From: Sulfurimonas denitrificans DSM 1251
GTDB lineage: Bacteria; Campylobacterota; Campylobacteria; Campylobacterales; Sulfurimonadaceae
NCBI RefSeq assembly: GCF_000012965.1
Contig: NC_007575.1
Location: forward strand, 806,001-870,000
Direction: 5' to 3'
Length of the DNA: 64,000 nt
How positions within the stretch are numbered: the stretch's first letter is position 1; every line of letters starts with the position of its first letter. The notes under the pieces were generated by a model. The model was not told where the DNA came from. It saw only the letters and a program-made list of their open reading frames with translations, and ran no database searches. This document shows, piece after piece, positions 1 through 64,000 of this stretch. Made by a program: the position numbers and the translations under genes.

Positions 1-280
1 TGCAACAGACCCTAGAAGCGGTGAGCGAAGACGGCATCATATTTTAGATGCCACTTTAAGTAGAAATATTAAACAAGCGGTTACAAAATCAAATATAGAT
101 AAAAGAGTAACCTCGCATATATTTAGACATAGCTACGCAACGCATTTACTTCAAGCTGGCATAGATTTGCGAAGCATTCAAGAACTTTTAGGTCATAAAA
201 GCGTTGAGACAACTATGATATATACTCATGTTGTGAGCGAGATGAACAAGGCTAAACTTATAAGCCCTCTGGATTTCTAG
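1..280 (+). CDS. Integron-type tyrosine recombinase (IntI-like), 3' end only
   Basis: The open frame enters from the left edge and stops with TAG at 278-280, giving about 92 C-terminal residues. It contains the tyrosine-recombinase C-terminal box: [12 protein letters not shown], then [15 protein letters not shown] with the catalytic Arg, His and nucleophile Tyr. Features shared with integron integrases rather than with XerC/D are the RRHHI segment near the left edge and the ending SPLDF, which corresponds to the RSPLD ending of IntI proteins. The role would be site-specific recombination of gene cassettes. The start, the IntI-specific patch and any attI site lie outside the window, so assignment to IntI rather than another recombinase is probable, not certain. 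Confidence 0.7.
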
Positions 281-389
281 ACTTTTTCCCTAGCTTTACA
301 AAAGTTATTCCGATGCCTATGATGACAAATATAGCAGCAATGGTTGCTGCTATAAATGTGGCTGAGACAGGCTCGGCAAGATTAGGCAT
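258..389 (-). CDS. Small single-pass membrane protein, 43 aa, coupled to ileS
   Basis: The frame begins [20 protein letters not shown] and continues as one hydrophobic helix (about residues 10-32), followed by a Lys/Arg-rich tail. Its ATG (387-389) overlaps the ileS stop by 8 bp, so translation may be coupled to ileS. Its 3' end overlaps the convergent integrase gene by 23 bp. The predicted topology is N-out with a positively charged cytoplasmic tail. I do not recognise the family. The Met start fused to the end of ileS and the clean transmembrane profile support a real gene. Confidence 0.5.
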
Positions 390-3141
390 TTAAAACCTTT
401 GAACATCTTGTACATGTAGCAGTTTCATCTTTTGCTTGGTACTTCCAGCATCTTGGACATTTGGCAGCAGTTGCTTTTTGAATTACAAATATACTTCCAT
501 CAACTTCAAATTTTCCAAGTTCAGCAATAACTTCACTGTGTGAAATGCCAGATACTACAAACCAATCTTCAGCTGCTGTTTTATCCATCTCTGCTATCTT
601 TTTTGACTCAGTTACTATGACTAGCTCAAGAGTGTTTTTGATGATTTTCTCTTTTTTAAGTCCATCAACTATCTCATAGAACTTCTCTCTTGCAGCGTAC
701 ATGTAGTCCGTGTTAAATCCAGACTCTGCAACATCAATATTTTTATGAACAAAATCAAAAATATCCTCTTTGCTCTCTCTTATAACTTCAGGCAGATACT
801 CAACAATCTCATCAGCTGTATAAGTTAGTATAGGAGCGATAAGCGTTAGAAGTGATTTGACAATAAGAGCCATAGCGCTTTGGCTTGATGTTCTTCTTGC
901 ATCATCTTTAGCGTCACAGTAAAGTGAGTCTTTTGTGATGTCGATGTAGATTCCACTTAACTCATTTACTATGAAGTTGTTTAAAAGACTCATACCGTTA
1001 ACAAAGTTATAGTTGCTAAATGATTTATGAACACCATCAAACACGCTTTTTGCTTCGTTTAAGATCCACTTATCTAACTCGCCCATTTTCTCATAAGGAG
1101 TTAATGCGTGTAAATCATTGATGTTTGCAAGCATGATTCTAAAAGTATTTCTTAGTTTACGGTAGTTCTCAGCGCTCTGTTTTAGGATACTTTGAGAGAT
1201 TTTTAGATCTCCTTGATAGTCACTTGAAGCTACCCAAAGACGAAGGATTTCGCTGCCATACTCTTTTAAAACAGTCTCAGGAGCTACAACATTGCCTTTA
1301 CTCTTAGACATTTTCTCGCCTTTTTCATCGACTGTAAAGCCGTGAGTAAGAACGCCTTTGTATGGTGCTTTGTGCTCAACAGCAGCACTTAAGAACATAG
1401 ATGACTGGAACCATCCGCGGTGCTGATCGCTTCCCTCAACGTATAAATCTGCTTGAAACTCTCCCGCATCATAGTTGCGAGATTTTAGAACTGAGTACCA
1501 AGTTGAGCCACTATCAAACCAAACATCTAAGATATCTGTAACTTTTTCAAGTTCATCAGCACTGTATCCAGCACCAGGGTAGAGGAGCTGTTCTGTTGGC
1601 ATTGAGTACCAAGCATCACTTCCGTGCATCTCAAAAACCATAGCGGTAAAGTTTAAAACTTTCTCATCAAGAAGAACTTCTCCAGTCGCTTTTACTCTGA
1701 AAAATGCGATAGGAACGCCCCAATCTCTCTGTCTTGAAATACACCAATCAGGTCTGTTTGCGACCATTGATTTTAGTCTGTTTCTTCCAGTTTCAGGGAA
1801 AAATAGCGTCTTTTCAACTTCACTAAGAGCGATATCTCTTAATGTTTTATCACTTCCGCTTGGTTTTTCATCAACGCTTATAAACCACTGTTTTGTAGCT
1901 CTAAAAATAAGAGGAGTGTGGCTTCTCCAGCAGTGTGGGTATGAGTGTTTAAACTTTGAAACATGAACAACGCTCTCTCCCATAAGAGTTATCAAATCTT
2001 CATTTGATTTGAAGATATGACGACCTAAAAAATCTTCTGCATTTGGGATTAAACCATCACGAACTATCGTCTCATCATAACATCCAGTCTCATCAACAGG
2101 CATAACTACTTCTAAGTCATAAACAAGACCTATGCGGTAGTCATCTTCACCATGCCCTGGTGCTGTGTGAACACATCCAGTACCATTTTCAACAAGTACA
2201 TGTTCGCCTAAAACTATGCGAGAAGTTCTACCATTTAAAGGATTTAGCGCTAATAGATTTTCAAACTCTTTAGCTTTAAATGTTTGTGCAATATCGCCAC
2301 TTAAAATTTTGCTCTCATTTAGTGAAGAGAGAAGTTTTTTAGCAACTATGTAACCTGTTGTTGTTAGAATGTACTCCTCTTCAGGGTTTAGTGAGATACC
2401 AGTGTTGGCAGGAATAGTCCATGGAGTTGTAGTCCAGATAACTAAAGCTGCTTTTGAGTTTATCGATAATTTTGCCTTTGCTTCATCACTTAACTCAAAT
2501 GCTATAAATATTGAGTAATCCTCTTTATCTTCATACTCAACTTCAGCTTCTGCAAGTGCAGTTCTCTCAGCCCAAGACCAAAAAACAGGTTTACTGCGTT
2601 CTATCAAAAGACCTTTTTTTGCCACATTACAAAGAGTGCGGTAAATGTTTGCTTCAAATTTAAAGTCCATTGTTACATAAGGGTTTTCCCAGTCTGCAAT
2701 AACGCCTAGTTTTTTGAACTCTTCTCTTTGGATATCTACAAACTCAGCTGCATGAGCACGACAAAGTTCTCTGATTTTTGCTTTTTCAAGAAGCTCTTTT
2801 TTCTGTTTTCCGCCGAGTTTCTTCTCAACTTGCTGCTCAATTGGCAGACCATGACAATCCCAGCCTGGAGTAAAACGAACAGACTTACCGCTAAAATAGT
2901 TGTGTTTTACAATAATATCTTTTAAAATTTTATTTAGTGCATGTCCTATATGAGTATGTCCATTCGCATATGGAGGACCATCATGAAGAGTAAAACTTTG
3001 CGCATTCTTGCGGTTTTTTTTCATTTTTTCATAGATTTTTTTCTCATCCCAAGAAGCATATCTAATCGGCTCATTGTTTATGAGATTGCCTCTCATCTCA
3101 AATTTTGTAGTTGGTAAAAGGAGTGTATCTTTATAGTCCAT
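382..3141 (-). CDS. ileS: Isoleucyl-tRNA synthetase
   Basis: This class I aminoacyl-tRNA synthetase charges tRNA-Ile in the cytoplasm. At 919 aa it is full length for bacterial IleS. The HIGH signature is seen as HTHIGH at residues 62-67 and the KMSKS loop as EKMSKSKGN near residue 609. The large central editing (CP1) domain lies between them, with the motif IWTTTPWTIPANTG. The C-terminus ends in a Cys-x2-Cys...Cys-x2-Cys zinc finger (CPRCWKYQ and CTRCSKVL), as in the bacterial-type enzyme. No neighbour is functionally linked, apart from the small membrane protein overlapping its stop. Confidence 0.98.
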   Translation of the reverse strand: MDYKDTLLLPTTKFEMRGNLINNEPIRYASWDEKKIYEKMKKNRKNAQSFTLHDGPPYANGHTHIGHALNKILKDIIVKHNYFSGKSVRFTPGWDCHGLPIEQQVEKKLGGKQKKELLEKAKIRELCRAHAAEFVDIQREEFKKLGVIADWENPYVTMDFKFEANIYRTLCNVAKKGLLIERSKPVFWSWAERTALAEAEVEYEDKEDYSIFIAFELSDEAKAKLSINSKAALVIWTTTPWTIPANTGISLNPEEEYILTTTGYIVAKKLLSSLNESKILSGDIAQTFKAKEFENLLALNPLNGRTSRIVLGEHVLVENGTGCVHTAPGHGEDDYRIGLVYDLEVVMPVDETGCYDETIVRDGLIPNAEDFLGRHIFKSNEDLITLMGESVVHVSKFKHSYPHCWRSHTPLIFRATKQWFISVDEKPSGSDKTLRDIALSEVEKTLFFPETGRNRLKSMVANRPDWCISRQRDWGVPIAFFRVKATGEVLLDEKVLNFTAMVFEMHGSDAWYSMPTEQLLYPGAGYSADELEKVTDILDVWFDSGSTWYSVLKSRNYDAGEFQADLYVEGSDQHRGWFQSSMFLSAAVEHKAPYKGVLTHGFTVDEKGEKMSKSKGNVVAPETVLKEYGSEILRLWVASSDYQGDLKISQSILKQSAENYRKLRNTFRIMLANINDLHALTPYEKMGELDKWILNEAKSVFDGVHKSFSNYNFVNGMSLLNNFIVNELSGIYIDITKDSLYCDAKDDARRTSSQSAMALIVKSLLTLIAPILTYTADEIVEYLPEVIRESKEDIFDFVHKNIDVAESGFNTDYMYAAREKFYEIVDGLKKEKIIKNTLELVIVTESKKIAEMDKTAAEDWFVVSGISHSEVIAELGKFEVDGSIFVIQKATAAKCPRCWKYQAKDETATCTRCSKVLNA

Positions 3142-3220
3142 AGTTATTCCAAATAGTAGAAAATTTTTGGATTGTATCTTTATAGGGTTTAAAAGCTACT
3201 TTAATCTACTTGTTTGGTGC

Positions 3221-3226
3221 TATAAT
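3221..3226 (+). promoter_or_regulatory. -10 box upstream of the cinA-like gene
   Basis: A perfect TATAAT lies 37 bp before the start codon at 3263. No good -35 hexamer is visible; the upstream DNA is T-rich, as is usual in this phylum. Confidence 0.5.
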
Positions 3227-3262
3227 TGGCTCAATTAATCTCGCTAAAGGGTCTGAAAAATC

Positions 3263-4351
3263 ATGAAACTACATGTTGTTTTTATCGGTAATAAGTTTAT
3301 ATATAATCTTCCGCTTAGAGAATATATCATAAGAAAAATAGAGCAAAAAGTTGATTTTATACACTCAATTACATTTTTTAAAGAGAGTGATAATTCACTT
3401 TTTTTATATTTAGATAAAGAGATAAACTCTCAAAATAGACAAATAATAGTCACAACAAAACAGCACTTCTCAACTATCGGCAAACTTTTATGCACAATTA
3501 CAAGTGATAATCAGATTTTAAAAGATGAGATGCTCATACCATCAAACTCTTCTGTATATGAAAACGGGAGTTACCTTTTGGAGTATAAAGAGTCTATTAC
3601 AAATGTACTTCATATGGATGAGATGCAGATGTTTCCTGAAGTACTATTAAGGATAGAAGATTCTAAGGCTACTATACATCTTTTTGAAGAGGATAAAGAG
3701 AGTGCTGTTGCAATGCTCTCTCCAATCGCTCAGATGTATGATGTGAAAATTAACATAGTAACTCTTATTGAAGGGTGGCTTAGGGTTGATATTAGAAGTA
3801 AAAAATATGGAAATATATCAAAATTTATAGCTTCAGCAAAGCAGTTATTGCCAAACAAATTAATACCATCTTCAAATATCATCGCTTTTATAATAGAGAA
3901 ATTATCCTCTAGTGGGAAAAAAATTGCTTTTGCAGAGAGTTGCACAGGTGGACTTTTAACTTACTATTTTACAAAAAATAACAACTCATCCAAAATTTTT
4001 GATGGCTCTTTAATAACCTACTCAAATGCAATGAAAGAGAATTGGCTTGGAGTGGAGAACAAAACACTTCAGGAGTATGGTGCAGTAAGTAGTGAAGTTG
4101 TCTTAGAGATGAGCGATGGAGCTTTAAATGTTAGTAATGCGGATTATGCAATATCAATAAGCGGCATAGCAGGAGAGGGCGGAGGAAGTGAGTATAAACC
4201 AGTCGGAACAGTTTATATCGGTATAAGAAGCAAAGAAGCACACCATGAAGAGCGTATAAATTTAAATGGAGATAGAAACTATATCCAGCATCAAAGCGTA
4301 CTTTTTGCCCTAAAAATGCTACTCCTGATGGACAAAGAGACATTTTTTTAA
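3263..4351 (+). CDS. CinA-like protein with C-terminal NMN amidohydrolase domain
   Basis: The last 160 residues are the PncC/CinA C-terminal domain, which deamidates nicotinamide mononucleotide in NAD recycling. The family motif AESCTGGLLTYYFT begins at about residue 225 and is followed by SLITYSNAMKENWLGV, GAVSSEVVLEMS and SISGIAGEGGG. The N-terminal 200 residues sit where CinA proteins carry a molybdopterin-binding-like (COG1058) domain, but are strongly diverged and I see none of its usual glycine motifs. Start ATG at 3263 follows AAAGGG-type Shine-Dalgarno DNA. It is transcribed alone, ahead of the tRNA array. Confidence 0.85.
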   Translation: MKLHVVFIGNKFIYNLPLREYIIRKIEQKVDFIHSITFFKESDNSLFLYLDKEINSQNRQIIVTTKQHFSTIGKLLCTITSDNQILKDEMLIPSNSSVYENGSYLLEYKESITNVLHMDEMQMFPEVLLRIEDSKATIHLFEEDKESAVAMLSPIAQMYDVKINIVTLIEGWLRVDIRSKKYGNISKFIASAKQLLPNKLIPSSNIIAFIIEKLSSSGKKIAFAESCTGGLLTYYFTKNNNSSKIFDGSLITYSNAMKENWLGVENKTLQEYGAVSSEVVLEMSDGALNVSNADYAISISGIAGEGGGSEYKPVGTVYIGIRSKEAHHEERINLNGDRNYIQHQSVLFALKMLLLMDKETFF

Positions 4352-4368
4352 ATTTGCTCTTTTTTGTC

Positions 4369-4397
4369 TTGACAATTAAAACCTATTTGCCTATAAT
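4369..4397 (+). promoter_or_regulatory. Consensus promoter of the tRNA array
   Basis: TTGACA (4369-4374) and TATAAT (4392-4397) are separated by exactly 17 bp and lie 27 bp upstream of the first tRNA. This is the only textbook two-box sigma-70 promoter I found in the window. Confidence 0.85.
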
Positions 4398-4423
4398 TTC
4401 GTCCTCTAAACGATTAGAGAAAA

Positions 4424-4500
4424 TGTCTTGTTAGCTCAGCTGGTAGAGCATCTCACTTTTAATGAGGTGGCCGATGGTTCGAATCCATCACAGGACACCA
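4424..4500 (+). tRNA. tRNA-Lys (TTT)
   Basis: The acceptor arm TGTCTTG pairs with CAGGACA and CCA is encoded. The anticodon loop contains TTT between the arms CTCAC and GTGAG. It is the first gene of a co-oriented array. Confidence 0.95.
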
Positions 4501-4513
4501 GTTTTTTATATGC

Positions 4514-4590
4514 GCGGTGGTAGTTCAGTTGGTTAGAATACCTGCCTGTCACGCAGGGGGTCGCGGGTTCGAGTCCCGTCCACCGCGCCA
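4514..4590 (+). tRNA. tRNA-Asp (GTC), copy 1
   Basis: The acceptor GCGGTGG pairs with CCACCGC, discriminator G, and CCA is encoded. The anticodon stem-loop CCTGC-CTGTCAC-GCAGG has the anticodon GTC. It is identical to the copy at 5014-5090. Confidence 0.95.
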
Positions 4591-4607
4591 CGTTTTTGAT
4601 TTTAAAT

Positions 4608-4683
4608 GGGCGTTTAGCTCAGTTGGTAGAGCGCTACCCTTACAAGGTAGATGTCACAAGTTCGAGTCTTGTAATGCCCACCA
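4608..4683 (+). tRNA. tRNA-Val (TAC), copy 1
   Basis: The acceptor GGGCGTT pairs with AATGCCC and CCA is encoded. The anticodon TAC lies in the loop of CTACC-CTTACAA-GGTAG. It is identical to the copy at 4817-4892. Confidence 0.95.
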
Positions 4684-4709
4684 TTTAAAAACCTTTTGTT
4701 TATGAAAGT

Positions 4710-4785
4710 GACCCTTTCGTCTAGTGGCCAAGGACACTATCACTTCATGGTAGGGACAGAGGTTCAAATCCTTTAGGGGTCGCCA
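4710..4785 (+). tRNA. tRNA-Glu (TTC)
   Basis: The acceptor GACCCTT pairs with AGGGGTC, discriminator G, and CCA is encoded. The anticodon loop ACTTCAT carries TTC. The short D-arm (TCGTCTAG) is typical of bacterial tRNA-Glu. Confidence 0.93.
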
Positions 4786-4816
4786 TTATTTTTGGTGTTA
4801 TGTATGTATAAAAAAT

Positions 4817-4892
4817 GGGCGTTTAGCTCAGTTGGTAGAGCGCTACCCTTACAAGGTAGATGTCACAAGTTCGAGTCTTGTAATGCCCACCA
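4817..4892 (+). tRNA. tRNA-Val (TAC), copy 2
   Basis: An exact duplicate of the tRNA-Val at 4608-4683, including the encoded CCA. The 121 bp that follow, up to the next tRNA, hold no gene I can see. Confidence 0.95.
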
Positions 4893-5013
4893 TTTTTTGA
4901 TTATATTGCGTTAAATTTCAATTCGCATAGTTTACTATGCTTCATTAAAATTTGCCTTGTCTAATGCAAAAAACAAGTTTTTAAAAACTCTTTTAGAAAC
5001 AATTATTTAATGC

Positions 5014-5090
5014 GCGGTGGTAGTTCAGTTGGTTAGAATACCTGCCTGTCACGCAGGGGGTCGCGGGTTCGAGTCCCGTCCACCGCGCCA
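5014..5090 (+). tRNA. tRNA-Asp (GTC), copy 2
   Basis: An exact duplicate of the tRNA-Asp at 4514-4590. It is the last gene of the array and is convergent with rodA. Confidence 0.95.
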
Positions 5091-5187
5091 CTACCTTTAT
5101 TAATTTCAACTTATAAGTTCTAATATCAGATGCAATTTCCACTTAAAATTAACTAGCTAACTTGTTACTCATTTTACAAACGCCAAT

Positions 5188-6336
5188 TCAAATAAAACTT
5201 TTAGTTCCTCGTCCATCATACATATCTTTATACCTAAAAGTAATTAGATTTTGCATAATCGCAAAAAGTATCATAAAATTTATAAAACTACTCCCCCCAT
5301 AACTAAACATAGGAAGTGGTACTCCAACAACTGGAGCGTAACCTATTGTCATAGAGATATTTACCCCCATGTATATAAAAATCATAAAGGCAATAGATAT
5401 GGTAACTACCTTTATAAAATAGTCACTGCTAAAAATACTTAAACTCATAAGATGTAAAATAAGCATTATATATATTAAAATAATTCCAAGAGCCCCTAAA
5501 AAGCCACTTCTCTCAACAAGAAATGCAAAGATAAAATCACTAGTAGCAATAGGCAAAAATCTCATTTGAGTCTGAGTTGCGTCATCTTTTGATTTTCCGC
5601 TGAATCCGCCTGAGCCAATTGCTATAATGGATTGTTGAACATGGTAGGATGGCTTCTCGCTAACAAAGTCAAGAACTCTTGTTCTTTGGTAATCATGAAG
5701 TAAAAATTTATATGCAATCGGAGAAAAAATCAACATACCTCCAAATAAAAATGCCCATATTTTCCAATGTACTCCAATATAAAACAAAATCCCAAAACCA
5801 ATAAGTAAAAGAACTAGAGCTGTACCTAAGTCAGGTTCTTTTGCTATTAAAATAAACGGAAGAAGTATATAAAATGCCATTTTAAAAAACTCTTTTAATC
5901 TATATCCCTCAGCAGGAGGAGGGCTTTTGTTTATTAGATACGCAAGCATTAAAATAAGAGCAGGTTTTACAAATTCGGAGGGTTGGATTGTGGCATTTAT
6001 AAATGGAATATCTATCCATCTCTGCGCACCTAGCCTTGCATGGCCAAAGAACTCCACTCCAAGCAAAAGAGTGATACTTAACCAATAAATTAGTGGAATA
6101 ATCCAGCTCATTCTTCTTATAGGAAGTAAAAAAATAGCTAAAAACGCTAAAAAAGCAACACCAACGTAAGTTGCTTGTTTTTGAGCAAGAGCAGGAACGG
6201 CTTCACCAATTAGCCAGTTTGAAGTTATAATAAGAGGTATGATTAATATAATAGAAAAGAGATCAAATTGTGCTAAAATGCGCTTATCAATTCTCCACAA
6301 ATTTAAAACTCCATAAAATTTTAGAAATTGTATCAT
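5188..6336 (-). CDS. rodA: RodA, SEDS-family peptidoglycan glycosyltransferase
   Basis: A polytopic inner-membrane protein of the RodA/FtsW/SpoVE family, which polymerises glycan strands for cell elongation with a class B PBP. Family motifs are QPSEFVKPALI (about residues 117-127), the long periplasmic loop before GIGSGGFSGKS-like sequence, and the C-terminal VGVPLPMFSYGGSS. RodA is favoured over FtsW because of the length (382 aa) and the absence of a division-gene context. The ATG at 6334-6336 has no convincing Shine-Dalgarno. A TTG at 6298-6300 is preceded by GGAG at good spacing and would give a protein beginning (M)WRIDKRIL, so that start may be the true one. Confidence 0.92.
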   Translation of the reverse strand: MIQFLKFYGVLNLWRIDKRILAQFDLFSIILIIPLIITSNWLIGEAVPALAQKQATYVGVAFLAFLAIFLLPIRRMSWIIPLIYWLSITLLLGVEFFGHARLGAQRWIDIPFINATIQPSEFVKPALILMLAYLINKSPPPAEGYRLKEFFKMAFYILLPFILIAKEPDLGTALVLLLIGFGILFYIGVHWKIWAFLFGGMLIFSPIAYKFLLHDYQRTRVLDFVSEKPSYHVQQSIIAIGSGGFSGKSKDDATQTQMRFLPIATSDFIFAFLVERSGFLGALGIILIYIMLILHLMSLSIFSSDYFIKVVTISIAFMIFIYMGVNISMTIGYAPVVGVPLPMFSYGGSSFINFMILFAIMQNLITFRYKDMYDGRGTKSFI

Positions 6337-6349
6337 AAAGGTTTATAAT

Positions 6350-7321
6350 ATGAATGAAACACAAAGTTATATTTGCGAGACTATCGAGCGTCTTGATACA
6401 TTTTTAACATCGATTTTAGGACAGAGTCGCTCACAAATTGCACAACTAATTAAAAAAGAATTAGTTCAAGTAGATGGTAAAGTTGTCTCAAGAAGCGGAG
6501 TCAAATTAAAAAAGAATCAAGTAGTTTTAGTTAAATTTCCTCCAGCAGAGATAAAACCTGCATTAGATATTGATTTTGATGTAGAGATTCTCTATGAAGA
6601 TGATGATATTTTGGTTATAAATAAACCAACTGGTTTAACAGTTCATCCAGCTCCAAGTGTTAAAGAAGCAACTCTTGTTGATTGGTTGAAACACAAAGGA
6701 ATGAGACTCTCAAGCTTAAGCGGAGAAGAGAGACATGGAATTGTTCATAGACTTGATAAAGGAACGAGTGGGGCTATGGTTATTGCCAAAAATAACAGCA
6801 CACATGAGTTTTTATCAGATCAGCTTCAAGATAAAAGTATGGGCAGATACTATCTTGCAGTTATTAATCCGCCTCTAAAAGATGAGCTAACTGAAGTAAT
6901 CTTTCCAATAGCTAGAAGTTCGCACAACAGATTGAAAATGGCACCTCTTGAGCATGGCAAATATGCAAAAAGCGCTTTTAAAGTTTTGGCTTACTCTAAT
7001 GATGAAGCAAATCAACTCATAGCATGTAAACTCTATACAGGTAGAACACATCAAATTCGTGTACATTTAGAGAGTTTAAATCGGCATATTGTTGGAGATC
7101 ACATTTATGCTCAAAGCCCAAAGCAAGAGAAATCGGAACGGATTTTGCTTCATGCGTATATAATATATTTTATTCACCCAAAAAGTAAAGAGAGAGTCTC
7201 TTTTGTGGCATCTTTGGATAAAGGGATGCAAGAGTATATAGATAAAAAATTTGATATGGAGAAGATAGATGAAATTATGGACCTTAATAACATTATGCAC
7301 GGCTTCCATACTAATAATTAG
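6350..7321 (+). CDS. RluD-family 23S rRNA pseudouridine synthase
   Basis: An RluA-family pseudouridine synthase with an N-terminal S4 RNA-binding domain (about residues 12-70) and a catalytic domain containing HGIVHRLDKGTSGAMVIAK, where the Asp at about residue 136 is the catalytic nucleophile. Other conserved segments are INKPTGLTVHP and GRTHQIRVHL. The S4 domain and the length (323 aa) fit RluD better than RluA, but paralogues with different targets exist in this phylum, so the exact uridine is uncertain. It is divergent from rodA with only 13 bp between the annotated starts, and overlaps the following lipoprotein gene by 53 bp. Confidence 0.88.
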   Translation: MNETQSYICETIERLDTFLTSILGQSRSQIAQLIKKELVQVDGKVVSRSGVKLKKNQVVLVKFPPAEIKPALDIDFDVEILYEDDDILVINKPTGLTVHPAPSVKEATLVDWLKHKGMRLSSLSGEERHGIVHRLDKGTSGAMVIAKNNSTHEFLSDQLQDKSMGRYYLAVINPPLKDELTEVIFPIARSSHNRLKMAPLEHGKYAKSAFKVLAYSNDEANQLIACKLYTGRTHQIRVHLESLNRHIVGDHIYAQSPKQEKSERILLHAYIIYFIHPKSKERVSFVASLDKGMQEYIDKKFDMEKIDEIMDLNNIMHGFHTNN

Positions 7322-8678
7322 TGGTTGTAGTAGCAATGTACCAGTGCCTAAAAAAGAGGCGGTAATTGATGCAACATTACCAATTGTAGAACTTACAAAA
7401 AATGGGACAATAGTTGATTCAGCATCAATTGCTCTTGAATGGAAAGCCATTAATGATCAAAGAGTAGAGGGTGTTTATATTTATAGAGTTTCGCTTGATG
7501 AAAATAATAGCAATAAGAATGAGTATTATGACACTGTAAATAGTCGTTTCTCGACTCACTATTTAGATACAAAAATAGAGCCAAACTCTCGATATGCATA
7601 CTATTTTAAAACATATAGCACAAATGCAGAGTCACAAAAAAGTGAACAAACAATTATTACCTCTCTTCCTCAGCTAGAGTCCGTTATCTGGATTCACAGT
7701 ACACAAGGGATGCCAAGAAGTGCAAAAATAATCTGGCGTCCACATGCAAATGAGAAAGTCAAAGCATATATTATTCAAAGAAGAACTCTTCAAGAGACTA
7801 AATGGAGTGATATTGCAACAGTAAATGGTCGTCTTAATGCAGAGTATATAGATGAAAACTTACAAGATAACTTTACATATAAATATCGTATTCGAGTGCT
7901 TACATACGATAACATAATATCTAAACCAAGCCAAGAGGTAAGCGTTATAACAAAAGAGTTGCCTATGGAGGTAATGCAGATAGTTGCTTCTACAGATATA
8001 CCAAAAAAGATTGAAGTTCATTGGAAAAGCACACAGGTAAGCGATTTTTTAACTTATAGAGTGTATCGATCTGTGAGTATAAATGGAAGTTACGAAATGG
8101 TTGCTGAGACAAAAAATAGCTCATATACAGATGAAATTAAAGAGGATGGCAAAGAGTATTTTTACAGAGTGAGTGTTGTAGATAGAGATAAATTAGAGAG
8201 CATTAACTCTAATTTTACAGCATTAGGAAGAACTTTAGTCAAGCCTTCCACTCCTTCGCTTGCAGAGGCTATGTTTTTAAACGGGCAAGTTAAATTGTCT
8301 TGGGTTAGTTCTGATTCAAGAGCAAAAAGTTATATAGTGCAGAAAAAATTCTCAAAGAGCTTTTTAGAGAGCTCTATTGAGGATTTTCAAAACATCAAAG
8401 GAAATCAGTTTTTTGACTCAAATGTTGAGTTTGACAAAACATATTTTTATAAAATTTATGCGGTGGATGCAAATGGCATAAAATCAGAACCAAGTGTGGA
8501 AGTAAAGTTAAAAATTGAAGATAAGAGTATGACTCCAAAAGCAGTAGAACCTTTGAGAGTTAATCAAAGAGTAGAGCAAAATAGAGTTGAACAAAATAGA
8601 GTTGAAGTGCCAAGATCTGTTGCACCCCAACCAGCAGTAATAGAAGAAGTAATTATACCAATGAAAGATTTTAACTAA
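7269..8678 (+). CDS. Fibronectin type III-repeat lipoprotein
   Basis: The N-terminus is a lipoprotein signal: a charged start, a hydrophobic stretch and the lipobox IISGC (Cys 20). Four fibronectin-III-like modules follow, each with the pattern V..Y.IYR....-Y.D......-Y.YRI, at about residues 40-130, 138-225, 233-320 and 325-415. A low-complexity tail has tandem RVEQN repeats encoded by 15-bp DNA repeats near 8565-8610. The start overlaps the pseudouridine synthase gene and has GGAG upstream, which indicates co-translation. The likely role is as an envelope scaffold or binding protein; the ligand is unknown. Its position ahead of trmB-ftsEX-envC suggests a cell-envelope operon. Confidence 0.8.
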
Positions 8679-8689
8679 AACGAGAATTA

Positions 8690-9862
8690 ATGCCACATTT
8701 ACATATTGCAGAGTTTAAAGAGGTGGAGATACCTTCATCTAAAGATGGTGTCTCTTTTAATTTTATAGCAAAAAATTCATCACATCAGGAGGAGAAATTA
8801 ATCTCTATAACTGTGGATGAAGATGAATTTTTCCTCTTAGCGATAGATGAGAATAGTAAAAAACTCCTAAAGAGTGATAAGCTTACAAGACCGCCATCCA
8901 TCTTTAATGTCCATAAAGCTCTGCTCTCATACGCAAGTGCTACATGTATGAATATTATTTCATCGAATGTGCCTCAAAATCAAAAAAATATTCATTTAAG
9001 AGAAGTTAAAGCGCTAAAAGATATAAATTACTTTGCAACTACGTTTCCAAAAAAGGAGAAGATTTGTATAGAAGTGGGTTTTGGTTCAGGTCGTCATCTG
9101 CTTCATCAAGCGCAAAATAATCCTAATATTCTCTACATAGGTATTGAGATACATACTCCATCAATTGAGCAACTCTTAAAACAAATCAGTATAAAAAATA
9201 TTGAAAATATTTTAGTTTTAAATTATGACGCAAGACTTTTTATGGAGTTAGTTCCATCAAATAAGATAGATAAAATTTATGTTCATTTTCCAGTACCATG
9301 GGATAAAAAACCTCATAGAAGAGTAATATCTACGGCATTTATAGAAGAAGCGAGACGTATTTTAAATATTGGTGGAACATTAGAACTTAGAACAGACAGT
9401 GAAAACTACTATGCCTACTCTTATGAGACTTTTATCGCATTTGAAAAAACCACACTTCATATAAATAAAAATAGAGATATTGCCATAACTAGCAAATATG
9501 AAGATAGATGGAAGAGAATGCAAAAAAACTTCTATGATGTAACTATGATAAATAGCGAGGAGTCTCCAGAACTATCTTTAGAGGGTGATTTTAATTTTTC
9601 ACATGTAAAATTAAATACGCAAGAAGTTATCAATCTTTATAAAAAAACTCAAAAATTTGATAGTGGCTTTATAAATTTTGAAAGAAGTTACTTCCTAGAT
9701 GATGGGGCTATGTTACGTGTATCTATGGGAAATTTTGATAAACCTGAGCATCTTTATGTGATAGTAAAGGAAAATAAAGCCTACTACTATCCAAAAACAC
9801 CGCTTAGATCAAAGAGCAATCTTATGGCGCATAAACTTTTAAATGGGGTGCTTTGTGAATAA
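8690..9862 (+). CDS. trmB: tRNA (guanine-N7-)-methyltransferase
   Basis: It makes m7G46 in tRNA from S-adenosylmethionine. The SAM-binding motif [14 protein letters not shown] begins near residue 127, and the TrmB signature [15 protein letters not shown] lies near residue 200, followed by [12 protein letters not shown]. The protein is 390 aa, much longer than the 240-aa enterobacterial enzyme, with extra N-terminal (about 120 residues) and C-terminal (about 80 residues) segments. Long TrmB proteins of this kind are known in this phylum. Its stop overlaps the preferred ftsE start. Confidence 0.9.
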
Positions 9863-10526
9863 AGTAATAATAGCTAAAGATCTCTCGTTGGCATATTCAA
9901 ACAATGAAACTATTATAAACAAGGCAAATTTTTCTATAAGCTCTGCTGATTTTGTCTTTATTACAGGTGCAAGTGGAAGCGGAAAATCTACACTTTTAAA
10001 GTCTCTATTTGGAGCACTTAAATTAAAACATGGCTCTTTAGTGGTTGGTGGCGTGGAGTTAAGCAATGTCTCTCGCTCAAAATTAAATTTTTTAAGAAGA
10101 CATATAGGGATAGTTTTTCAAGACTATAAACTTGTTAAAGAGTGGAGTATTGATAAAAATATAATGCTCCCGCTTTTAATAAATGGATATGTAAAGGGCG
10201 TTGCTCAAAATCAGGTCGATAAACTTTTAAAACATGTAAGATTAAATCATCAAACAGGAAAATATCCGCTAGAACTTAGTGGCGGTGAGCAGCAAAGAGT
10301 TGCAATGGCAAGAGCACTCGCACATAATCCTATACTAATCTTAGCTGATGAGCCAACTGGTAATCTTGATGAGTACTCTTCTGGGCTTATTTGGAACCTT
10401 TTAGAGGGCGCAAATGAACAGTTGAAGACAACAGTGATTGTTGTCACTCATAATATCCCAAAAACTTTGAATGTAAATTATAAACATTTTCATATTGAAT
10501 ATGGGAGTATTCATGAAGTCTGTTAA
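9855..10526 (+). CDS. ftsE: FtsE, cell-division ABC ATPase
   Basis: The ATPase of the FtsEX complex, which powers cell-wall hydrolase activation at the septum. It has Walker [10 protein letters not shown] (about residue 38), signature LSGGEQQR and Walker [15 protein letters not shown] prefer the GTG at 9855 (preceded by GGGGTG, giving [15 protein letters not shown]) over the ATG at 9843, because family proteins begin this way. The gene is followed by ftsX and an envC-like gene with overlapping ends, so the three are probably co-translated. Confidence 0.92.
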
Positions 10527-11325
10527 AAATCATCTCTCTTTAGTAATAGCTCTCTTGAGCATACTATTTTCTATGCAGGTTTTCTTTATTGTTGATCGCG
10601 CTATTGATGCCTATAAAATCACTCTTTCAAAAAACTACTCAGTCATCGCTGTAAGTAAAAAAGAGTTAAGTTCTGATGAGTTTAAAAAGATAAATAATAT
10701 TATCTCAAATATTAAAGAGATATCTCCAGATTCTGTTATAAAGAGATTAAGCAGTGATATGAAGAGCACTAATGTAGAGCTTTTAAAACTAACTCTTCCC
10801 AAGTTTTATAAACTCTCACTAGAGTATTATCCCTCACCTGCGGAGGTGAAAAAACTAAGAGATGATTTGCTTGAGAATAGCTCCATAACTAAAGTAGAAG
10901 ATTTTTCTCATAATCATGATACGGTTTATAAACTTCTGCTTCTATTTAAAAATGTTGTCTCTCTTTTTTCTATTGTTGTTTTGATTGTAACAGTTCTTCT
11001 TATATTTAAAGAACTCAGAATTTGGCAGTATAAGCATAATGAGAGAATGAGCATAATGGGGCTTTTTGGTGCTGCTTTGTGGCTGCGCTCAGCTGTGCTA
11101 TTTAGGCTCTCAATTGTAGATGCGTTGATTGCTAGTATTGTATCAATAGGAGCTTTTGTCTATCTCTCCTCTTACCCGTGGATAATAGAGCAATTCAGAA
11201 GTATCGGTATAGAAGTTGTTATTTTTAATCCAATAGATGATTCATTAGTTATTATAGGAGTCGCTATGTCGATTTCTATAGTTTTAGCATCACTGATTGT
11301 TTTGGGACATAAAGAAGAGGCATGA
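10513..11325 (+). CDS. ftsX: FtsX, cell-division membrane protein
   Basis: The integral-membrane partner of FtsE: one N-terminal transmembrane helix, a periplasmic domain (about residues 35-150) and three C-terminal helices, with an FtsX-type segment between helices (LRIWQYKHNERMSIMGLFGA). I place the start at the ATG at 10513, since GGGAG lies 5 nt upstream. An ATG at 10495 in the same frame would add six residues. It overlaps ftsE by 14 bp and the next gene by 4 bp. Confidence 0.88.
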   Translation: MKSVKNHLSLVIALLSILFSMQVFFIVDRAIDAYKITLSKNYSVIAVSKKELSSDEFKKINNIISNIKEISPDSVIKRLSSDMKSTNVELLKLTLPKFYKLSLEYYPSPAEVKKLRDDLLENSSITKVEDFSHNHDTVYKLLLLFKNVVSLFSIVVLIVTVLLIFKELRIWQYKHNERMSIMGLFGAALWLRSAVLFRLSIVDALIASIVSIGAFVYLSSYPWIIEQFRSIGIEVVIFNPIDDSLVIIGVAMSISIVLASLIVLGHKEEA

Positions 11326-12548
11326 CAAAATTATTTGTACTTTTTTACCTTATCCATTCATTAGTAGATGCAAAAACAAATGTTGATACTAAAATAGAAA
11401 AAACAAGTTCTGAAATAGGCTCTTATGCAAAAACACAAGAGGCGATTAGTAAAAAAATGGATGAGACTGCACAAGCCATTATGCAGCATGAAAAAGAGAT
11501 AAAAGCTCAACAGGAGTCTCTTAAGAGGCTAAAAGAAGAGCTAGCAGAAAAAGAGAGCACTCATAATGAGAATGTAAAAGAGATTAAAGAGTTAAAGAGA
11601 TCACAAGATGGACTGAAGCAAAATGGAAATGAGCTAGAAGAGGAGTTGGTTTTTACAATTGCTCAAAGTGTTACGCTCTCCATTGTTTTAGAAGAGGAGT
11701 TTAGTGCTTCGCAAGATTCATTGATAGAGTATGAAGTCCTAGAGAGTATGTTACGCAGTGCAAAAGTGAAAATAAAAGAGTTGAATGATAAATTCCATGA
11801 AAACTCTAAAAATATAGAGGTACTAAATAAACATGTAAGCACGCTAGAAGCTGCAATTGCTTCAATCGATTCAAAAAAACGAGAGGTAGAGAGAACTCAA
11901 GCGGCGAATATTGTCTCACTCAAAGAGCTAAAAATTGCAAGAGAGTCATATAAAGATGAGTTAAAAGATATTTTAAATAAACAAGATTCACTTAAAAAAA
12001 CGTTAGCACAACTTAATATTATAAAAATAGATGAACTAAAAAAAGCAGAGGAGGAGGCTCAGAGGAAAGAGGCTTTTAGTGAGAAACCAACAGCTCCTAG
12101 CAGTGGCGATTTACCGCAAGTTAAAAGTGTAGGAAGCAGTTATCAAGCTGCTAAAACTAAACTTTATGTTGGAGAAAAAACTATCCCGCCATTTGAACCG
12201 TATAAAATTACAAAAAAGTATGGGAATTATACCGACCCTATTTATGGTATTAAAGTTTTTAACGAGTCTATATCGCTAAAACCAGCACAAGAGAATGAAA
12301 AAGTAAGAACAGTTTTCAATGGAAAGGTAATATATGCGGATAAAACTCCAGTTTTAAATAATATTGTAATTATTGAGCATGATGATGGTATTCACACTAT
12401 TTATGCAAATCTTTCTCAAATTGCACCAGATATTGAAAAAGGGAAAAAAGTCAAAAAGGGCTATACAATAGGCAGAGTAAGTGATGAGCTGATTTTTGAA
12501 GTTACGCAAAAATCATTTCATATAAATCCAAGTAGCTTGTTTCAATGA
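11322..12548 (+). CDS. EnvC-like murein hydrolase activator with degenerate LytM domain
   Basis: A signal peptide (about residues 1-17) is followed by a very long coiled coil (about 20-250) and a C-terminal LytM/M23 domain (about 300-408). The metal-binding HxH of active LytM enzymes is absent: at the equivalent place the sequence is GIHTIYANLS. The protein ends LIFEVTQKSFHINPSSLF, matching the FEIR...NP end of EnvC. Known EnvC also lacks catalytic residues; it is periplasmic, binds FtsX and activates amidases. The gene order ftsE-ftsX-envC with overlaps supports that role here. The function is inferred from family and context. Confidence 0.85.
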   Translation: MTKLFVLFYLIHSLVDAKTNVDTKIEKTSSEIGSYAKTQEAISKKMDETAQAIMQHEKEIKAQQESLKRLKEELAEKESTHNENVKEIKELKRSQDGLKQNGNELEEELVFTIAQSVTLSIVLEEEFSASQDSLIEYEVLESMLRSAKVKIKELNDKFHENSKNIEVLNKHVSTLEAAIASIDSKKREVERTQAANIVSLKELKIARESYKDELKDILNKQDSLKKTLAQLNIIKIDELKKAEEEAQRKEAFSEKPTAPSSGDLPQVKSVGSSYQAAKTKLYVGEKTIPPFEPYKITKKYGNYTDPIYGIKVFNESISLKPAQENEKVRTVFNGKVIYADKTPVLNNIVIIEHDDGIHTIYANLSQIAPDIEKGKKVKKGYTIGRVSDELIFEVTQKSFHINPSSLFQ

Positions 12549-12583
12549 TGCTTGAACACTTTTTTATTCTCTATTAATTTTGA

Positions 12584-12589
12584 TATAAT
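12584..12589 (+). promoter_or_regulatory. -10 box of thrC
   Basis: TATAAT sits 27 bp upstream of the thrC start. No -35 hexamer at standard spacing is visible. Confidence 0.45.
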
Positions 12590-12615
12590 TTCAAAAAAAT
12601 TTTAGGTAGAAAAAT

Positions 12616-14088
12616 ATGAACTTTATTCAAACCCGTGGATGTGACGCAACTAAAGTAAAAAGTGTAACATTCTCAGAAGCTATCTTAAACCCAATCGCCT
12701 CTTTTGGAGGTCTTTATGTGCCTGAGGCTTTGCCCTCTTTAGGAGAGGCTTTTTTAAAGAAACATTTAAACTCTTCATATAAAGAGTTGGCATCTGACAT
12801 GTTAAGCCGTTTTGAGATAGATATTGATAAACATGTAATTGACGAAGCGCTAAACCTTTATGATAGGTTTGATAATCCAAAAAATCCAGTCCCTGTCGTA
12901 AGAGTGAAAGAGAATCTATATGTAAGCGAACTCTATCATGGTCCAACACGTGCTTTTAAAGATATGGCTCTACAACCTTTTGGAGTCGTATTATCTTCTA
13001 TTGCGCAAAAAAGAGATGAGCACTATCTTATTTTGGCGGCAACTAGTGGCGATACAGGTCCAGCTGCACTAGAGACTTTTAAAAACAGAGCAAATGTTCA
13101 AGTTGCATGTCTCTATCCTGATGGCGGAACAAGTGATGTTCAAAGACTACAAATGGTTACAGAAGATGCAAAAAATCTAAAAGTAATTGGAATAAATGGC
13201 GTTTTTGATGATGCGCAAAATGCACTAAAGAGACTTTTGGCTTCAGATGATTTTAAATCAGCTCTAAAGAAAAAAAACATTCTTCTCTCGGCTGCAAACT
13301 CTGTAAACTTTGGGCGTATTATTTTTCAAATAATTTACCATATTCATAGCTATTTAGAGCTTGTCCGTCAAGGTGCTATTCTTATGGGTGAGAAGGTTTA
13401 CTTAAATGTTCCAAGTGGAAATTTTGGAAATGCACTTGGTGCTTACTATGCTTGGAAAATGGGACTTGGGGTTGAAAAAATCATAATATCTTCAAATGAA
13501 AATAATGTTCTTACGAAACTTATTAAAACTGGAAAATATGATTTAAGAGACTTACATGTAGTAAGTACAACTTCTCCAGCGATGGATATATTAAAATCTT
13601 CAAATGTTGAGAGAATTTTATTTGATATGTTTGGTTTTGAGAGAACAAAGGAGTTGATGCAAGACTTGGAGTCAAAGAATTTTTATGAGTTAAATGCAGA
13701 TGAGCTTAGCAAACTTCAAGAGAGCTTTGATGCTGATTTTTGTAACGGCGATGAGGGTAAAAAATATATAAAAGATACATTTTATAATAATGGTTATCTT
13801 ATGGATCCCCATACTGCCACATGTTTAAAATCTTACGAGACTTGTTCAAATCCTAAAATAAAAACAATTGCTTACTCAACAGCAGAGTGGACTAAGTTTT
13901 CTCCAGTAATAGCTAATGCGCTAACTGGGGAAGTTGATGCACAGGATATTATAGCACTTGAATCAATCTCTAAAGAGGCAAAGCTTGAAATTCCTGCTAT
14001 GGTAAAAGCTCTTTTTACAAAGCCGATTGTTCAAAAAGTGGTTATTGAAAAAGAAGATATAGAAAAAGAGATATTGAAGTTTATATAA
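12616..14088 (+). CDS. thrC: Threonine synthase
   Basis: A PLP enzyme converting O-phosphohomoserine to threonine. At 490 aa it belongs to the long class shared by proteobacteria and fungi. The PLP lysine lies in HGPTRAFKDMALQ (Lys at about residue 115). Also seen are the N-terminal FIQTRGCDATKVKSVTFSEA, ATSGDTGPAALETF and SVNFGRIIFQ, and the C-terminal DPHTATCLKSY. It has its own promoter and no threonine-pathway neighbour. Confidence 0.96.
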   Translation: MNFIQTRGCDATKVKSVTFSEAILNPIASFGGLYVPEALPSLGEAFLKKHLNSSYKELASDMLSRFEIDIDKHVIDEALNLYDRFDNPKNPVPVVRVKENLYVSELYHGPTRAFKDMALQPFGVVLSSIAQKRDEHYLILAATSGDTGPAALETFKNRANVQVACLYPDGGTSDVQRLQMVTEDAKNLKVIGINGVFDDAQNALKRLLASDDFKSALKKKNILLSAANSVNFGRIIFQIIYHIHSYLELVRQGAILMGEKVYLNVPSGNFGNALGAYYAWKMGLGVEKIIISSNENNVLTKLIKTGKYDLRDLHVVSTTSPAMDILKSSNVERILFDMFGFERTKELMQDLESKNFYELNADELSKLQESFDADFCNGDEGKKYIKDTFYNNGYLMDPHTATCLKSYETCSNPKIKTIAYSTAEWTKFSPVIANALTGEVDAQDIIALESISKEAKLEIPAMVKALFTKPIVQKVVIEKEDIEKEILKFI

Positions 14089-14122
14089 TTAAACTTTTCT
14101 TTATTAGAAAGCAGGGCTTCTT

Positions 14123-14761
14123 TTGCAACTTGTAACAGAGACTATTTGTCAAAAAAATAGAGATAGTTTTGATGATTTTTATGCCATCTACTCTCTCTCT
14201 TTCCCGCATAGTGAACAAAAATCAAAAGAAGAGCTTTTGATGATGCTTCACTCGACTAACTACACGATTTTTATATCTAAAATAGAAACTCAAGTAGTAG
14301 GTTTTTGTATAATTTTTCATTCTGAGAAAAGTTCATTTTATCTTTTAGAATATATGGCTATTGATGGAACTAAAAGGGGCTTGGGGATAGGCTCAAAGCT
14401 TTTTTCTCACGTTACTATGCAAATCTTTAGCAAATATGGTATCAAACCTATACTCATAGAGATAGATTCACCCAAAGAGAGAAGTGATGAGCAAGAACAA
14501 AGAGAGAAGCGAGAGCAGTTTTATAAAAAGTTAGGATGCAGAAAAATTGACTCCTTTGATTATATTTTGGCAATAAACAATAATCAAATCACACCTTCTA
14601 TGGAGCTTTTAGTATATCATGAGGATATGCAAAATATTTTAAAATCACAACTTCAAGAGTGGCTTGAAGAGATATATACGCTGGTTTATGGATGCGCTAA
14701 AGATGACAAACGAATCGATAAAATGCTCTCTCATGCACCACAAATTTTAAATCTTATTTAG
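14123..14761 (+). CDS. GNAT-family N-acetyltransferase, substrate unknown
   Basis: The start codon is TTG (14123-14125). The fold is recognised from the acetyl-CoA loop region YMAIDGTKRGLGIGSKLFSHV (about residues 75-95), where GLGIGSKL matches the R/Q-x-x-G-x-G/A pattern, and from FYKKLGCRKI near residue 135. A helical C-terminal extension (about 165-212) has no recognisable motif. It lies between thrC and proC, with 34 bp after thrC. The substrate cannot be deduced. Confidence 0.7.
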   Translation: MQLVTETICQKNRDSFDDFYAIYSLSFPHSEQKSKEELLMMLHSTNYTIFISKIETQVVGFCIIFHSEKSSFYLLEYMAIDGTKRGLGIGSKLFSHVTMQIFSKYGIKPILIEIDSPKERSDEQEQREKREQFYKKLGCRKIDSFDYILAINNNQITPSMELLVYHEDMQNILKSQLQEWLEEIYTLVYGCAKDDKRIDKMLSHAPQILNLI

Positions 14762-14860
14762 GAGAATAAATGGAACTTTTTTTTAATGAAGAGTATGCTA
14801 TATCTTGAACATTTTAAATTTTATTGATAAAGTAAATTTTCAAATAGCGTAAAAGTGTAA

Positions 14861-15619
14861 TTAAAGTTCAGTTGCCCTTTTATAAGCTCTCTCAACAGCG
14901 CTTATACATGCTGCTCTTACATTTCCATCTTCTAATGCTCCATAACCTGCTGCGGTCGTACCTCCAGGGCTCATAACACCATCTTTTAGAAGTGCAGGAT
15001 GAATATCTTGAATTAGTTCTCCAAAACCTGCAAATAAACCACGCATAACTACCATTGCATCGGCTCTTTTCATCCCTTGTTTAACTGCCCCGTCTGCAAG
15101 CGATTCAGCGATAAGCGCTAAGTATGCAGGTCCGCTTCCAGCAAGTCCTGTTGCAATATCTAGCTCTTTTTCACTTCCTAGCCAAAGAGTTGTGCCTATA
15201 GCTCCAAGAAGCTCCTGTGCTTCAGTCTTAAACTCTTCATCCCCAGTAAGCGTTGTCATAGACATCCCAACACTAGCGGCTAAGTTTGGCATAGCACGAA
15301 TTAGTGCATGTGGATGTAAATTTTGTCTTAATTTTTGGAGTGAAGTTCCTGCTAAAACAGAGTATATTACTCTAGCTTTACCATTAATTCTAGTAGCAAC
15401 TTCTTCAACATTTGCAGGTTTTACACAAAATATTACAGTTTTATCTTCAACACTAAAATCATCCATAAGAGCTTTTTCTATATCAACTCCAAGCTCTTTT
15501 TCAAACTTTTCCAATTTTTCTAAATTTCTTCCAACTACTTCAATCTTATAACTATTTTTTAAACCTTTTGCAATGCTAAGAGCCATATTGCCATTACCAA
15601 TAAAAGTTATAGTTTTCAT
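14861..15619 (-). CDS. proC: Pyrroline-5-carboxylate reductase
   Basis: The last step of proline synthesis. The N-terminal NAD(P) fold has FIGNGNMALSIAKGL, and VKPANVEEV and RAMPNLAASVGMSMT follow. The C-terminal signature is DGVMSPGGTTAAGYGALE. The length (252 aa) is slightly short but complete. It is divergent from proA, 76 bp away, so two proline genes share one intergenic region; proB is not in the window. Confidence 0.96.
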   Translation of the reverse strand: MKTITFIGNGNMALSIAKGLKNSYKIEVVGRNLEKLEKFEKELGVDIEKALMDDFSVEDKTVIFCVKPANVEEVATRINGKARVIYSVLAGTSLQKLRQNLHPHALIRAMPNLAASVGMSMTTLTGDEEFKTEAQELLGAIGTTLWLGSEKELDIATGLAGSGPAYLALIAESLADGAVKQGMKRADAMVVMRGLFAGFGELIQDIHPALLKDGVMSPGGTTAAGYGALEDGNVRAACISAVERAYKRATEL

Positions 15620-15695
15620 AAAAATGCCTTAATTTTTTTATGGTAGTATAACATCATCACAAAAATTATCCAAGGATGATTAAAAAGGCAAAGAG

Positions 15696-16928
15696 ATGGA
15701 AAAATTTTTACAAGAAGCAAAATCTGCAAGTAGGGTTTTATCACTCTTAAGCGGTGCTAAAAAAAACAGAGTCTTAAAAGAGATGGCTAATGCTCTAAGA
15801 GTAAATAAGGCAGACCTTATAGACGCAAATGCTCTTGATATGGCAGATGGTAAGAAAAATAGCCTCTCCTTGGCATTGATGGATAGACTTCTTTTGGATG
15901 AAGTTCGTATTGAAGCTATGGCTGTAGCGATTGAAGAGATAGCTGCATTAAAAGAGCCAGTCGGGCGGGTGCTTGATGGCTGGGTAACTGAGGCTGGACT
16001 AAAGATTGAAAAGGTCTCTATCCCTATTGGAGTTATTGGGATTATTTATGAATCTCGCCCAAATGTTACAAGTGATACGGCTGCACTTTGCTTTAAGAGT
16101 TCAAATGTATGTGTGTTAAAAGGTGGAAAAGAGGCTCAAAACTCAAATGAAGCCATAGCAAAAGTTCTTCAAGCTACACTAGAGAAAAATTCTCTGCCAA
16201 AATCTCTAATCTCTCTTGTTCCTGATTCATCAAGAGAGGGCGTTGCTAAGCTAATTAAGATGGATAAATATGTAGATTTAATAATCCCTCGTGGCGGAGA
16301 AGGGCTTATAAAATATGTATGTGATAATGCAACTGTAAGCGTAGTAAAGCACGATAAAGGGCAATGTCATACATACATAGATAAAGAAGCAATCCTTGAG
16401 GATGCGATAAAGATTGCAATAAATGCAAAAACGCAAAGACCTGGAGTTTGTAATGCAATGGAGACACTTTTGGTTGATAGTGCCATAGCAAAAAGCGCGC
16501 TTCCACTTATTAAGGCAGAGTTTGATAAAGCAAACACAAAATTAAAAGGTTGTTTAAAAACTCAAGAGATTATAGATGTAGAGAGCGTAACGGAGGAAGA
16601 TTATGATACGGAGTATTTGGATAATATCTTAAATATGAGAGTTGTAGATGGAGTTGAAGAGGCGATAGAGCATATTGTAAGATTTGGCTCAGGTCATTCA
16701 GAGGCTATTGTGACTCAAAATGTAACAACAGCTGAAAAATTTCTAAACTCTATAGATGCGGCTGCTGTGTATCTTAATGCATCAACACGCTTTACAGATG
16801 GTGGATCATTTGGTTTTGGAGCAGAGGTCGGAATTAGTACAAATAAGCTTCATGCAAGGGGTCCAATGGGGATAGAGGGACTCACAACATATAAATATAA
16901 AATTTATGGAAGTGGGCAAACAAGATAG
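15696..16928 (+). CDS. proA: Gamma-glutamyl phosphate reductase
   Basis: It reduces gamma-glutamyl phosphate to glutamate-5-semialdehyde in proline synthesis. The catalytic Cys is in RPGVCNAMETLLV (about residue 252), with conserved IPIGVIGIIYESRPNVT, LIIPRGGEGLI and HARGPMGIEGLTTYKY. Length is 410 aa, as expected. A Shine-Dalgarno (AAAGAG) precedes the ATG. Confidence 0.97.
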   Translation: MEKFLQEAKSASRVLSLLSGAKKNRVLKEMANALRVNKADLIDANALDMADGKKNSLSLALMDRLLLDEVRIEAMAVAIEEIAALKEPVGRVLDGWVTEAGLKIEKVSIPIGVIGIIYESRPNVTSDTAALCFKSSNVCVLKGGKEAQNSNEAIAKVLQATLEKNSLPKSLISLVPDSSREGVAKLIKMDKYVDLIIPRGGEGLIKYVCDNATVSVVKHDKGQCHTYIDKEAILEDAIKIAINAKTQRPGVCNAMETLLVDSAIAKSALPLIKAEFDKANTKLKGCLKTQEIIDVESVTEEDYDTEYLDNILNMRVVDGVEEAIEHIVRFGSGHSEAIVTQNVTTAEKFLNSIDAAAVYLNASTRFTDGGSFGFGAEVGISTNKLHARGPMGIEGLTTYKYKIYGSGQTR

Positions 16929-16955
16929 GATTTTTTTAGAGTTAAAGATATTTTG

Positions 16956-16969
16956 TTGATACAAATCAA
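16956..16969 (+). promoter_or_regulatory. FNR/NNR-type operator
   Basis: TTGATACAAATCAA is a perfect TTGAT-N4-ATCAA palindrome, extended by flanking G and C. Its centre is about 41.5 bp before the start point predicted from the -10 box at 16992, the canonical class II activator position. It controls the following three-gene operon. Confidence 0.8.
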
Positions 16970-16991
16970 CACATAAAGCCAAAAGATAAAT

Positions 16992-16997
16992 TACAAT
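16992..16997 (+). promoter_or_regulatory. -10 box behind the FNR-type operator
   Basis: TACAAT is at the spacing from the FNR-type palindrome expected of an activator-dependent promoter. It lies 32 bp upstream of the ATG at 17029. Confidence 0.55.
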
Positions 16998-17028
16998 AGT
17001 GAATATTAAAAATAGAGGAGCGTTATAT

Positions 17029-17370
17029 ATGCCACTAATTCCAGAAAATGCTACAAAGATTGAAGTTCTTGGAGCTACAGTTGATTTTTTTAAGTTAGAA
17101 GAGGATGGTCAAAGTACTTACTATTTTGATACATCGAAGTGTGGACCTCCAGACCCTATGGTAAATGCTGTAAGTGGGCTCAAGCTCATCAAGGGAACAA
17201 AAGATAAGTTAGTGATGATTAATCATAAAACACCTGGTGGCTTATTTGCAAAACTTGGAGATGATATATCTCATAAACTTGAAGAGACTGATAATGGTTT
17301 AGTCAAAGTAACCTTTAGTAGCAATGAATCTTCATCAACAGATACTAATCTGCAAAATATTACTCACTAA
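17029..17370 (+). CDS. DUF2249-like small protein
   Basis: I place the start at the ATG at 17029, 8 nt after GAGGAG (17015-17020), giving 113 aa; a GTG at 16999 would extend it by ten residues. The middle, with FDTSKCGPPDPMVNAVSGL and then LVMINHKTPGGLF, resembles the DUF2249/SirA-like fold (D.R.L.PPEPM...L..L...L.V.ND..P..LY). DUF2249 proteins are often encoded beside nitrogen-oxide genes and DUF59 proteins, as here. The biochemical role is unknown. Confidence 0.6.
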   Translation: MPLIPENATKIEVLGATVDFFKLEEDGQSTYYFDTSKCGPPDPMVNAVSGLKLIKGTKDKLVMINHKTPGGLFAKLGDDISHKLEETDNGLVKVTFSSNESSSTDTNLQNITH

Positions 17371-17379
17371 ATAGATTTT

Positions 17380-18615
17380 ATGTTTCCTATCTCGCAAGAT
17401 TTCGCACCTCCATTTAAACTTATCTCTCCATTTTTTATTTTGGGGAGCCTGTTTTATCTCTTGAGTGCTATCTATATATTTTTTATCTCTGCTGAGAATC
17501 TTTTTGTCCTAGACACGAAAATAGTAGGTTTTGTACATCTTTTTTTACTTGGGTTTATTATGATGACTATCTTTGGAGCAATGGCACAACTCGTACCAGT
17601 TGTTTTAGAGGTTGGTCACTTTGGGGTTGAACTGTTTTATGCGATATGGCCACTGCTTGGCATTGGTACTATCATGATGGTATTTGGCTTTGTTGGCTAT
17701 CCAATGCTGCTCCCATTTGGAGGAGTCGTTGTGCTTATTGCGATGATGATATTTGTTATGGAGATATTTTTAACTATCAAAAAGATTAAAAAATTTAATC
17801 TTGTCATGAAAAGCATACTTATATCAAATACATTTCTTTTTTTTGGTGTCATTTTAGGGCTTGTTATGGCTCTTGGCTATAGCGGGCTTATAACTGTTGA
17901 TATTAACATGTTGCTTAGGGGGCACCTGTTTTTAGTCATCATTGGCTATATCGTAATCACTATTATGGGATTATCACTGGTTCTTCTTCCTATGTTCGGA
18001 CTCTCTCACGGATTTTCGCATAAACCGTTAGAGAGAGCAGTGTTAATGGTTGGTACAGCTGTTATTTTAGTTGTTGCTTCATCATTTTATCCATTGCCAA
18101 TTTTAGAGTATAGCGGATATGTATTGGCTATTTTAGGACTATGTATATACTTCTATTTTATAAATACCATCTATAAAACAAGAGCTAGAAAAGAGATAGA
18201 TATATATGCTAAATCTCTGATGTTTTCATATTTTTCGCTTATAGCCTCTTTAATTCTTGCTCTGCTATATTTTTTATTTGGGGCGCAAGAGCTTCTCCTG
18301 TCTTCTGGCTGGATGATGTTTTTTGGCTTTTTTGCTTTTGTTGTAACGGGACATGTATATAAAATAATTCCGTTTTTAGTTTGGTTTGAGAGATTTTCTC
18401 CACTTGTCGGAAAACAGAGAGTTCCGATGTTAGCTGATATGGTTCCAAAAAAAAGCTCATCAGCACAGCTTCTCTTTGGCGCTATAGGTGTTGTGATAAT
18501 AGCAGTAGCTATTTTACTTCAAGATGAAAAACTGATAAAAGCAGGTGCTTCTTTTTTACTAATAAGTACTTTGGCTTTTGTAAAGAGTGTTTTTTTTATG
18601 ATAAATTATAAATAA
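17380..18615 (+). CDS. 12-TM His-rich membrane protein (NnrS / heme-copper oxidase subunit I-like)
   Basis: 411 aa with about twelve hydrophobic helices. Histidines lie at helix positions suited to heme or metal binding: GFVHLFLLGFIMM, LEVGHFG, LRGHLFLVIIG, LSHGFSH and VVTGHVYKIIPFLVWFERFSP. The pattern resembles heme-copper oxidase subunit I-like or NnrS-like proteins linked to NO or nitrite stress, but I cannot place it firmly in either. Genes 9 bp upstream and 9 bp downstream and the shared FNR-type promoter suggest a role in anaerobic nitrogen-oxide metabolism. This function is inferred. Confidence 0.55.
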   Translation: MFPISQDFAPPFKLISPFFILGSLFYLLSAIYIFFISAENLFVLDTKIVGFVHLFLLGFIMMTIFGAMAQLVPVVLEVGHFGVELFYAIWPLLGIGTIMMVFGFVGYPMLLPFGGVVVLIAMMIFVMEIFLTIKKIKKFNLVMKSILISNTFLFFGVILGLVMALGYSGLITVDINMLLRGHLFLVIIGYIVITIMGLSLVLLPMFGLSHGFSHKPLERAVLMVGTAVILVVASSFYPLPILEYSGYVLAILGLCIYFYFINTIYKTRARKEIDIYAKSLMFSYFSLIASLILALLYFLFGAQELLLSSGWMMFFGFFAFVVTGHVYKIIPFLVWFERFSPLVGKQRVPMLADMVPKKSSSAQLLFGAIGVVIIAVAILLQDEKLIKAGASFLLISTLAFVKSVFFMINYK

Positions 18616-18624
18616 GGATTTAAA

Positions 18625-18927
18625 ATGTATTCAAAAGAGGAGCTATTTTTAGCAATTTCAACTGTAATTGACCCAGAAGTTGGCTTTAATCTTGTAGAGA
18701 TGGGGCTTATATATGATGCTTCATGTGATGTGGATGGAAATGCTTATGTAAAAATGACGCTCTCTACAAAAGCTTGTCCTATGCATCAGTTAATTCAGCA
18801 ATGGGTAAAAGAGGCTGTTTTAAAGATGGCAAATATAAAGAGTGTAGAGATAGATTTAGTTTGGGAGCCAGAGTGGAATATCACAATGGCTGATGAACAT
18901 GTAAAACAGGCATTAAGCAGAGGTTAA
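18625..18927 (+). CDS. DUF59 / MIP18-family metal-sulfur cluster assembly factor
   Basis: A 100-aa PaaD/SufT-type protein. It has the family start (V)IDPEVGFNLVEMGLIY, the conserved Cys in KACPMHQL (Cys 51), and EIDLVWEPEWNITMADE near the end. Family members help build or insert Fe-S clusters. It is the third gene of the FNR-type operon. Its last 4 bp overlap the convergent response regulator gene. Confidence 0.85.
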   Translation: MYSKEELFLAISTVIDPEVGFNLVEMGLIYDASCDVDGNAYVKMTLSTKACPMHQLIQQWVKEAVLKMANIKSVEIDLVWEPEWNITMADEHVKQALSRG

Positions 18928-19916
18928 TTCTGCTTTATGTACTCGTTAATCGCTTTACATGTATGTTGAAGCGATCTTTTATATTTTTTTAATTTAGTTA
19001 TATACTCCAAATTTGCAGGGTTTGAAATACTGTCTTTTAACTCAATTGCAATTTCATGAAGCTTACTAGCTCCAATGTTTGCAGCAACTCCAGAAATATC
19101 AAGCAATATTTTCTTAGCATTTGAGCCATTTGAATTGCTTATAAGTTCTTGAATGAGCATCGCTGAGTTTGAATACGTTGAGATAAAATCATGCAAAATT
19201 TCAATGTAAAACTCTTTATCGCCACTGCATATCTCCAGACCTAAAGCTATGTCAAACTCTTTTAATGCTTCGTTGTTTTTATATAATATAGTATTTTTTG
19301 ACTCTTGTGCAGTTGTGTAGATATATAAAATATCATAAAGAGCATCTATATTCAGTGGTTTTTCTACATGTGCATCCATCCCAACATCTAACATATTCTT
19401 TATATCAGCAGCATCTGTATCACCGCTGAGAGCTATAATTGGGATGTGCTCATATTTTGGATTTTTTCTAATTAGTTTTGTCGCTTGAAAACCATCTAAT
19501 ATAGGCATATGAACATCCATAAATATAATAGAAAAATCACTGTTTATTTCTAGCATATCTAACGTTTCTTGCCCATCGTTTGCCACTTTTATATCAATTC
19601 CTGATGTTGATAAAAGTCCTATAATTACTTTTTGATTTATTATATTATCTTCAGCTATTAAAATTTTTACACCAGTAAAAATCGAAAAGTCATCTCTAGT
19701 TATTTTTTGATGTTTTATCAGTTCTCTCTTTTTTCTACTCAACATTGGTTTAACATCTACCTTTTTTTCTATCTCTTCACGAATAATATTTGTTGTTTCT
19801 TTATTTTGCTTGTTTTTTTTAACTCTAAGGATTAAATATATAATAGACAGACCCAAAAATAGGATAAATACAACTATTTCAATGTAATTTTCACTTAAAA
19901 AATTTTGCATCAACAA
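18924..19916 (-). CDS. Membrane-anchored response regulator with degenerate HPt domain
   Basis: Domains in order: one transmembrane helix (about 12-31), a charged linker, a CheY-like receiver (about 82-200) and a helical C-terminal domain (about 220-330). The receiver is intact: IAED acidic pair, phospho-acceptor Asp 134 in FMDVHMPILDG, Ser/Thr in ALSGD and Lys in EKPLN. The C-terminus resembles an HPt domain at KKILLDISGVAANIGASKL, but the phosphorylatable His of the AHxLKG motif is replaced by Leu. The layout looks like the tail of a hybrid kinase that has lost its kinase core. It may sequester phosphate or scaffold at the membrane. No kinase lies adjacent. Confidence 0.75.
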   Translation of the reverse strand: MLMQNFLSENYIEIVVFILFLGLSIIYLILRVKKNKQNKETTNIIREEIEKKVDVKPMLSRKKRELIKHQKITRDDFSIFTGVKILIAEDNIINQKVIIGLLSTSGIDIKVANDGQETLDMLEINSDFSIIFMDVHMPILDGFQATKLIRKNPKYEHIPIIALSGDTDAADIKNMLDVGMDAHVEKPLNIDALYDILYIYTTAQESKNTILYKNNEALKEFDIALGLEICSGDKEFYIEILHDFISTYSNSAMLIQELISNSNGSNAKKILLDISGVAANIGASKLHEIAIELKDSISNPANLEYITKLKKYKRSLQHTCKAINEYIKQN

Positions 19917-19969
19917 AGCCTTTTTCTTTTATGGTATTGTAATGAAAATTAAACTTTACAAAGTTAATG

Positions 19970-19975
19970 TATAAT
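19970..19975 (+). promoter_or_regulatory. -10 box of the rsmH operon
   Basis: TATAAT lies 38 bp upstream of the rsmH start codon and no -35 hexamer is evident. Confidence 0.45.
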
Positions 19976-20013
19976 CACAAAATAGATAATTTATAAAAAG
20001 ATATAGGCAATAG

Positions 20014-20937
20014 ATGCAAACAATTCCACATGTACCAGTTCTTTATAGAGAAGTTTTAGAGCAATTTAAAAATATAAAAAATGGAATAGTAATTGATTGC
20101 ACTATGGGTTATGGCGGGCACACATCTTTGATACTTGATGCAAACCCAAATATAAAATTAATTGCCATAGACCAAGACCAGAGTGCAATAGATTTTTCAA
20201 CAAAACGTCTTGAGCCGTATGGAGATAGAGTTGTTATAAAAAAAGGGCGCTTCTCTACGATAATAAAAGAGATTTTAAAAGAGTATGATATAAGCGATAT
20301 CAGAGGAATTTTGGCTGATATTGGCGTTTCATCGCTTCAATTGGATAAAAAAGAGAGAGGTTTCTCTTTTTTTAGCGAAAATCTTGATATGAGAATGGAT
20401 GAAGATGCGCCTCTTAATGCAAACATAGTTATAAATGAGTACTCTTCACATGAGCTACAAAGAGTTCTATTAGAGTATGGAGAGCTTAGAAACTACAAAC
20501 AAATAGCATCTTTTATAGTTTCTAACCGCCCATTTTATTCAGCAAAAGAGCTCTCAGACGCATTAAGACATCTTATGCCAAGTGGGAAAAAAATACATCC
20601 TGCAACGCTTTTAATGCAGGCAATTCGCATAGAGGTAAATAATGAGCTCGGCGAGCTAGAGTCTCTCCTAGATACAATACAAGAGAGAAAATTTTTAGAT
20701 ACAAAAGTAGCAATTATCTCATTTCACTCACTTGAAGATAGGATAGTAAAAAATAGATTTAACGAGTGGAGGGCTAGTTGTATATGCCCACAAGAGGCTA
20801 TGAGATGTACATGTACTAATGATAACTCTTTGGGCAATATTTTAACAAAAAAGCCTATCATTGCGCAGATGGATGAGATTCAAGCTAATCCTCGGAGCAG
20901 AAGTGCAAAACTGAGAGTTTTTGAGATGAAAAAATGA
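20014..20937 (+). CDS. rsmH: 16S rRNA (cytosine-N4-)-methyltransferase RsmH (MraW)
   Basis: It methylates C1402 of 16S rRNA. Signatures are HVPVLYREVLEQ, the SAM loop TMGYGGHTSLIL, LADIGVSSLQLD, GFSFFSENLDMRMD and ISFHSLEDRIVKNRF. Length 307 aa is normal. It leads a small division-type operon: the next gene overlaps by 4 bp and fits the ftsL position of the mra/dcw cluster, but the rest of that cluster is absent. Confidence 0.97.
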   Translation: MQTIPHVPVLYREVLEQFKNIKNGIVIDCTMGYGGHTSLILDANPNIKLIAIDQDQSAIDFSTKRLEPYGDRVVIKKGRFSTIIKEILKEYDISDIRGILADIGVSSLQLDKKERGFSFFSENLDMRMDEDAPLNANIVINEYSSHELQRVLLEYGELRNYKQIASFIVSNRPFYSAKELSDALRHLMPSGKKIHPATLLMQAIRIEVNNELGELESLLDTIQERKFLDTKVAIISFHSLEDRIVKNRFNEWRASCICPQEAMRCTCTNDNSLGNILTKKPIIAQMDEIQANPRSRSAKLRVFEMKK

Positions 20938-21212
20938 GTGAAAAAACGGATCTTTTAGAAGAGTTAGACACGGTTATAAATCCAAAAAAAGAGTTGGATT
21001 TAAACTATTTTTTATATGTTTTACTTGGTGTTTTTTTCATAGTTGCGCTGCTTTTTCCTAAAATATATATCCAGCAGCAAATCTACTTTGCAAGCAGAGA
21101 TATAGCAAAATTAAAGGGTGAATATGACACCCTTAAAGAGGAAAATAGGCTCATTCGAGCTTCTGCTGAATCTATTAGATTTAAAAACCAAATTCTTGAT
21201 ACACTTTTTTAA
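20934..21212 (+). CDS. FtsL-like single-pass coiled-coil protein
   Basis: 92 aa: a short cytoplasmic N-terminus, one transmembrane helix (about residues 25-43) and a periplasmic heptad-rich segment (about 48-80). This is the FtsL/FtsB topology. Sequence identity in this family is very low, so the call rests on topology and on the position directly after rsmH with an ATGA overlap. Confidence 0.6.
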   Translation: MSEKTDLLEELDTVINPKKELDLNYFLYVLLGVFFIVALLFPKIYIQQQIYFASRDIAKLKGEYDTLKEENRLIRASAESIRFKNQILDTLF

Positions 21213-21221
21213 AGAGGCTCT

Positions 21222-24200
21222 ATGATTAGACGCTTTTTAGAGTTTGCAATAGATAAACCACTCTTAAATCACATTCTTTTAACTTTTATATTTGTACTCT
21301 CTGTTTTTTCCTATATAAATATTCCAAAAGAGATATTTCCTCCTATGAACATGGATAAAGTTACTATCTCTGGTGGTTATGTTGGCACATCTGCTGATGT
21401 ACTAGATAAGATGGTTGTTAAAACAATAGAAGACGATCTGCAAAATATAGCAGAGTTAGATACCATAAAAACAACTATAAAAAATGGTTCATTTGTAATT
21501 ATTGCAGATATAAAACCAAATTCTGATAATGCAAATGTATTAAATGATGTTAAAGATATTGTCGGAAGTGTAAAAAAAGATCTCCCAGCTGATATGGCTG
21601 AACCAATTGCTAAGATTAAACTACACTCTTTTCCCCTAGCACTCGTTGCTCTTGTTGGAGATAAACCAAAAGGAGAGCTACTGCAAAGAGCAGAGGAGCT
21701 AAAGAGTGAGCTTAGTAAGTTTAAAGAACTCAGTGAAATCACTATTAGAGGAGATGCGGATGAGGAACTTGTCATTAATATTGATGAGCAAAAACTCCTA
21801 GCGTATGGTCTAAAGCCAGCTTTAGCGGTTGAGGCGATTAAAAACATAAGTTCTGTTTTTCCTATTGGAACAATTAAAGAGAGAGGCTCACATCTCTATA
21901 TATCCACATATAACGGTGAGAAGAACAAAGATGCCATTGAAGAGACTATAATCAGCGTTGGCGGCATAAAAGTCCGCATAGCAGATATAGCAGAGGTTGA
22001 ATTTAAACTTAGTGATCAGAGCGAGCTATCTCACTATAATGGAGTGAGAAATATATCTATAAATATTGCAAAATCCGAAGATGGAAATGCAATAGAACTT
22101 GTAAAGCGAGTACGTACTCTCTTAAAGGAGCAAGAGAAGTTGCATGCAGATTTGGAGTATAAGATATATGCTGATACTTCCATCTGGATAAAAAATCGTC
22201 TAAATACTGTTTTTGCAAATATAGTCTTTGGTCTTATGTTTGTTTTTTTAGCAATGCTGCTTTTTGTAAATCGTGGGATTGCATTTGTTGTTGCGATTGG
22301 GATACCTGTTAGTTTTATGATTGGGCTTATCGCATCTGAGTTAATGGGTGAGAGTTTAAATATGCTCTCTCTTCTTGGTGCGCTCATAGCTCTTGGAATG
22401 TTGGTTGATGAAGCTATTGTTGTGGCTGAGAATATATATAGACACTTAGAAGAGGGTATGGATAGGAGAGAAGCGGCAATTGTAGGCGCACAGGAGATGT
22501 TTCCAGCAGTTTTAACAGCGACTTTGACAACTATTTTTGCATTTTTGCCTATGCTTTTGCTTAGCGGAGAGATGGGTATGTTTATAAAAATCATACCTAT
22601 TATGATAACGGTGCTACTGTTGTCATCTCTTTTTGAGGCATTTTATTTTTTACCTCTACATGCATATGATTTTTTAAAAGTTTCACAAGAAGATAGTTTT
22701 ACAAAAAAGATTTGGGCTAAGTTGTCATCTTGGCATAACGCTGTTTTGCACTTTTTATTTAGGCGAAAACATATATCGTTAATATTAATTGTAGTAACAA
22801 TTCTCTCTTTGAGCGCAATAATGGCAAAAAATGCAAAGTTTCAATTATTTCCAGATTTTGATACAACGCAGGTTTATGTTTATGGCAAAGTAAATGTAAA
22901 TAATGAGCTTGAGGATACAGAGGCTATTGTAACAGAGCTAGAAAAAGAGCTTCTAAAAAACATTAAAGGTGATGATATTGCCTCAATAACATCAATTATT
23001 GGTTTTAAGCTTGATGCTAAAAATATGGTTGAGACAGGAGAGCATCTTTTCCATATCTTTATAGATTTAAGTGAACGCGCCCCAGATAACGTATTTGATA
23101 AATATATAAGCCCATATCTCTCCATAGAGTATGATAAAGAGGCTCTAAAGAGACAAAAAGATGCAGTTGATATTGCAAAAGATGTACAAAAAGTTGTAGA
23201 GCCTTTTCTTGATTTAAAGAGCAGTGATAAAAAAGTTTTTGAGGAGCTAGTTGTTAAAGTCCCAGGAGCTGGAGTTGTTGCCTCTGATATTGAAATTAGC
23301 ATTACTGCAAATGATGAACAAAAAATACTCCAAGGTGTAGAAGAGTTAGAAAATGCTCTACATGTAATAGATGGTGTAAATAATATCTCTAATGATGCAA
23401 CGCTAGGCGAGAGAGAGTTAAAACTACGTATAAATGAGTATGGACAACAACTAGGTTTCAATGAAGAACTCATTTCAAGAGAGCTTCGCTCTTACTATCT
23501 AAAGGGCGAATATGGAAAGATGTTTAATGAAAATGGGCTAGTTAGAATTAAAATTGAGAGTTTGGTTAATCAAAAAATAGATTCAATCAACAGCATAGAA
23601 GTTCAAATCCCATCTTCAGATAAGTTTGTGCTGCTTAAAGATATATCTGACTTTATAATGACTCAAGGATTTGTAGCTCTTCAAAAAGAGAATGGTACAA
23701 GAATAAGAACAGTAATGGCTTCACTTGATAAAAAAATAGTTACATCAGCCGAAGCTATGAAAAAATTAGAGCCTACACTTAAAAACTTAAAAGAGAAAGG
23801 TTTTGTAGTAGATATAAAGGGTGAAGAGAGGGAGAATGCTAAAAATAAAAGAGAGATACTACAATCTGCACTTATTGCGATTTTTCTAATTTTTATTACC
23901 CTCGTTTGGTTATTTGACTCTATTAAAAAGTCGCTTATTATTATTAGCACAATACCCTTAGTGTTGCTTGGCGTGTTATTTGGACATATGGTTATGGGTA
24001 TAAACATTACTATGCCTGGCTTGATAGGCATAGTTGGTCTTGCTGGAGTTGTTGTAAATGATGGACTGCTTGTTGTTAGTTTTATAAAAAATGCAACAAA
24101 TACCCAAGAGTTGATGAAACAAGCTCAAACAAGATTAAGACCAATTTTTTTAACATCTCTTACAACTGTTCTAGGTCTTTCAACACTTATATTTTTTGCT

Positions 24201-24356
24201 TCAGGCCAAGCTATGATACTTCAACCAATGGCAATTTCCTTAGGATTTGGTATAGCATGGGCGACAGTGCTAAATCTTATATATGTACCACTTCTGTATG
24301 CCGTCATTTTTAAAATTAAAGATACACAGCCATCAGAAAAATATAAGCTAGGCTAA
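21222..24356 (+). CDS. RND-superfamily efflux transporter
   Basis: 1044 aa with the AcrB-like repeated layout: TM1 at about 15-33, a large periplasmic loop, TM2-6 at about 325-480, TM7 near 530, a second loop and TM8-12 at about 880-1030. A typical RND segment is LGALIALGMLVDEAIVVAENIYRHLEEG (first half), mirrored by GLAGVVVNDGLLVVSFI in the second half; the acidic Asp in the first supports proton coupling. No membrane-fusion or outer-membrane partner gene is adjacent, so the substrate and partners are unknown. It starts 9 bp after the ftsL-like gene. Confidence 0.9.
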   Translation: MIRRFLEFAIDKPLLNHILLTFIFVLSVFSYINIPKEIFPPMNMDKVTISGGYVGTSADVLDKMVVKTIEDDLQNIAELDTIKTTIKNGSFVIIADIKPNSDNANVLNDVKDIVGSVKKDLPADMAEPIAKIKLHSFPLALVALVGDKPKGELLQRAEELKSELSKFKELSEITIRGDADEELVINIDEQKLLAYGLKPALAVEAIKNISSVFPIGTIKERGSHLYISTYNGEKNKDAIEETIISVGGIKVRIADIAEVEFKLSDQSELSHYNGVRNISINIAKSEDGNAIELVKRVRTLLKEQEKLHADLEYKIYADTSIWIKNRLNTVFANIVFGLMFVFLAMLLFVNRGIAFVVAIGIPVSFMIGLIASELMGESLNMLSLLGALIALGMLVDEAIVVAENIYRHLEEGMDRREAAIVGAQEMFPAVLTATLTTIFAFLPMLLLSGEMGMFIKIIPIMITVLLLSSLFEAFYFLPLHAYDFLKVSQEDSFTKKIWAKLSSWHNAVLHFLFRRKHISLILIVVTILSLSAIMAKNAKFQLFPDFDTTQVYVYGKVNVNNELEDTEAIVTELEKELLKNIKGDDIASITSIIGFKLDAKNMVETGEHLFHIFIDLSERAPDNVFDKYISPYLSIEYDKEALKRQKDAVDIAKDVQKVVEPFLDLKSSDKKVFEELVVKVPGAGVVASDIEISITANDEQKILQGVEELENALHVIDGVNNISNDATLGERELKLRINEYGQQLGFNEELISRELRSYYLKGEYGKMFNENGLVRIKIESLVNQKIDSINSIEVQIPSSDKFVLLKDISDFIMTQGFVALQKENGTRIRTVMASLDKKIVTSAEAMKKLEPTLKNLKEKGFVVDIKGEERENAKNKREILQSALIAIFLIFITLVWLFDSIKKSLIIISTIPLVLLGVLFGHMVMGINITMPGLIGIVGLAGVVVNDGLLVVSFIKNATNTQELMKQAQTRLRPIFLTSLTTVLGLSTLIFFASGQAMILQPMAISLGFGIAWATVLNLIYVPLLYAVIFKIKDTQPSEKYKLG

Positions 24357-24358
24357 AG

Positions 24359-24364
24359 TATAAT
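24359..24364 (+). promoter_or_regulatory. -10 box of the CAT tRNA
   Basis: TATAAT spans the end of the RND gene and lies 36 bp upstream of the tRNA. Confidence 0.5.
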
Positions 24365-24400
24365 TCCGACCTACAAAGCAATAGCTTCTATAGAAACAGT

Positions 24401-24477
24401 GGGTTCTTAGCTCAGTTGGTTAGAGCCCTCCGCTCATAACGGAGTGGTCGAGTGTTCGAGTCACTCAGAACCCACCA
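24401..24477 (+). tRNA. tRNA with CAT anticodon (Met or lysidine-Ile); integration site
   Basis: The acceptor GGGTTCT pairs with AGAACCC and CCA is encoded. The anticodon stem-loop CTCCG-CTCATAA-CGGAG has CAT. It could be elongator tRNA-Met or tRNA-Ile2; without the full tRNA set I lean to Met. The gene is intact, because the integrated element begins inside it and supplies an identical 3' end. Confidence 0.9.
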
Positions 24478-24481
24478 CTGT
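24433..24481 (+). repeat. attL, 49-bp direct repeat inside the tRNA 3' half
   Basis: It begins in the anticodon loop (CTCATAACGG) and runs 4 bp past CCA (ACTGT end). It is identical over 49 bp to 40810-40858. Confidence 0.92.
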
Positions 24482-24502
24482 CAACGCAATTTCAAGCCTT
24501 TT

Positions 24503-25660
24503 TTAAATCTTTATTTTTAAAGTGTCGCTAAAAGTGTCGCTAACATTCTTAAATAAATCAATACTTGTATCTACTTTCAAATGGCTATCTTTAATAAAAC
24601 CTGCATAGTTTTTAATAATCATCTCTGGCGAAGTATGTCCAACTATAGCAGCAATCTCCATAATCTTAAATTTACCGCTATTTAACATTGCAGTAATAAA
24701 AGTATGTCTTGTGCTATATAGTTTTCTATATTCAATACCACAATCCTCTACAAGTTGATGCCATCTTCTTTTAAAGAAACTTGCATCTTTTATAAAGACT
24801 CCATCATGTTCAAACAGATAAAGAGATTTACTTAACTTTCCTTGACTCTCAATAAATGGTTTAACAGCTTCAAACATCGGTATATCTCTAATGCTCCCGA
24901 TTGTTTTAGGTGTAGTTATACGACCTTTAGAGATAGATCTTTTGATAGTTATTCTATCGTTTAAGATGTCTTGATGCATTAAACCGAGTATTTCACCACT
25001 CCTCATGCCTGTATGCAAAGCAATACCTAGATAGTTGCGGAACATTCCATGTGATTTCTCTAACAATAACGATACTTCATCTGTTGAGAAAGGATGAATA
25101 AGCTCTTTTTCAGAGGCTTTGAACGTAATATCCGTTGCAACATTTTTATTAACAATTTCAGCGTCCATAGCAATGTCTATTACACTTTTTATACAAGACA
25201 AGTAATCTTTTTTTGTTCTATCTTTAATATTATCAAATGATGATAGATACTCTTTTACCATTAGTCTTGTAATCTTATTGATATCAAAATCTTTAAAAAA
25301 GTCATTTACCTTTCTATAGACATATATTCTGTTATGAAAACTTTTGTCTTCTTCATGTAACTTTAAATATTTTTCATAAAAGTATGAAAATTTTTTAGAA
25401 ACATTAGTTTTAATATTGAGCTCTTCTTGCTTACGTGCTATCCATGGAGACAGATATTGAGTTTGCATATATTTTAAAGTTTTTTCAGTCTTTAAAACTT
25501 TTGTGCTCTCTTCAAATTTTTTAACAACGCTGTTTTCAAAATACACATAGTACATTACATACCAATATTTTCTATTTTCTCTATTTATTATAGAGACTTT
25601 TATATTCTGCACTTTTTCTCCTTTTTTAAAGGATTTTGTGCCATTTGTAATTAACAGCAA
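24503..25660 (-). CDS. Tyrosine recombinase (element integrase)
   Basis: 385 aa phage-type integrase. It has an N-terminal arm-binding region, a core-binding SAM-like domain (about 95-180) and a catalytic domain (about 190-370). Catalytic residues: Arg in HTGMRSGEILG (about 218), His-x-x-Arg region in YSTRHTFITAML (about 320), His in VGHTSPE and nucleophile Tyr in KNYAGF (about 351). It lies 22 bp from attL, transcribed towards it, the usual place for an int gene. The last codons overlap a 25-bp direct repeat shared with the right end of the element. Confidence 0.93.
   Translation of the reverse strand: MLLITNGTKSFKKGEKVQNIKVSIINRENRKYWYVMYYVYFENSVVKKFEESTKVLKTEKTLKYMQTQYLSPWIARKQEELNIKTNVSKKFSYFYEKYLKLHEEDKSFHNRIYVYRKVNDFFKDFDINKITRLMVKEYLSSFDNIKDRTKKDYLSCIKSVIDIAMDAEIVNKNVATDITFKASEKELIHPFSTDEVSLLLEKSHGMFRNYLGIALHTGMRSGEILGLMHQDILNDRITIKRSISKGRITTPKTIGSIRDIPMFEAVKPFIESQGKLSKSLYLFEHDGVFIKDASFFKRRWHQLVEDCGIEYRKLYSTRHTFITAMLNSGKFKIMEIAAIVGHTSPEMIIKNYAGFIKDSHLKVDTSIDLFKNVSDTFSDTLKIKI
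24519..24543 (+). repeat. 25-bp direct repeat, left end (candidate Int arm sites)
   Basis: Two tandem copies of AGTGTCGCTAAA-type sequence. The same 25 bp occur at 40701-40725 in the same orientation. It lies 38 bp inside attL and overlaps the end of int, where it encodes SDTFSDTL. Confidence 0.75.
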
Positions 25661-25669
25661 AATTTTAGC

Positions 25670-25903
25670 CTATCTTCTATCTAATAAAGCTTTTACTTCA
25701 TCATCAGCTTGATAGTTTTTAATCCAGTTCTCTAGTGCTTCTATGCTCCATAAAACCACTTTTTTAGTTTTTGATTTAGTCGGCGGAATAAAATAATGAA
25801 TTCCTTCGATAAATTCTTTATTCATTCTCTGAGAGAAATAATCAGTACTAATATCAAATATAGTAGGTAAATTTTTAGTTTGAATATATTTTTTCATAAA
25901 CAT
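25670..25903 (-). CDS. Excisionase/AlpA-like DNA-binding protein
   Basis: A 77-aa protein with a winged-helix-like pattern: an N-terminal helix-turn-helix region, a basic KSKTKK segment and the ending VVLWSIEALENWIKNY, which resembles the LW....V..W. ending of Xis/AlpA regulators. It lies 9 bp upstream of int and is co-directional, the common xis-int order. I infer that it directs excision. The match is by pattern only. Confidence 0.55.
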   Translation of the reverse strand: MFMKKYIQTKNLPTIFDISTDYFSQRMNKEFIEGIHYFIPPTKSKTKKVVLWSIEALENWIKNYQADDEVKALLDRR

Positions 25904-25906
25904 TCT

Positions 25907-27580
25907 CTATAAAATTGGCATTTCTATTTTTTCCCGCGGGAAATTTTGAGAAGCAGATACTACATTTCGGTTATCGGAGTTATCGGAGTTATCGGAAACT
26001 ACATTTAAACCCTCATAAACCCCTATTTTAAAGGTTCTCGGAGTTATCGGAGCAATATATTCACTATTTTGCGTTTTGCTTGACTTATCGGAGTTATCGG
26101 TTTTATTTGTATCAAGTGCTAAACCCTCAGAAGTGCCTAAAAATAGACTTCTCGGAGTTATCGGAGTTATCGGAGCAGTATTTACAATATCTTCATATAC
26201 TGTTTCAACAGCAGCAGCTTTTTTATCAGCTGCACCTATTAAAAAGTAAAGTTTTTGGTTATTTCTATCTCCTCTCTCAAAGTTCCAAAGTTTGCCCTCG
26301 TTATTTTTAATCACTTTGGCCGCTTTCTCTTTGTCAAACCCTAAGTCTGTAAGGTTTTTTTGAAGTTCCGACCACATTGGTTTATTTCGAGATGATTTTA
26401 AGTACTCTATCGTTTCATTTATCATCTCATCCATCTCTTTAGTCTGTTTTGCGTAAGCTATGTCTAGTTTAGTAAGAGTGTGGTTGTGAGCATTGTATGT
26501 GAATGCTATTTCTTGCAAGTCTCCAGCTCTTGCTTTGAAAGGTTTTAAAATCAAAGAATTTTTATCATCGTTTCGCTTGAGAGTAAATGCATTTGATGTA
26601 TCTTCTTCAAATGCTGATGAACCTGCATAATCACTCTCAAAATCTTTTTGTTTTTTGTTTTGATGATGTAGAAAAAGAACTGTAGCACCGTTATTTCTTA
26701 AAGTTCTAAGTATCTCCATTACAGGTGATACGTCTTTGTTTTTGTCTCGATCTCCAGCGATGAAGTTTTTTATAGAGTCAAATACAACTAAGTAGTTTGT
26801 TAGATCCATCTTTTTCAAAGTGTTTATAATTTGCCAAAGTTCGTTTTTACTTAATCCTACAAAATATCTAAATTTATTACCATGCTGCTTTTTAAGATGA
26901 TGGATGTTTCTATCTCTAAGAGTAGATTTAGAATTATCGCCATCAATGTAAAAGACCTGTTCTATATTTTTTTGCCCTAGCATCATATTAGCAGCTGCAA
27001 CACTCAGTAAGCTTTTACCAGTTCCAGGACGAGCACTTATCATTGTTATTTCATTTTTAACTAAAAAATTATCCATCAGGTATTCGAATTTGACATTTTC
27101 AATTTCTTCAAAATCGATGTCAAACTTATCAAAAATGCTATTGAAGGTTTTATCATCTCTTTTTAGCTGCTTAATGCCATCAACAGTGTTTAATCTCTCT
27201 TGTAAGCCAATAAGCTCATTTATAGCTGCTAAATCCCCGTGGGCTACTTTACTGCCGACTAATGTAATTTGTCTATTAATAGCATCTGTTTTTAGCTCTT
27301 TAGCGTATGCTAAAATATTTGAGATAGGATTAGCTGCCAAAATATCAAGCATCACACCATCGTCGATTTTTGGGAACTTCTTTTTTAAAAACTCTTCATC
27401 TATCGGCAGATCTTGTTTGTTTAGCTTGAGCATTGAATCATAGATGAGTTGATGAGCCTGAAGATAAAAATCCTCTACATTTAATATATTTGAGATGTCC
27501 TGTAATTTTTGAGGCTCAAAGAGTATTGAGCTTAAAATGCTTTTTTCTATGCTTGTATTAAAATTATGTTCATGGTTCAT
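25907..27580 (-). CDS. Replication protein: DnaB N-domain plus RecA-like ATPase, iteron-bearing C-terminus
   Basis: 557 aa. Residues 1-100 resemble the DnaB helicase N-terminal domain (IEKSILSSILFEPQKL). Residues 165-370 form a RecA-like ATPase with Walker A SARPGTGKSL (about residue 180), Walker B LVVFDSIKNF and a VLFLHHQNKK sensor segment, as in RepA-type plasmid helicases. The tail (about 460-557) is low complexity, with PITPITPR, DNSDKSS, PITPR and DNSDNSDN. These repeats are encoded by one 9-bp DNA iteron read in two frames. The gene probably initiates or unwinds the element origin. It overlaps the upstream gene by 4 bp. Confidence 0.8.
   Translation of the reverse strand: MNHEHNFNTSIEKSILSSILFEPQKLQDISNILNVEDFYLQAHQLIYDSMLKLNKQDLPIDEEFLKKKFPKIDDGVMLDILAANPISNILAYAKELKTDAINRQITLVGSKVAHGDLAAINELIGLQERLNTVDGIKQLKRDDKTFNSIFDKFDIDFEEIENVKFEYLMDNFLVKNEITMISARPGTGKSLLSVAAANMMLGQKNIEQVFYIDGDNSKSTLRDRNIHHLKKQHGNKFRYFVGLSKNELWQIINTLKKMDLTNYLVVFDSIKNFIAGDRDKNKDVSPVMEILRTLRNNGATVLFLHHQNKKQKDFESDYAGSSAFEEDTSNAFTLKRNDDKNSLILKPFKARAGDLQEIAFTYNAHNHTLTKLDIAYAKQTKEMDEMINETIEYLKSSRNKPMWSELQKNLTDLGFDKEKAAKVIKNNEGKLWNFERGDRNNQKLYFLIGAADKKAAAVETVYEDIVNTAPITPITPRSLFLGTSEGLALDTNKTDNSDKSSKTQNSEYIAPITPRTFKIGVYEGLNVVSDNSDNSDNRNVVSASQNFPREKIEMPIL
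25930..25943. repeat. Palindrome shared with the traG 3' end
   Basis: TTTCCCGCGGGAAA lies at the 3' end of the replication gene. A 17-bp sequence around it (AAAATTTCCCGYGGGAA read on the minus strand) recurs at 29825-29846 next to the traG-like stop. It may be a terminator stem or a protein site. Confidence 0.5.
25971..26173 (-). repeat. 203-bp inverted repeat, left copy (iteron block inside rep)
   Basis: It contains six full copies of CCGATAACT plus partial copies, in four clusters. The almost identical block is found in the opposite orientation at 39882-40084. It lies within the replication gene, so it is a candidate origin or initiator-binding region. Confidence 0.85.
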
Positions 27581-28197
27581 ATGCCATCTCCTTCAAATAA
27601 TGATGATTGGATTTTTTTTAAAGTTTTTTTAGTCTTTTTTTTATAGATATTTCCCGCTTTTATTTTTGACTCTTCTTGCCAAGGCAACACTTCCATGTAA
27701 AAGTTGTGTAAATCGCCTAAAGTAGGGTTTTTTAAGATTTCATTTTCTTCTTCAAGTTCATAAAAATCTTCTCTATTTTCAAATTGAAATTCATTATCTG
27801 TATTATAGATAATAGGGGCGTTTTGTTGCGCACTGCGGTAAATACTTTGGCTTAAATTAAAAAACGATTCTTTGTCGTTTTTTTCAATAAAGATTTTAAC
27901 TTTACTTAAAATAGAATTCTTGAACTTTCTTGAATTGGCGTCCTGATATCCTGTTAAAACCCCTTGACATAAGGCTTTTATATCCTCCTCCCCGCCACTA
28001 AACCATGTGTATTTGGCGTTTCCGAAGAGGCGGAATGCCTCGCAGAGCGAGGTTCTTGAGGGAGATTCGTTTTTAGAAAAACTCTCTACTATTGATAAGA
28101 GAAGACTTGCCTCTTGAATAAATTTATCTTTAATTAAGTTTAAGACAATTTTATTTTGCTCGAAAGATATGCTATAATTCACGGTATTAAGGGACAT
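27577..28197 (-). CDS. Hypothetical protein upstream of rep
   Basis: 206 aa, no family recognised. It is mostly helical and charged, with no signal peptide or transmembrane helix; the C-terminus is basic (KKKTKKTLKKI). It overlaps the replication gene by 4 bp, so the two are probably co-translated and it may assist replication or copy control. It is the first gene of the leftward replication operon and faces the CI-like repressor gene across a 117-bp intergenic region. Confidence 0.65.
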   Translation of the reverse strand: MSLNTVNYSISFEQNKIVLNLIKDKFIQEASLLLSIVESFSKNESPSRTSLCEAFRLFGNAKYTWFSGGEEDIKALCQGVLTGYQDANSRKFKNSILSKVKIFIEKNDKESFFNLSQSIYRSAQQNAPIIYNTDNEFQFENREDFYELEEENEILKNPTLGDLHNFYMEVLPWQEESKIKAGNIYKKKTKKTLKKIQSSLFEGDGI

Positions 28198-28211
28198 TTG
28201 GGCTCCTTTTT

Positions 28212-28246
28212 CTGTAGATTTGACCGACCAAGGCTAAAATCTACAG
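28212..28246. promoter_or_regulatory. Candidate operator between rep operon and repressor
   Basis: Inverted arms CTGTAGATTT (28212-28221) and AAATCTACAG (28237-28246) are separated by 15 bp. They lie just upstream of the leftward operon start (28197), in the intergenic region shared with the CI-like gene. This is where a CI-type repressor would bind. Confidence 0.55.
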
Positions 28247-28314
28247 GTTTTTAGATTAGATGTATCGATATTTTAGTATTAAACTTACATATTGTCAAGT
28301 TTAAAAAGGTAATT

Positions 28315-29025
28315 ATGTCAGATTTCTTAATTGTTTTAGAAAAAATTAAATTATTTACTAATACTAGTTCAGATAAAGATGTTGCAGAAAAACTAGGTGT
28401 TAAACCAGATACGTTGTCGCAGTGGAAAAAACGAAATAAAATACCATATTCAGAGTTATGTGTTTTTGCAAATTTATATAATGTTGATTTGAATTGGTTG
28501 CTATTATCAGATAAAGGAACTCAAAAAATCAGCTTGCCAGATTATCTTATCATTTTGGTTAATAAATCATACGAATTAAATCGAATTGGTTTAACTGAAA
28601 ATCTTTTAAAATTTATTTTTGAAAGTTCAATAAAACAAAAACTTAGAAGTTATGATAAATCAGTTCCGTTTTTGAAGTACTTATTTTGGGATAGGTACGA
28701 CACCTTGGCAAACTTTAGATTAATGATGAGGGCTTTAAAAAAATTTAAAAAAGGTGATGTACATAATTTAAAAATAGAAGATTCTAAAGCTGTTTTAATT
28801 GATTTAATAAAAAATTACCAACTTACAATTGGCGATCGTACTGTATACACTATACGAAATAAAGATAAGAAAAATACCTTGAAATGGCTGGAAGATACTT
28901 TTGATGATTTAGAAGCTTATGCTATCTTAATGGATATGGAGCTGGCTATAAAAGCCTTTGATGAAGCTAAAGAATGGCTAAGTATTAATTTGCCAATCTT
29001 AAAAATCAAAGGCGAAGAAGTATAG
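28315..29025 (+). CDS. CI-like helix-turn-helix repressor
   Basis: 236 aa. The first 70 residues are a phage CI/HTH_3-type DNA-binding domain: VAEKLGVKPDTLSQWKKRNKIPYSELCVFANLYNVDLNWLL. The remainder has no LexA/S24 protease Ser-Lys motif that I can see, so it is unlikely to be self-cleaving. It is the main rightward gene in the left half of the element and faces the replication operon, the position of a maintenance repressor. Confidence 0.8.
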   Translation: MSDFLIVLEKIKLFTNTSSDKDVAEKLGVKPDTLSQWKKRNKIPYSELCVFANLYNVDLNWLLLSDKGTQKISLPDYLIILVNKSYELNRIGLTENLLKFIFESSIKQKLRSYDKSVPFLKYLFWDRYDTLANFRLMMRALKKFKKGDVHNLKIEDSKAVLIDLIKNYQLTIGDRTVYTIRNKDKKNTLKWLEDTFDDLEAYAILMDMELAIKAFDEAKEWLSINLPILKIKGEEV

Positions 29026-29044
29026 TAGAATTTTTTTAAAAGAT

Positions 29045-29233
29045 TTAGTTTTTAAAATTTTCTGCCCATTTTAAAAGAGCCTTTTTATTATATTCTACTC
29101 TTACCATTGTAGGGTATTCTTTAACTTTTGAGAACGAGGATAGCAAACCTTTGTCTCTCCAATTTTTCACAGTCTGTGGATGAACTCTAAGTAGCAAAGC
29201 CGCTTGCCTTTCACTGATAAATTCTTTCTCCAT
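29045..29233 (-). CDS. Small MerR/AlpA-type helix-turn-helix protein
   Basis: 62 aa. The N-terminal half is a classic helix-turn-helix: FISERQAALLLRVHPQTVKNWRDKGLL, followed by a short wing and VEYNKKALLKWAENF. This is the excisionase/AlpA/HTH_17 family. It could regulate the transfer genes or act as a second excision factor. Its leader carries one copy of the element-wide 15-bp motif (29261-29275). Confidence 0.75.
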   Translation of the reverse strand: MEKEFISERQAALLLRVHPQTVKNWRDKGLLSSFSKVKEYPTMVRVEYNKKALLKWAENFKN

Positions 29234-29260
29234 TTAAATCCTTTAAATTGTTTTACTTAC

Positions 29261-29275
29261 CTAATTCAAATTTCT
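29261..29275 (-). promoter_or_regulatory. Element leader motif, copy a
   Basis: AGAAATTTGAATTAG on the minus strand, 28-42 nt upstream of the HTH gene start at 29233. Confidence 0.65.
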
Positions 29276-29276
29276 T

Positions 29277-29513
29277 TTAAATCATGTGTCCTTTTTTAGC
29301 AACTCCTGTTTTTCTTTCTTTAAGTTGCTTAATTGCTTGATTGCATCTTAAAATATTAAATATCCAGCCTGTAATCATAAATCCAATTGCCAGCGTTCCG
29401 ATTGTCGAAACTAGAAGTGGATTATTTTGCGGTATGATGATAAATATCTCTATAATGAGCAAGAAAATGCCGACTGATGTAAAAACCCATGTAGGAATTT
29501 TTAAATTTTTCAT
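29277..29513 (-). CDS. Small two-TM membrane protein
   Basis: 78 aa with two hydrophobic helices (about 9-28 and 35-54) and a basic tail (KQLKERKTGVAKKG). No family recognised. Its leader has the 15-bp element motif (29541-29555), so it belongs to the same presumptive regulon as traG and the small regulator. A role in transfer, exclusion or immunity is possible but unproven. Confidence 0.6.
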   Translation of the reverse strand: MKNLKIPTWVFTSVGIFLLIIEIFIIIPQNNPLLVSTIGTLAIGFMITGWIFNILRCNQAIKQLKERKTGVAKKGHMI

Positions 29514-29540
29514 GTTGTAGTGTCCTTTTGTTTTATTTAC

Positions 29541-29555
29541 CTAATTCAAATTTCT
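29541..29555 (-). promoter_or_regulatory. Element leader motif, copy b
   Basis: AGAAATTTGAATTAG on the minus strand, 28-42 nt upstream of the gene starting at 29513. The flanking GTAAATAAAAC also resembles copy a. Confidence 0.65.
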
Positions 29556-29608
29556 ATTTTAGTTTTTAGTTTTTTCGATTGTTGATATTTCTGTGATATA
29601 CTTCTTTT

Positions 29609-29687
29609 GCTAATACAATTTCTTCATGTGAACTATGGAGTGACAAGACTAGGTCAAGGGATTAATTACCCCTTGACCTTTTTTTTT
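29609..29687 (+). ncRNA. Candidate small antisense-type RNA (type I antitoxin-like)
   Basis: A possible -10 (TATACT, 29597-29602) precedes a roughly 79-nt stretch that ends in a strong rho-independent terminator. Two of its segments are complementary to the downstream peptide mRNA: GCTAATACAA (29609-29618) to the peptide codons at 29731-29740, and ATGTGAACT (29626-29634) plus TGGAG to the leader at 29691-29704. This is the layout of an RNA antitoxin. The RNA is predicted from sequence only. Confidence 0.45.
29651..29687 (+). terminator. Strong rho-independent terminator
   Basis: A 10-bp stem AGGTCAAGGG / CCCTTGACCT (29651-29660 and 29670-29679) with a 9-nt loop is followed by a run of eight T (29680-29687) on the plus strand. 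It closes the candidate small RNA. Confidence 0.85.
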
Positions 29688-29720
29688 GTCCTCCAAGTTC
29701 ACATTTTGAAGGGGTTCTTT

Positions 29721-29780
29721 ATGGATAAGCTTGTATTAGCATTGCTGCTTATGTGCATTTTTGCACCGTTACTTAGGTAA
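29721..29780 (+). CDS. 19-aa hydrophobic peptide (candidate type I toxin)
   Basis: The frame encodes MDKLVLALLLMCIFAPLLR. AAGGGG lies at 29709-29714, 6 nt before the ATG. The length and composition (one short hydrophobic helix with charged ends) are those of type I toxin peptides such as the Ibs family of Escherichia coli. The 3' end of the frame forms a hairpin (29767-29782) and a second one follows at 29784-29803. The upstream candidate RNA is complementary to its ribosome-binding leader and codons 4-7. A leader peptide is the main alternative. Confidence 0.5.
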   Translation: MDKLVLALLLMCIFAPLLR

Positions 29781-29783
29781 CGC

Positions 29784-29803
29784 CAAGGGGTTTACGCCCC
29801 TTG
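29784..29803 (+). other. Hairpin after the small peptide gene
   Basis: CAAGGGG-TTTACG-CCCCTTG, a 7-bp stem 3 bp after the peptide stop codon, with no T-run. It may stabilise the 3' end of the mRNA. The CAAGGG/CCCTTG arms also resemble those of the terminator at 29651. Confidence 0.5.
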
Positions 29804-29824
29804 CCCCCGAAAACTTCTATCTTC

Positions 29825-29846
29825 AAAATTTCCCGTGGGAAATTTT
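29825..29846. repeat. Palindrome at the traG 3' end
   Basis: AAAATTTCCC-GT-GGGAAATTTT, a perfect 10-bp stem overlapping the traG stop codon. It shares a 17-bp core with the palindrome at 25930-25943. It could terminate the leftward transfer operon. Confidence 0.55.
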
Positions 29847-32800
29847 ATTGTTCATTTTGCTTCATCTCTGCAACTGCTTCAGTAATAGTTTTGACACTTT
29901 TCTCTGCTTTTTGCACTTTATCCTGCATAACTTTATTTTCTCTATTTTGTACAGCTTGTTCTAACTGTCTCTCTGCAGCGTTATTTATCTCATCTCTCTC
30001 TGGATGCATTTTCTCCCAAGTCAGCATGTCTTTTAATTCTTGTGTAGAAAAATTCTCAACTTTTTCGGTATTTATTCTAGTGTTCGCCGCAGAGCTTGCT
30101 GGATTCTTTGTGCCGATAAGCCCATCCTGTAGTGCTTTATCATGTGCTGTTTCAATCCTTGCATAGTCTTTATTTTCAATCGTGTTAATCATTTTGTCAA
30201 ATTCGCCCTCAAGTCCTATAGCTTTTGCTGTGCTATCTATCATCGGATTTTGCTTCAAAGTGCCCCAGATTCCCAGCTCATCTTTAGCATGATAGAAGTT
30301 TTCTTGTATCTTATCTTTACCGCCATCAATTTCATCTTTGGTATTTACTTTGTTTTGTTTCGTGAAGTCCTGCATATCGCCGCTTGCTTCTGCTCGTTTT
30401 TCTTCATGAGCTTGCTGATATCTCTTCGTTATACTGTCGTTGATATTTGCCATGTCAGAGTTGTTTTTTGGCACATTGCTTGTGTTTTTGATAATATCTG
30501 GAACTATGGCTTCAACTCTCTCTTCAACATTGGTTGATTGAGCTTTGTAATGCTCTCTTTGTTGTTTAAATTTGTCTTCAGCTTCGCCGATAACATCTTT
30601 AGCCTTTTGAACTCCACTCATATCTAAGTTGAGATTAGTACCGCTAGCTGCCTCAAAAGCTTTTCTCGTTTCGTCAATATGCATTCCGCCTCGCATTTGT
30701 TCTATTGCAATTTTACCTGCGTCTAATAAATCTATTTTTGAAAGTTCAGGGCTATTATTGATATAGTTATTTAGAGCATCAGGAAGTAGATCATGTGTCA
30801 TCGATAAACCTTGACGTGATGTAATATTATGAAGCTTTGTAATTGATTCTGAATCGCTCCAAGATTTAACATAATTATCAGCTTTTGTAAGAATATCAGA
30901 ATCATTAAATCCGCCTGTTTTTTGAGCTTGTTTTGCAAGTCCAAGAGATAAACTCTCGTTTTCATTGATAGAGCTTGTAAGATTTTTTGAGAAAGTGTCA
31001 CCAAATGTTTTAGCGTCATCTCCAGTTATGGTTGTGCTAAAATCTTTCGAATCAGAACTTTTACCAGTTACTGTATAGCCTATGGTTGCGTTACCCTTCA
31101 CGGACATACCAGTAAACAGAGAAACACCATCAGGGGAGCCAATAGTAAGATTTGCATTTGCTCCAGCGTTTGCGTTATGATCACTTGAAAAATTAAATTT
31201 ATGCCCGTTACTCGTCATCTGTTTTAATGTGTTTGTGATACCTTCTTGCGTAACTTTAGTGAGAGCCTCCCCAGTTGCATGACCCCATGTGTTTGTATCT
31301 GAGAATGTATTTGTATCAATATTCGTGCCTCCTGCAGTTGAGCCGTTCGCCAAGCTGTGAGCAAAGCTTGAGTTAAATGCAGCGCTATTTGAAGCAAGTT
31401 CCTGAAGAGTTTTGCCTGTGCTAGCAGATATGTCATTAACTAAACCTGCGCTGATGGTTGTATCTTTAACTGATGTGATTTTTGTACCATGTGCATCAGC
31501 AGTGATTTGACCAAGTCCAGCAGAATCAGATGTTTGTGTTCCAATGCCTTGAGCATTTGTTGTTTTAGTTCTGAGAGAACCATCATTAGCAACATGTGAG
31601 GCTCTCCATGAATCTTGTCCGAGATAATCATGCGTTCCATGCATATCTGTAGCGCTAAACTTGCCTAAAGAGCTGTTTCCAACACTTATATTTCCGCTTG
31701 CAGTTTGTGCAGCGGCAGATGATGCTGAACTATTTGCAACTGCGCCTGCTCCGCTAAAGAAGCTAACAAATCCTTGTTCTGATTTTTTAGCTATTGAGTA
31801 CGCAAGAACTGGAATCATCGTGCCAACATAGCCAATGAGAGCTATTAGAAGTGCTAAGTCTTCATGCATTTTATGAGTTCTAAAAAAAGTGAGACCGCCA
31901 TCAACTTGTGGCCAAATCAATTGAGACTCGATTGTAATAAATGTCATAGCATTTAATATTATAGCAAGCGGCGTCCAAAGTATCATTGCAAACAATAGTG
32001 TAAATCCCATTTTAATATGCCCTAAATCGCCGTAAATAACGGAGAGCAGTACAAGAAGTATAAAAATACCAAGCACAAGAACAGTTAAAATTGCCTTGTA
32101 AAGTGGCAGGTTTTTTTGAGCCATCTTTCCCATAGTCATTAATGTTTGTTGTTGATTTGCCTCTGCTGCCGCACTTGCATATGCTAGAGCTTGAACATCT
32201 CCACCTGCTGCAAGTGCAGTAGCTTTTATGCCATCTTTTGTCATATTTATTAATGTTTGTTGCATGAGATAGTCTTTTGAGTTTTTAGATGTACTAAAAA
32301 GTAATTGTGATGTTGCTGCCATTGCGCCCTGGTATTTGTCTTGTGTAATTCCCATCTCTTGAGCAAGAAGAGGTTCTAAGACGTCAAGCTGTTGTCTTAT
32401 ATCAGTGTTAACTAATAATTCCCATACATCTTCACATTGCTTATCTATTCCATTAGGATTTGCTGTACTATAATAAGGAGTGAGATATCCAGTTACTTTA
32501 AGATCTGCTTTTAATATAGTACTGAAATTTATAATATCTGCAGAAATTTCGTTCATTGCGATTGCGCTAAATATACAATTTCCCATATACTCATTAAAGG
32601 TTCTTCTCGTATGACCATCTGCAGCAATTAATGATTTTACATTCAGTGGCGCTGCCATGGTGAAACCAAGACCCACATCTGTGTAATTTAAAGAGTTTGG
32701 AGTTGCCATCGCAGACTGAAACCCACGTGCTAGGTTTCTTTCTAAGTTTGTAAATAAAGAGAAAGTTTCACCGATTCCTATAGGGACATTGTTAACAATA

Positions 32801-33126
32801 AATGTTTGATTAGTTACTTCATCTTCGATAATATAACGTTTTGTGCTTGTAGAAAAAAGTCCAATTATTAAAGTTATGGTAAATAAATATTTACCCATCG
32901 TAACAGCCATATCAGAACTGCTAGCACCGCTTACGGTATTTTTTATCATCAATAAAAACCCACCGATGGCAACAGCTGATTTAAAAATATAGTTGTCTTG
33001 CGATAGAATTGTTACAGCTTGTAAGACACGGTAAAATAGTTCGCCGTATCCCCATGTGTAAATTGATGATTCTGCAGCAAATAGACTTACGGAAAATAAG
33101 ATAAAAAATAAAAACAATTTTTGCAT
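29845..33126 (-). CDS. TraG-like mating-pair stabilisation protein
   Basis: 1093 aa. A signal peptide (1-17) is followed by YTWGYGELFYRVLQAVTIL, the opening of the TraG_N domain of F-type conjugation systems. Transmembrane helices lie near 48-62, 84-102, 345-368, 378-398 and 422-445. After residue 460 there is a very long soluble region rich in Ala, Ser, Asn and Thr, ending in charged coiled-coil segments. F TraG proteins stabilise mating pairs and mediate entry exclusion with TraS. It is the only type IV secretion component in the element. Its leader has the 15-bp motif and GAGGAG. Confidence 0.75.
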   Translation of the reverse strand: MQKLFLFFILFSVSLFAAESSIYTWGYGELFYRVLQAVTILSQDNYIFKSAVAIGGFLLMIKNTVSGASSSDMAVTMGKYLFTITLIIGLFSTSTKRYIIEDEVTNQTFIVNNVPIGIGETFSLFTNLERNLARGFQSAMATPNSLNYTDVGLGFTMAAPLNVKSLIAADGHTRRTFNEYMGNCIFSAIAMNEISADIINFSTILKADLKVTGYLTPYYSTANPNGIDKQCEDVWELLVNTDIRQQLDVLEPLLAQEMGITQDKYQGAMAATSQLLFSTSKNSKDYLMQQTLINMTKDGIKATALAAGGDVQALAYASAAAEANQQQTLMTMGKMAQKNLPLYKAILTVLVLGIFILLVLLSVIYGDLGHIKMGFTLLFAMILWTPLAIILNAMTFITIESQLIWPQVDGGLTFFRTHKMHEDLALLIALIGYVGTMIPVLAYSIAKKSEQGFVSFFSGAGAVANSSASSAAAQTASGNISVGNSSLGKFSATDMHGTHDYLGQDSWRASHVANDGSLRTKTTNAQGIGTQTSDSAGLGQITADAHGTKITSVKDTTISAGLVNDISASTGKTLQELASNSAAFNSSFAHSLANGSTAGGTNIDTNTFSDTNTWGHATGEALTKVTQEGITNTLKQMTSNGHKFNFSSDHNANAGANANLTIGSPDGVSLFTGMSVKGNATIGYTVTGKSSDSKDFSTTITGDDAKTFGDTFSKNLTSSINENESLSLGLAKQAQKTGGFNDSDILTKADNYVKSWSDSESITKLHNITSRQGLSMTHDLLPDALNNYINNSPELSKIDLLDAGKIAIEQMRGGMHIDETRKAFEAASGTNLNLDMSGVQKAKDVIGEAEDKFKQQREHYKAQSTNVEERVEAIVPDIIKNTSNVPKNNSDMANINDSITKRYQQAHEEKRAEASGDMQDFTKQNKVNTKDEIDGGKDKIQENFYHAKDELGIWGTLKQNPMIDSTAKAIGLEGEFDKMINTIENKDYARIETAHDKALQDGLIGTKNPASSAANTRINTEKVENFSTQELKDMLTWEKMHPERDEINNAAERQLEQAVQNRENKVMQDKVQKAEKSVKTITEAVAEMKQNEQ

Positions 33127-33142
33127 GTTTACTCCTCTTTGT

Positions 33143-33157
33143 CTAATTCAAATTTCT
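33143..33157 (-). promoter_or_regulatory. Element leader motif, copy c
   Basis: AGAAATTTGAATTAG on the minus strand, 17-31 nt upstream of the traG-like start; it overlaps the last base pairs of the relaxase gene. Confidence 0.65.
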
Positions 33158-36100
33158 ACATTCCCATACCTGAGCTTCTTATCTGCTCTTTTTCAACATT
33201 TATATCTTCCAATGCTTTTTCTTGCAGAGCTGCATCTTTAACTTTTTGATTATCTTCGTTTTGTTGTTCATCTTTTTGAGTTTGCATTTTAAAGTCGTCA
33301 AAAAGTGGTTCATCGGTGTGCTGCATTGATTTAAAAAGCTCAAGCTTCATTTCTAGCCTTTGTTGAATATCACTATCTAAATTGCCATTTTTTAGCTCTA
33401 TCTCTGCAGTTCTAAAATTTCCATTTTCTATTAAATTTTCTATTTTTACTTCACGGGCAGCCTCTAGCTCTTCATTTAAAAATTTGCTCTCTAATTTAAA
33501 CTCTTTTTGCAGTTCTAGTTCTACGCTCTCAAATCGTGCTTCAATTGCAGCATTTATTTTTAATTCTACGCCGCGCATATCATGCTCTTCAACTTGTTCT
33601 ACTAGATTCATAGCTCTAAATACATCATTTTGAGCAACTGCATTTTCAATTTCATCAATTTTAGCTTCGTACTCTCTTGTTTGCTCCAGCTGCTCTTTGA
33701 AACCATCTACAAAACCTATCATCTTTGAATTTCTATTTTCTAATTCTCTATCATTAGTACCGTCGTGTTTCTCCATGAGCTTATCAAACTGCTTTTCAAC
33801 TATTAAATCTGCCATAGCTCTATATTTTTCATCTTGATAGCTTAATCCTTGACTTTTTAATTCATTTGCCATGCCAATGGGAGTGTCTAGCCCATATTTT
33901 TTAATATTTTCCTCGAACTGTAGATGCGTATGCTCTTTTACCATTACCTCAAGGTAATCTTTGCTTTTTATATCTAATGCAGTGGCATACAAATCTATCT
34001 TTATCTGTTTTTCAACTAAACTATCCTGTGGAAACTCTTTTTCATGTTTTAGGTCCAGCAGCTCAAGAGTGTCTATATCTTTCTTAAAAGCAGAGAACAT
34101 CTCTGCTCTCGTTAAGTCTCTAAAATAATTTTCTTGCTGCTCGCTTGAAAGTTTTGAGGCATCTACGCTGAGCAAATGCTCATTTGGATTCAGATTTGCA
34201 GAGTTGAAAGCAGTACCATTATCATTTATATATTTTCCGACTTCAAGTGTATTCATTTTGCTAAAATCAACATCTTCATATAATTTGTTTGCTATTTTTT
34301 GAGCAAAATTAATCTGTTTATCGCTTACTTGTGGTTTAGCCAGTTTGAAATTATCTAAATTGTCTTGCTTCCATTCTTTAAGATTTATATTGCCAAATCC
34401 TCTAGCTTCATCACTTTTTTTAAAATTTATAATCTGCTGTTTTGTTTCTATCTTCTCAACACTAAACTCTTTTAACAGTTCTTCCCTTTTAAACCCTGCA
34501 TTTTCTAAAGCACTTACAGATACTTGCTGCTGTTTGTCAGCAACATGACTGATTTTTTCTATCTTATCTTTTTGTTCTGGAGTGAATTCAGGATTTTGGA
34601 TTGCTTTTGTTAAAAGAGAATCAAACTTCACTCCATTATCTCCATGCTCTAGCCTGATACCGTCCATCTCTACTATTTTTTCATCTTTTGAAAAACAGTT
34701 TGTATCAATCCCATATTTTTTTAAAGAAGATTCTGTAATATCATCATAAGCTTTTATTTTGCCTCTAAGTCCGTCAAGTCGCTCTATATTTGTTTTTTTC
34801 TCCTCTTTAGATACTTCATTTGATTTTGAAGCTTGTTGAAAGTACTTAATACGAGCTTCAACAACATCAACAAGAGCTTTTCTTGTATCGTTTGCAAAAA
34901 TCATTTTATCAAGCTTATAGTGATTGTTTAGTGTGATACCATCTATCCTTTTTTGCGGTATTTCAAATGGCTTATCGACTCTGTTATTTAGGTGTTCAAA
35001 TCTATTATAAAGCTCTTTTGAAATTCGTGGTTCATTTTCAGTATTCCACTCTTTTATTTTTTCTTTATTTGCAGTAAACCATTTATTTATTGTGATATCA
35101 TCCTTGAGATGTTTTGAAGATAGTTCAAGCCCTTTATCAGTTGCTATTTTATCGGCAAGAAAGAGTTTTTGATTCTCATCTAAAAATGCTTTAAATTGTT
35201 CTACGTCTTTTGGAACTTCGCCTAGACTATATTTTTCTGATAGCTCTAGAGAATCTTTGTAATATTTTGTAAAAGTATCTGCATATCTATTTTTTGCATT
35301 AGTTATAAACTCATTATATTTATCAGAATGCTCTTCAAAAAAGCCTTTAATTTTATCTGCTGAATTCAAAGCTTTTTCATTGATAGGTATTTTGTAAGCA
35401 GTTGCAATTTTTTTGATTAAATATGTATTTTGATTTGCAAATTTACTTGTAGGCATATCGCCTGTAAAACCTGCTATCTGTTTTGCCTCAGAAAAATAAG
35501 ATTTGTCTTTGTAAAATATTTCGTATCTATCTGATTTATCCATCGCAAGTTGTTTTGTATTTTCATAAAATCTCTGTTTAATTTCAAAAAGCTCATCTTT
35601 AAACATTTTAACACCATCACCGCCAACATCTTTAGTCGTGAGAATTAAATGTGCATGAGGATTGTCTGTATTTCTATGTATGGCAAACGTGTAATCAAAG
35701 TTTTTATGAAAATCTTGAGAAAATGTGTTGATGGTTTTAGTTATCACTTTTGAAAATTCGGCATTTGTCATCTTGACATTAGAGTTCGGAGAAAATACAA
35801 GTCTGCGTTCACCAGTGATATCTTGCATCATCGATTTTGCCTGAGAATCTGAAATTTCATTTCCGTTTTTGTCATATAAGACACCGCCTGAACCTTTTAC
35901 TTCATCTCTTGACATGTAGTCGATATGCTTCTGTGCTCTTAATTCTGTAGCTTCGTTAGATTCATCTTTAAAAGCACCATCACGCATAATGTAGTCTATA
36001 GCTTTAGTTGCTCTTATCGATGCTCCTTTACCGACTGTATATGCCGACTTAAAGAAGTTATCTGCTCCAGTCATTTTTACTATTGCAAAATTTGCAATTA

Positions 36101-36503
36101 CAGGTGATGTAGCAAACGATGAAGAACTTAGACTAGACGCAGAACTTGATGCTGTTGTGCTATCTGATGAAGTTTGTACTTTTGCAGATACGAGAGCTGG
36201 ACTAGTTATATCAGCAGTTGAAATATTTTTAAAAGATATATTTTGAGTAGATGATTGCTGAGAAGCGTCATTTACACTTAAAGAAGCATTCCCTGTTAAA
36301 CTACTGCTTAACTTATAGTTATCGTCAAAATTTGTTTGCGTGTCAACATTAAAATTTGTACTTGTGTTAGCAGCACGAGCTGGTGCTTGTTTAAATTTCG
36401 GAACATTTTCAAAAACAAGATCTTCATCAAGTTCATCGTCCGTGCTTCTTTTTTTTCTTTGCTTTTCTCTTATATTCCAAAGTAATAGTTCTTCTTGATT
36501 CAT
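33156..36503 (-). CDS. Conjugative relaxase
   Basis: 1115 aa. Residues 1-150 are disordered and Ser/Thr-rich. The nickase domain (about 155-360) shows candidate catalytic tyrosines in AIDYIMRD and HIDYMSRD and the metal-binding three-His motif HRNTDNPHAHLIL (about 270-282). The rest (about 400-1100) is helical and charged with long coiled-coil predictions, and no helicase motifs are seen, so it is a MobP/VirD2-style relaxase rather than MobF. It would nick the element at oriT and stay bound to the transferred strand. It is transcribed with the upstream small genes and 29 bp before traG. Confidence 0.85.
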   Translation of the reverse strand: MNQEELLLWNIREKQRKKRSTDDELDEDLVFENVPKFKQAPARAANTSTNFNVDTQTNFDDNYKLSSSLTGNASLSVNDASQQSSTQNISFKNISTADITSPALVSAKVQTSSDSTTASSSASSLSSSSFATSPVIANFAIVKMTGADNFFKSAYTVGKGASIRATKAIDYIMRDGAFKDESNEATELRAQKHIDYMSRDEVKGSGGVLYDKNGNEISDSQAKSMMQDITGERRLVFSPNSNVKMTNAEFSKVITKTINTFSQDFHKNFDYTFAIHRNTDNPHAHLILTTKDVGGDGVKMFKDELFEIKQRFYENTKQLAMDKSDRYEIFYKDKSYFSEAKQIAGFTGDMPTSKFANQNTYLIKKIATAYKIPINEKALNSADKIKGFFEEHSDKYNEFITNAKNRYADTFTKYYKDSLELSEKYSLGEVPKDVEQFKAFLDENQKLFLADKIATDKGLELSSKHLKDDITINKWFTANKEKIKEWNTENEPRISKELYNRFEHLNNRVDKPFEIPQKRIDGITLNNHYKLDKMIFANDTRKALVDVVEARIKYFQQASKSNEVSKEEKKTNIERLDGLRGKIKAYDDITESSLKKYGIDTNCFSKDEKIVEMDGIRLEHGDNGVKFDSLLTKAIQNPEFTPEQKDKIEKISHVADKQQQVSVSALENAGFKREELLKEFSVEKIETKQQIINFKKSDEARGFGNINLKEWKQDNLDNFKLAKPQVSDKQINFAQKIANKLYEDVDFSKMNTLEVGKYINDNGTAFNSANLNPNEHLLSVDASKLSSEQQENYFRDLTRAEMFSAFKKDIDTLELLDLKHEKEFPQDSLVEKQIKIDLYATALDIKSKDYLEVMVKEHTHLQFEENIKKYGLDTPIGMANELKSQGLSYQDEKYRAMADLIVEKQFDKLMEKHDGTNDRELENRNSKMIGFVDGFKEQLEQTREYEAKIDEIENAVAQNDVFRAMNLVEQVEEHDMRGVELKINAAIEARFESVELELQKEFKLESKFLNEELEAAREVKIENLIENGNFRTAEIELKNGNLDSDIQQRLEMKLELFKSMQHTDEPLFDDFKMQTQKDEQQNEDNQKVKDAALQEKALEDINVEKEQIRSSGMGM

Positions 36504-36512
36504 GATAACACC

Positions 36513-36998
36513 TTAGTTAGTACTGCAAGTTTCGATTTCTGGTAAATCATCTTGAATTTTCGTTTTTTCATTCTCATCGGCTTCATCATAATAATTTTCT
36601 AACTCTTCTTTTGTATCTTCCACCTCTGCTTTTAGTAAAAGATTTTGTTTCTCTTTTTGTGAAATAGTACTTTTATAAATAGTTATAAGTTGCTGATGAT
36701 TTTTTAGTGCAACTTGTAATTTAATTCGTTCAAAAATCAAAAAAGCTATAACGTTTCCAAAAATTAATCCCTCTACAAAATAGTTAATCATCATGTCATT
36801 GAAAAGCCAATAATATATATAGAAAAGTCCTTTTCCTATAATTGGAATCTGGTAAAGCGCCATTGCAAAATCTTCACTAAAAATTCCAAAACTAAGCGGT
36901 GTTAACATGTAAATAATATGAAGCAAAAGTATAAAAAATACAGTTGCAATAAATTTAAAATTTAAAATATTTTCAAATTTAACAAATATTTTTTTCAT
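36513..36998 (-). CDS. Membrane protein with C-terminal coiled coil
   Basis: 161 aa: hydrophobic helices at about 14-36, 45-62 and 68-88, then a cytoplasmic coiled coil (about 95-145) and an acidic tail. No family recognised. It sits between the ribbon-helix-helix gene (1 bp apart) and the relaxase (9 bp apart), so it is probably co-transcribed and may tether the relaxosome or act as an accessory mobilization protein. Confidence 0.65.
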   Translation of the reverse strand: MKKIFVKFENILNFKFIATVFFILLLHIIYMLTPLSFGIFSEDFAMALYQIPIIGKGLFYIYYWLFNDMMINYFVEGLIFGNVIAFLIFERIKLQVALKNHQQLITIYKSTISQKEKQNLLLKAEVEDTKEELENYYDEADENEKTKIQDDLPEIETCSTN

Positions 36999-36999
36999 T

Positions 37000-37437
37000 T
37001 TATTTCTCTATTACATTGTCAAAAAATGTTTTATTATTTTTTGGTTGTAGAGAATCTACCTCATGATTATTTGTTAATTTTTTAGCTTCACTGACATATA
37101 CAGAGATTGTTTTATCTTTTGTTTCTTGTGTCATATTTTCGCTTAAATCATTTCTGATTTTTAATTTTAAGAGATGGAAATTTGCTAAAGCATATAACAA
37201 AATTCGTGTGAGAATTTTAATTATACGTTCATTACTTTTGTCAAAATTTTCATTCATATTTTGTTCCATTTTTTCAAGCCGCTTGATAATTTTTCCTTCT
37301 TCTTTTTTTGATTCATTCAGGTGTTCAACTATAATATTTCTTACATATTCGCTCTTAGAAGTATTGTTGGTTGCGCATATTTTGTTTAGAGTATCTTCTA
37401 GCTCTTTAGGTACTCTCATTGTTAGTTTTTTTTCCAT
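37000..37437 (-). CDS. Ribbon-helix-helix relaxosome accessory protein
   Basis: 145 aa. The first 45 residues are a CopG/Arc-type ribbon-helix-helix domain: KKLTMRVPKELEDTLNKI then TSKSEYVRNIIVEHL. A coiled coil follows (KEEGKIIKRLEKMEQNMNEN). Proteins of this kind (MobC/TraY/NikA types) bind oriT next to a relaxase gene. It is the first gene of the relaxase operon and has the oriT-like region directly upstream. Confidence 0.75.
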   Translation of the reverse strand: MEKKLTMRVPKELEDTLNKICATNNTSKSEYVRNIIVEHLNESKKEEGKIIKRLEKMEQNMNENFDKSNERIIKILTRILLYALANFHLLKLKIRNDLSENMTQETKDKTISVYVSEAKKLTNNHEVDSLQPKNNKTFFDNVIEK

Positions 37438-37733
37438 TTGTATCTCCTTTTTTTTTATTTTTGCCGCTAAAGCGACCCCTTGCTCTTAATAAGAGCAGGG
37501 CAAGTTAAAACGGTATGCCTTATTGTCGTCTTTTTTGTCTTACATTTTTTTGATACTCTCGTTGTTTAGGTGTTTAACTAGTGGTACATCTAGTGGCACA
37601 CTTTGTAGTACAACTTACTTTTTTAAAATATTTGTCTTACGCTTGTATTACATAATTTTAAAAAGCTCTTAATTTTGGTAGCTTTTATGTATGGCATTGG
37701 TGCCTCTTTATGTATGGCGATTGTCTTACATAG
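37438..37733. other. Gene-free region with repeats, candidate oriT
   Basis: No frame of note lies here. A perfect 7-bp stem hairpin TGCTCTT-AAT-AAGAGCA is at 37481-37497. TGTCTTAC occurs three times (37536, 37633, 37722), a 12-bp direct repeat TTTATGTATGGC twice (37684 and 37707), and CTAGTGG twice 12 bp apart (37578 and 37590). The position upstream of the ribbon-helix-helix and relaxase operon fits an origin of transfer. No nic consensus was assigned. Confidence 0.5.
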
Positions 37734-38363
37734 TTATATCATCGAAACAAAACTTTTTGTGTCACAGACCCTATAGCCTTGTAGTTCGTCCGCTCTTTTT
37801 ATTAACTCTTTAACGAGTTTCTTTGATGCTTTTTTAATTGCTTTTGCTTTTAATTTTAAAAATGCTGCAGTTAGAAATTCGTCTTCGTCTTCGTCTTTTT
37901 TCTCTAATTTAGACTCTTCTTCAGCTATTAAAATTGAGAATGCATCGTCGAAATGTACAAGGTTATCAAGGAGATTAGTTTGATAGACAACTACAGAACC
38001 ACTGTATCGTTTGTCAAATAAATTTTTAAAATTATTGACAATTCTTGAAATTACTTTATTAATGATTTCTAAGCAATCCATATCTAAGTGAATAAATGTA
38101 GATTTTATTCCAACTGCTTTTCTTATGTGTTCTCTAGTATCTTCTGTAGCCAATGGATATAGTTCATCAAATAAAGAGTATTCAACTATAAATTTGTAAT
38201 TTGTAGTCCTTCGTAAAATTTTTGCTACATCGTCTTTAGCAAATTCGTAAAAAAAACTTTCACTAATTTCTTTTAAACAATCATTTATAATTGCCTCTTT
38301 TGTTTCAAGTTTATCAATTAAATCTTTTTTCCAATCAAATTTAATTTTCTGAAATTTTGACAT
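37734..38363 (-). CDS. Hypothetical soluble protein of the element
   Basis: 209 aa, no family recognised. Predicted helical, with an acidic stretch (EEESKLEKKDEDEDEF, about 150-165) followed by a Lys-rich segment (KLKAKAIKKASKKLVKELIKR). It lies across the oriT-like region from the relaxase operon and has one 15-bp leader motif upstream (38389-38403). It is expressed divergently from the gene at 38491. Confidence 0.6.
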   Translation of the reverse strand: MSKFQKIKFDWKKDLIDKLETKEAIINDCLKEISESFFYEFAKDDVAKILRRTTNYKFIVEYSLFDELYPLATEDTREHIRKAVGIKSTFIHLDMDCLEIINKVISRIVNNFKNLFDKRYSGSVVVYQTNLLDNLVHFDDAFSILIAEEESKLEKKDEDEDEFLTAAFLKLKAKAIKKASKKLVKELIKRADELQGYRVCDTKSFVSMI

Positions 38364-38388
38364 ATAGTCTCCTTTTTTTATGTGATGC

Positions 38389-38403
38389 CTTATTCAAATT
38401 TCT
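38389..38403 (-). promoter_or_regulatory. Element leader motif, copy d (one mismatch)
   Basis: AGAAATTTGAATAAG on the minus strand, 26-40 nt upstream of the gene starting at 38363. Confidence 0.6.
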
Positions 38404-38450
38404 AAAATTTTATAATTTGGTTTTTTTGTAATTATTCGATAAAGTAGAAT

Positions 38451-38465
38451 AGAAATTTGAATTAG
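38451..38465 (+). promoter_or_regulatory. Element leader motif, copy e (plus strand)
   Basis: AGAAATTTGAATTAG, 26-40 nt upstream of the ATG at 38491. With copy d it frames the divergent promoter region symmetrically. Confidence 0.65.
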
Positions 38466-38490
38466 ATAAAATAAAATAAGGAGTAAAAAA

Positions 38491-38793
38491 ATGGAGATAG
38501 TTCTTATTGCAATTATTGGTATCATAGGTTTAATGATTTTTACTAGCGGTGAAGATAGTTCTAAAAATGAAGTTGCTTCTAAAAAAAGTGATAGTGATGA
38601 TGAAAATTTTCATAGAGACGATGAAGCAAGCTCTTTCTCTTCATCTGATGATGATTCTTCCTCCGCTCATTTTATAAATCCTGCTTCTGGTGCTCCTATG
38701 ATTGACGAGGGAACATGTGGATTAGATACACTTGGAAATTCATATGGGAACGATGATATATTTGAAAATACAGATACTCATTCGGAGTTTTGA
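38491..38793 (+). CDS. Small anchored acidic protein with NPxSGxPM motif
   Basis: 100 aa: a hydrophobic N-terminal helix (about 2-18), an Asp/Ser-rich linker (about 30-65) and a C-terminal motif INPASGAPMIDEGTCGLD followed by NSYG. This NPaTGxPM...G.D..GN.YG pattern recurs in small proteins of plasmids and prophages, but its function is not known to me. A good GGAG site precedes the ATG. It overlaps the start region of the HicB-like gene by 4 bp if the upstream start of that gene is used. Confidence 0.65.
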   Translation: MEIVLIAIIGIIGLMIFTSGEDSSKNEVASKKSDSDDENFHRDDEASSFSSSDDDSSSAHFINPASGAPMIDEGTCGLDTLGNSYGNDDIFENTDTHSEF

Positions 38794-38846
38794 AAATGAT
38801 GAAAAAACAGATTACTAAATTTTATAAAATTAAGGAATTAAAAAAT

Positions 38847-39098
38847 ATGCAATATATAGCTTTTATGCATAAAGAAGACGATGACTATGTAGCAGTAGTA
38901 CCAGATTTAGGTTTTACTTCTAGCTACGGAGAAACATTTGCTAAAGCAGTTGAAATGATAAAAGAAGCAGCAGAGCTTTACTGTGAAGACTTAAAAACAC
39001 TTCCGAAAGCTTCAACTTTGGAAGAGCTTCTACAAAGAGATGATTTAGACCTGGAACCAAACGCAATTCCTCAGCTTATAGATGTAAAAATATCATAA
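38847..39098 (+). CDS. HicB-like antitoxin-family protein, no HicA seen
   Basis: From the ATG at 38847 (AAGGAA upstream) the protein is 83 aa: MQYIAFMHKEDDDYVAVVPDLGF, then GETFAKAVEMIKEAAELY, the RNase H-like HicB fold. An ATG at 38790 in frame would add 19 unusual residues. HicB normally pairs with the short toxin HicA; no HicA-type frame (with its GSHHHY-like motif) is seen within 300 bp. It may be orphan, or a regulator. Confidence 0.7.
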   Translation: MQYIAFMHKEDDDYVAVVPDLGFTSSYGETFAKAVEMIKEAAELYCEDLKTLPKASTLEELLQRDDLDLEPNAIPQLIDVKIS

Positions 39099-39154
39099 AT
39101 TTTTTGATGCGGTATTAATGTTTAAAATGGAAGATGCCACCCTTTTACAAAAAG

Positions 39155-39409
39155 TTAAATATAAACATCTTTCCTGTGAGCTATTTTTGATATTAGCATT
39201 AAGTTATCTTCTTGATAAAAGACAACTCTATAGTCACATATTCTTAATCTATATGCACCATCAAAGGGTGTTTTTAGTTTCTTTATCTTAGTTAGAACAG
39301 GATTAGATGCGAACTCTTCTATGCCATCAAGGATGAGTAGAGCTATTGATTTATCTAGTTTTTTTAGTTGTTTGAGGGCTTTTGGGTCATACTGGATATT
39401 ATAGACCAA
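39155..39409 (-). CDS. RelE/ParE-superfamily toxin
   Basis: 84 aa. The RelE pattern is clear: YDPKALKQLKKLDKSI, then LKTPFDGAYRLRICDYRVVFYQEDN and AHRKDVY at the end, with the usual basic residues. Family members are ribosome-dependent mRNA interferases. It overlaps its antitoxin gene by 11 bp, the typical type II arrangement. Confidence 0.88.
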   Translation of the reverse strand: MVYNIQYDPKALKQLKKLDKSIALLILDGIEEFASNPVLTKIKKLKTPFDGAYRLRICDYRVVFYQEDNLMLISKIAHRKDVYI

Positions 39410-39614
39410 GTTCTGCTCTTACATCTTTGTGAGAGATAGTTTTTAATGTACCCATCTTATAATCTTGAACTGTTTTTGTAACAGATAGCACATCAAAGTA
39501 CTCTTGTAGAGCTTCTCTAATCACTTGTGCTTTTTTCTTACCAGTTTCATAGGCAACTAAGCCAAGTTCTTCTATTAGATTTTCTTCTAAAGTTATAGTT
39601 ACTTTTTTAGTCAT
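39399..39614 (-). CDS. Ribbon-helix-helix antitoxin of the RelE-type pair
   Basis: 71 aa from the ATG at 39614 (AAAGG upstream; a GTG at 39623 would add three residues). MTKKVTITLEENLIEELGLVAY and AQVIREALQEYF form a ribbon-helix-helix DNA-binding domain; the C-terminus (about 45-71) is the toxin-neutralising part. It should repress its own promoter. Confidence 0.82.
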   Translation of the reverse strand: MTKKVTITLEENLIEELGLVAYETGKKKAQVIREALQEYFDVLSVTKTVQDYKMGTLKTISHKDVRAELGL

Positions 39615-39623
39615 AGTAAACAC

Positions 39624-39881
39624 CTTTATATATATTTACCGTATTTTACCATACTTTTTATAAGCCAGCTCTTTTGGTGTAAGAATGCAAGTATCTGTAT
39701 AGGAGAACATGATGAAAGAAACTACTTTTGATGTAGGGGTAAATGCTGTTTTCCAGCTATTGATTCAGTTACCAAAAAGAACTTAGTTTATCACTTACCT
39801 TATATTTGTAACTCCACCTATGACAACTATTGATAGTATAAAATAATTGCAGAGTATTTTTTGCTTTTATAGGCTAAAAAA
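39624..39881. other. Gene-poor gap between two toxin-antitoxin loci
   Basis: It holds a 25-codon frame with a good AGGAGAAC site (39709-39786, starting MMKETTFDVGVNAVFQLL). Its C-terminal FQLLIQLPKR loosely resembles the TQLLSFLNQNKR part of the antitoxin encoded at 40136, so it may be a truncated antitoxin. Nothing else is recognisable. Confidence 0.3.
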
Positions 39882-40084
39882 CCGATAACTCCGATAACTC
39901 CGAGAAGTCTATTTTTAGGCACTTCTGAGGGTTTAGCACTTGATACAAATAAAACCGATAACTCCGATAAGTCAAGCAAAACGCAAAATAGTGAATATAT
40001 TGCTCCGATAACTCCGAGAACCTTTAAAATAGGGGTTTATGAGGGTTTAAAAGTAGTTTCCGATAACTCCGATAACTCCGATAA
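39882..40084 (+). repeat. 203-bp inverted repeat, right copy (iteron block)
   Basis: An inverted copy of 25971-26173, with about one residue's difference if translated (Lys for Asn before VVSDNS). It contains the same six CCGATAACT units but is not part of a replication gene here, so it is either a duplicated origin or a rearrangement scar. Confidence 0.85.
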
Positions 40085-40100
40085 GTATTTAATAGTATGT

Positions 40101-40106
40101 TATAAT
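40101..40106 (+). promoter_or_regulatory. -10 box of the right-end toxin-antitoxin pair
   Basis: TATAAT at 30 bp from the start codon, within an inverted-repeat-like GTTATAATTTTAAAAGTTATAA context that may be the antitoxin operator. Confidence 0.45.
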
Positions 40107-40135
40107 TTTAAAAGTTATAAGATAAAGGATTTAAA

Positions 40136-40381
40136 ATGCATTCTTTAGTATTAAAAGTAGATGATGGGTTTTACACTCAGTTGTTGTCTTTTTTAAATCA
40201 GAATAAGCGGCAAGTAAATATACTTGAAGATATAGAAGATGATGGGTTTCCTGCTATTAGCACTGATGAAGCTAAACAAAGAGTATCTTCAGCAGTAGAA
40301 GAGTACAGAAGCGGTAATATGAAAACAGTACCTTACTCTCAAGGTATGGATGAAATCGATAAGTGGGTGAATAACCTCTAA
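40136..40381 (+). CDS. Antitoxin of the right-end pair
   Basis: 81 aa. The N-terminal half (VLKVDDGFYTQLLSFLNQNK) and the C-terminal acidic helix (DEAKQRVSSAVEEYRSGNM) fit small antitoxins partnered with ParE/RelE toxins. Its stop codon overlaps the toxin start by 1 bp (TAATG). The family is not named with certainty. Confidence 0.65.
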   Translation: MHSLVLKVDDGFYTQLLSFLNQNKRQVNILEDIEDDGFPAISTDEAKQRVSSAVEEYRSGNMKTVPYSQGMDEIDKWVNNL

Positions 40382-40653
40382 TGAGAATAGAAAAAAATCC
40401 ATTTTTTAATGATAGACTTTTCTCAATTTTAAAATATATTGCTATCAATAATCCTGCAAACGCTAAAAAATTCAAAAAAGAATTAGATCAAAAAATAATA
40501 AATCTAGTAAATATGCCTTTTAAGTATAGACAATCAATACATTATGATGATATTAATGTCAGGGATTTAATTTTTAAAGGCTACACAATACCCTATTTGA
40601 TTGATAATGATATGATAGTAATTCTTGACATATTTAAATGGGAAAATAAGTAA
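40381..40653 (+). CDS. ParE/RelE-superfamily toxin, right-end pair
   Basis: 90 aa: an N-terminal helix pair (FNDRLFSILKYIAINNPANAKKF), then MPFKYRQSIHYDD and the characteristic VRDLIFKGYTIPYLIDNDMIVILDIFKW, the ParE fold in which the last beta strand carries DIF. The target could be gyrase or mRNA. It lies 48 bp inside the right-hand 25-bp repeat. Confidence 0.78.
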   Translation: MRIEKNPFFNDRLFSILKYIAINNPANAKKFKKELDQKIINLVNMPFKYRQSIHYDDINVRDLIFKGYTIPYLIDNDMIVILDIFKWENK

Positions 40654-40700
40654 GTTAGATTTTAGATTTTTCACATATAAAATTATGAAAGACAATAGCA

Positions 40701-40725
40701 AAAGTGTCGCTAAAAGTGTCGCTAA
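40701..40725 (+). repeat. 25-bp direct repeat, right end (candidate Int arm sites)
   Basis: Same 25 bp and same orientation as 24519-24543, containing two AGTGTCGCTAAA units; it lies 84 bp inside attR. Confidence 0.75.
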
Positions 40726-40809
40726 AAATTAAAAAATTAGAAATAATTAGCGTTAATTACATATGGCAAAATCCTTATAAATGCGTATTTATGGGTGCAA
40801 TAAGCTCTC

Positions 40810-40858
40810 CTCATAACGGAGTGGTCGAGTGTTCGAGTCACTCAGAACCCACCACTGT
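40810..40858 (+). repeat. attR, 49-bp direct repeat
   Basis: The partial tRNA copy from the anticodon loop to just past CCA, identical to 24433-24481. The upstream half of the tRNA is not present here, which defines the right border of the element. Confidence 0.92.
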
Positions 40859-40910
40859 ATAACTCCCTCCACAACGGACTTTCAAAATAAAAATCACTTA
40901 AAAAATAATT

Positions 40911-41891
40911 TTACAAATTAAAAGAAATAAGCTGTTTATACTTTACATGTAGTAAATTTACAACATAATCTACCTTATCTATGGTTACATCATCTCTAAA
41001 AGATAGTTGTATGCTATTTCTACTTATCTCTTCATCGTAACCCATAGCTTGAACTATTCTTGAGGGTTTTGAGAGGCCTAGTGAACATCCTTCTCCATTT
41101 GTTATAAATACTTTATTTAATGCTAATGTTCTTATGAGTTCTCTGGCTTTTATATTTTTTAAACCAAAATGTAGTGAGTAATCCAGTGTTGTCTGGGGCT
41201 GGACAAAAAAGTAGATATTATCTTCAAAAATTTCCATTAGTTTCTCTAAAAAAATATTTTTTATTTTATGGTTAAATCTTTGTTCATCTAAGGCTTCTTT
41301 GCATAGTTTTACAGCTATTGTGTCAATAGTTCCAATTGGAAGAAGTGTGAACATATCATCGTTAAAAAGAAGTACGCTTGAGAGATTGAAACCAGTAAGT
41401 TTGTAGTTGTCAAAATAGAGAGCGTCGCTGTTTAAATCTACATGTGCAGATCCATTTGAGATTATTTTAGCATTTGTGAGTTCTTTTATTTTTTGAATAT
41501 CATTTTTTACAAAGGTATCCATGACATAAGAAGATAAGAAAAGAAAATCTATACTGCTATCTTTTAAATTGGATAGATTTACTTTTCCATCTTTGTTTAG
41601 GTTTAGCCATTTGATTTTAAAGCCAAGTTTCTCATATATATTTGCACACTCTATAAGTGCTTCACTCTCGCCCTCACAAATGCATATATTTCCGCTTAAC
41701 TCAAGCAGTAATCCTAAAAAACCCTCTTTTGAAAAAGAGAATGTTTTTAGTTTTTTGTATCCAAATTTTTTTTTATATGTTTGGCATAAAGTCTCAAAAT
41801 CACTACTTTGACTTAAGGCGCCTAGTGAATAAGAGTTTGATATATCTACTTTTTCAATTTTATTGTATTGCAAAGTATTTAGATTTATCAC
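40911..41891 (-). CDS. Class V aminotransferase / NifS-like protein of the fdh locus
   Basis: 326 aa, shorter than NifS/IscS (about 390-400). Fold-type I features: an N-terminal SKEGFLGLLLELSGN segment in the cofactor-loop position, KIISNGSAHVDLNSDALYFDNYKLTGFNLSSVLLF with the likely PLP lysine (Lys in DNYKLTG, where NifS has a His-Lys pair), and a C-terminal SIQLSFR. The active-site Cys loop of a true desulfurase is not obvious, though GEGCSLG is near the right place. It is immediately downstream of fdhD; FdhD takes sulfur from a desulfurase, so a role in FDH cofactor sulfuration or selenium handling is plausible. Confidence 0.6.
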   Translation of the reverse strand: MINLNTLQYNKIEKVDISNSYSLGALSQSSDFETLCQTYKKKFGYKKLKTFSFSKEGFLGLLLELSGNICICEGESEALIECANIYEKLGFKIKWLNLNKDGKVNLSNLKDSSIDFLFLSSYVMDTFVKNDIQKIKELTNAKIISNGSAHVDLNSDALYFDNYKLTGFNLSSVLLFNDDMFTLLPIGTIDTIAVKLCKEALDEQRFNHKIKNIFLEKLMEIFEDNIYFFVQPQTTLDYSLHFGLKNIKARELIRTLALNKVFITNGEGCSLGLSKPSRIVQAMGYDEEISRNSIQLSFRDDVTIDKVDYVVNLLHVKYKQLISFNL

Positions 41892-41910
41892 CTTATGCCT
41901 TTTTGAGAAT

Positions 41911-42741
41911 TTATGTACTTATTCTACCAGAATGAGTATATATATTCATCTTTGTATCTCGTGCAAATCCTACAAGTGTAATGCCATGCTCATTTGCAGC
42001 TTTGATACCTTGAAATGTCACAGCAGCTTTAGATACAACTATAGGAATTTTATGCATAACGCATTTTACAACCATCTCCATAGAGAGTCTTCCACTTGCG
42101 TAGAGTATTGATCTTGTAACATCTTTTTTATTCATAGATGCAAGACCTATAACTTTGTCTATTGCATTATGTCTTCCAATATCTTCTGCTACAAAAAAAC
42201 TGCCATCTTCTAAAACAAGTTTAGCTTTATGAACACAACCTGTATTGTCAAAGAGTTCTGAGGGCTGAGAAAACTCTTTCATAGAAGAGAGTATAGTGTT
42301 TGCATCTTTTGAGTAATCACTACTTACAAACGCACAATTAAATATTTTCTCTGCATTTCCAGTAACGCCTACGCAACATCCTGAGGTTAAAGTCTTCTCT
42401 TTAAATAAGTTCTCATAACCCTCTTTTGAGACAATAGCTTCTACATGTACATCTAACCCATCTTCACTAACTTCAAGAGAGCTAATATCATCAAAGCTTT
42501 TAATAACCGCTTCTGATAGTAAAAAGCCCACTATATGTGCATCTTGATGTTTTGCAATGCTCATAACTGAGAGAAATTTTTGACTATTTAGATAAAAGTT
42601 TACTTTCTCTTCTTTTATAACATAATCTTCTATATTGCTAATCCCATCTTTATCAAACTTTTCGATAATTACTTTTTTAGTATGATTATCAAATTTTGAA
42701 TAAAGAAGAGAGAAGTTTTCACTTCTCATAATCTTAGTCAT
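41911..42741 (-). CDS. fdhD: FdhD, sulfur-transfer protein for formate dehydrogenase
   Basis: 276 aa. Family motifs are seen: GFLLSEAVIKSFDDI, the Cys loop as TSGCCVGVTG (adjacent cysteines rather than the CxxC of E. coli), GCVHKAKLVLEDGSFFVAEDIGRHNAIDKVIG and STRSILYASGRLSMEMVVK-like sequence. FdhD moves sulfur from a cysteine desulfurase to the molybdenum cofactor before its insertion into FdhA. It follows the structural fdh genes on the same strand. Confidence 0.93.
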   Translation of the reverse strand: MTKIMRSENFSLLYSKFDNHTKKVIIEKFDKDGISNIEDYVIKEEKVNFYLNSQKFLSVMSIAKHQDAHIVGFLLSEAVIKSFDDISSLEVSEDGLDVHVEAIVSKEGYENLFKEKTLTSGCCVGVTGNAEKIFNCAFVSSDYSKDANTILSSMKEFSQPSELFDNTGCVHKAKLVLEDGSFFVAEDIGRHNAIDKVIGLASMNKKDVTRSILYASGRLSMEMVVKCVMHKIPIVVSKAAVTFQGIKAANEHGITLVGFARDTKMNIYTHSGRIST

Positions 42742-42747
42742 GTGTGA

Positions 42748-43695
42748 CTACCTTTTTGATTGGATATCTGCTAAAACATCTGGTGCTAACTGCGCAAGAT
42801 GCTCTCTTGGATATTTTCCACTTATTAAGCCTTTTAGATTTCCCTTTACCGCTATCATAACCGAGTAAACAAAATCCATCAAGAAAAACATGATAAGTAC
42901 ACTAGCTCCAAAGTGAACATAGATTAGATATCTCTTAAGCTGGATAAACTCACTATGAGTATATGCATCAGGATGAAGATACCAAATTGTTATGCCGCTA
43001 AAGAGTAAACTTGCTCCCATTAGAATAAAAACTATAAAGATAACTCTTTTCATTGGCGTGTAACTGCCTTTTAGTATGAGCTTCTTTGTCATAGAGTTGT
43101 TAAAGAGAATCTTTGCATCTTTAAATGCAATAACGCTCATGGCAAACCATAAAGGAAGCCAGACAAGACCCAACATCTCATGTGAGCCTCTTAGAAAAAA
43201 TGCCACTTCTCCACCACCTGAGCGCATACCCCAAGTTATGTTAAAACCTGTAATTATTAAAGAAACTATCACAACAATATTTAGCCAAATTACAGCTCTA
43301 TGAAAGATATTAAAGACTTCAACTTCATCACTGGGATTTGTAACAACTGCGACTTTTCTTCCATATTTTACATACATGAAACAAAATATTGCAATCTCTG
43401 CTACAAAGACCCACCAGATAAACTCTTGTCTCTCATTACTAGCACGAATAATTTCAGGTGCTATAGCGTTATAGCTAGGACCAAAAGCCGCATTTACCAT
43501 CGCTTGATAGTTTGAGGTTGGCTCTACAAGAACTCCTCTAGTATCTCCGCTCAGTATTACATGTAAGGGAAACTTTACAAAGTATTCCCAATCCATAATC
43601 ATCATAAATGCTACAAATATAAAACCTACAACACCTAAGCCTAGAAGAGTTAGTATATATGCTCTGTTTCTAGTAAAAAATGTATTACTTTGCAT
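42748..43695 (-). CDS. Formate dehydrogenase cytochrome b subunit
   Basis: 315 aa integral membrane subunit (gamma/FdnI-type). Transmembrane helices lie near 13-33, 105-125, 145-165, 185-205, 220-240 and 260-285. Candidate heme ligands are the His in FHRAVIWLN, GSHEMLGLVWLP and YVHFGASVLIMFF. It would pass electrons from the Fe-S subunit to the quinone pool. It sits between the Fe-S subunit gene and fdhD, with 6 and 9 bp gaps. Confidence 0.9.
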   Translation of the reverse strand: MQSNTFFTRNRAYILTLLGLGVVGFIFVAFMMIMDWEYFVKFPLHVILSGDTRGVLVEPTSNYQAMVNAAFGPSYNAIAPEIIRASNERQEFIWWVFVAEIAIFCFMYVKYGRKVAVVTNPSDEVEVFNIFHRAVIWLNIVVIVSLIITGFNITWGMRSGGGEVAFFLRGSHEMLGLVWLPLWFAMSVIAFKDAKILFNNSMTKKLILKGSYTPMKRVIFIVFILMGASLLFSGITIWYLHPDAYTHSEFIQLKRYLIYVHFGASVLIMFFLMDFVYSVMIAVKGNLKGLISGKYPREHLAQLAPDVLADIQSKR

Positions 43696-43704
43696 AATAT
43701 ACTC

Positions 43705-44295
43705 CTACCAACCATAAGACTGAGTTGATATGCCTTTTCCATGAGCTACTGCTCTATGTGTTTTAATAGCTGCTACTTCGTTTGCATCACCTACTAAGAG
43801 AGCCTTTGTTGAACACATAGAAGCACACATTGGAACTTTGCCCTCTGAGATTCTATTTTGTCCATATTTTTCAAACTCTTCATGTGAGTTAGTCTCTTCT
43901 GGACCACCAGCACACATAGTACACTTATCCATTTTTCCTTTTGTACCAAATGCTCCATCTTGAGGGAACTGTGGCGCTCCAAAAGGACAAGCAAATAGAC
44001 AGTATCCACAACCGATACACTTATCTTTGTCATGAAGAACTATACCATCGGCTCTTATATAAAAACAGTCAACTGGGCAGACTTGTTGGCATGGTGCATC
44101 AGTACAATGCATACACGCCATAGACATAGACATCTCTTTACCTACAATACCCTCATTGATAGTTACAACTTTTCTTCTATTTATTCCAACAGGAACTTCG
44201 TGTGCTTCTTTACAAGCTACAACACAACCATTGCAGTCGATACAAAGATCCTCATCACAATAAAATTTCATTCTTGCATATTCTGGCTTGCTCAT
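43705..44295 (-). CDS. Formate dehydrogenase Fe-S subunit
   Basis: 196 aa with four 4Fe-4S cluster motifs: CIDCNGCVVACKEAH, CMHCTDAPCQQVCP, CIGCGYCLFACP and a fourth formed by CTMC with CASMC. It carries electrons from the catalytic subunit to the cytochrome b. No signal peptide is seen, as expected for a subunit exported together with the Tat-bearing FdhA. Confidence 0.95.
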   Translation of the reverse strand: MSKPEYARMKFYCDEDLCIDCNGCVVACKEAHEVPVGINRRKVVTINEGIVGKEMSMSMACMHCTDAPCQQVCPVDCFYIRADGIVLHDKDKCIGCGYCLFACPFGAPQFPQDGAFGTKGKMDKCTMCAGGPEETNSHEEFEKYGQNRISEGKVPMCASMCSTKALLVGDANEVAAIKTHRAVAHGKGISTQSYGW

Positions 44296-44304
44296 TTTAA
44301 TCTC

Positions 44305-47118
44305 CTATGCTCTCTCAAGTCTTACCAAAGAGCACTTAGTCTCTGGACAAGATGTTTGTTGATCGTAACCATAACTTGTTACTTGGTTAGAGTTCTCTCC
44401 AAGAGCATATGGAGCAGTTCCCGCTGGGTATCTACTCTCTAAACTCTTACCACTCCAAACTCCTGAGAAGTTTTGAGGTAAAAATACTGAGTTTGTATCT
44501 ACTCTTAGAGAGTATTTACATTTAATTTTTATTTTACCCTCGCCAGTACCATAAACCCACATCATCTCTCCATCTCTGATGCCTAGTTTTGCACCAAGCT
44601 CTGGATGAACTTCACCATACATCTCACCTGAGAGTTCAGCTAAGTATTTAGACGCTCTAGTTTCAGTTCCTGTTCCCATATGCTCAACTACACGTCCAGA
44701 GACTATATTAATAGGATGATCAGCCACCCAGTTTTTAGCATTTTGTTCAGACGCATAACGAACATTTGCTCTGTAGTGATTAGGTTTATCAGCAACAGCT
44801 GGATACTTTTTAATTAAATCTGGTCTAAATGAGTGCAACGGCTCTCTATGTTTTGGAATCGGATCTGTAAACTCCCAAACAATCGTTCTAGCTCTTGCAT
44901 TTCCATAAGGAGCAAGACCTGCTTTAAGAGCGGTTGCAACCAAGATACCGCTATCATCATTTTTCCAGTTTTTACCCTCAACAGTTTTCTTTTGCTCTTC
45001 ACTTAGTGTGATACCACTGAGCGCTTCTATATTTTTAAAAGTAATCTCATCGTATCCACCTTTTACATGTGAGCCAACTGGTGCTATACCATCAGCTGCA
45101 AGTAAAGATACTCCATTTCTCTCGGTACCAAATCTAGTTCTAAATCCTAAACCACCTTGAGCAACTGGCAAGTTTACGTTATAAAGAACTGGACTTCCTG
45201 GATGATCTTTTGACCAACAAGGCCATGGCAGACCATAGTACTCTTTTGAAACTGCGCCGCTTCCCTTTAGTGAAGTAGTATCAAATAGATGCCAATTCTC
45301 AGTATGACGCTTAAGTCGCTCCGCCGTTCTACCTTGCATACCGATAGTCTTTAGCGCTTTTGCTATCTCATCAGTTGCATCTTCAGGCCATGTAAAGTTT
45401 GGACCTTTGTCCATTCCAGCAATATATTGATTATAAAAGCCCATTCTCTTTGCAAAGTCAAACAAGATTTCATGGTCAGCTCTTGCTTCATATAGAGGCT
45501 CTACAACTTTACTTCTCCACTGTGCACTTCTTCCAGTATTTACAACTGTTCCTGAAGTCTCAACTTGAGATGCCGCTGGTAATAAATATAAATTATTCTC
45601 TCTTGTAGTAATTACTGCCGCATCATTTACATAAGGGTCGATAAATACAACAAGGTCTAGCTTATCTAGTGCTTCTTTTACTTTTTGTGTTTGAGTAATA
45701 GTTGAAATACCATTTCCTATACATACAAGTGCTTTAAGAGGAGTTCCAGCATTATTTTTAGCAGTTGTTTCATCTAAAACACCTTCCATCCATAAACTTA
45801 AACTAAAGCCCTTTGACTCCATCATTTCCTTAGATTTAAAACGACCTTTTAACCAATCATAATCTACTTTCCATTGAGATGCAAAGTACTTCCATGAACC
45901 CTCAGCAAGTCCATAATATCCTGGAAGAGTATCAGAGAGACAACCCATATCTGTTGAGCCTTGAACATTGTCATGACCTCTTAAAATATTTGTTCCGCCA
46001 CCTGGTTTACCCATGTTTCCTAAAACTAACTGTAGGATTGAGCCTAGTCTTGTATTTGATGAGCCAACTGTGTGTTGAGTCCATCCTTGATTCCAAATAA
46101 GACATCCTGGCTCTGCTGTTGCAAATGCAGTTGTCGCTTGGATAAGAAGCTCTTTTGAACATCCAGTTACATCTTCAACATGTTCAGGAGTATATTCTTC
46201 ACACTCTTTGAAAATCTCTTCCATTCCATAGACTCTATTGTCAATAAAAGATTTGTCATACCACTTGTTCTCACGAATAAGTCTAATCATTCCGTACATA
46301 AACGCAATATCAGTACCTGTTCTAATACGACAATAGATATCACTCTTTGCGGCAGTTTTAGAGTATCTTGGATCAATTACGATGATTTTTGCACCGTTTT
46401 GTTCTTTTGACTTTAAAATATGTTGCATCGCAATCGGATGATTTGACGCTGGATTAGCTCCAAAAATTATAATAGCTTTTGAGTTTTGCATGTCACCTAG
46501 ATGATTTGTCATAGCTCCATAACCCCATGTATTTGCCACACCGGCAACTGTTGGACTATGTCAAATTCTAGCTTGGTGATCTATGTTGTTTGTTCCAAAC
46601 ATAGCAGCGAACTTTCTAATATAGTAAGCTTGCTCATTACTAACTTTTGCAGAACCTAAAAACTGAACAGCGTCTGCACCGTATTTTTCTCTGATGCTAA
46701 TTAGCTGATTTGAAACTTGACTCATAGCCTTATCCCATTCTAGTCTTGCCCATTTTCCATCTACTTTTACAGTTGGATATCTAAGTCTGTTTGTACCTCT
46801 AACTTTATCAATCATATCAGCACCTTTACAGCAGTGACCTCCATGACTAATTGGGTGATCATGAGCGACTTCTTGACGAACCCATACATTGTTTTGAACT
46901 TCAGCTATAACACCACAACCAACTGAGCAGTGCGTACAAATAGTCTTAATGAGTTTTGAACCAGGATAAGGATTTTTAATCTCATCCTTGGTTGCACCTC
47001 TTAAGACGTTATTGCTTGCAAAGGCAGAAGTTGCTGTTGTAGCTGTTGCAAGAGAAGCCATTTTTAAAAAACTTCTTCTTCCAAAGCTTTTAAGCGTTTG
47101 CATTTTATCTTCCTTCAT
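44305..47118 (-). CDS. fdhA: Formate dehydrogenase catalytic subunit, selenoprotein with in-frame TGA
   Basis: One 937-aa selenoprotein, not a broken gene. The frame crosses a TGA at 46561-46563 (residue 186) in the context DHQARI-U-HSPTVAGVANTWG, the known selenocysteine site of FdhA. The N-terminus has a twin-arginine signal (GRRSFLKM, then an Ala-rich stretch ending ATSAFA) and the 4Fe-4S motif CTHCSVGCGV near residue 61. The molybdopterin-binding regions follow (IFGANPASNHPIAMQHI, LVLGNMGKPGGG) with a C-terminal molydopterin-dinucleotide-binding domain. It oxidises formate in the periplasm. Translation needs SelABCD, all encoded nearby. Confidence 0.95.
46533..46563 (-). other. SECIS-type element of fdhA
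   Basis: Starting 13 nt after the UGA, the message forms TTGCC-GGTGT-GGCAA: a 5-bp stem with a loop beginning GGU, the feature recognised by SelB in bacterial SECIS hairpins. Spacing from the UGA agrees with fdhF-type elements. Confidence 0.75.
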
Positions 47119-47253
47119 TTTTATTTTTTTATACTAAAACGAACTCATCCGTTTTAGTAGGAGGGACTCGCCGTCCCTTCCAACCCCCTAAAGCTACAAA
47201 ACAAAGTTTCTTTAGAAAAAACTTATTTTTCGAGAATTATTGGGTTGTAGCAC
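47119..47253 (-). other. Structured leader between the Tat protein gene and fdhA
   Basis: Two stable hairpins are seen on the fdhA strand: AGGGAC-loop-GTCCCT (47162-47178) and TACTAAAACG-loop-CGTTTTAGTA (47132-47159). Neither is followed by a T-run in the fdhA direction, so they look like processing or stability elements rather than terminators. Confidence 0.45.
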
Positions 47254-47478
47254 CTATTTTGCTGCTTTGTAAAACTCTTCCCAAGCTTGAGTTTTTGTGT
47301 ACAAAATCTCTTTTTTCTTTGAAGTTCCAACTACAACACCACTGCCCATGTTATCACTATGACCTCTGTGCTTATCCTCCGTTGTAGCAGCAACTGCAAC
47401 AACCGACGTGGCAAGAACTGAAGCGGCAATTCCAGCACGTTTAAGAAAATCTCTTCTTTTTAATATCTCATCAGACAT
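47254..47478 (-). CDS. Formate dehydrogenase region Tat-signal protein
   Basis: From the ATG at 47478 (AGGAG upstream) the protein is 74 aa; an upstream ATG at 47529 would add 17 residues that do not look native. The N-terminus is a twin-arginine signal (KRRDFLKRAGIAASVLATS). The ending ILYTKTQAWEEFYKAAK is typical of the small Tat proteins that occur only next to formate dehydrogenase genes (formate_TAT family). Its exact role is unknown. Confidence 0.85.
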   Translation of the reverse strand: MSDEILKRRDFLKRAGIAASVLATSVVAVAATTEDKHRGHSDNMGSGVVVGTSKKKEILYTKTQAWEEFYKAAK

Positions 47479-47553
47479 ACTAACTCCTCTCATAATTGTG
47501 GTTAAAAGCCACCCTAAAAGTTCAGCCAAACTCTTAAGGTGGCTTTTAACTCT

Positions 47554-48168
47554 CTATGCGGCTTTGATTTTTGCTATATCTAAGTAAACTCTCTCAAAGT
47601 TACAAAAGTTACCTAGTATTGCTCCTACATGTGAATATAGTTTTGTACCACTAGAAATCATCCTGTGAACAATCTCATCGCAAAACGGATTTATAACTGC
47701 TTCAAAAAGCTCTTTTTGCAAGTCTTCATCAAGTTCACCTTGAAGCTCTTGTTCTATTAGGTAAGAGGTAAAGGTAAAGATAAAACCAAAGTGATCTTCA
47801 GGTGCGCTAAATACAGCTTCATCTTTTCTGATTTTTGTCTTAGCTAAGAGATTTCTCACCCTTAGCAGCATCGCACCGCCTTCTCTTTGCTCATAATAAT
47901 ATGACGCACTAAGAGAGATAAACTTACCAAAAGGAACTAAAAAAAGTTCTTGATACTCATTGTAAAGCTCTTCATTCGAACTACTCTCTATATTTTGTAG
48001 TATGGTCTTTGCCGCTTCACTTACATCATCATCAAAAGAGTTGATAGAGAGTAATTCAAGAGACTCTTTGATTTTTGACATTTCGCTCTTTACATGTGAC
48101 TCAACAAAGAGCAAAGAGAGTAAGTTGTATATAAATAGTCTTGCTCTATCTATTTCTTTATTACGCAT
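47554..48168 (-). CDS. TorD/DmsD-family chaperone for formate dehydrogenase
   Basis: 204 aa, all helical. Family-like segments are RLFIYNLLSLLFVE near the N-terminus, EYQELFLVPFGKFISLSASYYYEQ (the Y.x.LF..P......Y.S.Y pattern of TorD-like proteins) and EDHFGFIFTFTSYLI. Such chaperones hold a molybdoenzyme and its Tat signal until the cofactor is in. It overlaps the large ferredoxin gene by 8 bp. Confidence 0.82.
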   Translation of the reverse strand: MRNKEIDRARLFIYNLLSLLFVESHVKSEMSKIKESLELLSINSFDDDVSEAAKTILQNIESSSNEELYNEYQELFLVPFGKFISLSASYYYEQREGGAMLLRVRNLLAKTKIRKDEAVFSAPEDHFGFIFTFTSYLIEQELQGELDEDLQKELFEAVINPFCDEIVHRMISSGTKLYSHVGAILGNFCNFERVYLDIAKIKAA

Positions 48169-49834
48169 TTAGCAATCCTCCTTTTATCATTACTTTTGGT
48201 TTACAATTCTCACAGCAGTAGAGTGTTCTTTGCTTAATTGGGCTAAATGAGGCAAATATTGGTCCCATCATGGCAGCTATTTTCTCAACTGATTTTGTAG
48301 TTGCAAACTCAACTCCGCACTCAACACAGGCAAAGAGAGTGTCTTTTGCAAGAGTAACCTCTTTAAACCATGAAGGTTTTAGTTCTATGATGTCACGTTT
48401 CAGCGTTAAACAATCTTTCTCAGGACAAGACGGCTCACAATATCCACATGAAGTACATAGTGATGCGTTTAGTCTTAACTCATAAGTTTTAGGATCAGCC
48501 ACAAGAGCATCAACATTACAAGCTCCAACACAAGCTAAACAAAGCGTACATTTGTCTTGGTCAACTTTGACTTTTGCGTAGTGAACATGCTCTCCTGTTG
48601 TAACTACTCCCAAATCCTCTTCACCTATCATGTGAGAGAGGCGAAGTGAAAAAACCTCTCTTTTTCTTGAGCCTATCTCGTTGTAAGAGTATTTTGACTC
48701 AGGAATTAGCTCCACTTTATCTATTGCCTTTTGAAGCTCTTCTTTGTTTGCTGCTACTAAAATTGCATCTTTATTATATTTTTTTTGATAGATTTGATTT
48801 AAAATAGAGATAGAATCTTTTACTCCCTTTGATAAAAAATCAGAATAAAAAATCACTTGAGAGCCTGATTCTTGAAGAAGTGTCAAAAAAGTTGACTCAT
48901 GTAAGAACTTCTCGCCCTCTATCTTTAGAGGTAAAATATTCTCTCTTAAAGATACTTCCAAACCTTTTAAAGAGATTATTCTTGGGATAACTAAAACAAT
49001 ATTAGAGCGAAAAAGTTTAGCCATCGTGAAGATGCTCTCTCTTGAAGTTGGTGCATAATCAAGTGCACCAGAAGGACAAACAGAGATACAGCCACCACAA
49101 CCATGACAATCTATTTGTGAAAATGTAAGATGTTTTGTAGTGTTATCTTTTACGATAGCAACACTTGGGCAAACCTCTTCACATTTAGAGCAAATTTCTA
49201 CTCTTCTTTCATGATATTGACAGATATTTTGATCATAAAGAGTAAATTTTTTGTAGTCATAGTTTGTAAGATTTTTTCTTAATGTTGCAAGAGTAGAATC
49301 TATAGAACTCTCTAGCGGATCAAACACGCCACTTCTCTCTTTTTGACTTTTATCACGCTTAAACCAAACTATTTGAGAGATATTGAGCGTTGCATCTTTA
49401 AAAGTATCGTTTACAACAGCCTTTAATGCTCCGATGTGCCCAGAAATTGACTTAATAGCGTCTGGTAAAACATGAAAAAGGTTAAACTCATCAGGAACCA
49501 TAGCTTTTAAAAAACTCTCTTTTTGCTTCGCTGAAGCGATAAGCAAAACCTCTCTAGATACATCTTGAGAAAAGCTTATATCTTGAGCCATATCAAAGCG
49601 AATAGCATTTATCTCGTAGAGTTTTTCAACATTTTTAATCTTCTTTGCTATTGGGTCTTTTGAGTTTGATATATAGAAGTCAATCTCATCAGCGATGACT
49701 TCTCCATGAACTTCATCAGAGTTTGAGACTATAAAATTTGTTTTTTCATCTTTATTGTGAGTTGAAGCCACATATATATGTTCAGGAAGTGGGAAATCAA
49801 GCCCTTTATCGCTGTAGTAGATAAATTCTTGCAT
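48161..49834 (-). CDS. Large polyferredoxin of the fdh operon
   Basis: 557 aa, the first gene of the operon. It contains two pairs of 4Fe-4S motifs: CSKCEEVCP with CHGCGGCISVCP (about 215-255), and CTLCLACVGACN with CTSCGYCEPSCP (about 420-475). A C-terminal CVECG...CCENC zinc-ribbon or cluster site follows (about 500-550). The residues between 260 and 410 resemble no family I know. Similar proteins head formate dehydrogenase clusters in this phylum, where they may supply electrons or assist maturation. AAGGGG lies just before the ATG, and a 20-bp palindrome lies 15 nt upstream. Confidence 0.8.
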   Translation of the reverse strand: MQEFIYYSDKGLDFPLPEHIYVASTHNKDEKTNFIVSNSDEVHGEVIADEIDFYISNSKDPIAKKIKNVEKLYEINAIRFDMAQDISFSQDVSREVLLIASAKQKESFLKAMVPDEFNLFHVLPDAIKSISGHIGALKAVVNDTFKDATLNISQIVWFKRDKSQKERSGVFDPLESSIDSTLATLRKNLTNYDYKKFTLYDQNICQYHERRVEICSKCEEVCPSVAIVKDNTTKHLTFSQIDCHGCGGCISVCPSGALDYAPTSRESIFTMAKLFRSNIVLVIPRIISLKGLEVSLRENILPLKIEGEKFLHESTFLTLLQESGSQVIFYSDFLSKGVKDSISILNQIYQKKYNKDAILVAANKEELQKAIDKVELIPESKYSYNEIGSRKREVFSLRLSHMIGEEDLGVVTTGEHVHYAKVKVDQDKCTLCLACVGACNVDALVADPKTYELRLNASLCTSCGYCEPSCPEKDCLTLKRDIIELKPSWFKEVTLAKDTLFACVECGVEFATTKSVEKIAAMMGPIFASFSPIKQRTLYCCENCKPKVMIKGGLLNA

Positions 49835-49848
49835 CTATTGCCCCTTTT

Positions 49849-49868
49849 TGGTAAAAAAAATATTACCA
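49849..49868. promoter_or_regulatory. 20-bp palindrome, operator candidate of the fdh operon
   Basis: TGGTAAAAAAAATATTACCA lies in the 151-bp divergent region between the fdh operon and the sensory operon. It is 18/20 identical to the palindrome at 55031-55050 in the other divergent region of the island. Confidence 0.6.
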
Positions 49869-49985
49869 AAGTTTAGCCTCATAAAACTTTCATAATACTT
49901 AAAAAGTAAAATATATTTTACTTATATCAGAGATAAGAAAAACAATCCATCTTAGGATATAATAATCATAAAAAAAGGCTTATGG

Positions 49986-51128
49986 GTGATAAGGTACATA
50001 GTAGCATTAAGCGGTATTTTGATTTTTTTCTATTTTATTCCAAGAGATGATAAGTTTGATCAAGAGAGTTTAAAGCTCGGCATATCTGTGCCTAGTAGTG
50101 GAATCATGAAGGCATGGGGTAGTGCGGTTTATAGTGGAGCTGATTCATATTTCTTACATGTAAATGAAAATAATTTACTAAGTGGTAAAAAAATCTTTCT
50201 TGTAGTTTGTGATGATAAATACGAACCAGAACTCACCATTGAAAATATAAAAAAGCTTATAGATGAAAAGATATTTGTCTTTTTTGGTTTTGTTGGAACT
50301 CCTACAGTCAAAAAAATATTACCTATACTTCAAGAAGAGAAAATCCCTCTTATTGCTCCTTTTAGCGGTGCAGAGTTTTTAAGAGATGAAAAATATGAGC
50401 ACTTTATAAACTTTAGAAGTTCATATAAAGAAGAGATAGATGCTATTGTTAAATACCTTTATGAGAAAAAAGGAGTAAAGAGATTTGCTGTTTTTTATCA
50501 AAATGATGATTATGGAGAGGAAGGTTTTGTATCTTTGCTTGAATCTTTAGATAAAAGAGACTTAGAACTCTCAGGAGAGGGAACTTACAAAAGAAATACG
50601 CTCTCTATAAAACATGCACTCTATGAGATAAAAAGTGCCAAACCTGAGGCAGTTTTAATGGTTGGAGCACATAAAGCAAATGCTATTTTTATAAAAACAG
50701 CCAAGTTGGATGAGACATTTAAAGATACTTACTTTTGCAATATCTCTTTTGGAGACGCTGATGAGATGATAAAAGAGTTAGACAAAAATACAACAAATTT
50801 ACTCTTTAGCGAAGTTGCACCAAACTACAAAAACAGTGAATTGAGCGTTGTCTTAGAGTATAAAGAGTTGATGAAAAAATACTATCCAAACCAAGCCCTT
50901 GGATTTATATCTTTTGAGTCATTTCTTGCTGCAAAAACAGTTGTTGCGGCTTTACAAAATATAGATGGAAGTATCACAAGAGATAAGTTTTTAAGTGAGA
51001 TAAAAAACTTACAAAGTGATTCTTTAGGTGGTTTAGAGATTGATTTTAAAAACAGACAATTGCACAACAAAATCTATCTTTATAGATATGAAAATTCAAA
51101 CTTTATAGAAGTAAAAAATGAAGATTAG
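49986..51128 (+). CDS. Periplasmic ligand-binding protein (branched-chain amino acid type) of a sensory operon
   Basis: 380 aa beginning at a GTG. An N-terminal hydrophobic segment (about 3-16) is a signal peptide or anchor. The rest is a type I periplasmic binding protein fold (LivJ-like): LKLGISVPSSGIMKAWG, then ENIKKLIDEKIFVFFGFVGTPTVKKILPIL and EKIPLIAPFSGAEFLR. No ABC transporter follows. Instead it overlaps a histidine kinase by 11 bp, so it probably senses a ligand for that kinase. It is divergent from the fdh operon, which suggests a ligand linked to formate metabolism. Confidence 0.8.
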   Translation: MIRYIVALSGILIFFYFIPRDDKFDQESLKLGISVPSSGIMKAWGSAVYSGADSYFLHVNENNLLSGKKIFLVVCDDKYEPELTIENIKKLIDEKIFVFFGFVGTPTVKKILPILQEEKIPLIAPFSGAEFLRDEKYEHFINFRSSYKEEIDAIVKYLYEKKGVKRFAVFYQNDDYGEEGFVSLLESLDKRDLELSGEGTYKRNTLSIKHALYEIKSAKPEAVLMVGAHKANAIFIKTAKLDETFKDTYFCNISFGDADEMIKELDKNTTNLLFSEVAPNYKNSELSVVLEYKELMKKYYPNQALGFISFESFLAAKTVVAALQNIDGSITRDKFLSEIKNLQSDSLGGLEIDFKNRQLHNKIYLYRYENSNFIEVKNED

Positions 51129-52707
51129 AAAAATACTCCTAGCAATAGAGAAAATATCTTTTTCATACAAAACCTCCATTTTGATGTTTATAATCATAGG
51201 TGGTATGATAAGCATCATAGTTCTCTCACAAATTTCTATCTACACTATAAAAAATGATTTTGATGTTTTGTTTGAAAAAAGAACAAAACCCATCTTAAAA
51301 CTTGAAGCCATAAAAGATGCTTATCTCATAAATATACAAGAGTCTATTTTAGACGTTCATAATCAAAATATAGATTTAGAAGACTCGTATGATGTTATCA
51401 TCTTAGGTGAGCAAATCATTAAAGATAATTGGGCGAAGTACTTAAAGATAAATTTTTCAGATGAGTATGAAGTCTCTTTTATAACAAAAACTATTAAAAA
51501 ACTTTTCACAATTGGCAATCAAAATCAAAATAAAATTTTACAAAGAAGCATTATTTCAAATATAAGTGAAAAAATAAAAAGGATGGATATTTTAGTCAGC
51601 GAGATTTTAGTTGAGTTAAAAAATCCACAAAGCCAAAATATAAAAACTCTAATACAAAAAGTAAATTTTGAAGTAAATGCTATATCCATCTACCTTACAA
51701 ATCTAACTAACTATGACTTAAATATGGCAATCAGTGAGAAGAGAGATACGCAAAATATCTTTAATACGCTCTCTATGATTTTAAATATCTCTATAATTTT
51801 TGTATTTGTCTTCTCTATAGTTTTGTCAGTTATGATTATTATACATTTTAGAAAGCTTCATTTTAGACTTAAAGATGCGGTAAATGAAAAAACAAAAGAG
51901 CTCTTAAAGCTAAACCAATCGCTTGAGAGGCGCATAGCTAACGAAGTGGCAAACTCAAGAAAAAAAGATCTTATAATGTTTCAACAAGCTAGACTTGCAA
52001 GTTTGGGTGAGATGATAGCAAATATTGCTCATCAGTGGAGACAACCACTAGCATCACTTATGATGATAATACAAGGTTTTGAAACTAAGATGGAGTTAGG
52101 AAAATTAACACCTGAAATTTTAAAACAAAAGGTTGATGATGCCACTCTTTTGGGAGAAAATATGTCAAAAACTATAGAAGATTTTCAAAACTTTTTTAAA
52201 CCCAGTAGAGATAAAGAGATGTTTTCCCTAAAGAGGTGTATAGAGCACTCATTTGAGCTCTCTAAGTATCTTTTAGAAAAAGAGAAAATAGAATTTTTTC
52301 TAAATATAAAAGATGATGAACAGATATATGGCTTTTATAATGAACTCTCACATGTATTTTTAAATATCATCTCAAATTCTAAAGATGCGTTAAGTGATAA
52401 AGAGTATAAAAGACTAATAGAAGTAGTGGTTAAAAAGTCAAAAAACAAGATACGAGTGAACATAGTAGATAATGGCGGAGGCATAGATGAAGATATTTTA
52501 CCACACATCTTTGAGCCTTACTATACTACAAAATATAAAAGCAGTGGAACAGGTATCGGACTTTACATGTCACAGCAAATTGTTGAAAAACAAATGAATG
52601 GAAAAATTGAGTGTAAGAATATTTACTATAAAATACAAGATGAAAACTTTCAAAAATGTACAATCTTTAGTATAACAATACCGCTTAAGGATGAAAATGA
52701 TAACTAG
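51118..52707 (+). CDS. Sensor histidine kinase of the fdh-linked system
   Basis: 529 aa. Transmembrane helices at about 19-40 and 217-245 flank a periplasmic helical domain (about 45-210). Then come a coiled linker, the dimerisation/phosphoacceptor box NIAHQWRQPLASLMM (His at about residue 303) and the ATPase domain with N box NIISNSKDAL, G1 DNGGGIDEDIL, F box PHIFEPYYTT and G2 GTGIGLYMSQ. All catalytic boxes are intact. It overlaps the binding protein gene upstream and the response regulator gene downstream (17 bp). Confidence 0.92.
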   Translation: MKIRKILLAIEKISFSYKTSILMFIIIGGMISIIVLSQISIYTIKNDFDVLFEKRTKPILKLEAIKDAYLINIQESILDVHNQNIDLEDSYDVIILGEQIIKDNWAKYLKINFSDEYEVSFITKTIKKLFTIGNQNQNKILQRSIISNISEKIKRMDILVSEILVELKNPQSQNIKTLIQKVNFEVNAISIYLTNLTNYDLNMAISEKRDTQNIFNTLSMILNISIIFVFVFSIVLSVMIIIHFRKLHFRLKDAVNEKTKELLKLNQSLERRIANEVANSRKKDLIMFQQARLASLGEMIANIAHQWRQPLASLMMIIQGFETKMELGKLTPEILKQKVDDATLLGENMSKTIEDFQNFFKPSRDKEMFSLKRCIEHSFELSKYLLEKEKIEFFLNIKDDEQIYGFYNELSHVFLNIISNSKDALSDKEYKRLIEVVVKKSKNKIRVNIVDNGGGIDEDILPHIFEPYYTTKYKSSGTGIGLYMSQQIVEKQMNGKIECKNIYYKIQDENFQKCTIFSITIPLKDENDN

Positions 52708-53362
52708 AAACTTAAACATACTGAGTGGATACAACGTACTCTACCTAGAAGATGATGACTCACTTTTGCATCAAACAAAAGATATGCTTAGTGATTTTGT
52801 AAAAAATGTTTTTGCTGTAAAAACATCAAAAGAGGCTCTTGAGGTTATTAAAAAAGAGAGAGTAGATGTCATTATCTCAGATATTTTACTAGAAAATGAA
52901 AATGGAATTGATTTCTTAAGAGAGTTAAAAGAGAATCAAGATATTCATATACCAACAATTTTAACAACTGCTCATACAGATACAAAATACCTGCTTGATG
53001 CTATAAAGCTAAAAGTAGAAAACTACATAGTAAAACCCATAAACCTAAAAGAGTTGTTAAATACTCTGCATGATATAGTTCTACCACTCACCCAAGAAAA
53101 AGAGATACAAAAAAACTCAAATGTCATAAGAACAATCTCTGCTATAACAGACTCTAAACAAGTTGAGGTTATTAAGTGTATATTGGATGATTTAAATGAA
53201 CAAAATGAATTTATCGCTTCATATAGTGACATTATGCAAAAGATTTCTATATCTAAACCAACCCTAATAAAGCTCTTTAAAGAGCTCTCTGAGAAAAAGA
53301 TTTTAGTGAAGAGTGCGCACAAAACTTATAAGTTTAATGAGAGTGCATTGGATGTTATCTGA
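52691..53362 (+). CDS. Response regulator of the fdh-linked system
   Basis: 223 aa. The receiver (about 14-130) has acidic LEDDDS, the phospho-acceptor Asp in VIISDILLENENG, TTAHT and Lys in IVKPINL. The C-terminal domain (about 150-223) is a small helical or winged-helix unit: IMQKISISKPTLIKLFKELSEKKIL, which fits DNA binding but is not an OmpR or NarL type. It is the likely ligand of the 20-bp palindromes in the island; that link is inferred. Confidence 0.85.
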   Translation: MKMITRNLNILSGYNVLYLEDDDSLLHQTKDMLSDFVKNVFAVKTSKEALEVIKKERVDVIISDILLENENGIDFLRELKENQDIHIPTILTTAHTDTKYLLDAIKLKVENYIVKPINLKELLNTLHDIVLPLTQEKEIQKNSNVIRTISAITDSKQVEVIKCILDDLNEQNEFIASYSDIMQKISISKPTLIKLFKELSEKKILVKSAHKTYKFNESALDVI

Positions 53363-53379
53363 TTCTTTTAGCAATAACA

Positions 53380-53411
53380 ACTCAAAAGGTAAAAAATTTT
53401 ATCTTTTGAGT
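53380..53411. terminator. Bidirectional hairpin between response regulator and fdhU-like gene
   Basis: ACTCAAAAG pairs with CTTTTGAGT, with further A/T pairing across a short loop. It lies between two convergent genes. Confidence 0.65.
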
Positions 53412-53432
53412 GTTGATAAATATAACCAAACT

Positions 53433-53678
53433 CTATCTTTTTACAAAATATCTAACAGAGGGTGTGCTTGTATCTATATGTAAAACTTTAAAACCGTGAT
53501 TTCTAACATCTATGGGAATATTGTTTATACTTTGAGGGCAATCACTGATGATTTCAAGTATATCATCGTCTCCTATGCTTCTTAATGCTTCTAATGTTTT
53601 TATAGCAGGATATGGGCATGGTTCTCCATGCATATCTAGGCGGTGTGTAGGTGTTGGAATTTGAGTGTTATTTTCCAT
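53433..53678 (-). CDS. fdhU: TusA/YedF-type sulfurtransferase, FdhU-like
   Basis: 81 aa with the TusA-family signature RLDMHGEPCPYPAIKTLEAL, in which the CPxP Cys is the active residue. Paired with a YedE-like membrane protein (11-bp overlap), it matches the fdhTU pair of Campylobacter jejuni, needed for selenium-dependent formate dehydrogenase. It likely handles sulfur or selenium in the cytoplasm. The symbol is given by synteny and family. Confidence 0.8.
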   Translation of the reverse strand: MENNTQIPTPTHRLDMHGEPCPYPAIKTLEALRSIGDDDILEIISDCPQSINNIPIDVRNHGFKVLHIDTSTPSVRYFVKR

Positions 53679-54888
53679 AGTTTGTATTTCCTTTTAATTT
53701 TTTAAGATAATTTTTTTCTAACTTTAGAACTAGTAAAAATAGTAAAAACAGCAGGAGATAGTTAAAGAATAATCCACCGTAATTACCAAATGATTCTAAG
53801 AGATTTATTTTAGGCCAGCTTGTTGCAAGAGGCACTGAAATATCATCCCACACAAAAGCAAGAAGAGTTGCACCTATAACATTTCCGATACCAACTATCC
53901 AAAAGTGAGTTTGACCCTCAGCTGCTCTATACATCCATCCACACTCACAAGCACCAGCTACTACGATACCAAAACCAAATAGTACTCCGCCAATGATAGC
54001 ATTTGGTCCTGCCCACATGATTTTTGGAGGAGTTCCTAGCAAGATGTAACTAAAGACACCGATAGAAGAGACTACCATTCCTATAACGATAGCTCTAGCC
54101 ATTTGGCTTCTTCCTGTTGTAAAGAGATCCCTAAATGCTGAAGTAAAGCAGATTTGAGCTTTGGCAATTATAAGTCCAAAAGCGCCACCAAAAAGCATAG
54201 CAGCCCCAAGTTTTTGAGAGTTAGCAATAAAGATAAGATACATAGCCCAGAGAACCATTGCTAAAAATATAAATGTTCCAAAAGTAAAAAATCTCTTTAC
54301 TTTGCCTTCATCTCTACTCTTATCTGATTGAACATCAATACCACAAGATAGTTTTTGTAATTTAACTTTTGATTGAAAAAATGGAAGTTGTGTTACCTTT
54401 ACTCCAAGATAAACACCAACTATCATAGCAAAAGTAAAGAACCAAGCGTGAGCTGAAAATTGCGGTATGCCCGTAAAGAGGCTCGCTAAGTTGCATCCCA
54501 TTCCAAGTCTTGCTCCAAAACCTGCTATGATTCCACCGATAAGAGCTTGATATATTCTTATCTTACTTGCAGGTATTCTCCATTTTACATTGTTACCCCA
54601 AAGAGCAGCTGCCATGACTCCTGCAAACATACCGATAATCATAACACCATCCACACGGGTAAATATATTACCATCCATATGCATAATTTTAAAATAACCC
54701 CACTCGCTTATATCAACTCCGAAGAGTTGTAAAGCATGTCCACCCCATCTTGTGAACTCGCCAGTAACTGCCCAATATGTACCTGTAATACCAAAATAGT
54801 AAACAGACAAAACTCCAAGTGCAATAACTGCGGGAACTGGTTGCCAAAAAGAAACAAGATATTTCTTTACATCTTCAAGAAAGTTCAT
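53668..54888 (-). CDS. fdhT: YedE/YeeE-family selenium/sulfur membrane transporter, FdhT-like
   Basis: 406 aa with about ten transmembrane helices. It contains the YeeE/YedE repeated motif: GFGARLGMGCNLASLFTGIP in the first half and FGFGIVVAGACECGWMYRAAEG in the second, each with conserved Cys residues. Family members carry thiosulfate or selenium compounds. Its pairing with a TusA-type gene and its position between fdh and sel genes agree with FdhT. It is divergent from selD. Confidence 0.85.
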   Translation of the reverse strand: MNFLEDVKKYLVSFWQPVPAVIALGVLSVYYFGITGTYWAVTGEFTRWGGHALQLFGVDISEWGYFKIMHMDGNIFTRVDGVMIIGMFAGVMAAALWGNNVKWRIPASKIRIYQALIGGIIAGFGARLGMGCNLASLFTGIPQFSAHAWFFTFAMIVGVYLGVKVTQLPFFQSKVKLQKLSCGIDVQSDKSRDEGKVKRFFTFGTFIFLAMVLWAMYLIFIANSQKLGAAMLFGGAFGLIIAKAQICFTSAFRDLFTTGRSQMARAIVIGMVVSSIGVFSYILLGTPPKIMWAGPNAIIGGVLFGFGIVVAGACECGWMYRAAEGQTHFWIVGIGNVIGATLLAFVWDDISVPLATSWPKINLLESFGNYGGLFFNYLLLFLLFLLVLKLEKNYLKKLKGNTNYGK

Positions 54889-55030
54889 TTTTCTCCAATA
54901 ATAAGTTTTTTTTAAAAAATATAAAGTGACAAGAATGAATTTTATAAAAGATAAGAAAAATCAAATGTCTATTTGTACCACAAATCTAAAATGAATTGTA
55001 TAGAAAGTAATCTTTATTTTTTATAAAAAA

Positions 55031-55050
55031 TGGTAAAAAATATTTTACCA
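55031..55050. promoter_or_regulatory. 20-bp palindrome, operator candidate of fdhT and selD
   Basis: TGGTAAAAAATATTTTACCA lies in the 288-bp divergent region and is extended by A/T arms to a 12-bp stem (55027-55054). It is 18/20 identical to 49849-49868. The rest of the region is A/T-rich without a frame. Confidence 0.6.
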
Positions 55051-55176
55051 TTTTAATATTGGTTTAACAATATAAGAAGTAAAATAACACAAACATTAAC
55101 CTATGGGATAGGTGTACATAAATGTAATTTCTTCTTAACTACATGTAAACACTTCCCATAAATTTTAAGGTAAAAA

Positions 55177-56211
55177 ATGAATAACGAATCAAAATTAACA
55201 AAGTTCGTTCAAGCAGCTGGTTGAGCAGCAAAAATGGGTCCGGGAGATCTAAAACATACAATTTGCTCACTTATTTCAGATGATAAAAATGTACTTGTAG
55301 GATTTGAAAATAGTGATGATGCAGCTGTTTATCAGATAAATGAAAATGAAGCACTTGTGCAAACTGTGGATTTTATCACACCTGTTGTGGATGATCCCTA
55401 TATATATGGAAAAATCGCAGCAGCAAACTCGCTCTCAGATATATTTGCCATGGGTGCAGATGTAAAAACTGCTCTAAACATTGTAGGCTTTGATAAAACA
55501 AACCATACCTATGAAGTTCTTAGTGAAATCCTAAGAGGTGGCAATGAGAAGATAAAAGAGTGCGGTGGTGTTTTGGTTGGCGGACATACTATTGAATCGC
55601 CTGAGATGTACTATGGACTAAGTGTTACTGGGATGATTCATCCCAAAAAAGTACTAAGAAACAACACTCCTAAAATAGGACATGTTATAGTTCTAACTAA
55701 GCCTATTGGTATGGGGATTTTAACAACTGCTATAAAAAGAGATTTGCTAAGCAAAGAGACTACTCTTGAAGCCATCAATGTTATGCAATCTCTAAATTAC
55801 CTGCCATCAAAACTTCTAAGAGAGTATGAGGTGAGTGCATGTACTGACATAACTGGTTTTGGTCTTTTAGGTCATGCGCTTGAATCTACAAATGAGAGAG
55901 TGAGTATCAGCATAGATGCAAAAAATGTCCCTGTTATGGCAGATGCATTTGACTTAGCAGACAAAAATATAGTTCCAGGTGGAACGAAGAGAAATATGAA
56001 ATATTTAGAAGATAAAGTTATCTTTGCAGGAGACGCTTCTAAGTATGCACTTATGTTTAGCGATGCGCAAACATCGGGTGGACTTTTAATATCTATGAGT
56101 GAAAAAGATGCGTTAGAGTATGTAAAAAAAGTGCAAGATTTGACTTATGGTTACGCATGTGTGATTGGTTCTATCATTCCAAGAGGAGATAGAGCGATAA
56201 TAGTGTACTAA
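55177..56211 (+). CDS. selD: Selenophosphate synthetase, selenoprotein with in-frame TGA
   Basis: 344 aa from the ATG at 55177 (AAGG upstream). Codon 16 is TGA (55222-55224), in VQAAG-U-AAKMGPGDL; in SelD this residue is Cys or Sec, followed by the catalytic Lys (AAK) and glycine-rich loop. Downstream motifs: TVDFITPVVDDPYIYGKIAAANSLSD-type region, GGHTIESPEMYYGL and SACTDITGFGLLGHALE. It makes selenophosphate for SelA. Because its own synthesis needs Sec, it is self-dependent. A clear SECIS stem was not resolved, though TGAGCA (55222) can pair with TGCTCA (55264). Confidence 0.95.
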
Positions 56212-56214
56212 GTT

Positions 56215-56313
56215 TGGTGAGAGAGCGAAGGAATCGAACCTCCCGAGGTTTTGTCAGCAAAACCTCCAATCAGGTTTGAAGTCTGCGGTGTTCACCAGAA
56301 TCACATGCCCCCC
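56215..56313 (-). tRNA. selC: tRNA-Sec (TCA)
   Basis: On the minus strand the anticodon loop is ACTTCAAA with TCA, between CAG and CTG arms. There is a very long variable arm (GAGGTTTT-GCTGAC-AAAACCTC), a T-arm GGAGG-TTCGATT-CCTTC and an encoded CCA. The 5' run of six G pairs with the CTCTCT side largely by G-T wobble, so the acceptor stem is weak and its exact 5' end is uncertain by a base. The 99-nt length is typical. It lies between selD and selA, on the opposite strand. Confidence 0.92.
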
Positions 56314-56374
56314 AAATCTTGTACGGTGGAAGTTTACACTATAAAATATAAAAACTATATAAAAAAGGGTAAAA

Positions 56375-57724
56375 ATGTTTTTACTAAAATCCATTCCTCA
56401 AGTAGATAAATTCATCAAAAATGAAAAATTTGCTTCTTTGCCTTTAACACTTCTTGTACAAATCACCGCAGAGGTGCTTCAAGATTTAAGAGAGCGTATT
56501 TTAAAAAATGAGATTGAATCTTTTAGTGAAGATGAGTTAGTAAAAAAAGTTTTACAAAAATATAAAGACATTACAAAACCATCTTTACAAAAAATTATAA
56601 ATGCAACGGGTGTGATAGTTCATACAAACTTAGGGCGAAGTCTCATAGATGCTAATGCATTTGAGAGAGTAAAAGGCATAGTTACAAGCTATAACAATCT
56701 TGAATATGACTTAGAAAAAGGCAAAAGAGGAGAGAGATATTCTCATATTTCAGACGCTATATGCAGACTTTTAGGGTGTGAAGATGTGCTTATAGTCAAC
56801 AACAACGCAAGTGCAGTTTTTCTTATCTTAAATACTTTTGCAAAGCAAAAAGAGGTGGTTGTTAGTCGCGGCGAACTTGTAGAAATCGGTGGGAGTTTCA
56901 GAGTTCCAGATGTTATGAAACAAAGCGGTGCAAAACTTGTAGAAGTTGGAGCTACAAATAAAACTCATCTCTATGATTATGAAAATGCTATAAGTAAAAA
57001 AACTTCTATGCTTATGAAAGTCCATAAGTCAAACTACTCCATAGAGGGATTTTCTAGCGAGGTTGAGTTTAAAGAGTTAGTAAAACTAGCACGTGAGAAA
57101 AATCTTATAGATTACTATGACATGGGAAGTGGGCATCTTGTTAATTTGCCTTATGGGTTAGACCAACATGAGCCATCAGTTTTAAAGTATATGCAAGAAA
57201 ATCCATCGCTTCTTAGCTTCTCAGGCGATAAACTCTTAGGAAGTGTACAAGCAGGAATAATAGTAGGAAAAAAAGAGTACATTGCAAAACTCAAAAAAAA
57301 TCAGCTTCTTCGTATGCTAAGAGTAGATAAACTAACTCTTGCACTCCTTGAAGATAGTGTGATTTCTGTTTTACTTAATAAATTAGATGAAATTCCTACA
57401 CTTAAGATGCTCTTTGCTTCTACATGTGAGCTAAAAGAAAATGCTTTAGTTTTGCAAGATGCCATTAAAGATATATGTGATTGTGAAGTTTTAGAGACAA
57501 AAACAGTCATAGGCGGTGGAACTACTCCAAATAAAATGATTCCAAGTATCGCACTAGCTATAAAAATAGATAACTATAAACAAAACAAGATGGAAAAACT
57601 CTTTAGAGCCAAAAATATTATAGGGCGGATAGAAAACGATAGATTTTTATTAGACTTTAGAACTATACGAAAAAGTGAGATACAAGAGATTGCACATGTA
57701 GTAAAAGAGATAGCAAATGTCTAA
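56375..57724 (+). CDS. selA: L-seryl-tRNA(Sec) selenium transferase
   Basis: 449 aa PLP enzyme converting seryl-tRNA-Sec to selenocysteyl-tRNA-Sec. Signatures: INATGVIVHTNLGRS, the PLP lysine in SFSGDKLLGSVQAGIIVGKK, KVHKSNYSIEGF, and LRVDKLTLALLEDSV. The N-terminal helical tRNA-binding domain is present (about 1-65). It overlaps selB by 8 bp. Confidence 0.97.
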   Translation: MFLLKSIPQVDKFIKNEKFASLPLTLLVQITAEVLQDLRERILKNEIESFSEDELVKKVLQKYKDITKPSLQKIINATGVIVHTNLGRSLIDANAFERVKGIVTSYNNLEYDLEKGKRGERYSHISDAICRLLGCEDVLIVNNNASAVFLILNTFAKQKEVVVSRGELVEIGGSFRVPDVMKQSGAKLVEVGATNKTHLYDYENAISKKTSMLMKVHKSNYSIEGFSSEVEFKELVKLAREKNLIDYYDMGSGHLVNLPYGLDQHEPSVLKYMQENPSLLSFSGDKLLGSVQAGIIVGKKEYIAKLKKNQLLRMLRVDKLTLALLEDSVISVLLNKLDEIPTLKMLFASTCELKENALVLQDAIKDICDCEVLETKTVIGGGTTPNKMIPSIALAIKIDNYKQNKMEKLFRAKNIIGRIENDRFLLDFRTIRKSEIQEIAHVVKEIANV

Positions 57725-59552
57725 CTTAATTATAGGAACATGTGGACATATTGATCATGGTAAAACAGCACTTATTAAAGCACTGAATGGTTTTGAAGGT
57801 GACACTACAAAAGAGGAGCAAGAGCGAGGAATTACTATAGATTTGAGTTTTTCAAACATCACAAAAGATGGTAAAAACATAGCTTTTATAGATGTTCCAG
57901 GGCATGAGAAACTTGTAAAAAACATGATAGCTGGAGCTTTCTCTTTTGACTGTGTGCTTATTGTTGTGAGTGTGATTGATGGGATAAAACCACAAACTAT
58001 AGAACACTTAGAGATTTTGAATCTGCTTGGTGTTAAAAATGCGGTTTTAGTTGTTACAAAAAAAGATTTGGTAGATGAGAGAGAGCTTGCATGTAAACTC
58101 TTGGAAATAGAAGAGTTTACATGTAAATATAATTTTGATTTGAAGTTTAGTATGGGAGTCTCCATCTTTGATGAATCTTCAATAGAGGCTTTAAAAGCAA
58201 AACTCTTTAGCCTTGAAGCAAATAGCAAAAAAGAAGAAAATTTTTTTAGATACTACGTTGATAGAGTCTTTAGCATTAAAGGTGCTGGAACGATTGTAAC
58301 GGGAACAATTCTTGGCAAATCCATAGCTGAGAATGAAAAAATCTTTATTTGTGATATACAAAAAGAGATAAAGATAAAAAATCTTCAAGTCCACGATGAG
58401 GATGTACAAGTTGCAAATATCTCAAATCGCACTGCTATAAACCTAAGCGGTATTGATGCCAAAGATATAAAGCGTGGATTTCTCATAAGTAAAAAAGGGT
58501 ATCTAAGAGGTTTTAAAACCATTGATATCTCTTTTTGTGCGCTCAAAGATAAATTTTTATATCACAACAGAGACTACTCAATATATCTTGGCTCAAGAAA
58601 GATAGATGCAAAAATTTTGCTTTACAACTCGGAGGAGTCTTTAACAAAAGGCTTTGCTTCTATCTCAGCTGATGAAAATATCTTTAGCGTCTATGGTGAT
58701 AAAATAATCATCAGAGATGCAAACTCTACAGTTGCAGGAGGAGTTGTTCTAAATCCAGTAAGTGATCCTATGAAAAAATCTCAAAAATTACAACTGCTTG
58801 AAGCGTTACATGTAAAAAATATCCCAAAAGCTTACAGAGTTTTACTAGATGCTCATAAAAAAGGTTTAGGTCTAATCTCATCCGCACAACGCTTCGCACT
58901 TTCTCATCAAGAAGCATTAGCGAATGCAAAAGAGTTAGTTGGTTGCTTTGTAGATGAGAGGGAACTTGTTATCTACCCAATATCAACAAAAGAGATTATT
59001 TATAACAATATCAAAAATATATACACCAAAAATCAATTTGCACTTCTCTCAAATGCATCTATAAAACTTAGGCTAAAATGGGCTAGTGAGGGTTTTATAG
59101 AGATAGTTTTAAGAGAACTTCTTGATGAGAGATTTTTAGTTAAAGATGGAAATTTATATCAAAATGCAGATATAAAAGATGATTTTAAAAATTCAATAGA
59201 GCAGATAGTATTAAAGCGTTTAGAAGAAGAGGGCATCTCCCCAACGGCTCCATATAATATCTATGATGATTTGGATTTAGATAGAATTATAGGTGATAAC
59301 ACACTAAAATCACTCTGCTCTAAGGGGCAAATTATAAGAATACAGCACAATCTTTTCATAGATTCAAAGAGTTTGAGTAAGCTTGTTTTTGACATGAAGA
59401 GTATTATAAAAAAAGATGGATATGTTGATATATCAAATTTCAAAGAACTTTATCCACTCAGTAGAAAGTATCTTGTAGCTTATTTAGACTATTTGGACAA
59501 TTTCTCAGAGATTAAAAAAATTGGTGATAAAAGAGTGTTTTTACACAAATAG
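57717..59552 (+). CDS. selB: Selenocysteine-specific elongation factor
   Basis: 611 aa. It is an EF-Tu-like GTPase: G1 GTCGHIDHGKTALIKAL (7-23), G3 DVPGHEKLVKNMIAGA and G4 TKKDLVD. The C-terminal third (about 390-611) is formed by winged-helix repeats that bind the SECIS hairpin; the last contains DMKSIIKKDGYVDISNFKEL. It delivers Sec-tRNA to UGA codons of fdhA and selD. The operon ends at a strong terminator 25 bp later. Confidence 0.96.
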   Translation: MSNLIIGTCGHIDHGKTALIKALNGFEGDTTKEEQERGITIDLSFSNITKDGKNIAFIDVPGHEKLVKNMIAGAFSFDCVLIVVSVIDGIKPQTIEHLEILNLLGVKNAVLVVTKKDLVDERELACKLLEIEEFTCKYNFDLKFSMGVSIFDESSIEALKAKLFSLEANSKKEENFFRYYVDRVFSIKGAGTIVTGTILGKSIAENEKIFICDIQKEIKIKNLQVHDEDVQVANISNRTAINLSGIDAKDIKRGFLISKKGYLRGFKTIDISFCALKDKFLYHNRDYSIYLGSRKIDAKILLYNSEESLTKGFASISADENIFSVYGDKIIIRDANSTVAGGVVLNPVSDPMKKSQKLQLLEALHVKNIPKAYRVLLDAHKKGLGLISSAQRFALSHQEALANAKELVGCFVDERELVIYPISTKEIIYNNIKNIYTKNQFALLSNASIKLRLKWASEGFIEIVLRELLDERFLVKDGNLYQNADIKDDFKNSIEQIVLKRLEEEGISPTAPYNIYDDLDLDRIIGDNTLKSLCSKGQIIRIQHNLFIDSKSLSKLVFDMKSIIKKDGYVDISNFKELYPLSRKYLVAYLDYLDNFSEIKKIGDKRVFLHK

Positions 59553-59576
59553 CTAGTTATCTTCTACATGTAATTT

Positions 59577-59620
59577 GATAGTATAAGAGGATAACCTTAG
59601 CCTCTTATACTATCTTTTTT
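59577..59620 (+). terminator. Rho-independent terminator of selAB
   Basis: A perfect 14-bp stem GATAGTATAAGAGG / CCTCTTATACTATC (59577-59590 and 59601-59614), a 10-nt loop and six T. Confidence 0.95.
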
Positions 59621-60108
59621 CTATGCGTTTAGTGCTTGTTTTAGATCTTCAATCAAATCATCTACGTTTTCAAGCCCGATACTTAATCTTATAAGACCTT
59701 GCGAGATACCAATTTTTACCTGTTAATCAAGTGGTATTTGCTGGTGTGTTGTTGAAGATAGATGGGTGATAATAGATTTTGAATCACCGATATTTACCAC
59801 GATTGAAAATATTTTTGTAGTATCAAGTATTTTCCAAGCGCTCTCTTTATCTCCTACTTCAAAACTTAAAAGCCCACTACACAACCCATCTTTAAAATAT
59901 TTTTTTGATAAGCCATTGTACTTGTTACTCTCTAGAGCAGGATAATTTAGGTTTGAGATTTTTGGATGTGATTCCAAAAACTTTGCTATTTTTAGGGCAT
60001 TTGAACTATGTTTTTCAATTCGTAAGCTCAACGTTTCCAAGCTTTGTATTAAAGACCATGAGTTAAATGGTGATGGCTTTGCCCCATATTTTCCTCTTGT
60101 TATAACTC
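59621..60108 (-). pseudogene. Remnant of an O-acetylhomoserine sulfhydrylase (MetY-type)
   Basis: Only the C-terminal third remains. The frame reads KYGAKPSPFNSWSLIQSLE, then ETLSLRIEKHSSNALKIAKF, then TTHQQIPLD, a TAA at 59723-59725, and continues in the same frame with GISQGLIRLSIGLENVDDLI to a TAG at 59621. The in-frame TAA removes the conserved LIRLSVGLE ending. The N-terminal two thirds with the PLP lysine are missing. It is therefore a pseudogene of the Cys/Met-metabolism PLP family. Confidence 0.85.
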
Positions 60109-60250
60109 TTACAAATAAAGAGTTGTGTTTAAATATCTCTCACCTGTATCACAAAGGATGGTTATTATTGTTTTTCCTTTACCTTTATCATTTCATCAAA
60201 TATTTTTGTATTTAAAACTCCTGGAATAAATCCTGCTCCAATTCCTTTAA
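60109..60250 (-). pseudogene. Remnant of a cysteine synthase (CysK-type)
   Basis: Two pieces in different frames: KGIGAGFIPGVLNTKIFDEM (near 60190-60250), and KTIITILCDTGERYLNTTLYL (about 60109-60175), ending at TAA 60109-60111. In intact CysK these are separated by some 80 residues, so there is an internal deletion and a frame change. It directly abuts the MetY remnant on the same strand, suggesting a collapsed cysteine/methionine gene pair. Confidence 0.75.
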
Positions 60251-60504
60251 AATAATTAAGAAGAAAATAAATCCGCTGTTTAGGTGGCTTGTGGAGGATG
60301 AAAAGAACTTTAAGGAAAGGTATTCTTAATGGCTCATAACGGAGTGGTCGAGTAACAGCTTATCCCATTTTTTACCCGCCTCTTGAATTTCTAATTTGCT
60401 GCACTTACTATTTGAATTGGCGCTTTAAAAAATAAATATTGCTGTATAGTATTGTTATCTGCAATGCTAAAACATTTCAGCTCTTTTAAATTAAGGAGTT
60501 TAAT
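60251..60504. other. Gene-poor degraded stretch with a tRNA fragment
   Basis: A short plus-strand frame ends in WLVEDEKNFKERYS at about 60323 but has no start codon. The 22-bp tRNA fragment lies at 60332-60353. A likely -10 (TATAGT, 60445-60450) serves the gene at 60505. Nothing else is recognisable. Confidence 0.4.
60332..60353 (+). repeat. 22-bp fragment of the CAT tRNA
   Basis: GCTCATAACGGAGTGGTCGAGT is identical to 24432-24453 of the CAT tRNA (anticodon loop to variable region) and largely overlaps the att sequence of the element. The flanks do not continue the tRNA. Confidence 0.8.
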
Positions 60505-60720
60505 ATGGAAAAAGGTTTAGGAAGCTCAATGAAAATCATCGGTCTTATCTTAACAGTCGTGGGAATTGGTTTTGCAGTATGGGGATATCAGTTATCCAGC
60601 TCTGTTGGTTCACAAGTGACACAAGCTGTTACGGGTGCAGATACAGATAAAGTAATGACTTATTATATTTTTGGTGCTGTGAGTTTTGTTGTTGGTGTGT
60701 ATCTCTTACGCAAAAACTAA
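60505..60720 (+). CDS. DUF3185-type small membrane protein
   Basis: 71 aa with two transmembrane helices (about 10-28 and 50-67), and the motif MKIIGLILTVVGIGFAVWGY then YYIFGAVSFVVGVYLL, as in DUF3185 proteins. TAAGGAG lies 8 nt before the ATG. Function unknown. It begins a run of four small genes that look like an envelope or stress set. Confidence 0.7.
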   Translation: MEKGLGSSMKIIGLILTVVGIGFAVWGYQLSSSVGSQVTQAVTGADTDKVMTYYIFGAVSFVVGVYLLRKN

Positions 60721-60819
60721 AACATATAGTTAGTTTTAAAATATACTAAAGCTTTACCAAATTAGATTTTTTTTGGAGCCTTGCTCTTAAAAATCTAATT
60801 TACAACATGGAGAAACAAT

Positions 60820-60966
60820 ATGCTAGAAACTATAGCAATAATTCTAATCATTCTGTGGCTTTTAGGGCTTGTTAGTTCGTACACTTTGGGAGGATTTATC
60901 CATATTCTTCTTGTCATAGCGCTTGTGGTTATTTTGGTTCGTGTTATCCAAGGCAGACGCTTATAA
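60820..60966 (+). CDS. Lmo0937-family small membrane protein
   Basis: 48 aa: MLETIAIILIILWLLGLVSS, then YTLGGFIHILLVIALVVILV and a basic end (QGRR). The W-L-L-G-L...GGF-I-H pattern and length match the lmo0937 family of two-helix membrane proteins. GGAGAAAC precedes the ATG. It is missed by length filters but is convincing. Confidence 0.75.
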   Translation: MLETIAIILIILWLLGLVSSYTLGGFIHILLVIALVVILVRVIQGRRL

Positions 60967-61021
60967 AGGGTTCTAATGGGTTTTATATAACAGTTAAGCT
61001 AGAAAAGTAAAGGAAAGAAAT

Positions 61022-61327
61022 ATGAATAAAGATGCATATAAACAAAAAATAGAGGCTGAGTTGGAGTTAGTCAAGGCTAATCTGGCGGCATTAAAAGCAA
61101 AAGCCAAAGGTGCTACTGCTGATATGCGAATCAATTATTCCCAAGAGATTGAGACCATAGAAAGCAACTACGCCATAGTGAAATCAAAGCTTGGCGAGTT
61201 AGCTGATGTCGGTGAAGATGCATGGGAACATCTCAAAAATGATATTGAAAACAGTTGGAATTCACTTCGCGCATATACAAAAAAAATTCCTGATAATATA
61301 AACGAAATAAAAAAAGGTCTCAAATGA
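61022..61327 (+). CDS. Coiled-coil protein, possibly stress related
   Basis: 101 aa, soluble and helical. The N-terminal 40 residues form a coiled coil (IEAELELVKANLAALKAKAK), followed by a second helix pair and a segment WEHLKNDIENSWNSLR, typical of small coiled-coil proteins that often accompany entericidin-like lipoproteins. Its stop overlaps the next start (ATGA). AAAGGAAAG precedes the ATG. Confidence 0.65.
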   Translation: MNKDAYKQKIEAELELVKANLAALKAKAKGATADMRINYSQEIETIESNYAIVKSKLGELADVGEDAWEHLKNDIENSWNSLRAYTKKIPDNINEIKKGLK

Positions 61328-61488
61328 AAAAGAGTCTAATATTCATAGTGCTTCTGTTCGTGGTACTAATGGCAAGTGGTTGTAGTTCAACATGGCAAGG
61401 TGCAAAAAAAGATACAAAAGACAATGCCCAGTGGAGCAAAGACAAGGTCAATGACGGTGCTAAGTACATAGAGAAAAAAACCGATTGA
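61324..61488 (+). CDS. Small entericidin-like lipoprotein
   Basis: 54 aa with a lipoprotein signal, MKKSLIFIVLLFVVLMASGC (lipobox ASGC, Cys 20), then a short charged helix (STWQGAKKDTKDNAQWSKD). The size, and the G-x-KKD-x-KD pattern after the Cys, resemble EcnA/EcnB-type lipoproteins. It is translationally coupled to the coiled-coil gene by an ATGA overlap and followed by a perfect hairpin. Confidence 0.7.
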   Translation: MKKSLIFIVLLFVVLMASGCSSTWQGAKKDTKDNAQWSKDKVNDGAKYIEKKTD

Positions 61489-61510
61489 TTTTAAGTTGTG
61501 TGAGTTTTAG

Positions 61511-61547
61511 ATATATAAGTTGAGTAAAATATACTCAACTTATATAT
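61511..61547. terminator. 16-bp perfect hairpin between convergent genes
   Basis: ATATATAAGTTGAGTA pairs with TACTCAACTTATATAT across a 5-nt loop. It lies after the lipoprotein gene and before the end of the convergent GGDEF gene. Confidence 0.7.
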
Positions 61548-61588
61548 ATTAAAACACCCTATGAACAGACAAACTTTGATTTTCTAAA

Positions 61589-63052
61589 TTAAAGAGACAC
61601 AACCCTATTTCTTCCAGTAGCTTTAGCCTTGTATAGAGCGTCATCAACTCTTTTTATAAAAACAGTCGAATCGTCGTTACTATTAAACTCTGAAACACCT
61701 AAACTTATTGTCTTTTGACCAACTTTGTCAAATCTATACTCTTGCACTTTTTTTCTAATATTCTGTGCGACTATAGTAGCTTGATTTAAGTTTGTCTCAG
61801 GAAGCAGAATTATGAACTCTTCTCCTCCCCATCTTCCAAAGATATCTGATTCTCTAATATTCTTAGAAATAATATCAACTAGACTTAATATGACTTCATC
61901 TCCCACTTGATGTCCATATTTATCATTAACCTCTTTAAAATGGTCTATATCAATCATGATTAAGGCTAAACTATTGTTATATCTTTTTGATTTAATAGTC
62001 TCTTTTGATATAAATTCATCGATTATGCGCCTATTGAAAATGTTAGTTAAAGAGTCTTTAGAGGCTAAATTATTTAATTTTTGATTAGCTTCCATTAATG
62101 ATTTTGTTTTTTCTTTAACCATATTCTCAAGGTTTTTATTTAACTCCTCTAGCTTTGCCTTAGATTCATTTATCTCTTGATGGAGAACACCAAAAAATAG
62201 GGTTGTAATTACAAGAATTGCTATAAACTCCTGCAGGTATATAGTAGTTCCCTTTAGTCCAAAGATTGAAAAAGGTCCTAAGCCACTTGACGTGTAATAG
62301 ATGGCAATAGATGTAATTAGTAGAGCCATTATCATACCTGGGAGCACTCCTTGTTTATAAACTATCCATAAAAGAAGTAAAACAAAAAGCAGAGGTGTTG
62401 TAGGTAGCATAAAGTTTATATCTGTAAAAGAAAAAAGTACTATTGCTAGATAGATACTCAAGAGTGCTATGGATATATTTTGTATATTAAAATCATAATT
62501 CTTCAATGATTTATAGTTTTCCTTTAATAAAACCATAATTGGAGTTAAGAGTAAAATACCTATAGAATCTCCAAAAAACCAAATGCGCCAAAATTCAAAG
62601 AACGTTGTTTGTGTGTCTATTTGCGTGTGATATACGATAGCGCCAAATAAAGCACTCATAGCTGGCATCAGAGTTAATCCTATTAAAAAAAATAGTAATA
62701 CATATTTAGTATTTGTAAATCCTGCACCATCGTTTGAAGATAGTTTTTTAATAATATATGCGCCAAACATTGTTTCAAAAAGATTGATAAATGAAAACTG
62801 CAAGGCTTGAATAAGGGTAAATACCTGATAGTCAGCAACAATTTCAGCAACAATAAAAAATGGTATGTAATATTTCCACTCTTTTATATTTTTCATCAAA
62901 AAAAGTGCTAGTAATAGAGAGTTTGGAAACCATGCAATAGCTATACCTGAGGGCATTGTAACAAATTGAATACTCATTACACCAAGGATTATGTAAGTAA
63001 GTGATAGCGCTAAGAGGAGAAAAATATTTTTTAAATTTAAATAATAGTGCAT
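61589..63052 (-). CDS. MASE1-GGDEF diguanylate cyclase
   Basis: 487 aa. Residues 1-285 hold about eight transmembrane helices of MASE1 type (PSGIAIAWFPNSLLLALFL in the first part). A coiled-coil linker (about 290-325) leads to a GGDEF domain (about 330-487) with NIFNRRIIDEF, MIDIDHFKEVND and the active-site GRWGGEEFIILLPET. The A-site GGEEF is intact, so it should make cyclic di-GMP. No EAL domain is present. The response regulator gene upstream is co-directional, 26 bp away. Confidence 0.93.
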   Translation of the reverse strand: MHYYLNLKNIFLLLALSLTYIILGVMSIQFVTMPSGIAIAWFPNSLLLALFLMKNIKEWKYYIPFFIVAEIVADYQVFTLIQALQFSFINLFETMFGAYIIKKLSSNDGAGFTNTKYVLLFFLIGLTLMPAMSALFGAIVYHTQIDTQTTFFEFWRIWFFGDSIGILLLTPIMVLLKENYKSLKNYDFNIQNISIALLSIYLAIVLFSFTDINFMLPTTPLLFVLLLLWIVYKQGVLPGMIMALLITSIAIYYTSSGLGPFSIFGLKGTTIYLQEFIAILVITTLFFGVLHQEINESKAKLEELNKNLENMVKEKTKSLMEANQKLNNLASKDSLTNIFNRRIIDEFISKETIKSKRYNNSLALIMIDIDHFKEVNDKYGHQVGDEVILSLVDIISKNIRESDIFGRWGGEEFIILLPETNLNQATIVAQNIRKKVQEYRFDKVGQKTISLGVSEFNSNDDSTVFIKRVDDALYKAKATGRNRVVSL

Positions 63053-63078
63053 AGTCGTTTTAAATTCCTCAAATAATT

Positions 63079-63888
63079 TTAGTTAAAATGTGGAACTATT
63101 CTATAGCCTATTCCATAAACGCTCTCTATGCAGTTAAAAGATATTTTTTTTCTAAGTTTTGAGACAAGTTTTCTTATGTTTATAATGTCTAACGTTTCAT
63201 TGAGTAGATCATACTGTTTTGTGATATCGTCATTTGAGTATATTTTTCCTATATTGTCTGTAAGTATTTGTAAAAATATAATCTCATACTTTGTTAGCGT
63301 AACCATATCATTATCAACCAGTAAAATATTTGTCTCTTTGTCAAACGTACAAAGACCAGCCAATTTTATAAGAGAAGGAGTTTGAAAACTGTTTTTTTGT
63401 TCATTTTTTAAAATTATCTTTTTTGTTGTTTTTAATAATACTTTCATTAAATCTTGATAGTCAATAGGTTTTTTTATAAATTGCTCGATACCTAAATTTA
63501 TAAGTGGAAGTAAATATTTTGAATTATCAAAAGCAGATAAAATTATTATAATCTGGTCTGAATTTATAGCATAAATATTTTCAACTAGATCAACACCATT
63601 TAAACGCGGCATTTGGATGTCTGAGAGGACTATATCGTAATATTTAAGTTCATTTTTATGAAACTCTTTGTACTTCTTTAATGCGTCTTCACCATTTTTT
63701 GAGCCATCAACTGTATCAAAAAATTTTTTTAAAATCTCTTTTGTGTTTTCTCGTAAATCGTCATGGTCCTCAACAAGCAGAATAGAAAGTTGTTTTGTAT
63801 TAGCTAATAACTTTTTTGAGCTCAAGTATGACTCACTTTTTATATCAATTTTAAATTTTATTATAGCTGTTATTGATTCTATATTCAA
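63079..63888 (-). CDS. Response regulator with winged-helix output domain
   Basis: 269 aa. The receiver (about 32-155) has VEDHDD, the phospho-acceptor Asp in DIVLSDIQMPRLNG, and Lys in FIKKPIDY. The output domain (about 170-265) is OmpR-like: LTKYEIIFLQILTDNIGKIYS then LRKKISFNCIESVYGIGYRI. The first about 30 residues are an unusual extension. It probably controls or partners the cyclase gene downstream. No kinase gene is adjacent. Confidence 0.88.
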   Translation of the reverse strand: MNIESITAIIKFKIDIKSESYLSSKKLLANTKQLSILLVEDHDDLRENTKEILKKFFDTVDGSKNGEDALKKYKEFHKNELKYYDIVLSDIQMPRLNGVDLVENIYAINSDQIIIILSAFDNSKYLLPLINLGIEQFIKKPIDYQDLMKVLLKTTKKIILKNEQKNSFQTPSLIKLAGLCTFDKETNILLVDNDMVTLTKYEIIFLQILTDNIGKIYSNDDITKQYDLLNETLDIINIRKLVSKLRKKISFNCIESVYGIGYRIVPHFN

Positions 63889-63921
63889 TATAATAAGGTA
63901 CTATTGCAAAAAAAGGGTTAC

Positions 63922-64000
63922 ATGATGAAACTTATAATAAATGGTAAAACAGAAGAGTTTGAGGATAAAATAACTTTAGAGAAGCTTTTAGATAAATTAG
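63922..64000 (+). CDS. thiS: ThiS-like sulfur carrier protein, 5' part
   Basis: Only 26 codons are in the window: MMKLIINGKTEEFEDKITLE and onwards. The opening (I-N-G-K...-T-L..LL) is the standard ThiS beta-grasp start. AAAAGGG lies upstream. It would carry sulfur for thiazole synthesis; the C-terminal Gly-Gly is beyond the edge. Confidence 0.7.
   Translation, partial: MMKLIINGKTEEFEDKITLEKLLDKL

Follow-up and report, generated by a model that had tools for sequence, protein, structure and literature searches.

We analysed a window of 64,000 nt from contig NC_007575.1, and all coordinates given here are positions in that window. Its plus strand carries what is probably a self-contained, RNA-regulated toxin–antitoxin module, type I-like in its working and laid out like a type III (ToxIN) system. 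The locus itself, a peptide frame with a complementary leader, is real and lies well outside what chance would produce: promoter, pairing, terminator and 19-codon open reading frame (ORF) are all preserved in 59 aligned full-length homologues, which removes doubt over it. Direct reading of 29597-29803 matched the earlier description of the locus. The three complementarities reported there between the leader and the peptide mRNA region were all exact, and the first can be lengthened to 11 nt (29608-29618 with 29731-29741), making it the longest of the set; they are nested and so form one continuous structure. The predicted fold of 29597-29803 had an energy of -85.9 kcal/mol, compared to -44.4 +/- 3.9 kcal/mol for 200 dinucleotide shuffles (z = -10.7). 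An Rfam search of the whole window at the gathering threshold returned tRNAs only and no RNA family at the locus.

Organization of the locus

All parts of the locus lie on the plus strand. The only conserved promoter is marked by a -10 box (TATACT, 29597-29602), from the position of which transcription is predicted to start at approximately G29609. The predicted leader RNA of ~79 nt (29609-29687) is the candidate antitoxin, as suggested by the conservation of promoter and terminator and by the existence of leader-only copies. Direct repeats were looked for within the leader and none were found. Its unpaired 5' end (29609-29618), referred to below as the address, is complementary to codons 4–7 of the ORF (29731-29740). 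A second antisense arm (29626-29634) is the exact complement of 29696-29704, just upstream of the Shine-Dalgarno (SD) sequence, and a clamp (GGAG-GACA, 29637-29645) pairs with 29687-29694 (TGTC-CTCC). The intrinsic terminator (29651-29687) consists of a stem (29651-29660/29670-29679) with a palindromic apical loop (TAATTA, 29663-29668) and a run of nine T (T9, 29679-29687).

The SD (AAGGGG, 29709-29714) precedes the ORF (29721-29780), the 19 codons of which encode the predicted toxin peptide MDKLVLALLLMCIFAPLLR and are followed by a TAA stop. Codons 2–4 pair with codons 9–11 in an ORF hairpin (AUAAGC/GCUUAU, 29725-29752) that holds the address target in its loop, and a second ORF hairpin follows (GUGC-AUUUUU-GCAC, 29753-29766). 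Beyond the stop codon there is a 3' hairpin (CAAGGGG/CCCCTTG, 29784-29803), conserved with compensatory changes, and then an anti-SD tail (CCCCC, 29804-29808) that pairs with the SD; conservation stops at the end of this tail. The hydrophobic frame with its SD and the terminator at 29651-29687, both pointed out in the earlier note, were confirmed in the sequence and are conserved in the 59 homologues.

Distribution and decay of the family

We collected 101 distinct elements in all. They represent a family of ~100 loci that occurs in Sulfurimonas and Sulfuricurvum and extends to other families of the same order. A DNA search of 135 same-genus genomes gave matches in 31, many with two to five copies, and the genome of the window contains a second full copy and one remnant. 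Fifty-nine full-length copies were aligned from promoter to 3' tail. A scan of named records with a pattern that demands T9 returned 76 stretches, which include some of the same loci; they were carried by Sulfurimonas, Sulfuricurvum, 'Helicobacteraceae' MAGs and one 'Arcobacter' MAG. The module is also present on one phage contig, identified by its genes for portal, major head and anti-repressor proteins. With a covariance model, members were recovered from a further genus of the same bacterial family and from three more families of the order; in other families of the order, the architecture was the same and the sequence unrelated. A sample of 298 genomes from the phylum yielded no member beyond the order. 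Collections of plasmid and phage records contained no homologue, the 12 plasmid matches being weak Agrobacterium hits (E ~0.3). Intact members share the promoter, the ~79-nt leader, the T9 terminator, the 19-codon ORF, the 3' hairpin and the anti-SD tail.

To follow the two halves of the module independently, we modelled leader and toxin separately, ran both models on the genus and assigned toxin-half matches to leaders by comparing coordinates by eye. All 62 strong toxin-half matches had a leader (three of these leaders were recognizable only in the alignment), and none of the 62 was an intact ORF without one. Conversely, leaders were found at five loci that had lost the ORF (G117:C66, G127:C32, G127:C11, G132:C11 and G054:C55) and at three where it was broken (G011:C5, G096:C144 and G128:C2); the G123:C202 locus is cut immediately after the T-run. 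This asymmetric decay is suggestive, as it is the pattern that would be predicted for a toxin restrained by its leader, and the toxin-dead leaders could instead reflect ordinary decay. A toxin-less leader in genome G423 (L106:2580-2731(-)), whose address TGCTAGTATCA corresponds to the target in L108, an intact toxin-like gene elsewhere in that genome, is possibly a stand-alone antitoxin.

The peptide gene

Judged by its pattern of conservation, the 19-codon frame is a gene. The hydrophobic ORF is under purifying selection in 59/59 homologues, each of which has ATG, 18 sense codons and a stop. All three stop codons are in use among them, and Leu18 is encoded by five different codons, while residues 10–16 (L-M/L-C-I-F-A-P) are nearly invariant and the motif M.KL....L.CIFAP.L. 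is strictly conserved. Codon bias is extreme at Leu10 (CTT in 59/59) and Lys3 (AAG in 57/58) because codons 2–4 and 9–11 form the ORF hairpin. The predicted length of the peptide is 19 aa in 98 of the 101 elements and 20 aa in three. Distant members keep this length and character with a different sequence, for example MWRLLLIILLLCLLTKKLY (L093) and MGNLIVIIVLLMLIITKLY (L098). A membrane peptide is predicted, and we propose that it is toxic.

Promoter and terminator

A scan for sigma70-type promoters placed a -10 box upstream of the T-run in 101/101 elements, mostly ~83 nt upstream; the best 9-nt window for a plus-strand -10 covered 89/101. No other conserved -10 was found on either strand of the 101 elements, with no other position exceeding ~31/101, and the minus strand likewise had none (at most ~31/101 in any 9-nt window). 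As the mRNA has this single conserved promoter, it most likely arises by read-through of the terminator and carries the antisense segments in cis. The address helix starts 6–7 nt after the -10 box in 74/101 elements, which is the predicted transcription start; the address is therefore the predicted free 5' end of the RNA.

We compared the T-run between intact loci and toxin-dead loci, defined as those in which the ORF has been deleted or truncated, has a frameshift or lacks a start codon. Loci gathered with the pattern that demands T9 would bias these statistics and were omitted. The run was exactly nine T in 69/69 intact loci sampled without a T-run criterion and was altered (5, 7 or 8) in 6/14 toxin-dead loci (p = 8e-6, with related loci not fully independent). 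Because of this difference, termination seems to be important only as long as the peptide gene is intact. The terminator hairpins had a mean energy of -13.7 kcal/mol. A generic terminator scan missed the terminator of the locus, apparently because the scan does not allow a loop of this length.

In three members from a more distant family, the run is T7. Such shorter runs occur in L096, which has tandem elements at ~761 and ~1099, and in L098; in the L096 elements, address pairing is weak and the arm reaching the SD is strong, so that L096 and L098 members may show a different balance of the two locks discussed below. The apical loop of the terminator contains one of three 6-nt palindromes (TAATTA, TCATGA or TTCGAA) in 56/59 copies and TTGATC in the other three. 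These palindromes could permit loop–loop dimerization of leader RNAs and are left unexplained by the antisense model. We rejected the idea of a second toxin promoter within the TAATTA loop because other members have TCATGA or TTCGAA in its place. A three-codon upstream ORF (ATG GAG CGG TAA) was also rejected, with neither its start nor its frame being conserved.

Pairings and covariation

The address helix (29609-29618 with codons 4–7) was paired in 95.5% of alignment cells. The earlier note had suggested checking whether relatives keep the peptide and, through compensatory changes, the pairing; the outcome was strongly positive, with such changes in nine of the ten address pairs. Compensatory double changes occupied 170 cells versus 51 in shuffles (score 0.707 versus 0.213). 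These shuffles ignore relatedness, a concern answered by slide controls and by independent realizations in other families: sliding the helix by 1–3 columns collapsed pairing to <=49%, and one column sufficed to lose the signal. The energy of address duplexes was -13.7 kcal/mol for cognate and -5.5 kcal/mol for non-cognate combinations, with reversed controls near background. The corresponding values for the second arm, next to the SD, were -14.0 and -5.0 kcal/mol.

The remaining helices were similarly well kept. The clamp (GGAG-GRYA with TRYC-CTCC) was paired in 97.8% of cells, the ORF hairpin of codons 2–4 and 9–11 in 97.2% and the second ORF hairpin (29753-29766) in 97.9%, each with compensatory changes in two pairs. 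In the first of the ORF hairpins, which exposes the address target in a 16-nt loop, Glu2 (GAA) goes with Leu11 (TTG) and Asp/Asn2 (xAT) with Met11 (ATG). The SD variants GGGAGA, GGGGG and GAGGAGGGC are matched by the tails TCTCCC, CCCCC and GCCCTCC, respectively, and SD–tail pairing is long and perfect in distant families (L094, L095 and L097). On average, it was only moderately discriminating (cognate -13.9, non-cognate -10.9 and reversed-tail control -11.9 kcal/mol); since this cognate advantage is modest, the SD–tail lock rests mainly on the distant members. From these covariation patterns, the leader/mRNA structure is under strong structural selection.

Conservation and compensatory changes lend support to the idea, put forward in the earlier note, of a type I-like module in which a self-terminated complementary RNA and the peptide frame stand in tandem on one strand. 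That the upstream RNA can pair with the peptide mRNA holds, with the addition that the same segments also pair within one read-through transcript, so the pairing may act in cis, in trans or both. The pairing had been expected to bracket the ribosome-binding site and start codon; the 5' pairing goes beyond the ribosome-binding site and reaches codons 4–7.

For paralogues within one genome, the energy was -24.9 kcal/mol for cognate versus -11.8 kcal/mol for non-cognate pairs, and cross-reaction at -18 kcal/mol or better was predicted for 11 of 108 non-cognate pairs. According to these calculations, the modules of one genome would be largely orthogonal, each paralogue having its own address. Binding of the leader to a leaderless mRNA was estimated in silico at ~-19 kcal/mol.

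Genomic context

The window copy lies inside an integrative element that adjoins tRNA-Met (24401-24477) and includes an integrase (24503-25660), a DnaB-like protein, a CI-like repressor, a TraG_N protein (29845-33126) and a relaxase (33156-36503, weak Pfam score). Most other copies have unrelated, diverse housekeeping genes as neighbours. The closest homologue (L033) is 88% identical over 235 bases and has flanks unrelated to those of the window copy; the ~210-bp unit therefore moves alone or with different carriers. In S. indica NW8N, tandem copies have different addresses. The proposal that the locus is an addiction module of the element accordingly covers one instance only: the family is dispersed and mostly chromosomal. 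An origin of transfer (oriT), suggested by the adjacent relaxase, was rejected on the basis of coding and covariation signals and the unrelated contexts.

Three further features of the window were noted. Two 31-bp direct repeats, 94% identical (29248-29278 and 29528-29558), lie just upstream of the starts of an HTH_17 (AlpA-like) gene and a minus-strand 78-aa ORF and are possibly duplicated promoters or operators. A palindrome at the 3' end of the TraG_N gene (AAAATTTCCC-GT-GGGAAATTTT, 29825-29846) is likely the terminator of the transfer operon. A selenocysteine tRNA gene (56219-56313 (-)) within ~12 kb of molybdopterin oxidoreductase and FdhD genes (44305-46539 (-)) is consistent with a selenocysteine formate dehydrogenase.

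Proposed mechanism and alternative explanations

We propose the following working, in which the separate leader RNA, its action in trans and the processing of the mRNA are inferred from sequence. Transcription from the one promoter would begin at ~29609. Most polymerases would stop at T9, releasing a ~79-nt RNA whose 5' address is single-stranded, and a minority would read through into the ORF for the 19-aa membrane peptide. The read-through mRNA would be born untranslatable, having its own antisense at the 5' end and the anti-SD at the 3' end, pairings shown by covariation; it would therefore be held shut by two locks. The earlier note had foreseen the leader pairing, to which the second lock (SD with 3' tail) and the target-displaying ORF hairpin are now added. 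Nucleolytic loss of the leader, and probably also of the tail, would make this transcript translatable and expose the address target in the loop of the ORF hairpin. Abundant terminated leader RNA would then capture the processed mRNA in trans via the address, spread over the SD and start codon, and block or destroy the mRNA. If the locus were lost or leader RNA became scarcer, stored mRNA would be freed and the peptide would damage the membrane.

Of the other readings, a toxin riboregulated in cis only, with the leader as 5' lock and attenuator opened by processing or a signal and the terminated leader as a by-product, is rather unlikely and is the main rival. Every pairing can form in one transcript with one very stable fold, only one promoter is conserved, and cis pairing alone would give identical covariation; moreover, if the mRNA arises only by read-through, with its antisense already in cis, a trans RNA is not strictly needed. 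Left unexplained by such a toxin, although not decisively, are the ORF hairpin exposing the address target in the leaderless fold, the unpaired 5' address on a self-terminated RNA and the differing addresses of paralogues. The hairpin with its exposed target would make most sense in a leaderless mRNA awaiting the leader in trans. We consider it improbable that the peptide is a non-toxin, that is, a small membrane protein under tight RNA control, such as a stress or membrane-sensor peptide. The strict motif M.KL....L.CIFAP.L. would also suit a specific partner, and most copies sit among diverse housekeeping genes, but a toxin is the better fit to the patchy presence (31/135 genomes), to several diverged copies per genome, to tandem copies, to carriage by an integrative element and a phage contig, and to the loss of the ORF with the leader kept.

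A classical type I system of the AapA/IsoA kind, with an undetected opposite-strand antisense RNA and the leader as a mere 5' untranslated region, is very improbable. In its SD–tail pairing and in a full-length mRNA that would be inert, the module is very like AapA3 (PMC6733600), but minus-strand -10 boxes reach at most ~31/101 per 9-nt window, against 89/101 in the best plus-strand window and 101/101 overall, and the leader itself is a complementary RNA with its own strictly conserved terminator. The chance that the locus acts as DNA, for instance as an oriT, a recombination site or a repeat, and that its palindromes resemble RNA structure by coincidence is negligible: although the window copy lies in a mobilization region by the relaxase/TraG_N operon, the conserved ORF with synonymous variation, the G-U pairs in the helices, the promoter and terminator on one strand, and the unrelated genomic contexts speak against it, and the coding and covariation signals refute it in practice.

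Returning to the module with a leader acting as RNA antitoxin, we see even chances that it represents a new class of toxin–antitoxin organization. One nascent RNA would serve as antitoxin in its first ~79 nt and, beyond T9, also as the lock of the toxin mRNA; termination would hard-wire the ratio of antitoxin to toxin, and a freely evolving 10-nt address, present both in the RNA 5' end and in codons 4–7, would make each of ~100 related modules specific for itself in trans.

Comparison with known systems

Within ~210 bp, the family combines the layout of type III with the antisense logic of type I and would therefore be missed by computational screens for antisense or divergent RNAs. Its ~100 natural toxin/address variants allow direct tests of RNA–RNA specificity, of action in cis or in trans and of how such an RNA co-evolves with a coding sequence, and the sulfur-oxidizing Campylobacterota (Sulfurimonas and Sulfuricurvum) gain a toxin–antitoxin-like family that integrative elements and phages can carry. 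Among the open-licence papers examined, none described this layout for a system of this kind, contained the peptide motif or joined Sulfurimonas with type I toxins.

Ibs/Sib of E. coli has a peptide of ~19 aa, several paralogues per genome and discrimination by short recognition sequences; Sib overlaps the ibs gene, whereas here the complementary RNA lies upstream on the same strand. Hok/Sok has an inert full-length mRNA that is activated by processing and an antisense RNA that traps the active form (PMC6733600). Hok is larger than a 19-aa peptide. Sok is divergently overlapping (PMC4147584). A title cited in PMC4147584 gives Sib as a cis-encoded antisense RNA. TisB/IstR-1, ShoB/OhsC, Zor/Orz and DinQ/AgrB share partial complementarity of a nearby RNA to the toxin mRNA, but their antitoxins are divergently transcribed and pair in a long 5' untranslated region rather than at the start site or coding sequence (PMC4147584). 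Zor/Orz and ShoB/OhsC, the models named in the earlier note, are for this reason a poor fit.

AapA/IsoA of Helicobacter pylori comes from the same phylum and also has a short hydrophobic peptide, several paralogues, a 5'-3' interaction in the full-length mRNA, a 3' anti-SD that sequesters the SD, and activation by end processing (PMC6733600, PMC8322730). In AapA3, the 5'-3' interaction makes the full-length mRNA inert and 3' truncation activates it (PMC6733600). The SD is likewise paired with a 3' anti-SD here. The difference is that IsoA is an opposite-strand antisense RNA of ~80 nt with its own promoter and AapA peptides have ~30 aa, whereas our complementary RNA is upstream on the same strand and shares the promoter. 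A recent paper places type I antitoxins on the strand opposite the toxin, either overlapping it or close by (PMC12390103); the module has the small hydrophobic peptide on an mRNA and the RNA complementary to it (predicted as a separate RNA), with that RNA upstream on the same strand instead.

In ToxIN, as here, a single promoter is followed by the RNA antitoxin, an intrinsic terminator and then the toxin gene; read-through sets the antitoxin:toxin ratio (PMC4147584, PMC5086642), as it would in the module. Termination at the inter-gene terminator of type III toxIN is reported to be ~90% (PMC4147584), and a review of type III systems regards this terminator as unique to them (PMC5086642). The module has the order promoter, RNA, terminator and toxin but differs in its components: ToxI consists of tandem repeats and binds its toxin, an endoribonuclease, as a protein, whereas our leader has no repeats and is complementary to the toxin mRNA, and the candidate toxin is hydrophobic and 19 aa long. 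Because the arrangement is that of type III, the mode that of type I and the antitoxin not on the opposite strand, we therefore file the module as type I-like in working with a type III layout, and not within any named family.
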